Shown: positions 1 through 25,576 of the stretch, one piece after another
How positions within the stretch are numbered: position 1 is the stretch's first letter
Layout: the number at the start of each line of letters is the position of its first letter
Source of the DNA: a virus
DNA length: 25,576 nucleotides
Reading direction: 5' to 3' (one strand)
IMG/VR virus record: IMGVR_UViG_3300031974_004706
Location: 1-25,576 of that record
Position numbers and translations under genes: made by a program
Notes under the pieces: model-generated
The model's input: the letters and a program-made list of their open reading frames with translations, nothing else
Database searches by the model: none
Told to the model about the DNA's origin: nothing

Positions 1-200
1 TCAAAAGACATGTAATAAATCATGTTGAAATTGAAGAAGAATCGAAAAAGCATTACATTAATTATAATGTTGGAGAGAAAAAGGATCTCACCAGCTTTAA
101 CGATATGGTTGAAAAGATAGCCGATGAATATCAAGCCTCTATGGAATATGATGAATATGAATCGGCCCAAGAACCAGAACCAAAGAAAACAATACACTGA
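1..200 (+). CDS. C-terminal end of an unidentified protein (partial)
   Basis: An open frame runs in from the left edge (first full codon at base 3) to a TGA at 198-200, giving 65 residues without a start. It is charged, with Glu/Lys-rich stretches, a likely amphipathic helix around NDMVEKIADEY, and an acidic and proline-containing tail ending EPEPKKTIH. Codon use resembles the genes downstream, so I take it as a real 3' end. No family is recognised. It is followed by a 150-base intergenic region holding two divergent promoters. A leftward promoter fires into this gene's 3' end, so antisense transcription here is possible. Confidence 0.6.
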   Translation, partial: KRHVINHVEIEEESKKHYINYNVGEKKDLTSFNDMVEKIADEYQASMEYDEYESAQEPEPKKTIH

Positions 201-233
201 TATGGTATCCTCCTCTGCCTCAGCAGCTATATT

Positions 234-262
234 ATTATACCACATTTTTTCAGCTTTGTACA
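234..262 (-). promoter_or_regulatory. Leftward phage promoter (TGTACA-17-TATAAT)
   Basis: Read on the minus strand, the -35 is TGTACA (262-257) and the -10 is TATAAT (239-234) with a 17-base spacer ending in TGG. This matches the seven plus-strand promoters of the window in every fixed position. The expected start is near 227. No clear minus-strand gene follows, although a perfect AGGAGG lies at 214-209 with a possible GTG at 197. Confidence 0.7.
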
Positions 263-296
263 CCTTTGGGGAAAAAATAATTAAATAAAAAAAAGA

Positions 297-325
297 TGTA
301 CATTATGACTAAACTATGGTATAAT
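297..325 (+). promoter_or_regulatory. Promoter P1 for the 55-47-46 unit
   Basis: The -35 is TGTACA at 297-302, the -10 is TATAAT at 320-325, the spacer is 17 bases, and the extended -10 TGG is present. A-tracts lie just upstream (272-277 and 287-294). The start site would be about 20 bases ahead of the gene 55 Shine-Dalgarno sequence GGAG at 340-343. Confidence 0.85.
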
Positions 326-350
326 ATATCTAATTATATGGAGAAATTGA

Positions 351-920
351 ATGAAACTCAAACCTAAAGAAAAACCTCATTACGTTAATAATAGAGAATT
401 TTCAGAAGCAGTCTTTGACTATGCAGTTTTAGTAAGGGAAGCAAAGGAAAAAAACACACAACTTCCTAAAGTAACCGATTATATTGCAAAATGTTTTATT
501 AAGATTGCTGAAGGATTATCTCACAGACCAAACTTTGTAAGATACACTTATAGAGAAGAAATGGTAATGGATGCAGTGGAAAATTGTTTAAGGGCTATCG
601 GTAATTATAATATCGAAACAGCTACAAGAACAGGTAAACCAAACGCATTCTCGTACTTCACACAAATATGCTACTTTGCATTTATTAGAAGAATCACAAA
701 AGAGAAAAAACAGCAAGATATTAAATTCAGATTTATTGAAAAAATGGGTATCGAAGATTTTACTCAAATGGGTATGGATGAATCTGGTGCTGCAGAAACA
801 ATGGCATATGTTGATACTTTAAGACAAAGAATTAGTCAAGTTAGAAGTAACGATGCTGCAATAAAAGAATTTAAAAAAATCGAGAAAGAGAAAGAAAAAC
901 TAGAACTCTTTATGGTGTAA
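351..920 (+). CDS. 55: Late-transcription sigma factor gp55
   Basis: The 189-aa product matches T4 gp55, the divergent sigma-70-family subunit that directs host RNA polymerase to TATAAATA late promoters together with the sliding clamp gp45 and gp33. Shared landmarks are YVNNREF near the N-terminus, AEGLSHRPNF (about residues 53-62), YREEMVMDAVENCLRAIGNY (about 67-86), and NAFSYFTQICYFAFIRRITK (about 98-117), which corresponds to the region-2-like core. The C-terminus is Lys/Glu-rich, and the last residues ELFMV would fit the short hydrophobic clamp-binding tail known in T4 gp55. Length is close to T4's 185 aa. It starts at ATG 351 behind GGAG, directly under promoter P1. The substrates of this factor, TATAAATA elements, are found at 8878 and 11486. 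Confidence 0.92.
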   Translation: MKLKPKEKPHYVNNREFSEAVFDYAVLVREAKEKNTQLPKVTDYIAKCFIKIAEGLSHRPNFVRYTYREEMVMDAVENCLRAIGNYNIETATRTGKPNAFSYFTQICYFAFIRRITKEKKQQDIKFRFIEKMGIEDFTQMGMDESGAAETMAYVDTLRQRISQVRSNDAAIKEFKKIEKEKEKLELFMV

Positions 921-922
921 TT

Positions 923-1042
923 ATGTGGAAATATGAATGTGAAGCAGGTGTTTATACTGAAACATCATTGATTAAATTGTTATGGGCTATTCATAGTCAT
1001 AGAATGCATCATCTTTATAAACACGGGAGATATGCAGATTGA
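923..1042 (+). CDS. Small protein (39 aa) between 55 and 47
   Basis: The ATG at 923 lies two bases after the gene 55 stop and the frame ends at TGA 1040-1042, overlapping the TTG start of gene 47. The peptide begins MWKYECEAGVYTE and ends with a His/Tyr/Arg-rich segment (HSHRMHHLYKHGRYAD). The tight fit between two genes and the 4-base overlap with 47 suggest translational coupling. There is no recognisable domain and no transmembrane segment. Function unknown. Translation of this frame would also place ribosomes at the weak TTG start of 47. Confidence 0.6.
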   Translation: MWKYECEAGVYTETSLIKLLWAIHSHRMHHLYKHGRYAD

Positions 1043-2100
1043 AAATAGCTATTTTAAATGACACCCATTGTGGTGTAAGAAATTCTTCTGATATATTTCT
1101 AAAGTATCAGGAAAGATTTTATGAGGAAGTATTTTTTCCTTATCTAAAAGAACATAATATAACGCAAATATTGCATTTAGGTGATTACTATGAACACAGA
1201 AAATTCGTCAATTTTAAAGCGCTCAATGCTAATCGTAAGCATTTCCTTGAGCCTATGCGCGATGCTGGTATTACCATGGATATTATTCCCGGAAATCATG
1301 ATGTATACTTCAAAAATACAAATGAGTTGTGCAGCCTCAAAGAATTGCTTGGTTATTTTACCAGTAATGTAAATATTGTCATGAAGCCAACAGTGTTGGA
1401 TTATGATGGATTAGGTGTAGCAGTTATTCCATGGATCAATAATGGTAATTATAAAGAATACACAGATTGGGCTTTGAACTGTAAAGCTCCTATTCTCGGT
1501 GCGCATTTAGAATTAAAAGGATTTGATATGATGGCAGGAATAAGCAATCCTCATGGCATGAATGCTGATATATTTTCGAGATTTGAAATGGTTCTATCTG
1601 GTCATTTTCATACTAAATCACATAGAGATAATGTTCACTATCTTGGTTCTCAATTCGAATTTACTTGGGCAGATGTAGATGACCCAAAATATTTTCATGT
1701 ATTAGATACTGAAACACGAGAAATAGAAGCAGTAAGAAATCCTATCACTATGTTTAAAAAGATCATATATGATGATACAAAGGTAGATTATAGTAAGTTT
1801 AATTTTAATGAATATGAGAAAAAATTTATAAAATTAATTGTATTAAATAAAAACGATTTGTATATGTTTGATAAATTTATCGATAAATTACAAAGTATCG
1901 ATACGTATGAATTAAAGATAGCTGAAAGTTTTGAAGAATATTTGGGAGAAAGCGTAGAAGATGAAAAAATTTCTCTTGAAGATACAACAGTATTATTAGA
2001 TTCTTATGTAGAAGCTGTAGAAACAGATCTTGATAAGGATCATTTAAAACTTGAATTGAGAAAGCTTTATACTGAAGCACAAAATCTAGAGGTAGTATGA
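1039..2100 (+). CDS. 47: Recombination endonuclease subunit gp47 (Mre11/SbcD-like)
   Basis: A 353-aa calcineurin-like metallophosphoesterase. The metal-binding motifs occur in order: NDTHCG (about 7-12), HLGDYYEHRK (about 46-55), PGNHDVYFKN (about 84-93) and SGHFHTKS (about 186-193). The pattern and the C-terminal part agree with T4 gp47, which forms a complex with gp46 for processing DNA ends in recombination-dependent replication and host DNA degradation. The start is TTG at 1039, giving MKIAILND as in the family; no ATG fits the conserved N-terminus. It overlaps the upstream small ORF and overlaps gene 46 by 4 bases (ATGA), as expected for partners made in fixed ratio. Confidence 0.93.
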   Translation: MKIAILNDTHCGVRNSSDIFLKYQERFYEEVFFPYLKEHNITQILHLGDYYEHRKFVNFKALNANRKHFLEPMRDAGITMDIIPGNHDVYFKNTNELCSLKELLGYFTSNVNIVMKPTVLDYDGLGVAVIPWINNGNYKEYTDWALNCKAPILGAHLELKGFDMMAGISNPHGMNADIFSRFEMVLSGHFHTKSHRDNVHYLGSQFEFTWADVDDPKYFHVLDTETREIEAVRNPITMFKKIIYDDTKVDYSKFNFNEYEKKFIKLIVLNKNDLYMFDKFIDKLQSIDTYELKIAESFEEYLGESVEDEKISLEDTTVLLDSYVEAVETDLDKDHLKLELRKLYTEAQNLEVV

Positions 2101-3812
2101 TACATTTTAAATCCGTTTCATGGAAGAATTTCCTATCCACAGGAAATGACAGTATTAAAATTGAGTTGAATAGATCTCCATCGACATTAATCGTAGGACA
2201 AAATGGTGCTGGTAAATCTACACTGTTAGATGCTTTATCCTTTGGTCTATTTGGTAAATCGCACAGAGATATTAAGAAAGATCAATTAGTTAATAGTATT
2301 AATAAGAAAGGAACTATTGTTGAAGTAGAGTTTAAAATAGGAGATTCAGATTTTAAAATTACAAGAGGTATCAAACCAAATAAGTTCGAAATTTATCAAA
2401 ATGGTAATATGATTAATCAAGCTTCAAATGCTAGAGATTATCAAAAATTCTTAGAACAGAACATTCTTAAACTAAATCATAAATCATTTCATCAAGTGGT
2501 TGTATTAGGTAGTAGTTCATTTATTCCATTTATGCAGCTTCCAGTTTGGTCAAGAAGAGGTGTTATCGAAGATTTATTAGATATTAATATTTTTTCTAAG
2601 ATGAATACATTACTTAGAGAAAGAAATGCTAACATAAAAGATGAGCTTACTGATATTAATCATCAAATTGATTTATATAAAACTAAAATAGATAGCCAAA
2701 CAAAATATATTAAAGATCTACAATCGATTAATAAAGATCTAGTTGAAACAAAGAAAGAAACTATTAAAGATCATGAAAAAGATATCAAATCTTTAATTGA
2801 AGAAACTTCAGATCTAAACGAAAATTTACAAAGTCATATCGATATTGAAACAAAAAAATCTGAAGATCTTAAAACTACGACTACGCAGTTAAAATCTTAT
2901 GATTTACAATTTACTGCTAAAATTAAAGATTTGGTTCAGCAATCTAAATTTTTCGAAGAAAATGATCAATGTCCAACATGTGATCAAGAAATAAGTGAAA
3001 ATATTAAAGAATCAAAAATTACAGCTATTAAAAAGGCTGCTAATGAAGTTCAACAGGGCATGCAAAAATTAAAAAAACAGGTTGATCAAAATTATGCAGA
3101 GGTTGAAGATTCAAAAAGTAAGATGACGCATTTATTAGAAAGACAAAGAAAAATTATTTCTAATAATGACAAAATATACTTAATTCAAAAAGATATTGAA
3201 AGTATTCAAAAAGAAATAAGTGGTTTATTACAATCTAGCGGAGATATCAAAACAGCTAAGAAAGAAATGGAATCACTTAGAAAATCAAAAGAAAATATTA
3301 CAGAAAAGAAACTAGAGTATGTAGAAGAAAGAACTTATAACGAAGTTATAGGGGAGATGCTGAAAGATACTGGTATTAAAACGAAAGTGATTAAACAATA
3401 TTTACCTGTTATGAATCGTCTTATTAACCAGTATCTCCAAGTATTAGATTTCTTTGTAGCATTCCACTTAGATGAAAACTTTAATGAAACTATTAGATCT
3501 AGACACAGAGATAGTTTTAATTATGCATCTTTCTCTGAAGGAGAAAAACAAAGGATTGACTTATCGCTTCTATTCACGTGGAGACAAATAGCTAAGATGA
3601 AAAATTCTGCAGCTACAAATCTTTTGGTTCTTGATGAAACGTTTGATTCCAGTTTAGATCATGATGGTATTGATAATTTAACAAAAATTCTAAATACACT
3701 TGAAGATGGAACAAACGTATTCATCATTTCACATAAAGGCGATATATTAGAAAATAAATTTAGATCAAAGATTGAGTTTATAAAAGATAGGAATTTTTCG
3801 AAAATTAAATGA
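2097..3812 (+). CDS. 46: Recombination endonuclease subunit gp46 (Rad50/SbcC-like ATPase)
   Basis: A 571-aa SMC-type ATPase partner of gp47. It has Walker A GQNGAGKST (residues 34-42), two long coiled-coil arms rich in Lys/Glu/Gln (about 170-420), a zinc hook CPTC with Cys292 and Cys295 between them, an ABC signature FSEGEKQR, and Walker B LLVLDETFDSSLD followed by the switch His (ISHKGD). The architecture and length fit T4 gp46 (560 aa). The start ATG overlaps the gene 47 stop. Its own stop overlaps the next gene by 4 bases. Confidence 0.94.
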   Translation: MIHFKSVSWKNFLSTGNDSIKIELNRSPSTLIVGQNGAGKSTLLDALSFGLFGKSHRDIKKDQLVNSINKKGTIVEVEFKIGDSDFKITRGIKPNKFEIYQNGNMINQASNARDYQKFLEQNILKLNHKSFHQVVVLGSSSFIPFMQLPVWSRRGVIEDLLDINIFSKMNTLLRERNANIKDELTDINHQIDLYKTKIDSQTKYIKDLQSINKDLVETKKETIKDHEKDIKSLIEETSDLNENLQSHIDIETKKSEDLKTTTTQLKSYDLQFTAKIKDLVQQSKFFEENDQCPTCDQEISENIKESKITAIKKAANEVQQGMQKLKKQVDQNYAEVEDSKSKMTHLLERQRKIISNNDKIYLIQKDIESIQKEISGLLQSSGDIKTAKKEMESLRKSKENITEKKLEYVEERTYNEVIGEMLKDTGIKTKVIKQYLPVMNRLINQYLQVLDFFVAFHLDENFNETIRSRHRDSFNYASFSEGEKQRIDLSLLFTWRQIAKMKNSAATNLLVLDETFDSSLDHDGIDNLTKILNTLEDGTNVFIISHKGDILENKFRSKIEFIKDRNFSKIK

Positions 3813-4393
3813 AGACAACGGCATTAGTATTAGGTAACGGTGAATCAAGAAAGGGTATAGATTTTAGATCCGAATATCCTGGAACTTTCGTTATCGGATG
3901 TAATGGCGCATATAAAGAATCTCCAGATGCTTTAGTTTGTACTGATACATATATGCAGCATATCATATATGAAACTGGATATTGTAAAGATCATTTTTGT
4001 TTATTTACAGAATGGGATCCAATTCCAAATTATGCGGTTGATGCAATAGCAGCTTCATTTAATAAACCTATTATTAGACACAATGTAGTTGATAGTGAAT
4101 CTGCTCAAGTTGCAGGAAGTGAGCATTATGTTTATGTTACTCATACACATCCTAAAGATATGGTTGAACCTATACCAGAAAAAACGATGTCTTCAGGGTC
4201 AAGAGCAATAGAAATAGCATGCCAAATGGGATTTTCTGATATCATATTATTGGGTTTCGATGGAATGGGCGCCACAAACATCTATCAACAAGATAAAGGC
4301 TATGAAAGATCTACTCCTCGAGCCGAATGGGTTGAAGAAAGAAATATCATCAAAAATAAGTTTCCAAATATAAATATTATTGAGGGGCTGTAG
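3809..4393 (+). CDS. Rossmann-like putative glycosyltransferase (GT42/DUF115-like)
   Basis: The 194-aa protein opens with a nucleotide-binding-type loop LVLGNGESRKGID (about 7-19), continues with IGCNGAYKESPDALVCTD, and has a second conserved-looking block MSSGSRAIEIACQMGFSDI followed by ILLGFDGMG (about 127-154). That order (GNGxS near the N-terminus, then SSG...A...A...G...I.L.G.D) is typical of the sialyltransferase GT42 and MptE/DUF115-like superfamily. The assignment is by motif only, so the donor and acceptor are unknown. It is coupled to gene 46 by ATGA. In a phage predicted to carry hydroxymethylcytosine, modification of DNA or of a surface glycan are both possible. Its last two sense codons and TAG stop lie inside tRNA-Ala. 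Confidence 0.45.
   Translation: MKTTALVLGNGESRKGIDFRSEYPGTFVIGCNGAYKESPDALVCTDTYMQHIIYETGYCKDHFCLFTEWDPIPNYAVDAIAASFNKPIIRHNVVDSESAQVAGSEHYVYVTHTHPKDMVEPIPEKTMSSGSRAIEIACQMGFSDIILLGFDGMGATNIYQQDKGYERSTPRAEWVEERNIIKNKFPNINIIEGL
4369..4376 (+). promoter_or_regulatory. Possible late promoter TATAAATA just upstream of tRNA-Ala
   Basis: A perfect TATAAATA octamer lies inside the 3' end of the preceding gene. With T4 late promoter geometry the start site would fall near 4382, two bases before tRNA-Ala. It also encodes part of a normal-looking protein end, so chance is not excluded in such AT-rich DNA. Confidence 0.3.
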
Positions 4394-4459
4394 CTCAGTA
4401 GGGAGAGCGACTGGTTTGCATCCAGTAGGTCGTAGGTTCGATTCCTATCAGCTCCACCA
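4384..4459 (+). tRNA. tRNA-Ala (anticodon TGC)
   Basis: A full cloverleaf folds: acceptor GGGGCTG with CAGCTCC (one G-T pair), D stem GCTC/GAGC, anticodon stem ACTGG/CCAGT with loop TTTGCAT giving TGC, T arm GTAGG TTCGATT CCTAT, discriminator A and an encoded CCA. It is 76 bases long. Its first ten bases overlap the 3' end of the upstream coding region. It reads GCA and the other Ala codons common in this AT-rich phage. Confidence 0.95.
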
Positions 4460-4493
4460 GCAATTAATTGAAAAAAAGCGAATTATTTTTAGG

Positions 4494-4522
4494 GGGCCCT
4501 ATGTACAAGGGCCCTGTTTTTT
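4494..4522 (+). terminator. Rho-independent terminator overlapping promoter P2
   Basis: Stem GGGCCCT (4494-4500) pairs with AGGGCCC (4508-4514) around a 7-base loop ATGTACA. A T-run follows at 4517-4522. It would end the 55-to-tRNA-Ala transcript. The loop contains the TGTACA -35 of the next promoter, and the T-run is in that promoter's spacer. Confidence 0.8.
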
Positions 4523-4530
4523 GGTATAAT
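4502..4530 (+). promoter_or_regulatory. Promoter P2 for the VWA/peptidase gene
   Basis: TGTACA at 4502-4507, 17-base spacer, TGG and TATAAT at 4525-4530. The -35 is the loop of the preceding terminator. The leader shares the 19 bases at 4538-4556 with the leader of promoter P3 (6783-6801), including the Shine-Dalgarno sequence AAAGGAG. Confidence 0.85.
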
Positions 4531-4559
4531 GGACCAGTAAATTGATAAAGGAGTGATAA

Positions 4560-6713
4560 ATGCAGTTAGCCAAACTACTAGCCAAAGAAAATATTACAAT
4601 TCAAGAAGGTAATTATAAAACCGCATGGTTTGATATCAAAAATCGTGTCTTGGGTTTACCTATGTGGAAAGATATGGGTAAAGATGTAAAAGATCTTTTA
4701 ATTGGTCATGAAGTTGGTCATGCTTTAGAAACTCCATATGAAGGTTGGCACGATAGTCCTGAAAAGCTTGAAGGTTGCCCAAGATCTTATATCAACGTAA
4801 TCGAAGATGCTAGAATAGAAAGAAAAGTAAAAACTAGATATCCTGGACTTGTTGGTCCATTTTCTAGAGGTTACAAAAAGCTAACTGATGATGGTTTCTT
4901 TGGTAAAGATATATTAGATACAGATTGGGAAGACGTAAAGCTTATCGATAAAATCAATCTTAAAGCTAAAATCGGTAATCTTATTGATGTACCTTTTAGT
5001 GACGAAGAAATTGTATTTTACAATAGAGCTATGTCAACCAACGAATTTAGCGAAGTTTTAGATCTTGTAAGAGATATCTTATCATATACTAAAGAAAATC
5101 AATCAGAATTGCTTCAACCAAAGGAAATACCTTTGGATGATCAACAAGAATCTGAGGGAGATCAAAATGATGATCCAACATCGGATGGTCATGACGATTT
5201 AGAATCAGATAACCAAGAAAACACAAACGAAAATATGAGCAACAACAATGGGGATGGTGCAGACACTGACAAAGAAGATGAACAATCTGAAGATGCAGTA
5301 GCTGCACTTGAACCAACTCATAGCGAAGAAGATGTTTCAATTACTGATGAGATTTTTAGAAGTAGCGAAAAAGATCTTTTAGATGTTGATGAACGTGGTA
5401 GACAGCCTTTAGTTTGTAGAGACATTCCTAAAAGCATGAGAGAACTTGCTGTAGTTAAATACAAAGATCTTAGTAAAGCAAGAAAAGAAAAATTCAACAA
5501 AGTTTCAAGCTTCGAAGAAAACTATTATGATGAAGCAATAGATGCATTCAATAAAGCAAAATCTGAAACTTATCCAAAATACATAAAAGATGTTAAGAAA
5601 AACATTCAATTTGCTGTAAAAGAATTCGAACAGAAAAAAGCAGCAACACAATGGCAAAAAGCTTCAGTTTCAAAAACTGGTAATTTAGATGTTAATAAGT
5701 TATGGTCATACAAAACTAATGATGATATTTTCTTAAGAACAACAAGGTTGGCAGATTCTAAAAATCACGGTATGATTATGATCGTTGATTATTCTGGATC
5801 AATGCAAAGCTCAATTAAATACGTATTGGATCAAGTAATTCATACAGTAATGTTTTGTAAAGCAGTAAATATTCCATTCGAAGTTTATGCCTTTACATCA
5901 ACTAACAATCTGTTTGAGTGGAATATGTACAAAGATGGAGATGTAGAATTGGATGATATATCAATGCCACAGCTTACAGCATCTTCTTTAAATAAAAAAG
6001 ATTTTGAAGAATCAATGCAACAATTACACATGAGAATAGAACTTGACAATTGGACATCAGGAATCTTCATTGCAAAAGCCGAAGATTGGGGTTCTACTCC
6101 ACTTAATCAAGCATTAATTATTGCTCATGATATTTGTAAGAAGTTCAAAGCTAAAAATAATGTTGAAAAACTAAATCTAATCACATTTACTGATGGAGAT
6201 TCAAATGCTCTTAGAGTAATTTCAGATAAGAAAATGGAAGAGATGAAATTTGCAAGCGATAACTACTATTATGGCGAAGATGGATTCAAGATTCTTATTG
6301 ATGGTAAAGCAATTAAGTCAGAAACAAGAAGAAAAATTACAGGAAGCTTATTAAAAAACCTTAACGATACATATGGAATTAATACGATTGGTTTCTTTAT
6401 GGCAGATTGCAATCCTATGTGGAATTCTAAGTTAGGAGACATTTGTTGGTTAAAAGATAAAAATTGGGAAGATTGGAGATCTGAAGCAAGAAAAGAATAC
6501 ACTAAAAATAAGTGTGTAACAGTTGAAGACTATAATGGTTACAATACTTACTATCTTGTAAAAGGTAATAAAAATCTTGATACAACTGCAGATGAGTTTG
6601 ATGTAAACGAAGATGCAACAAAAGGTCAAATTGGTACAGCGTTTAAGAAGTACTCAAAGAGTAAGAAATTAAACAAAGTATTAATGACAAAGTTCGGAGC
6701 AGCTGTTGCTTAA
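4560..6713 (+). CDS. Zinc-metallopeptidase-like protein with VWA domain (CobT-like)
   Basis: The 717-aa protein has an N-terminal zincin-type motif HEVGH (His50-His54) and, downstream, NVIEDARIE, where Glu82 could be the third zinc ligand. A very acidic Asp/Glu/Asn-rich linker covers about 186-260. The C-terminal half has GNLDVNKLW (374-382) and a VWA domain with the MIDAS triad Asp410-x-Ser412-x-Ser414, followed by STPLNQAL and TFTDGDS. This is the architecture of CobT/DUF2201-type VWA proteins that act with MoxR ATPases; the neighbouring gene is such an ATPase. The substrate in the phage is unknown, and cobalt chelation is only a label inherited from homologues. ATG 4560 is 7-8 bases after AAGGAG and under its own promoter P2. 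Confidence 0.8.
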   Translation: MQLAKLLAKENITIQEGNYKTAWFDIKNRVLGLPMWKDMGKDVKDLLIGHEVGHALETPYEGWHDSPEKLEGCPRSYINVIEDARIERKVKTRYPGLVGPFSRGYKKLTDDGFFGKDILDTDWEDVKLIDKINLKAKIGNLIDVPFSDEEIVFYNRAMSTNEFSEVLDLVRDILSYTKENQSELLQPKEIPLDDQQESEGDQNDDPTSDGHDDLESDNQENTNENMSNNNGDGADTDKEDEQSEDAVAALEPTHSEEDVSITDEIFRSSEKDLLDVDERGRQPLVCRDIPKSMRELAVVKYKDLSKARKEKFNKVSSFEENYYDEAIDAFNKAKSETYPKYIKDVKKNIQFAVKEFEQKKAATQWQKASVSKTGNLDVNKLWSYKTNDDIFLRTTRLADSKNHGMIMIVDYSGSMQSSIKYVLDQVIHTVMFCKAVNIPFEVYAFTSTNNLFEWNMYKDGDVELDDISMPQLTASSLNKKDFEESMQQLHMRIELDNWTSGIFIAKAEDWGSTPLNQALIIAHDICKKFKAKNNVEKLNLITFTDGDSNALRVISDKKMEEMKFASDNYYYGEDGFKILIDGKAIKSETRRKITGSLLKNLNDTYGINTIGFFMADCNPMWNSKLGDICWLKDKNWEDWRSEARKEYTKNKCVTVEDYNGYNTYYLVKGNKNLDTTADEFDVNEDATKGQIGTAFKKYSKSKKLNKVLMTKFGAAVA

Positions 6714-6715
6714 AC

Positions 6716-6744
6716 GAAAAAAAATGAAAAAAAGTGAAAAAAAG
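6716..6744 (+). promoter_or_regulatory. Phased A-tracts upstream of P3 (possible UP element)
   Basis: Three A-tracts of 7-8 bases at 6717-6724, 6727-6733 and 6737-6743 have centres about 10 bp apart, in phase with the helix, and end 3 bases before the -35 of P3. Such phasing bends DNA and is typical of alpha-CTD binding UP elements. Confidence 0.5.
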
Positions 6745-6746
6745 CA

Positions 6747-6775
6747 TGTACAACAGCCCCATAATTTGGTATAAT
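6747..6775 (+). promoter_or_regulatory. Promoter P3 for the MoxR-DUF3310-45 unit
   Basis: TGTACA at 6747-6752, 17-base spacer, TGG, TATAAT at 6770-6775. It starts 33 bases after the stop of the VWA gene. ATGTAC at the -35 and GTACAT at 6778-6783 form a widely spaced inverted repeat around it. Confidence 0.87.
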
Positions 6776-6808
6776 GGGTACATAAATTGATAAAGGAGTG
6801 AATATATT

Positions 6809-7930
6809 ATGAAAGAATTGAAAATATCAACGCAGAAGATCTTGGAAGAATTATCTAAAAACTATCCAGATCAAAAGCATTTTAGGAAAAATGTAATTGA
6901 AAGTACTGCAAAAAGTATGGGTTATACAGGAAAAGATTTCTACCCCATTCTTACAAAAGAAAATAGAGTTAAGATTGGTACATACGATCTTAGCGCACTT
7001 ATTCAACCATACGAATCAAACGTGGTTGAATTACCAAAAGAATCTGTTGCTAAAATGCAATCGATAGTAAACGAAGAAAAAACATTCGCGAAAACTGATC
7101 CAACGTTTGTACCTTGGGGAGCTTATCACGATATCGTTAAAGTTATTAAATCAAACATGTTCTATCCAGTTTACATTTCTGGTTTATCAGGAAATGGTAA
7201 AACATTTATGGTAGAACAAGCATGTGCAAAACTTAATAAGGAGTTTATACGTGTTCAAATTAATCCAGAAACAGACGAAGATGATTTGCTTGGTGGTTTC
7301 AGACTTATTGATGGAGAAACAGTCTTCGCTAAAGGTCCAGTGCTTAAAGCAATGGAAAACGGTGCGATCTTACTTCTTGATGAAGTCGATAGAGCTACAA
7401 ATAAAATTATGTGTTTACAAGGTATATTGGAAGGTAAACCAGTTGTGGTTAAGAAAACTGGTGAAACAATATCTCCTAAAAATGGCTTCAATGTTATAGC
7501 CACAGCAAACACAAAAGGTAAAGGTTCAGAAGATGGCAGATTTACTGCAGCTTCAATTATTGATGAAGCTTTCCTTGAAAGGTTTACTATTGCAGTTGAT
7601 CAAAAGTTTCCATCACCTTCAATCGAAACAAAGATTGTTAAAAATCACATGGACAAATTTGATACTAAAGATGATGATTTTGCTGAAAAGCTTGTGTCTT
7701 GGGCAGATATCATCAGAAAAACATTTTACGATGATGGTGTTGATGAAGTGATTTCAACAAGAAGGTTATGTCACATTGTTCAATCTTTCTCCATCTTTGG
7801 AAATAAGATGAAGTCAATCGAGCTTTGTATCGCAAGGTTTGATGATGATACAAAAGAAGCTTTCTTAGATCTTTATTCTAAGGTGGATTCAGGAGTTAGT
7901 TTCGACGAGGAAAACAATGGCGAAATCTAA
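6809..7930 (+). CDS. MoxR/CobS-type AAA+ ATPase
   Basis: The 373-aa protein has Walker A GLSGNGKT (residues 125-132), a MoxR-type segment ETDEDDLLGGFRLIDGE, Walker B LLLDEVD (Asp191, Glu192), and a sensor-1 region IATANTKGKG. The N-terminal 100 residues form a separate small domain. Homologues are common in marine T4-like phages, usually annotated cobS. By family knowledge MoxR ATPases remodel or activate a VWA partner; the adjacent 717-aa VWA protein, with a copied promoter and leader, is the obvious partner. It starts at ATG 6809 behind AAAGGAG and overlaps the next gene by 14 bases. Confidence 0.88.
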   Translation: MKELKISTQKILEELSKNYPDQKHFRKNVIESTAKSMGYTGKDFYPILTKENRVKIGTYDLSALIQPYESNVVELPKESVAKMQSIVNEEKTFAKTDPTFVPWGAYHDIVKVIKSNMFYPVYISGLSGNGKTFMVEQACAKLNKEFIRVQINPETDEDDLLGGFRLIDGETVFAKGPVLKAMENGAILLLDEVDRATNKIMCLQGILEGKPVVVKKTGETISPKNGFNVIATANTKGKGSEDGRFTAASIIDEAFLERFTIAVDQKFPSPSIETKIVKNHMDKFDTKDDDFAEKLVSWADIIRKTFYDDGVDEVISTRRLCHIVQSFSIFGNKMKSIELCIARFDDDTKEAFLDLYSKVDSGVSFDEENNGEI

Positions 7931-8210
7931 ACCAAATTACAAGTTTAACGAGGAAGCTCTGATCAAAGAGCTTCAATCGTATATCGATTCTACATACGGA
8001 GCCCACTATGGTCAAGGTGGACTTCAATCAAGTGAAGTTATTGTTGACCGTGGACATGGCCTTGGATTTTTCCTTGGTAATGTCGACAAATATAATGCTA
8101 GGTATGGGAAAAAAGGTGGTCCTAATGATCATCGAAAGGATCTAATGAAAGTATTACACTATGCTTTGTTAGCGTTATATGAACATGATAGAATTAATCG
8201 AGGAAAATAA
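7917..8210 (+). CDS. DUF3310-like small protein
   Basis: The 97-aa protein has the pattern GLGFFLGNVDKYNARYGKKG followed by DLMKVLHYALLALYEHD, which resembles the core of the DUF3310 family (nucleotide-kinase or MazG-like in some annotations) found in many phages. The enzymatic role is not established. It overlaps the MoxR gene by 14 bases and sits 3 bases before gene 45. The N-terminus is Lys-rich and there is no membrane segment. Confidence 0.6.
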   Translation: MAKSKPNYKFNEEALIKELQSYIDSTYGAHYGQGGLQSSEVIVDRGHGLGFFLGNVDKYNARYGKKGGPNDHRKDLMKVLHYALLALYEHDRINRGK

Positions 8211-8213
8211 ATT

Positions 8214-8882
8214 ATGAATATATCAAGTGAAACTATTAATATACTGAAAAACTTTTCAGGAATTAATGCAAATTTAGTCTTTAAACCAGGGCAAGGTCTA
8301 TCAACTATTTCAGAAGCAAAAACCATTATGGCAAAAGCCTCTGTTACAGAAGATTTTCCAGTTGAGTTTGGAGTCTATGATCTAAGCGAATTTTTATCAG
8401 TAATGAATCTTGTTGATTCTCCTACACTAATGTTTGAAGATAAATCAATCTTTATTCATGGTACTGGAGGACAAAAAGTTAGATATTATTATTCTGAACT
8501 AGAGATTCTTACTCAACCAACTAAAGATATCACAATGCCAGAATGCGAAGTGAATTTTAATCTATCTGCAGATAATTTAGATAAGATTAAAAAAGCAGCT
8601 GCAGTCCTTGGACATAGTGAATTAATGTTTAGTTGTGAAGGTGGAGATATTACTGCTAAAGTATTCGACGAAAAGGATGCAACAGCAAATACATTCGATA
8701 TCGATTTAGGTATCGCATCATCTGAAATTTTTAAATACGTCTTTAGCATTTCAAATCTAAAAATGCTTCATGGCGATTATGATGTTTCGATCTCTTCTAA
8801 GCTAATTTCTAATTGGAAAAATACAAATACTCCAGTAGAATATTTTATTGCTTTAGAGAAATCATCAAATTACGGTGTATAA
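8214..8882 (+). CDS. 45: Sliding clamp gp45
   Basis: The 222-aa protein matches T4 gp45 (228 aa) along its length: an N-terminal helix SSETINILKNFSGINANLVF, VYDLSEFLSVMNLV (about 54-67), and an ISNLKMLHGDYDVSIS block near the C-terminus. The trimeric clamp is loaded by gp44/62, tethers gp43, and in T4 also activates late transcription with gp55. It starts at ATG 8214 with GAGG about 10 bases upstream, inside the end of the preceding gene. Its TAA stop is part of a TATAAATA late promoter for the next gene. Confidence 0.92.
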   Translation: MNISSETINILKNFSGINANLVFKPGQGLSTISEAKTIMAKASVTEDFPVEFGVYDLSEFLSVMNLVDSPTLMFEDKSIFIHGTGGQKVRYYYSELEILTQPTKDITMPECEVNFNLSADNLDKIKKAAAVLGHSELMFSCEGGDITAKVFDEKDATANTFDIDLGIASSEIFKYVFSISNLKMLHGDYDVSISSKLISNWKNTNTPVEYFIALEKSSNYGV

Positions 8883-8885
8883 ATA
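8878..8885 (+). promoter_or_regulatory. Late promoter TATAAATA for the 8989 gene
   Basis: A perfect T4-type late octamer overlaps the gene 45 stop codon. The predicted start is near 8891. It leaves a leader of about 98 bases containing a hairpin at 8903-8923, before an AAAGGAG Shine-Dalgarno sequence at 8978-8984. Confidence 0.75.
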
Positions 8886-8902
8886 ACTATGCACAGTAAA
8901 AA

Positions 8903-8923
8903 TTCTCATATACATTATGAGGA
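8903..8923 (+). other. Leader hairpin of the late transcript
   Basis: TTCTCATA (8903-8910) pairs with TATGAGGA (8916-8923) through a TACAT loop; eight pairs with one G-T. It lies about 12 bases from the predicted late start site. It may stabilise or control the mRNA; this is inference. Confidence 0.4.
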
Positions 8924-8988
8924 TAATATGAGGTATGCTACATGGGGTAGGTATCTCTCAATTAGTCTAACTTTGCAAAGGAGAAAAA

Positions 8989-9279
8989 ATGACTGAACTA
9001 GAAAAAAAAGTCCTTCCAACAGAAGGCGAACAACCTGAACAGGCACCACAATTGTCTCTTCAAGACATCGCAACTATGGTACAAATCATTGATATCGTAT
9101 CAAGACGTGGTGGCTTCGAGGGTCAAGAGCTTGAGGCTGTAGGTAGCTTAAGGAATAGAGTAGTAGCATTCTTAAATGCTGCAGCTCCTAAGGACGGTGA
9201 CGTTCCTGAAGGAATGGTTCCAGAAGCACCAGCAGGTGACGATCTACCAGAAACGGTAGAAGCAGAAGAAGTTAATTAA
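8989..9279 (+). CDS. Conserved T4-like marine phage protein, unknown function
   Basis: The 96-aa acidic protein has a Pro/Glu-rich N-terminus, a central helical block LSLQDIATMVQIIDIVSRRG followed by GFEGQELEAVGSLRNRVVAFL, and an acidic Ala/Pro tail. I recall similar small proteins beside gene 45/44 in marine T4-like phages but know no function. It is the only gene between a late promoter (8878) and a terminator (9297), so it should be made late and alone. Codon use looks more GC-rich than in its neighbours, like the Hsp20 gene that is also under a late promoter. An abundant or virion-associated protein is plausible. Confidence 0.75.
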   Translation: MTELEKKVLPTEGEQPEQAPQLSLQDIATMVQIIDIVSRRGGFEGQELEAVGSLRNRVVAFLNAAAPKDGDVPEGMVPEAPAGDDLPETVEAEEVN

Positions 9280-9296
9280 GCTTCTTATCAATAATC

Positions 9297-9327
9297 GTGG
9301 GGGCGAAATTCCCCCACACAATTTTTA
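9297..9327 (+). terminator. Terminator after the 8989 gene
   Basis: GTGGGGG (9297-9303) pairs with CCCCCAC (9311-9317), loop of 7, followed by ACAATTTTTATTA. It sits between the late gene and the clamp-loader genes. Confidence 0.8.
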
Positions 9328-9350
9328 TTATATTATTAAGGAATTATATT

Positions 9351-9608
9351 ATGGATCGCAATGAATTATCGCGCTTGATCGAAGCACTTAAAATGGGTAC
9401 AGTTACTGTTACCTTTCAAAAAATCAACTCTGACGAAATTAGAGTTATGCCTTGTACACTAAATCCAGCAGTTTTAAAAGCAAATGGAGTTGGAACAGTT
9501 ATTGAAAGTATCAATCTAGATACTGACGCTGTCGCATGCTGGGCACTTGACAAAGAATCGTGGAGGTCATTTAGAGTAGATACCGTACTCGGTTGGGAGG
9601 TACTATAA
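9351..9608 (+). CDS. SH3-fold protein, WYL_2/DUF2693-like
   Basis: The 85-aa protein has a small all-beta pattern: GTVTVTFQKINSDEIRVMPC, TLNP, then ACWALDKESWRSFRVDTVLG. This matches the phage DUF2693/WYL_2 small SH3-like barrel family. A nucleic-acid or ligand binding role is known only by analogy. I choose ATG 9351 behind AAGGAA rather than an in-frame GTG at 9297, because that GTG is in the terminator stem. It is coupled to gene 44 by TAATG. Confidence 0.72.
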   Translation: MDRNELSRLIEALKMGTVTVTFQKINSDEIRVMPCTLNPAVLKANGVGTVIESINLDTDAVACWALDKESWRSFRVDTVLGWEVL

Positions 9609-10543
9609 TGAATGAATTTCTATGGGTAGAAAAATACAGACCACAAACAATTAAAGATTGTATTTTACCACAAAATATTAAATCAACTTTTGAAGATATT
9701 GTTAACGGAGGTGAACTACACAATATGCTTCTGACTGGCACAGCTGGTCTTGGTAAAACAACAGTCGCAAAAGCTTTGTGCAATGAATTAAATGTAGATT
9801 ATCTACTAATCAACGGTTCAGAAGAATCAGGAATAGATACTCTTAGAAATAAAATTAAACAATTCGCTTCGTCGATATCACTCCAAGGTGGCTATAAAGT
9901 AGTCATCCTAGACGAAGCGGATTATCTTAATGCTCAATCAACACAACCAGCACTTCGTGGATTTATAGAAGAATTCTCTGCAAATTGTAGATTTATTCTT
10001 ACATGTAATTTTAAAAATAGAATTATTGATCCTTTACATTCGCGTTGTACAACTATTGAATTTAATATTTCAAAAGCACAATCAGCAAAACTGTGTGTCA
10101 AATTCTTAGAAAGATGTAAACACATTTTATCGCAAGAAGGCGTACAGTTCGAAGAACAAGTATTAGCTGAACTAATTATGAAACATATGCCAGATTGGCG
10201 TAAAGTTATTAATGAACTTCAAAGATATTCAACATCAGGAGTTATTGATTCTGGAATTTTAGTTTCATTATCAGAAATTTCACTAAATGATTTAATGATT
10301 CATTTAAAAGATAAAAACTTTAAAGCAATGCGACAATGGGTTGCAAATAATATTGATTCAGAACCAGCTGCAATTTATCGGAAGGTTTATGACAATATGA
10401 ATGACTATATTGAACCATCTTCAGTACCACAAGCAGTTTTGATTCTCGCAGATTATCAATACAAAAACTCGTTTGTTGCTGATCATGAACTAAATACTGT
10501 TGCATGTTTAACAGAAATTATGGCAGGAGTACAGTTCAAATGA
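9608..10543 (+). CDS. 44: Clamp loader large subunit gp44
   Basis: The 311-aa AAA+ ATPase matches T4 gp44 (319 aa). It has the box VEKYRPQTIKDCILP (7-21), Walker A GTAGLGKTT (44-52), Walker B VVILDEADYLNA, and the arginine-finger SRC motif in PLHSRCTTIEF. Four copies with one gp62 open the gp45 clamp and place it at primer-template junctions. The ATG at 9608 follows GGGAGG at 9595-9600 with normal spacing; an upstream TTG at 9593 is less likely. Its stop overlaps gene 62 by 4 bases. Confidence 0.94.
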   Translation: MNEFLWVEKYRPQTIKDCILPQNIKSTFEDIVNGGELHNMLLTGTAGLGKTTVAKALCNELNVDYLLINGSEESGIDTLRNKIKQFASSISLQGGYKVVILDEADYLNAQSTQPALRGFIEEFSANCRFILTCNFKNRIIDPLHSRCTTIEFNISKAQSAKLCVKFLERCKHILSQEGVQFEEQVLAELIMKHMPDWRKVINELQRYSTSGVIDSGILVSLSEISLNDLMIHLKDKNFKAMRQWVANNIDSEPAAIYRKVYDNMNDYIEPSSVPQAVLILADYQYKNSFVADHELNTVACLTEIMAGVQFK

Positions 10544-10920
10544 ATCCGTTTGAATATCTAAACTCGATTAATACTACTAAAAAGGACATTATGGTAGATG
10601 ATATCGCAGAAAAAGAATATAACGCATTTATGGTAAATCGTGGCTTGTCTTATTTTTCTGATACAGTTTTAATCGCAAATGAAATGAATCTCAATCATCA
10701 TTTGGATAACCGCCTTCAATTCGATTTTTTTATAAATATAGTAAAGAAAAAGAAAAGATTTTCAAAATGGCTCAAAGCCAGAGATATTGAGAATCTTGAA
10801 ATTATTAAACAATATTATGGATATAGCGATGAAAAAGCTAAGTCTGTATTATCATTATTTGATAACAATCAAATCAATGAAATAAAAAATAGGATTTACA
10901 AAGGTGGAAAACGAAAATAA
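10540..10920 (+). CDS. 62: Clamp loader small subunit gp62
   Basis: The 126-aa protein lies directly after 44 and before regA, as in T4. Visible similarity to T4 gp62 includes the KDIMVDDIAEKEYNAFMVNR stretch, the MNLNHHLDNRLQFDFFINIV block and KKKRFSKWLKARD. It is much shorter than T4 gp62 (187 aa), mainly at the N-terminus, which is usual for marine relatives. The start is ATG 10540 in the ATGA overlap with 44; the frame is open further upstream but without support. Confidence 0.85.
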   Translation: MNPFEYLNSINTTKKDIMVDDIAEKEYNAFMVNRGLSYFSDTVLIANEMNLNHHLDNRLQFDFFINIVKKKKRFSKWLKARDIENLEIIKQYYGYSDEKAKSVLSLFDNNQINEIKNRIYKGGKRK

Positions 10921-11350
10921 TAACATAGAAGTCTCATGGTCACCAGCAGCAATGCTCGAGATCACACTAAACGAACCTGATGATTTTTTAAAAATTAGAG
11001 AAACACTAACAAGAATTGGTGTAGCATCTAGAAAAGATCAAAAACTTTATCAGTCTTGTCACATTTTACACAAACAAGGCAGATATTTTATTGTACATTT
11101 TAAAGAGCTATTTTTATTAGACGGTAAACCTTCTAATTTGCTTTTAAACGATATTCAACGAAGAAACACGATTGCTACCTTGTTGGCTGATTGGGGACTA
11201 GTAACATTTGTAAATGCTGAAGCGGCAAAAGACATTGCGCCTCTTAGACAGATTAAAGTGATTCCATTCAAAGAGAAATCTGAATGGCAGCTATGTCCTA
11301 AATACAACATAGGAAACAGCAATAAAGATGACGGCGAAAGAAATAAATAA
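10904..11350 (+). CDS. regA: Translational repressor RegA
   Basis: The core from residue 17 onward, MLEITLNEPDDFLKIRETL, then RIGVASRKDQKLYQSCHIL and a VHFKELFLLDG block, matches T4 RegA closely. RegA binds early mRNAs near their start codons and turns off their translation. T4 RegA begins at the position of Met17 here (ATG 10952), but no Shine-Dalgarno sequence precedes that ATG. A GTG at 10904 overlapping the 62 stop gives a 148-aa form with a polar 16-residue extension. I give the longer form; the start is uncertain. AAGG lies a few bases before the GTG. Confidence 0.88.
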   Translation: MENENNNIEVSWSPAAMLEITLNEPDDFLKIRETLTRIGVASRKDQKLYQSCHILHKQGRYFIVHFKELFLLDGKPSNLLLNDIQRRNTIATLLADWGLVTFVNAEAAKDIAPLRQIKVIPFKEKSEWQLCPKYNIGNSNKDDGERNK

Positions 11351-11468
11351 AGATTTAAAAAGATTAAGATTAATACCAAAAACAAAAGCGTATAATCAAC
11401 AAATGATATTAACCAAGTATATGTACATATTTTTAATAGGTGTATTATTTGGTAGATTATTTGTATAA
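11328..11468 (+). CDS. Small membrane protein (46 aa)
   Basis: ATG 11328 overlaps the end of regA and the frame ends with TAA at 11466-11468. The product has a basic N-terminal half (KEINKDLKRLRLIPKTKAY) and a C-terminal hydrophobic helix YMYIFLIGVLFGRLFV, so it is probably a single-pass inner-membrane peptide with the N-terminus in the cytoplasm. No family is recognised. A weak AGGAAA lies upstream at 11311. Confidence 0.55.
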   Translation: MTAKEINKDLKRLRLIPKTKAYNQQMILTKYMYIFLIGVLFGRLFV

Positions 11469-11485
11469 ACTAGCAATTTAGTTTG

Positions 11486-11493
11486 TATAAATA
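11486..11493 (+). promoter_or_regulatory. Late promoter TATAAATA for the Hsp20 gene
   Basis: A perfect gp55-type octamer. The predicted start near 11499 coincides with the first base of a leader hairpin (11499-11522). No TGTACA-type promoter is present in this gap. Confidence 0.8.
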
Positions 11494-11498
11494 AAACC

Positions 11499-11522
11499 GA
11501 GATGCCGAATGGTTCGGGTCTC
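11499..11522 (+). other. 5'-terminal hairpin of the Hsp20 late mRNA
   Basis: CCGAA (11505-11509) pairs with TTCGG (11513-11517) and is extended by GAGA (11499-11502) with TCTC (11519-11522), with a small internal loop. Placed at the predicted mRNA 5' end, it may protect the transcript. Confidence 0.45.
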
Positions 11523-11559
11523 ATTTACAATTAACCTTGCTTAATAATAGGAGGAAAAC

Positions 11560-12015
11560 ATGGTTAGAAATACTTTGAACGTACCGCGTTCACTTTTTGT
11601 AGGCTTCGAAGGCCTGTTTGATGAGCTAGAAAGAATTCATACTTCTGCTAGATCTGGAAACGACAACTACCCACCACACAACATTGTAAAGATCGATGAT
11701 GAAAAATTTCTCATCGAGCTAGCTGTTGCAGGTTTCACACAAGAAGAAATCGAACTTGAAGTCAAGGACGGTATTCTAAAGGTGCGAGGAAAAGTCGAAG
11801 GAGATGAACGTGAATATGCATGGAAAGGTATATCATCCCGCAAATTTGAGAAGAGCTTCCGTCTCTCAGAATTTGTCGTAATAGATGGTGCCGATTTAGA
11901 GAATGGAATACTCGTGGTGTATGCCAGAGTTGAACTTCCCGAAGAAAGGCGTCCTAGGAAGATCGAAATAGGGTCTGCTGGGGCATCAAAGAAAAAGTCT
12001 TTTCTTAAAGGATAA
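11560..12015 (+). CDS. hsp20: Small heat-shock protein Hsp20
   Basis: The 151-aa protein has an alpha-crystallin domain: NIVKIDDEKFLIELAVAGFT, EEIELEVKDGILKVRGKVEG, the SSRKFEKSFRLSEFVV strand and a GILVVYARVELPEE block. A C-terminal KIEI resembles the IxI oligomer motif. It is an ATP-independent holdase chaperone. The regA-hsp20 neighbourhood is a known trait of marine T4-like phages. It is preceded by TATAAATA and AGGAGG (11550-11555), so it should be strongly expressed late, perhaps for virion assembly. Codon use is more GC-rich than in the early genes around it. Confidence 0.92.
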   Translation: MVRNTLNVPRSLFVGFEGLFDELERIHTSARSGNDNYPPHNIVKIDDEKFLIELAVAGFTQEEIELEVKDGILKVRGKVEGDEREYAWKGISSRKFEKSFRLSEFVVIDGADLENGILVVYARVELPEERRPRKIEIGSAGASKKKSFLKG

Positions 12016-12069
12016 GTATCAGCGAACACTCAGTAGATTAGTAATAAACTTTTTTACTGGAGAACAGCA

Positions 12070-12210
12070 ATGAAAACATTAATGCACTTAGTGCAGAAAC
12101 ACGAGGACATTGCAGAGACCCTAGGCGGTATAGTTGTTATGTTAGCAACAGGTGGTGTGATTTTAGGACTTGCACCGTTTGTAATGTATTTACAACTATA
12201 CGGACACTAG
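12070..12210 (+). CDS. Small membrane protein (46 aa)
   Basis: ATG 12070 to TAG 12210, behind GGAGAA. The first 18 residues are amphipathic (MKTLMHLVQKHEDIAETL), followed by one hydrophobic helix GGIVVMLATGGVILGLAPFVMYL, written in two parts here: GGIVVMLATGG and VILGLAPFVMYL. It follows hsp20 in the same late unit and precedes a terminator. Function unknown; a late membrane peptide could take part in lysis or envelope changes. Confidence 0.6.
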   Translation: MKTLMHLVQKHEDIAETLGGIVVMLATGGVILGLAPFVMYLQLYGH

Positions 12211-12230
12211 GTTCTGTAAGACTGACTCAC

Positions 12231-12256
12231 GAGGGGGAAGAAATTCCCCCTCAACT
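12231..12256 (+). terminator. Terminator of the Hsp20 unit
   Basis: A 9-bp perfect stem GAGGGGGAA (12231-12239) with TTCCCCCTC (12244-12252) closed by a GAAA tetraloop. The T-run after it is poor (AACTTTA), but the stem is very strong. Confidence 0.75.
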
Positions 12257-12273
12257 TTATATGAAAAAAAAGG

Positions 12274-12302
12274 TTTACATTATGGGAAAAGTATGGTATA
12301 AT
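12274..12302 (+). promoter_or_regulatory. Promoter P4 for DNA polymerase
   Basis: TTTACA at 12274-12279, 17-base spacer, TGG, TATAAT at 12297-12302. It is the only one of the eight sites with T instead of G at the second -35 base. An A8 tract lies directly upstream (12264-12271). Confidence 0.82.
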
Positions 12303-12331
12303 AGGTACTATAAACTGAGAGTGATTACATT

Positions 12332-14836
12332 ATGAAATTTTACACATCTGTTAGTCGTTACGGAAATAATCTACTTTACCGTGGTTACGACAATAACAAA
12401 AAAATTCAAAAACGAATAAAATACAAACCCACGTATTTTGTTTCTACAAATAAACCCACAAATTGGAAATCTCTTGATGGAGTTTCTGTAGCTCCTATTC
12501 AATTTGATTCTATGCGCGATGCGAAAGAATGGCTTCAAGTTAACAAACAAGTTGTTGGTAGACATATATACGGAAATGATAAACATATTCCAGCTTTCAT
12601 TAACGATGAATTTCCAGGTGATATCGAGTTTGATCGTAATCAAATTAATGTAACTACAATCGATATCGAAGTACAATCAGATGCTGGTTTCCCAGAACCA
12701 GAACAAGCAGCACACGAAATTACTGCAATTACAATTAAAAACAATATCGATAATACGTATTATGTTTGGGGTTGTAATGATTATGATGTAGAAAACGGTT
12801 ATATGCAAGACAATCGTGTGATCTATAAACAATGTAGTAATGAAGCTGAACTGCTTCTTGACTTTGTTTCACATTGGGCATTACCGTCAAATTGTCCAGA
12901 TGTTGTTACTGGTTGGAACTCAAGATTTTTTGATATACCTTACATTGTAAATCGTATATTCCGTATTCACGGTGAAGAAGTTGTAAAACGCTTATCTCCA
13001 TGGGGATTAATCGATCGAAGAGATGTTACTACAATGCAACGTAAACACATCGCATACGAAATTCAAGGTATCGCTCAAATGGATTATCTTGATCTATTCA
13101 AAAAGTTTGGTTACTCGTATGGTCCACAAGAAACATACAAACTAGATCATATTGCTCATGTTGTTCTCGGTGAACGTAAATTATCCTACGAAGAATTTGG
13201 AAATCTACATACACTATATAAACATGATTATCAAAAATTTATTGATTATAATATTAAAGACGTTGAATTAGTAGATCGTATTGAAGATAAACTAGGTTTG
13301 ATTACTCTAGCACTTACAATGGCATATCGTGGTGGTGTTAACTATGGCGATGTGATGGGTACAACTGCTATATGGGATGCAATCATATTTCGAAATCTAT
13401 ATGAAAACAATGTAATCGTTCCATTCGCAGAAGAAAAGTTTAAATCACCATATCCTGGTGGTTATGTAAAAGATCCTCATGTTGGTATGCATGATTGGGT
13501 TGTTTCTTTCGATTTGAACTCACTATATCCATCGATTATTATGCAATACAATATGTCACCTGAAACAATTATTGATGGTAAAGTTATTGCTCTTGATGTC
13601 GATAAGTGTATTCAAGGTGTAAGTGTAGATACAGATAACAAATGTGTTGCTGCATCAGGTCAATATTTTAAAACAACTGAAAAAGGTATTTTACCTAAGA
13701 TCATCGATCAGATGTACAGCGAACGTGTTATTATCAAAAAACAAATGCTTGCATCACAACAAGAACTACAAAAGGTAAATAAAAATGATAAACAAGAATT
13801 ATATCGAATTCAAAGAGATATCGCTATTGCAGAAAATCAACAGATGTCTATTAAAATTCTTCTTAATAGTCTTTATGGTGCTCTCGGCAACAAGTACTTC
13901 AGATTCTTCGATCAACGAATCGCAGAAGGTATTACACTTACAGGACAACTTACAATTCGATGGGCTGAAAAGGCAATCAATCAATACCTCAACAGTGTGC
14001 TTAAAACACAAAAAGACTACGTACTTGCTATCGATACCGACTCGGTGTATGTATGCTTAAATGATTTGGTTAAAGCAGTAAATCCTAAAAATCCACTCGA
14101 ATTTGTTAATACTGTTTGCGAAGAAAAGCTAGAACCAGTTCTCGAACAAAGTTACAAGAAACTTTTCGAAATGCTAGGTGGTATTGATAATCGAATGGTT
14201 ATGAAACGTGAAGCAATCGCAGATCGTGGTATTTGGACTGCCAAAAAACGTTATATTCTTAACGTGCACGATAACGAAGGTGTAAGATATGCAGAACCTA
14301 AACTAAAAATTATGGGTATCGAAGCAATTAAATCTTCAACACCTGCGCCATGTCGTGAAGCACTTAAAGAAATGTTCAAAGTAATTATCAGTGGATCAGA
14401 AGCAGATGTTCAACGTAATATCGAATCATTTAGAACCTACTTCAAAACACTTTCACCAGATCAAATTGCATTCCCTCGTGGAATTACAAATCTCACAAAG
14501 TTTCGCGATAAATCGACTATATATAAGAAAGGCACACCGATTCATGCAAGAGGTAGTTTGCTTTACAATAAATTATTGATGGATAAGTCGTTAACAAAAC
14601 AATACAACAAAATTCAAAACGGTGAAAAGATAAAGTTCATTTATCTACGTACGCCAAATAGCATCAAAGAAGATGTTATATCATTCCCAGATTATTTGCC
14701 AGAAGAATTTAGTTTACATCGATATATCGATTACGAAAAGCAATTTAGTAAAACGTTTCTCGATGTTATCGAACCTATTCTTTCAGCAGTAAATTGGAAT
14801 TCTAAGGAGATTGCTACGCTCGATGAATTCTTTTAA
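12332..14836 (+). CDS. 43: DNA polymerase gp43 (family B)
   Basis: The 834-aa replicative polymerase has the 3'-5' exonuclease motif TIDIEVQSD (Asp111, Glu113), further Exo blocks around VTGWNSRFFDIPYI and YNIKDVELVDRI, palm motif A SFDLNSLYPSI (Asp394), motif B KILLNSLYGALGN (Lys508) and motif C AIDTDSVYV (Asp568, Asp570). All catalytic residues that can be judged are present. It is slightly shorter than T4 gp43 (about 898 aa). It has its own promoter P4 and a leader of about 25 bases; in T4 this leader is the site of gp43 autoregulation. ATG 12332 follows GAGAG. Confidence 0.96.
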   Translation: MKFYTSVSRYGNNLLYRGYDNNKKIQKRIKYKPTYFVSTNKPTNWKSLDGVSVAPIQFDSMRDAKEWLQVNKQVVGRHIYGNDKHIPAFINDEFPGDIEFDRNQINVTTIDIEVQSDAGFPEPEQAAHEITAITIKNNIDNTYYVWGCNDYDVENGYMQDNRVIYKQCSNEAELLLDFVSHWALPSNCPDVVTGWNSRFFDIPYIVNRIFRIHGEEVVKRLSPWGLIDRRDVTTMQRKHIAYEIQGIAQMDYLDLFKKFGYSYGPQETYKLDHIAHVVLGERKLSYEEFGNLHTLYKHDYQKFIDYNIKDVELVDRIEDKLGLITLALTMAYRGGVNYGDVMGTTAIWDAIIFRNLYENNVIVPFAEEKFKSPYPGGYVKDPHVGMHDWVVSFDLNSLYPSIIMQYNMSPETIIDGKVIALDVDKCIQGVSVDTDNKCVAASGQYFKTTEKGILPKIIDQMYSERVIIKKQMLASQQELQKVNKNDKQELYRIQRDIAIAENQQMSIKILLNSLYGALGNKYFRFFDQRIAEGITLTGQLTIRWAEKAINQYLNSVLKTQKDYVLAIDTDSVYVCLNDLVKAVNPKNPLEFVNTVCEEKLEPVLEQSYKKLFEMLGGIDNRMVMKREAIADRGIWTAKKRYILNVHDNEGVRYAEPKLKIMGIEAIKSSTPAPCREALKEMFKVIISGSEADVQRNIESFRTYFKTLSPDQIAFPRGITNLTKFRDKSTIYKKGTPIHARGSLLYNKLLMDKSLTKQYNKIQNGEKIKFIYLRTPNSIKEDVISFPDYLPEEFSLHRYIDYEKQFSKTFLDVIEPILSAVNWNSKEIATLDEFF

Positions 14837-14844
14837 ATTAACCA

Positions 14845-14873
14845 TGTACAAACACATAAAGGTGTGGTATAAT
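14845..14873 (+). promoter_or_regulatory. Promoter P5
   Basis: TGTACA at 14845-14850, 17-base spacer, TGG, TATAAT at 14868-14873, eight bases after the polymerase stop. It should drive the tightly packed genes from 14894 to 18165. Confidence 0.87.
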
Positions 14874-14893
14874 GTAGCAATACGGAGAAAAAA

Positions 14894-15166
14894 ATGAAAT
14901 TAGTAAGATTAACCTCAGGCGAGGAAATAATTGGTAAAGTTGAAGATTTAAGTAATGTCATCAAAATCAAAGATGGCTTTAATATGGTCGCTACAGAACC
15001 AGGTAAAATTGGATTTATTCCATTTATGGCTTATGCAAAAGACGAAGAATTCGTAATTGATAAAAGTCATGTAATGATGATATGTGATCCAGTTGATGAA
15101 TTAGTTGATCAAATCAGAACTATGACAAGTGGAATAGTTGTACCAGATAGTAAGGTGATTGGATAA
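14894..15166 (+). CDS. Sm/Hfq-like small protein
   Basis: The 90-aa protein opens with VRLTSGEEIIGKVEDLSNVIKI, an Sm1-like strand-turn-strand pattern, followed by GFNMVATEPGKIGFIPFMAY, a layout I associate with LSM-like proteins of marine phages. RNA binding is inference from fold resemblance. It is the first gene under P5, with GGAG at 14883-14886, and overlaps the MazG-like gene by TAATG. Confidence 0.55.
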   Translation: MKLVRLTSGEEIIGKVEDLSNVIKIKDGFNMVATEPGKIGFIPFMAYAKDEEFVIDKSHVMMICDPVDELVDQIRTMTSGIVVPDSKVIG

Positions 15167-15576
15167 TGAGTAAAGATTGGGTAAAAGATATTGAAGAAAT
15201 GCAAACCAAATACAAAACTAGAGATTGGGTTTGGGATAATCGTAAATCCCCAGAAAAGCTTAAAAAGTTTTTAGAGTTTAGAGTTGATTTCTTAAAAGAA
15301 GAATTGATGGAAACTCAAGCTGCAGTAACTCACAATGATCCAGAAGAAATAGTAGATGGATTAATCGATTTGTGTGTTGTTGCTATTGGTACACTCGATG
15401 CATTTGGAGTTGATCCATACAAAGCATGGGATGAAGTGCTAAAAGCAAACATGCAAAAAGAAGTTGGTGTAAAGCCAACAAGGCCAAATCCGCTTGGAGT
15501 TCCAGATCTAGTAAAACCAGAAGATTGGCAAGCACCGTCGCACGAAGGAAATCATGGTAAGTTTAACAATATTTGA
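15166..15576 (+). CDS. MazG-like nucleotide pyrophosphohydrolase
   Basis: The 136-aa all-alpha protein has the metal-binding set Glu45, Glu46, Glu49 (EELMETQ) and Glu61-x-x-Asp64 (EIVDGLIDL), the MazG-superfamily EExxE...ExxD pattern. It is likely to hydrolyse a nucleoside triphosphate to the monophosphate. In a phage with hydroxymethylcytosine a dCTPase is needed (gp56 in T4), and this protein is one candidate; that is inference. The C-terminal 35 residues are Pro-rich and outside the domain. It overlaps the next gene by 23 bases. Confidence 0.75.
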   Translation: MSKDWVKDIEEMQTKYKTRDWVWDNRKSPEKLKKFLEFRVDFLKEELMETQAAVTHNDPEEIVDGLIDLCVVAIGTLDAFGVDPYKAWDEVLKANMQKEVGVKPTRPNPLGVPDLVKPEDWQAPSHEGNHGKFNNI

Positions 15577-16471
15577 TAGTATATATGATAATAAAACTGA
15601 AAAACGAATGGACTATGAATCATTCGATCAGTTCGAACAAATCTTGTATAAACTAGCTGATAGCGATAAATATCAAAAAAAGACTGATGCACCATTAATT
15701 TCACCAGCAATTTATAAGACCGAAACTACTCGAGCAAATGTCAATGTGACAGGCTGGGGCGGTTTCGGCATTATTGACGTAGATGATTACGAAGGTGATA
15801 TTGAAGAGATTCACACTAAGTACTCTGAATATCAATATGTATGTTATTCAACTGCATCATCAACAAAAGAACACCCCAAATTTAGATTAGTATTTCCGTT
15901 AACCGAATATGTACAAGTTGATAATATCAAGCATTTTTGGTTTGCACTTAACAAAGAAATAGGAGACATCGCAGATGCTCAAACAAAAGACCTCTCAAGA
16001 ATGTATTACGTACCAAGTAAATACAAAGGATCTTACAACTTCATATTCTCACATGCTGGAAAAGTTATGGATCCAAACACCCTCATGGCAAAACACAAAT
16101 ACGTGGTACCAAATGAATCGTTTTTCGATAAGCTACCAGAAGCCATACAAAAAGGGCTTATACAACATAGAAAAGGATCACTTACTAACACTAACTTTAC
16201 ATGGACAGGATATCAAGACTGCCCTTTTGTAAATAAACATCATGTCGATGAATATAAACTAATTAATGGAAGTGGTTGGTATTCTAAAATGTATCAAATA
16301 ATGGTATCAACTGCGGGAAACGCAATGTCAAAAGGATATCCAATCACCCCAAAAGAACTTGCATGGATATGTCAAGATTTAGATAACGATACGGGTAATT
16401 GGTATTCTAAGCGCGATTTTGTAAAAGAAGCAGAACGTGCTATTGAATTTGTATTTAGGAAAAATATATGA
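15554..16471 (+). CDS. Archaeo-eukaryotic primase-like protein
   Basis: The 305-aa protein has GFGIIDVDDYEGD, with Asp75/Asp77 as a DhD motif, then CYSTASSTKEHPKFRLVFPL with His107, and ADAQTKDLSRMYYVPSKY (140-157). These three blocks in order fit the AEP primase/RepB-like superfamily that replicative mobile elements use. A C-terminal helical part (about 230-305) may be a PriCT-like extension. T4-like phages normally prime with the DnaG-type gp61, so an additional AEP-like protein is notable. Catalytic activity cannot be judged. Start ATG follows AAGGAA; the stop overlaps the next gene (ATGA). Confidence 0.6.
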   Translation: MVSLTIFDSIYDNKTEKRMDYESFDQFEQILYKLADSDKYQKKTDAPLISPAIYKTETTRANVNVTGWGGFGIIDVDDYEGDIEEIHTKYSEYQYVCYSTASSTKEHPKFRLVFPLTEYVQVDNIKHFWFALNKEIGDIADAQTKDLSRMYYVPSKYKGSYNFIFSHAGKVMDPNTLMAKHKYVVPNESFFDKLPEAIQKGLIQHRKGSLTNTNFTWTGYQDCPFVNKHHVDEYKLINGSGWYSKMYQIMVSTAGNAMSKGYPITPKELAWICQDLDNDTGNWYSKRDFVKEAERAIEFVFRKNI

Positions 16472-16980
16472 AAAAATTAGATAAACTATTATTAGGATTT
16501 GGTTGGTTAATACTATTCTTATACTTAATTTTGGTAGCAGGTAAAGCTTACGGATCTCAAGAAGAGTCTTATGATAGATACTGTATGGCCCAAAATATTT
16601 ATTTTGAAGCTGCTAATCAATCATTTGCTGGTAAATTAGCAGTAGCACATGTAGTTATGAATAGAGTAGATGACTTACAATTTCCAAATGAAGTGTGCGA
16701 TGTAATTTATCAAGCAAAAACTAGAATTAATTGGCAAGGCAATGAAGTACCAATTAGAAATCAATGTCAATTTAGTTGGTATTGTGATGGAAAATCTGAC
16801 GAACCAGTTGATTCTAAAACGTGGATAAAATCTCTTTATATAGCAGATTTAGCTTTAACCGAGAAATATCCAGATATAACTGAAGGTTCATTATACTATC
16901 ACGCAGATTTTATATATCCATATTGGGCAGATGAACTAAAACATGTGGTTACAATTGATAATCACTTATTTTACAAATAG
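16468..16980 (+). CDS. SleB-like cell-wall hydrolase with N-terminal membrane segment
   Basis: The 170-aa protein has a basic start and hydrophobic segment (about 7-26), which reads as a signal peptide or signal anchor. The rest matches the SleB/Hydrolase_2 family: CMAQNIYFEAANQSFAGKLA with catalytic-type Glu47, VVMNRVDD, the CQFSWYCDG block and GSLYYHADFIYPYWAD. Such enzymes cleave peptidoglycan as lytic transglycosylases or amidases. It is probably a phage lysis enzyme exported by the host Sec system, though it lies in an early/replication unit. It is coupled to the primase-like gene by ATGA. Confidence 0.85.
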   Translation: MKKLDKLLLGFGWLILFLYLILVAGKAYGSQEESYDRYCMAQNIYFEAANQSFAGKLAVAHVVMNRVDDLQFPNEVCDVIYQAKTRINWQGNEVPIRNQCQFSWYCDGKSDEPVDSKTWIKSLYIADLALTEKYPDITEGSLYYHADFIYPYWADELKHVVTIDNHLFYK

Positions 16981-16989
16981 GAGTAAATT

Positions 16990-17253
16990 ATGAAAATGCT
17001 AGGAAATAATGTATTAATAGCAGAAGTTGAAAAAGAACAAACAACCGCTAGCGGTATTATATTAACAGAAGCTATCGATAAAGGTAGTAAACCAGGTTTG
17101 GTATTGGCAGTATCAACTTCAGCACTAAGTAAAGTTATGACAGGAAATAGAGTATTTCTTGATTGGGCAAAATCGATGCCAGTAAATGTCGATGGTAATG
17201 CTGCAGTAATTATTGATGCTGAACACATTAAAGCAATTATATCGGAGGAATAA
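16990..17253 (+). CDS. GroES-like co-chaperonin (gp31 analogue)
   Basis: The 87-aa protein follows the Cpn10 plan: an N-terminal strand LGNNVLIAEVEKEQTTASGI, a loop IILTEAIDKGSK at the place of the mobile loop, PGLVLAVS, GNRVFLDW, and a terminal VIIDAEHIKAIISEE. T4 gp31 substitutes for GroES when folding the major capsid protein in GroEL; the same role is inferred. It is shorter than GroES (97 aa) and gp31 (111 aa). AGGAG at 16979-16983 precedes ATG. TAATG overlap links it to the nuclease gene. Confidence 0.85.
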   Translation: MKMLGNNVLIAEVEKEQTTASGIILTEAIDKGSKPGLVLAVSTSALSKVMTGNRVFLDWAKSMPVNVDGNAAVIIDAEHIKAIISEE

Positions 17254-17669
17254 TGTATAGGTATAAAGTATATGTAACGAGAGTAGTAGATGGAGATACA
17301 GTCGATGTTGATATCGATTTAGGCTTCAGTACTATATTAAAAAAGCAAAGAGTTAGAATGATGGGTATCGATACTCCTGAATCTAGAACTCGCGATTTAG
17401 AAGAAAAATTTTACGGTAAACAAAGTAAGGCTCATTTAGTATCGATTTTATCAGAAGGCGAAGTACAATTACAATCGCACGGTAAAGGTAAATTCGGTAG
17501 AATTCTTGGAGAACTTTTCGTAGGTGATAGTTCGTATAGCGTTAATCAACAGATGATTGATGAGCATCACGCAGTACCTTATTTCGGTCAATCTAAAGAT
17601 GATACAGAAAAAGGTCATATGTGGAATAGAGCAGCACTTAACGAACAGGGTATAATTTATGAAGGTTAA
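17253..17669 (+). CDS. SNase-like (thermonuclease) nuclease
   Basis: The 138-aa protein has the staphylococcal nuclease fold motifs: RVVDGDTVDVDIDLG (metal Asp in VDGDT), QRVRMMGIDTPESR with the catalytic Arg and Glu, KYxGR-equivalent KGKFGRILGEL with the second catalytic Arg, and a helical end. The active-site set looks complete. There is no signal peptide, so it acts in the cytoplasm, perhaps on host nucleic acid. It overlaps the next gene by 11 bases. Confidence 0.88.
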   Translation: MYRYKVYVTRVVDGDTVDVDIDLGFSTILKKQRVRMMGIDTPESRTRDLEEKFYGKQSKAHLVSILSEGEVQLQSHGKGKFGRILGELFVGDSSYSVNQQMIDEHHAVPYFGQSKDDTEKGHMWNRAALNEQGIIYEG

Positions 17670-18165
17670 TTATAACATAAAACCTGGAGATACATTCACT
17701 AACAAAGATATTGATCAAATGAAATTGATCGATCATTTACAAGAAGAATATAAAGAAGGGTATTCAAGTTATGATAACACCGAATATGGACTAATAGCAG
17801 AACATTATCTAATAGAACATAAAAATTATACTAATGATCCAAGAGATTATCAAGATGTTTTTAATCCGCAAAACGTTTCTATAGAAATCAAATCATATTC
17901 TGAACATTTTCGTTCTGATCCAGATACGTATAAACAAAACGTTTTGCATAATTATTCTAAAGCAAATGATGGAAGATCGTCGCTGTGGGAAAGAAAGGTA
18001 ATGTGGAACAAAGAAGTCGCTGATCATGTAATTTTTTTCAAAAGAACTGGAAATATAAAGAGAGGAGAAGATTACACAATAGCATATATGTGTGATGAAA
18101 TATTTGAATGGGATAGTAAAAAAGGTCGATATATTAGTGTACAATCTCTTGAAACTGTGGTATAA
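17659..18165 (+). CDS. Unknown protein, possible PD-(D/E)XK nuclease fold
   Basis: The 168-aa protein has YGLIAEHYLIEH, then QDVFNPQNVSIEIKSYSEH, where an Asp followed by Glu-Ile-Lys resembles a D...ExK catalytic motif, and later DHVIFFKRTG and YTIAYMCDEIFEW strands. This is only pattern-level support. It follows an SNase-like gene and ends the P5 unit. Its last codons GTG GTA TAA are part of the TGGTATAAT -10 of promoter P6, so the promoter supplies its stop codon. Confidence 0.45.
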   Translation: MKVNYNIKPGDTFTNKDIDQMKLIDHLQEEYKEGYSSYDNTEYGLIAEHYLIEHKNYTNDPRDYQDVFNPQNVSIEIKSYSEHFRSDPDTYKQNVLHNYSKANDGRSSLWERKVMWNKEVADHVIFFKRTGNIKRGEDYTIAYMCDEIFEWDSKKGRYISVQSLETVV

Positions 18166-18166
18166 T
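18138..18166 (+). promoter_or_regulatory. Promoter P6 for the dNTP-diphosphohydrolase/42/cd unit
   Basis: TGTACA at 18138-18143, 17-base spacer, TGG, TATAAT at 18161-18166. The whole promoter lies in the end of the preceding coding region, whose TAA stop is inside the -10. Confidence 0.87.
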
Positions 18167-18197
18167 ATCCCTATAAATTTGAAAAAAGGTATTAATT

Positions 18198-18503
18198 ATG
18201 AAATATGATGATGACAAACCACCTCTAGGTTTAATCCCACCCGAAACTCTCATAGAAATATCAAAAGTCTTTGGTTTCGGTGCAGCAAAGTATGGTATCA
18301 ACAATTGGCGTGACGATGGTAACACCACAAGTTGGATTCGTACATACTCATCTATTCAAAGACACTTAAACGCATGGCATGCTGGTGAAGATATTGATCC
18401 AGAATCTGGCTTAAGTCATCTTGCTCATGCAGCAACACAAATTATGATTCTCATGATTCACGAAAACGAACATCCAGAATCAGATGATAGGTACAAAAAA
18501 TGA
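18198..18503 (+). CDS. dATP/dGTP diphosphohydrolase-like protein (DUF5664)
   Basis: The 101-aa protein begins KYDDDKPPLGLIPPETLIEI, continues GFGAAKYGINNWRDDG and then SSIQRHLNAWHAGEDIDPES with SHLAHAATQIMILM. This is the DUF5664 / dGTP_diPhyd_N pattern, a MazG-related helical fold with Asp/His/Glu metal ligands. Likely role: hydrolysis of a purine dNTP to balance or exclude nucleotides. It directly precedes gp42 (ATGA overlap), which suggests work on the phage's nucleotide pool. Substrate is not shown. Confidence 0.75.
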   Translation: MKYDDDKPPLGLIPPETLIEISKVFGFGAAKYGINNWRDDGNTTSWIRTYSSIQRHLNAWHAGEDIDPESGLSHLAHAATQIMILMIHENEHPESDDRYKK

Positions 18504-19180
18504 ATATAGCTTTAGAAATCGATCAAGTAAGAAGTTATTTTATAAACGAACTTCGTAATGAAAAATTTACCATTGATAAAACTGGTGCAAAAACAATCGA
18601 AATGATTGGTGCCAACTTTTATGCTGATGAACCAGCAATCTTTGGTAAACCTAATCAAGATTATATCGAAGCCGAATTAAGGTGGTATGATTCTAAATCT
18701 ACTAACATTTATGATATTTACGGTGAAGATCGTGATCCACCTCAAGCATGGTTATATTCAGCAAATGATCATGGTGAAATCAATTCGAATTATGGTCATC
18801 TTATTTGGTCTAAAAAGTATTTTAAACAATATGATAAAGTACTAAACGAATTAATGAAAAATCCAGATTCTCGTAGAGCGTGTATGGTTTATAATCGTCC
18901 AAGTATTTGGCATGAATATAAAGAAAACGGTAAAAACGATTTTATTTGCACAAATGCTGTTACATATTATATTCGCGATAACGAATTACATGCAGTTGTT
19001 CAAATGCGATCAAACGATGTAATCTTTGGTTATCGTAATGATTATGCATGGCAAAAACATGTATTTGATTTACTAAGAGATGATCTATATTTTAATGGTA
19101 TGCATTTAGAAGAAGGTAATATTCATTGGCAAGTACAAAACTTGCACGTATATGAGAGGCATTTCGATCTTGTCAAATAA
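18500..19180 (+). CDS. 42: dCMP hydroxymethylase gp42
   Basis: The 226-aa thymidylate-synthase-family enzyme matches T4 gp42: FTIDKTGAKTIEMIGANFYA (23-42), GEINSNYGHLIWS (92-104), NPDSRRACMVYNRPS (121-135), the catalytic Cys150 in FICTNAV, and MRSNDVIFGYRNDYAWQKHV. Asp181 in RNDYAW equals T4 Asp179, the residue that replaces the thymidylate synthase Asn and gives cytosine specificity. The enzyme adds hydroxymethyl from methylene-tetrahydrofolate to dCMP, so the phage DNA probably carries 5-hydroxymethylcytosine. It stops right after ERHFDLVK, lacking the last 20 or so residues of T4 gp42. Confidence 0.93.
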   Translation: MNIALEIDQVRSYFINELRNEKFTIDKTGAKTIEMIGANFYADEPAIFGKPNQDYIEAELRWYDSKSTNIYDIYGEDRDPPQAWLYSANDHGEINSNYGHLIWSKKYFKQYDKVLNELMKNPDSRRACMVYNRPSIWHEYKENGKNDFICTNAVTYYIRDNELHAVVQMRSNDVIFGYRNDYAWQKHVFDLLRDDLYFNGMHLEEGNIHWQVQNLHVYERHFDLVK

Positions 19181-19622
19181 TTGGGACAAAAAATATATTC
19201 GATTAGCTCGAGAAATATCGAGTTGGTCAAAAGATCCAAGCAAGCAAATTGGTGCAGTAGCTATAGGAGAAAAGGGTCAAGTACTTGCACAAGGATATAA
19301 TGGATTTCCGAGAGGAATAAAAGATACAGATGAAAGATTAAATCATCGACAAACAAAATATAAGTATGTAGTTCACGCAGAAATGAATTGCATATATAAC
19401 GCTACATACAACGGTGTATCATTAAATGGAAGTACAATGTACATTTATGGTTTACCAGTTTGTAGTGAATGTGCTAAAGGGTTGATACAAGTAGGAATCA
19501 AAAGAGTAGTATCAACTCCAATCACCGATGCAACACCTGAACAATGGGTTGAGTCAACGAAGCTAACGAAGGAGATATTCGAAGAAGCTGGCGTAAAATA
19601 CGATTTTATAAACACAATTTAA
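19170..19622 (+). CDS. cd: dCMP deaminase
   Basis: A zinc-dependent deoxycytidylate deaminase: HAEMN (His69, Ala70, Glu71 in my numbering) and PVCSEC (Cys98, Cys101) supply zinc ligands and the catalytic Glu. It converts dCMP to dUMP for dTMP synthesis. I choose TTG 19170, giving MSNNWDKKYIRLA, because GAGAGG at 19155-19159 is correctly spaced and the family starts there; ATG 19152 in frame would add six residues but lacks a ribosome binding site. It overlaps gene 42 by 11 bases and competes with gp42 for dCMP, as in T4. Confidence 0.92.
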   Translation: MSNNWDKKYIRLAREISSWSKDPSKQIGAVAIGEKGQVLAQGYNGFPRGIKDTDERLNHRQTKYKYVVHAEMNCIYNATYNGVSLNGSTMYIYGLPVCSECAKGLIQVGIKRVVSTPITDATPEQWVESTKLTKEIFEEAGVKYDFINTI

Positions 19623-19627
19623 AATTT

Positions 19628-19704
19628 GCGCCTTTAGCTCAATTGGATAGAGCAACAGCCTTCTAAGCTGTAGGTTTCAGGTTCGAGTCCTGAAAGGCGC
19701 GCCA
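19628..19704 (+). tRNA. tRNA-Arg (anticodon TCT)
   Basis: Acceptor GCGCCTT pairs with AAGGCGC, D arm GCTC/GAGC, anticodon stem ACAGC/GCTGT with loop CTTCTAA (TCT), T arm TCAGG TTCGAGT CCTGA, discriminator G and encoded CCA; 77 bases. It reads AGA, the dominant Arg codon in this window. Confidence 0.96.
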
Positions 19705-19708
19705 AATT

Positions 19709-19795
19709 GCCTCGGTGGTGAAATTGGTAAACACAAGGGACTTAAAATCCCTCGCTCGAAAGAGCTTGTCGGTTCAAGTCCGACTCGAGGCACCA
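19709..19795 (+). tRNA. tRNA-Leu (anticodon TAA)
   Basis: Acceptor GCCTCGG pairs with TCGAGGC-type 3' strand (one G-T pair), anticodon stem AGGGA/TCCCT with loop CTTAAAA (TAA), a long class II variable arm CGCTCGAAAGAGCTTG, T arm GTCGG/CCGAC, discriminator A and encoded CCA; 87 bases. It lies 4 bases after tRNA-Arg and reads TTA, frequent in the phage genes. Confidence 0.96.
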
Positions 19796-19812
19796 AAAAA
19801 AGGAAAAGGAAA

Positions 19813-20001
19813 ATGATGTACATAGATTACAAATTTGCAATAAATGAAAATGGTTTGGTAATGTTAGATACAGAGCCAGATGAAAAGATTGATATTAATA
19901 AAATTCCACTCAATGAAGGAGATCATTTTGTCTTACGCGTTGGTAAGGAAGGTAATATCATGTTTGTGAAACAAGAGGTTAGTGAAACTCATGACTGGTA
20001 A
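19813..20001 (+). CDS. Small protein (62 aa), unknown
   Basis: It follows tRNA-Leu by 17 bases with AGGAAAAGGAAA before an ATG-ATG pair. The product is acidic, with short beta-like stretches (YKFAINENGLVML, DHFVLRVGKEGNIMFV). No recognised family. It overlaps the next gene. Confidence 0.6.
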   Translation: MMYIDYKFAINENGLVMLDTEPDEKIDINKIPLNEGDHFVLRVGKEGNIMFVKQEVSETHDW

Positions 20002-20173
20002 ATGGCACGGTGGTAAAGGAAGCAAATACCGTAACATCAAAAATAAAGAACAATTCGATTCTGAATGGGATCGAATTTTTGCACGTAAAAAAACACCTAA
20101 ACATGCAATAACAAAAACTCATGTAGATAAAACTAAATATGATCGTAAAAGGATTAAACTAGAAGATGAGTAA
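19991..20173 (+). CDS. Small basic phage protein (60 aa)
   Basis: Starting at ATG 19991 it reads TGKWHGGKGSKYRNIKNKEQ, then FDSEWDRIFARKK and a Lys/Arg-rich tail. The opening GGKGS...R and a following WDRIF are typical of a widespread, uncharacterised small T4-like phage protein. A GTG at 19982, 3 bases after AGAGG, would add three residues; the ATG better matches the family as I remember it. Likely nucleic-acid binding by charge alone. It overlaps the next gene by 8 bases. Confidence 0.65.
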   Translation: MTGKWHGGKGSKYRNIKNKEQFDSEWDRIFARKKTPKHAITKTHVDKTKYDRKRIKLEDE

Positions 20174-20456
20174 ATTTACAAAGGAAGAATTGGAAAACAG
20201 TAAAAGAATTTATAAATCAGCAACTCCAAAATACACAGTAGATTGGTATTGTAAATGGATTGCATCAGCATTTGTTTTAATGGCCATGTCTATTAGAGGT
20301 GTTGAAGGTATGGAAATTTATGATTTATATCTATCGATTGTAGGTATTTTTTTATGGTTGATAGTTTCCGTGATATGGAAAGATAGGGCATTGATTCTAC
20401 TAAATGGTGTAGGTTTAATGTTTTTAATTAATAATTTAGCAGCAACAATAACATGA
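20166..20456 (+). CDS. Small integral membrane protein, DUF6552-like
   Basis: The 96-aa protein has a charged N-terminus (about 1-28) and three hydrophobic segments: about 28-43 (WYCKWIASAFVLMAMS), about 53-70 (LYLSIVGIFLWLIVSVIW) and about 74-93 (ALILLNGVGLMFLI). The pattern R...W.DRA-like KDRALILLNG resembles DUF6552 proteins of alphaproteobacteria and their phages. No function known. It ends in an ATGA overlap with the next gene. Confidence 0.65.
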   Translation: MSKFTKEELENSKRIYKSATPKYTVDWYCKWIASAFVLMAMSIRGVEGMEIYDLYLSIVGIFLWLIVSVIWKDRALILLNGVGLMFLINNLAATIT

Positions 20457-21604
20457 TAAAAACAAAATATTATTATGATTTTTTGAAATATTTCGAATTA
20501 GCAAAAGATCAACAAGAAAAATGCAACGTACCAAATTTTATGATTCATGCTGAAAGTGGTATGAACGATGATTTGATGGAGAATGTAGAACTATACGATG
20601 TAGTTGAAAGAAAATATGCAGGATTCTCTCAAATCGTAAACGATATATTTTATGGTTGGACAGATAAACATCCATATTGGGAAAGAATGAAAGCAGGTAA
20701 AGCTACTGCTCAAAGAGAATTAGTAGCTAAAAACTGGACAGGTAAAATTCATTCCTTAGATGCATGGTTATATCTTTTTATATTACATAGAGTAACGGGT
20801 TCAGCAATTAATTATGGCACAAAACCTTCTGGTTACCATAACACACTTCTATTTAAATTGCATTTAGCCGAAAATATTGAAGATATGAAAAAGATTATTA
20901 AGGCTGAAGGTAAATTAGGAAAACCATTTTATACTTCTATTGGATATCAATTTCCAGCATTTCCAAAACCTACAAGCGAATACAAAAAAGGTGGTGATTA
21001 CTATCTATGTGAATATGCTCCAAGGTTGGCCAAAGAGCTATCACATTTTTTAGCTATTCCTGGTAAAAAAGATTTAAGAGAAATTGGACAATTCATGTTA
21101 GATTGGAATGTAAAAAATGGATTAAGACAATATAGATTCCAATATGCAGCAGTTGTAGCTGATATCGCAGATTGGTTTCCGCACTATGTAAATAAAGAAA
21201 GTATGTTTTATTATGGAACAAATGCAGTAGAATGTATTTCGTATCTTGCAGAAAACGATAAGAAATTAAAGAAAGAAGACTTTCTTGATGAAGTAATGAG
21301 AAGCATTTATGAAGATACTGGAAGTGTACCATATAATGCTGAAGATGTGTGTTGTGATTATATTAGATGGGTTGAAAACTATATTAAACCTGGAGATGAT
21401 TACGCACATTTAGATTATGATAAAGTGTGGTCAAGTAGCGATATAAAAGATCATCCACGAGGAAGACAAAAAGCAATGCTTGATCTTGGATTAGTAGAAA
21501 CATTTAATGGCATTACTGCACATCCATCTGATTTAAAAGTACTTAACGATAATAATTTAAGTATACCTGAATATCAAGATATGATAAAATATTACAAATT
21601 ATGA
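20453..21604 (+). CDS. Putative DNA-base hypermodification protein A
   Basis: The 383-aa, mostly helical protein is not one I can assign with confidence. It has LFILHRVTGSAINYGTKPSG (about 107-126), RQYRFQYAAVVADIADWFP (about 222-240) and VNKESMFYYGTNAVECISYL (about 242-261). The last block can be aligned with VDPESVLFGGTGHFDGMHQI in the next gene, so the two are probably related. The helical, GT/GP-turn style resembles the amino acid:DNA transferase (aGPT-Pplase) proteins of hypermodified phages, enzymes with a DNA-glycosylase-like fold. Context supports this: it is transcribed with gp42 and followed by a PLP enzyme. Family call is inference. Confidence 0.4.
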   Translation: MIKTKYYYDFLKYFELAKDQQEKCNVPNFMIHAESGMNDDLMENVELYDVVERKYAGFSQIVNDIFYGWTDKHPYWERMKAGKATAQRELVAKNWTGKIHSLDAWLYLFILHRVTGSAINYGTKPSGYHNTLLFKLHLAENIEDMKKIIKAEGKLGKPFYTSIGYQFPAFPKPTSEYKKGGDYYLCEYAPRLAKELSHFLAIPGKKDLREIGQFMLDWNVKNGLRQYRFQYAAVVADIADWFPHYVNKESMFYYGTNAVECISYLAENDKKLKKEDFLDEVMRSIYEDTGSVPYNAEDVCCDYIRWVENYIKPGDDYAHLDYDKVWSSSDIKDHPRGRQKAMLDLGLVETFNGITAHPSDLKVLNDNNLSIPEYQDMIKYYKL

Positions 21605-22560
21605 GCTTATTTCCAAACGAACACAACATCGTATATCCAAATACTACGATGGTTGAAATGAAAAAGAAAAAACCAACTGATACGTGGATGAAAGATTATA
21701 CTTTAGATCAGCGTAAAGAAAAGTTTTTTGAGTTTTGTAATAAGTTCGATTTAAGATTAGATGATTTATTAAAAGATGATTTTCAAATATTCTCTCATAG
21801 GTTACATTGGCACGAACATCCTTATGTAGATTTTTTTAAAGGAAAGGATGTTTCTAATTTCGAAAAGATACTATATACTATTACATATTCTTTTTCTAAT
21901 GAGCACTGGGGAACATTCAAAGCCTTATATGATGATGGTGAAAATGGATTGAGATCTAGATTTGAAAGACATCGTCACGCAAGATCTGATTTATTTCAAA
22001 TCTATTATCCAAAAGGAACAAAAGTTTCTGAATGGTTAATCACTGCACCAAGAAAATGTGCTGAAGATATGGCTAAGGTGTTAGATGAAAGAAATAAACC
22101 ATGGACTATGATGGAACTTGCTAAAAGATTTGAAAAGTATTTTAAAGAAGAACAAGGATTCAGATCACCATTATATCCATGTAAAAACTTTGCACGATAT
22201 ATGGCAATGACATGGCCAGATCAGGTTGATCCTGAATCTGTGTTATTTGGAGGAACTGGTCATTTCGATGGAATGCATCAAATATTTGGTGGGCAAAATT
22301 TAAATGGAAAAGTTAAATACGAAATTAATGAGGATGGGGAATTCATTCCTACTAATAAACACGGTGAATTGTGGTTAGAACAAATGTATGAATTATCAAA
22401 TGATCCTCGTAATCCAATGCATACACAAAAGCTTTTAAACGTAGAAGATAAAACGTGTTTCTTTTATAAGCATATTGCTATTTCTCAAGGAGAAAAAAGA
22501 CCAACAAAAAGAATTCCAAGAGATTGGATATTTCCAAGGGAGTTTAAACTTGAGTCATAA
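21601..22560 (+). CDS. Putative DNA-base hypermodification protein B
   Basis: The 319-aa protein starts in an ATGA overlap with the previous gene. It has FSHRLHWHEHPYVDFFKG (about 64-81), a central RFERHRHARSDLFQIYYPKG, PLYPCKNFARYMAMTWPDQ and VDPESVLFGGTGHFDGMHQI followed by FGGQNL. The WP..V[DN].ES...GT block is shared with the neighbour at 20453. The FGGTGxFDGMxxIFGG turn resembles the Gly-rich hairpin of glycosylase-fold amino acid:DNA transferases. It may form a complex with its neighbour. I am moderately sure of the relation between the two and less sure of the biochemical family. Confidence 0.4.
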   Translation: MSLFPNEHNIVYPNTTMVEMKKKKPTDTWMKDYTLDQRKEKFFEFCNKFDLRLDDLLKDDFQIFSHRLHWHEHPYVDFFKGKDVSNFEKILYTITYSFSNEHWGTFKALYDDGENGLRSRFERHRHARSDLFQIYYPKGTKVSEWLITAPRKCAEDMAKVLDERNKPWTMMELAKRFEKYFKEEQGFRSPLYPCKNFARYMAMTWPDQVDPESVLFGGTGHFDGMHQIFGGQNLNGKVKYEINEDGEFIPTNKHGELWLEQMYELSNDPRNPMHTQKLLNVEDKTCFFYKHIAISQGEKRPTKRIPRDWIFPREFKLES

Positions 22561-23428
22561 TAAACACGTAGTTGATGGATTTAATAGAGATATTGGTTTA
22601 ATGCAACCAGATGAAGCTATTGAATATTACTTAGAATTGGCCGAAGGATGGGAAGATCCAAATCCGCCAATTGTTTTAACAGAACACGATGGAGTAACAG
22701 TTGTTAGGGACGACCTTATTACAGGAACAAAGGTAAGAGGCGCAGATTTACTTATGTCAAAAATAAAGCAAGATACTGTTGCTTATGTTCAACCTCGAAC
22801 AGGTTTGGCAGGTGTAAGTATTTTAGAAGTTGCTAAAAGACATAATAAAAAAGTTAGATTATATATGCCATCAAGTAAAATGATTTCACATCATCAAGCT
22901 TGTTGTATTGAAAGAGGAGCAGAAGTAAGTTTCCATAGAATAGCAGCGATGCCAAATTTAAATGCAATTGCAGCTAAAGAATCAAAAGAAAATGGACATT
23001 ATTTTATTCCTCTTGGATTAAAACACGAATTAGTAACTGCAGGTTTAGTTAAAGTTGCGAGATCAATTCCTGAACCAGATGAAGTGTATACAGTTGTATC
23101 AACAGCAGTTTTATCGCGCGCATTACAAATCGCATGGCCAAATGCTAAATTTACTGCAGTGGCTGTGGCAAGAAATATGAAAGGTGGTGAATTAGGAAGA
23201 GCAAAAGTTATTAGCGCACCTGAACCTTTTACAAAAAGTATTAAAGAAGAAGAGATGCCACCTTTTCCAAGCATAGGAACATATGATGCAAAAGCATGGA
23301 GATATATTCCAAAAAATAGTGGAAAGAATATATTATTTTGGAATGTAGGAGCTGAACCAATATTACAAGATGAAAGTTTATATGAAACAGTAGATAGTTA
23401 TAAAGATTGGGAGAAAAACGAAGAATGA
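22550..23428 (+). CDS. PLP-dependent enzyme, tryptophan-synthase-beta/ACC-deaminase fold
   Basis: The 292-aa protein has VVRDDLITGTKVRGADLLMS, where the Lys of GTKVRG (about residue 63) fits the PLP Schiff-base Lys of fold type II; then YVQPRTGLAGVSILEVAKRH, VRLYMPSSKMISHHQACCIE and RGAEV, the usual substrate-loop and cofactor-domain order, and VYTVVSTAVLSRALQIAWP. Enzymes of this fold remove or exchange groups on amino acids. In hypermodified phages PLP enzymes process amino acids attached to the base; that role is inferred from context. Start TTG 22550 has AAGGGAG at 22535-22541 with ideal spacing; an ATG upstream at 22475 would bury it in the previous gene. Confidence 0.75.
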   Translation: MSHNKHVVDGFNRDIGLMQPDEAIEYYLELAEGWEDPNPPIVLTEHDGVTVVRDDLITGTKVRGADLLMSKIKQDTVAYVQPRTGLAGVSILEVAKRHNKKVRLYMPSSKMISHHQACCIERGAEVSFHRIAAMPNLNAIAAKESKENGHYFIPLGLKHELVTAGLVKVARSIPEPDEVYTVVSTAVLSRALQIAWPNAKFTAVAVARNMKGGELGRAKVISAPEPFTKSIKEEEMPPFPSIGTYDAKAWRYIPKNSGKNILFWNVGAEPILQDESLYETVDSYKDWEKNEE

Positions 23429-24378
23429 TTACAGGAACATTTAATAAAATACCAAGAAAAAAGAATAGTCATGGTTATGGTTGGGCTAGAACATGGTCAG
23501 AAAATTTAGGGGTTGGAATCAACCACGAAGGTTATTATGTTGATGTTTTATATTTAGATCATGGGGTAAATTTTGGAGGATCACTTAATCTATTTTCTGG
23601 GTTTAATGAAGAACTTGAAACAAGAATAAATAATTTCTTAGAAGCTAAAGTGATCTATTCTCTCGATATCGATATGCCTGATTATGGAGCGATGTTAAAA
23701 GCGAGAAAGGATGTACAAGATAAATTATGGTGTGATAAAGTTTCAGCTAAATGCGCAACAGTAAAAACTCTAAAATCAACAGATATCTCTGATATGAATT
23801 GGTTAACTATTGGAGATTCTCACACTGCAGCATATTCGAAAGAAAATTCAATGGTAATTAAAACCGATGGATTAACACTTAACGGTCAAATTAAAACTGA
23901 TTTTGAATATGTAACAAATCATATTAAAGAATGCAATCCAAAGGGAGTTACTATGTCTTTTGGTAATATTGATATTAGGCATCACATTATTAGATTATCT
24001 GTAGATAGCATGCCAATGTTAGTTGCGTGGAAAGAATATGGAGATATGTTAGAAAGGAATGGAATAAAGGTAGAATATTCTACTCCATGGCCAATCGAAC
24101 ATGAAGAAAGAAGATTACCTAAAACTGGATACTACAAAGGTCAACCATTTTGGGGATCAAGAAGCCAAAGAATTGCGGCTTTAAAAACCTGGATTATGCA
24201 CATGGATAATTTAGGAATGAATAGAATTAAATATCCAGAAGAGTGGATATTAATGGATGGAGAAAAGTTTGCTAAAGACAAAATGGAAAGCGTTTCGTCA
24301 GTGCATCTATCACCAGAAGTATATCGAAGAAAAAATTGGGGAATTAACTGTGTACAATTGTCCGATTTTATGGTATAA
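23425..24378 (+). CDS. SGNH-hydrolase-like protein
   Basis: Starting at ATG 23425 (ATGA overlap with the PLP gene) the product is 317 aa. It has an N-terminal domain of about 120 residues with Gly/Tyr/Trp-rich opening, then LTIGDSHTAAYSKE with GDSH (130-133), MSFGNIDIRHHI with Gly180-Asn181, and SVSSVHLSPEVYRR near the end. These are blocks I (GDS), III (GxN) and V (with a His) of the SGNH fold, so esterase or acyltransferase chemistry is possible. The exact substrate is unknown. Its stop TAA is inside the -10 of promoter P7. Confidence 0.6.
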   Translation: MITGTFNKIPRKKNSHGYGWARTWSENLGVGINHEGYYVDVLYLDHGVNFGGSLNLFSGFNEELETRINNFLEAKVIYSLDIDMPDYGAMLKARKDVQDKLWCDKVSAKCATVKTLKSTDISDMNWLTIGDSHTAAYSKENSMVIKTDGLTLNGQIKTDFEYVTNHIKECNPKGVTMSFGNIDIRHHIIRLSVDSMPMLVAWKEYGDMLERNGIKVEYSTPWPIEHEERRLPKTGYYKGQPFWGSRSQRIAALKTWIMHMDNLGMNRIKYPEEWILMDGEKFAKDKMESVSSVHLSPEVYRRKNWGINCVQLSDFMV

Positions 24379-24379
24379 T
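24351..24379 (+). promoter_or_regulatory. Promoter P7 for bS21 and uvsX
   Basis: TGTACA at 24351-24356, 17-base spacer, TGG, TATAAT at 24374-24379. It lies wholly in the end of the SGNH-like gene, which ends ATG GTA TAA within the -10. Confidence 0.88.
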
Positions 24380-24405
24380 AGATCATATATTATAAGAGGA
24401 AAACT

Positions 24406-24681
24406 ATGCCAAGTATAAATTTAAATAAACAACCACCAAATAGGTGGAAAAAACGAAAAAATCAAAAACCTCAGGGGCCAATGCCTTTTGATGTGGCTTT
24501 GAGAAAGTTTAAAAAAGCTGTCGAAGCAGCAGGTATTATTCAAGAAGTTCGTAAAAGAGAATTCTATGAAAAACCAACTGCGAAGCGAAAAAGAAAAAAA
24601 GCAGAAGCTGTCGCTCGATGGAAAAAGAAAGAAAGAATGCTTAAACTAAACGGCTATCCAGAGTCGAGGAGAAGAAGATAA
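24406..24681 (+). CDS. rpsU: Ribosomal protein bS21 homologue
   Basis: The 91-aa basic protein has the bS21 core [19 protein letters not shown], then [20 protein letters not shown] and [13 protein letters not shown], essentially colinear with bacterial S21. It has an N-terminal addition of about 26 residues (rich in Lys/Asn/Pro) compared with cellular S21. Phage-encoded bS21, known in marine phages including a Pelagibacter T4-like phage, is thought to enter host 30S subunits and favour phage mRNA; the replacement is inferred, not shown here. ATG follows AGAGGAAAACT, directly under P7, and TAATG couples it to uvsX. Confidence 0.93.
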
Positions 24682-25576
24682 TGTCAGTAATGGATAAATT
24701 AAAAAAGAATTCGAAAATTAAATTTACGAATACACTAGATAAATCAGAATTTTTTACAGAAAAGGATATGGTATCAACTGATGTACCTATGGTTAATGTT
24801 GCTTTATCTGGCGATATCGATGGAGGCCTTACATCAGGATTAACTGTATTAGCAGGTCCAAGTAAACATTTCAAAACATCATTTGCTTTATTAATGGCAG
24901 GTGCATATATGAAAGAACACGAAGATGCTGTATTATTATTTTATGATTCAGAATTTGGTTCACCACAATCGTATTTTGAAGCATTTGGTATTGATACATC
25001 TCGTGTATTACATACACCAATTGTCGATGTAGAACAACTCAAATTCGATCTTGTAAGTCAATTAGATAATATCGATAGAGGAGATAAAGTTATTATTGTT
25101 ATCGATTCTATTGGTAATCTTGCGTCTAAGAAAGAATTAGAAGATGCACTCAATGAAAAATCAGTTGCTGATATGTCAAGGGCTAAAGCACTTAAAGGTT
25201 TATTCAGAATGGTTACACCTTATTTAACTATGAAAAATATCCCATTACTTGCTGTAAACCATACATATCAAGAAATTGGTTTATTCCCTAAAGCAATTGT
25301 TTCAGGTGGTACAGGTATCTATTACTCAGCAGATAACATTTGGATTCTTGGTAGACAGCAAGTGAAAAAAGGAACAGAAATTAAAGGATATAATTTTGTT
25401 ATTAATGTAGAAAAATCAAGATTTGTAAAAGAGAAATCTAAAGTACCTATCGGTGTTTCTTGGGAAGGTGGTATTGAACCATATTCTGGATTACTTGATG
25501 TTGCTATGGCTGGTGGTTATGTTGTTAAGCCAACTATGGGTTGGTATGCTCGAGTTAACAAAGAAACTGGAGAAGT
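24681..25576 (+). CDS. uvsX: RecA-like recombinase UvsX (partial, 3' end missing)
   Basis: The first 298 codons are present, cut by the window end. It has the UvsX-type Walker A LAGPSKHFKTS (57-67), in which Phe replaces the usual Gly, as in T4; a glutamate-containing block LLFYDSEFGSPQSYFEAFGI; Walker B VIIVIDSIGNLAS; and LLAVNHTYQEIG. It forms filaments on ssDNA for homologous recombination and recombination-dependent replication with gp46/47. Start ATG overlaps the bS21 stop. Confidence 0.95.
   Translation, partial: MSVMDKLKKNSKIKFTNTLDKSEFFTEKDMVSTDVPMVNVALSGDIDGGLTSGLTVLAGPSKHFKTSFALLMAGAYMKEHEDAVLLFYDSEFGSPQSYFEAFGIDTSRVLHTPIVDVEQLKFDLVSQLDNIDRGDKVIIVIDSIGNLASKKELEDALNEKSVADMSRAKALKGLFRMVTPYLTMKNIPLLAVNHTYQEIGLFPKAIVSGGTGIYYSADNIWILGRQQVKKGTEIKGYNFVINVEKSRFVKEKSKVPIGVSWEGGIEPYSGLLDVAMAGGYVVKPTMGWYARVNKETGE

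Follow-up and report, generated by a model that had tools for sequence, protein, structure and literature searches.

The window analysed here is the whole 25,576 nt stretch covering positions 1 to 25,576 of the IMG/VR record IMGVR_UViG_3300031974_004706, and all features given below lie on its plus strand. Synteny is marked on the left by the gp43 DNA polymerase (12332..14836; phrog_262, E 0) and on the right by the UvsX recombinase (24681..25576; phrog_97, 2.6e-87), which is cut by the window end. Between them, an exact copy of the phage's own promoter, TGTACA-N14-TGGTATAAT, is found at 18138..18166. Another exact copy at 24351..24379 opens the next unit (S21, uvsX) and therefore marks the end of the preceding one. 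The window contains 7 exact copies of this promoter, and with at most three mismatches the motif occurs at 23 sites, compared to 8.0 +/- 2.9 in shuffles. The promoter is genuine, and the single unit read from promoter P6 in the initial annotation is indeed bracketed by exact copies at 18138 and 24351.

The unit begins with a dATP/dGTP diphosphohydrolase N-terminal domain protein (18198..18503; PF18909 E 4.7e-30, phrog_801 1e-38), followed by gp42, the dCMP hydroxymethylase (18500..19180), and a dCMP deaminase (19152..19622; PF00383 E 5.7e-19, phrog_174 1.4e-42). The first and last of these had been correctly named from the sequence. Four overlapping genes come next: A (20453..21604), B (21601..22560), a PLP enzyme (22550..23428) and D (23425..24378). 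The gene order described initially was recovered, but the deaminase is separated from A by a pair of tRNA genes (19628-19795) and by three small genes. ARAGORN identified the tRNAs as tRNA-Arg (tct; 19628..19704) and tRNA-Leu (taa; 19709..19795). A small DUF6552 protein (20166..20456; PF20189 E 1.2e-18) was seen in no relatives other than the window's closer ones. ATGA overlaps are present at 20453, 21601 and 23425. For the PLP gene a start at TTG 22550, within the 3' end of B, is probable, and the most likely start of D is 23425.

The hydroxymethylase and nucleotide-supply genes

The gp42 protein belongs to the thymidylate-synthase family (phrog_160, E 3.7e-49). Among PDB structures it matches T4 dCMP hydroxymethylase with an E-value of 3.4e-72, against ~1e-5 for most thymidylate synthases, and it is ~52% identical to T4-type gp42 over 98-100% of the length. 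Judged by its sequence, it is a T4-type dCMP hydroxymethylase. The production of 5-hydroxymethyl-dCMP by this enzyme family is established chemistry. The cytosine-type Asp181 noted initially was confirmed: it occupies the position of Asn177 in E. coli thymidylate synthase, and the meaning of the Asp/Asn residue for substrate choice follows published work on the family (PMC8670742). Every one of the 42 non-redundant gp42 proteins found beside the cassette has the cytosine-type Asp, at a position filled by Asn in the 44RR and phiAS4 thymidylate synthases. An Asn-type (dUMP-type) hydroxymethylase was not found near the cassette, all linked enzymes (n=42) being of the Asp type.

In many relatives, including most fully covered T4-like loci, a ThyX gene is located downstream; it supplies dTMP, and gp42 is therefore not needed for thymidylate. 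A gene for a MazG/PRA-PH-like nucleotide pyrophosphohydrolase (15166..15576; PF01503 9.9e-12) lies upstream of the unit and is a conserved neighbour of the cassette in T4-like relatives. Its product could possibly clear unmodified dCTP.

Proteins encoded by the four overlapping genes

The predicted structures of A and B (AlphaFold pLDDT 91 and 90) match the folds of amino acid:DNA transferases (ADDT), 5-hmdU-DNA-kinase helical domains and aGPT-pyrophosphorylase proteins. For A, Foldseek returned a named amino acid:DNA transferase domain protein (3.4e-41), 5-hmdU DNA kinases and, with probabilities of 0.98-1.00, proteins of SP10, PhiW-14, phiRSL1 and aGPT-Pplase1. B matched the same kind of proteins (amino acid:DNA transferase/5-hmdU kinase helical/aGPT-Pplase) with probabilities of 0.97-1.00. 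Other scores of A and B against the SP10, PhiW-14, phiRSL1 and aGPT-Pplase1 kind were modest (TM 0.29-0.56; E 0.004-0.15), and no PDB structure matched A by fold under E 1. Both proteins have a C-terminal E-x3-C motif (E297/C301 in A, E282/C286 in B) which aligns with ADDT and the helical domain. They are also related to each other (profile-profile P 3e-4), as had been claimed for the two large proteins.

Sequence searches of Pfam and PDB with A and B yielded no useful match, and INPHARED contained no relatives of either. Profile-profile comparison with ADDT and the helical domain of M6 did not reach significance, so the kinship of A and B to these families rests on the fold and one motif. Neither PF18724 nor PF18723 appeared when 54 A and 41 B proteins were searched at E <= 1; A and B are therefore filed as sharing the fold and not as ADDT members. 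Structure prediction had been suggested as a check, and in it both proteins group with amino acid:DNA transferases and 5-hmdU-DNA-kinase helical domains. From these confidently predicted models we assign them to the fold of the amino acid:DNA transferase/5-hmdU kinase helical/aGPT-Pplase superfamily.

Matches to phrog_7093 (4.8e-35) and, short of the curated cut-off, to PF00291 (2.7e-6) place the PLP protein in fold type II, in agreement with the initial annotation. The PHROG is also the family of phage M6 gp52 (BLASTP 7e-8), whose gene adjoins the amino acid:DNA transferase gene gp51 in the M6 genome. M6 gp52 probably trims or rearranges the attached amino acid on thymidine. Lys53 of the PLP protein is invariant in alignments and, by analogy with fold-type-II enzymes, would be the active-site lysine. 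In phages of Erythrobacter and Microcystis, homologues occur next to N6/N4 DNA methylase domains or fused to them. A weak similarity to cysteine synthases was also seen.

The N-terminal ~100 residues of D align with T4 beta-glucosyltransferases (hhalign prob 95, P 3.4e-8), with a score of 65.5, where 40 column-shuffled controls did not exceed 25.7; the PF09198 match is below the Pfam cut-off. No alignment to the UDP-glucose-binding C-terminal half of beta-glucosyltransferase extends past residue ~115. The N-terminal half of D is thus homologous to T4 beta-glucosyltransferase, the enzyme acting on hydroxymethylcytosine (hmC) in DNA. The C-terminal half contains the motifs GDSH, GxIDxRxH and SVH. 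GDSH and His294 are invariant, GN/SID replaces GxND, and the usual Asp three residues before the His is absent. GDSL Pfam matches were obtained for 5/36 D proteins (best 0.0038). The SGNH-like label first given to D is kept for this half on the basis of its motifs, and the beta-glucosyltransferase-like half has to be added to it. The combination of these two halves in D is new.

Distribution of the cassette

The cassette genes are linked in >100 contigs from two phage lineages, the neighbours mostly overlapping or adjoining. Many uncultured, mostly aquatic T4 relatives carry the cassette of three to four genes adjoining gp42, where it fills the gap between gp42 and uvsX, the place of b-gt in T4. 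Whole contigs retaining A, PLP and D without B rule out B as an essential component. The set of four proposed initially therefore reduces to a core of A, PLP and D with an optional B.

The expected co-occurrence with gp42 is complete in the T4-like loci (37/37 fully covered), but in the second lineage gp42 was detected in three members only. That lineage has the gene order D-A-B-LOG-PLP. Most of its cassette contigs had no detected gp42, even at record lengths of 150 and 165 kb, and in the 150 kb record (G030) no thymidylate-synthase-family gene was found even at E <= 10. A TET/JBP dioxygenase was considered as a source of hmC in this lineage and rejected, none being present in 17 records. The 5-hmdU DNA kinase (PF18748) was over the cut-off in 0/34 long contigs, and the activation step of the thymidine systems is therefore missing or different here.

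In Aeromonas phage phiAS4, D is found beside a UDP-galactopyranose mutase and one further gene. These neighbours were examined as A/B-like candidates and rejected, one being the mutase itself. In the 256 kb contig G034 two extra genes lie between PLP and the downstream gene; by inspection they are sugar-mutase-like and glycosyltransferase-like.

A candidate pathway on hydroxymethylcytosine

The gene set is likely a cytosine hypermodification cassette whose products would add an amino-acid-like group to hmC. Pointing to this are the dCMP-type gp42, the folds of A and B, the PLP enzyme of the M6 gp52 family, the N-terminal half of D, the 42-uvsX slot and the linkage in >100 contigs. The case against consists of the missing PF18748 kinase, the lack of a significant sequence match for A and B, and the second lineage, mostly without gp42. 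The undescribed hmC derivative proposed in the initial annotation is thus supported, with its chemistry still conjectural.

In the proposed mechanism gp42 would make 5-hydroxymethyl-dCMP, which polymerisation would bring into phage DNA as hydroxymethylcytosine. There hmC would be the substrate of the A, PLP and D proteins, and of B where present, which would stand in for the T4 glucosyltransferase. D may locate hmC through its beta-glucosyltransferase-like half, and the SGNH-like half may prepare or esterify the hydroxymethyl group. A, together with B in the phages that have it, would couple the 5-methylene carbon to an amino acid or an amine, and the PLP enzyme, by analogy with M6 gp52, might trim or rearrange the attached amino acid. 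This should yield an aminoalkyl-type derivative of hmC, which would block host nucleases. A more specific kinase-free route, in which D acylates hmC instead of its being phosphorylated, A swaps the acyl group for an amino acid and PLP gives the aminoalkyl base, is speculative and on balance rather unlikely; if true, it would mean both a new base and a new DNA activation chemistry.

The initial annotation held that amino acid or amine additions of this kind are built on hydroxymethyluracil. This agrees with the systems that have the transferase fold, the closest characterised families acting on 5-hmdU (PMC6449724). Carboxymethylcytosine-glycine (CmoA/CmoX/CmoY), published in 2025, is an amino acid on a modified cytosine in phage DNA, made by another chemistry (PMC12783734). 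That system resembles the one proposed here in joining an amino acid to modified cytosine, but works with carboxy-SAM and an amide ligase that depends on ATP, in place of hmC and an A/B-fold transferase. The characterised amino-acid hypermodifications with this fold are built on hydroxymethyluracil. A version based on hmC would represent a new DNA base class in uncultured aquatic T4-like phages, would offer a new escape from CRISPR and restriction nucleases, and would supply hmC-acting enzymes. hmC is also a base of vertebrate epigenetics.

The thymidine pathway of M6 (gp51-gp55) likewise groups the gene of an amino acid:DNA transferase with those of a helical-domain protein and a fold-type-II PLP enzyme as neighbours, the PLP enzyme coming from the same PHROG. 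Unlike the window's set, it acts on 5-hydroxymethyluracil, where the hydroxymethylase here is of the dCMP type, and includes a P-loop DNA kinase, a family not found in the 34 contigs, and a radical-SAM gene, of which the window unit has none; D is present only in the window's set. The 5-hydroxymethylcytosine carbamoyltransferase (5cmC) system, encoded beside a thymidylate-synthase-family hydroxymethylase (PMC8670742), shares an hmC-based derivative and deaminase and MazG-like neighbours, but depends on a single carbamoyltransferase, and none was seen in the window unit.

T4 attaches a sugar to hydroxymethylcytosine, and its system shares with the window the same gp42, the same 42-to-uvsX slot and the beta-glucosyltransferase N-terminal half of D. 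It differs in that the UDP-glucose half is replaced here by an SGNH-like half and three non-sugar enzymes. A sugar-based or acylated hmC, with D as a remodelled beta-glucosyltransferase or acyltransferase responsible for the main chemistry and the role of A, B and PLP limited to supplying or editing an amino group on the sugar, would fit that half of D, the mutase next to D in phiAS4 and the extra genes of G034. We find it improbable, as D does not align to the UDP-sugar half, the window unit has no sugar gene, and A and B match DNA-modifying transferases and not sugar enzymes. Slightly less probable still is hydroxymethyluracil or thymidine as the substrate, with gp42 and its Asp incidental. 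The 5-hmdU preference of the nearest characterised families, the dCMP deaminase and the frequent lack of a detected gp42 in the second lineage would agree with it, but the uniform Asp of the cassette-linked enzymes, the Asn in the 44RR and phiAS4 thymidylate synthases, the lack of an Asn-type hydroxymethylase near the cassette and the ThyX genes of most fully covered T4-like loci do not. Finally, an operon for host takeover or for the metabolism of amino acids, tRNA or nucleotides lying near gp42 by chance, as the weak cysteine synthase similarity of PLP and the tRNA genes within the unit might suggest, is very improbable given that the genes are linked across two phage lineages, that A and B have DNA-modification folds and that D carries a beta-glucosyltransferase-like half.

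Layout and position of the unit

The window, a 25.6 kb IMG/VR virus record, carries a T4-like replication module (SbcC/D-like nuclease subunits of the gp46/47 type, clamp, clamp loader, DNA polymerase and UvsX), which a promoter family splits into transcription units. The motif TGTACA-N14-TGGTATAAT occurs in seven exact copies and one copy with a single mismatch, at 234 (minus strand), 297, 4502, 6747, 12274, 14845, 18138 and 24351. With up to 3 mismatches allowed, 23 sites were found versus 8.0 ± 2.9 in shuffled sequences, and 0 of 100 shuffles reached 23. As claimed in the initial annotation, one promoter-defined unit holds the genes of interest: its own promoter (18138-18166) and the next one bounding it (24351-24379) are both exact copies. 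The gene order is dATP/dGTP diphosphohydrolase domain protein, gp42 (18500-19180), dCMP deaminase, two tRNA genes, three small proteins, and the cassette genes A, B, PLP and D. The four do overlap as described, by ATGA at 20453 (A), 21601 (B) and 23425 (D), and the likeliest start of PLP is TTG 22550, which lies within the last part of B and is preceded by AAGGGAG. By comparison, this one unit is shown to encode a dCMP hydroxymethylase, two proteins with the amino acid:DNA transferase (ADDT) fold, a PLP enzyme from the family of M6 gp52, and a protein whose first part corresponds to the N-terminal half of a hydroxymethylcytosine (hmC)-DNA glucosyltransferase.

The T4 order is 43 - imm.1 - imm - 42 - b-gt - segA - uvsX - 40 - 41, and that of the window is 43 - ... 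- 42 - deaminase - A - B - PLP - D - S21 - uvsX. This places the cassette in the slot that the hmC glucosyltransferase holds in T4. The S21 gene (24406-24681, a ribosomal protein S21 homologue) is also found between cassette and uvsX in close relatives. Elsewhere, the protein at 3809-4390 weakly matches sialyltransferase CST-I (0.0018) and MptE-like proteins (0.00032), both below the cut-off.

gp42 and its co-occurrence with the cassette

The window gp42 is ~52% identical to T4-type gp42 over its full length. Its match to structures of T4 dCMP hydroxymethylase reaches 3.4e-72, compared with ~1e-5 for most thymidylate synthases. The cytosine-type Asp181 noted earlier is present, and aligns with Asn177 of E. 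coli thymidylate synthase. The residue at this position is described as the dUMP/dCMP switch, mostly Asp where contigs have modified cytosine (PMC8670742). It is Asp in 42/42 non-redundant gp42 proteins near the cassette, and Asn in the thymidylate synthases that served as controls, taken from the 44RR and phiAS4 records. Judged by identity, structure matches and this residue, gp42 is predicted to be a dCMP enzyme.

The proposed association of cassette and gp42 was borne out in T4-like phages, where gp42 lies upstream in all 37 loci fully covering the region (a few being two cuts of one contig). Many of these carry ThyX downstream of gp41, so gp42 is not needed there for thymidylate. In ~25 T4-like relatives, as well as at L112:1444-1854 in a related locus, a gene resembling the uracil-DNA-glycosylase superfamily (PF03167 at 7e-5, narrowly missing the cut-off) lies between deaminase and A.

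In a second lineage, ordered D-A-(B)-(LOG)-PLP and adjoining polymerase and ribonucleotide reductase genes, gp42 is mostly absent nearby. It is close by in one locus (L135) and elsewhere in two contigs, G034 (256 kb, near a LOG gene) and G036, both with Asp at the switch. It was not found in second-lineage records of 123, 150 and 165 kb, which may be incomplete. Frequent occurrence without a hydroxymethylase, named beforehand as a counter-argument, is not seen among the T4-like loci, and the second-lineage records speak neither for nor against the association. The LOG/lysine-decarboxylase-like (nucleosidase-type) gene stands in the cassette at L129:9026-9700 and L070:9200-9868 and near gp42 at G034:167550-168215; a possible role in this lineage is to remove dCMP, whether modified or not.

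The core of the cassette is A-PLP-D: these three genes occur without any B in several contigs spanning 58 to 113 kb, and B is also found without the other cassette genes. Phages at L089-L096 have B by itself next to a small protein, with none of A, PLP and D in the vicinity, and in one of them (G026) an Asp-type gp42 lies at another place.

The cassette proteins

A and B gave no noteworthy sequence match in Pfam, PHROG or PDB and no relatives among the cultured phages of INPHARED; IMG/VR yielded 65 relatives of A and >150 of B. Confident AlphaFold models built on the relatives' alignments (pLDDT 91 and 90) matched two BFVD proteins named amino acid:DNA transferase domain-containing (A: 3.4e-41, 62% identity; B: 1.6e-30, 53%). 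Further matches of both structures are to 5-hmdU DNA kinase helical-domain proteins, among them those of PhiW-14 and phiRSL1 (and, for A, of SP10), and to an aGPT-pyrophosphorylase; probabilities are mostly 0.97-1.00 and E-values only 0.004-0.15. The suggested kinship of A and B was recovered (P 3e-4), and the E-x3-C motif of the ADDT/helical-domain families is retained in each. The expected link to ADDT and aGPT-pyrophosphorylase families therefore held at the level of fold but not of sequence profiles, which were not significant; for this reason the modelled A and B are filed as sharing the ADDT fold and not placed in the curated family.

PLP belongs to phrog_7093 (4.8e-35), also the family of M6 gp52 (2.2e-159), and its active-site lysine is invariant. 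In M6, gp52 has gp51, the amino acid:DNA transferase, on one side and a radical-SAM protein on the other; a 5-hmdU DNA kinase and its helical domain come next. A PLP homologue of Erythrobacter phage ZS04 carries a fused N6/N4 methylase-like domain, and one in Microcystis phage Mae-JY30 is preceded by an N6/N4 methylase-like gene. These two cases independently support an association of this PLP branch with DNA base chemistry.

D has GDSH, GxIDxRxH and an invariant His294, in keeping with its SGNH-like label, but lacks the usual Asp three residues before the His. A profile of 36 D proteins was compared with eight T4-type beta-glucosyltransferases: the first ~100 residues matched (probability 95, P 3.4e-8, score 65.5), and the highest score among 40 column-shuffled controls was 25.7. 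The Pfam beta-glucosyltransferase signal is weak (9/36 members, best 0.0017, below the cut-off). Because T4 beta-glucosyltransferase adds glucose to hmC in DNA, D would link the cassette to hmC and not to hydroxymethyluracil.

Proposed route and variants

Known hmC derivatives are glucosyl, arabinosyl and carbamoyl, and amino-acid-bearing thymidines are already known. A transferase-fold amino-acid route on hmC appears to be new, as no report was found in the literature searched (partial coverage); in 2025, glycine joined to cytosine via a carboxymethyl handle was described (PMC12783734). In the proposed route, hmC would enter DNA through replication, D would locate it and ready its hydroxymethyl group, A would join an amino acid or amine to it, and PLP would trim the attached group. 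A 5-hmdU-type DNA kinase was searched for and not found, so activation probably differs from that of thymidine systems; acyl activation of hmC by D would be the most novel option.

In Aeromonas phage 44RR (44RR2.8t ORF233c, L001:6998-9382) one protein combines D with a domain that weakly matches the 5-hmdU kinase helical family (0.0036, below the cut-off), and this cultured T4-like phage offers a practical laboratory way into the function of D. In phiAS4 a UDP-galactopyranose mutase adjoins D (L002:3772-5951). Both phages have gp42-type genes. Similar-looking genes lie by the cassette at G034:72122-74399 and, together with the phiAS4 mutase, hint at galactofuranosyl-type hmC in some phages.
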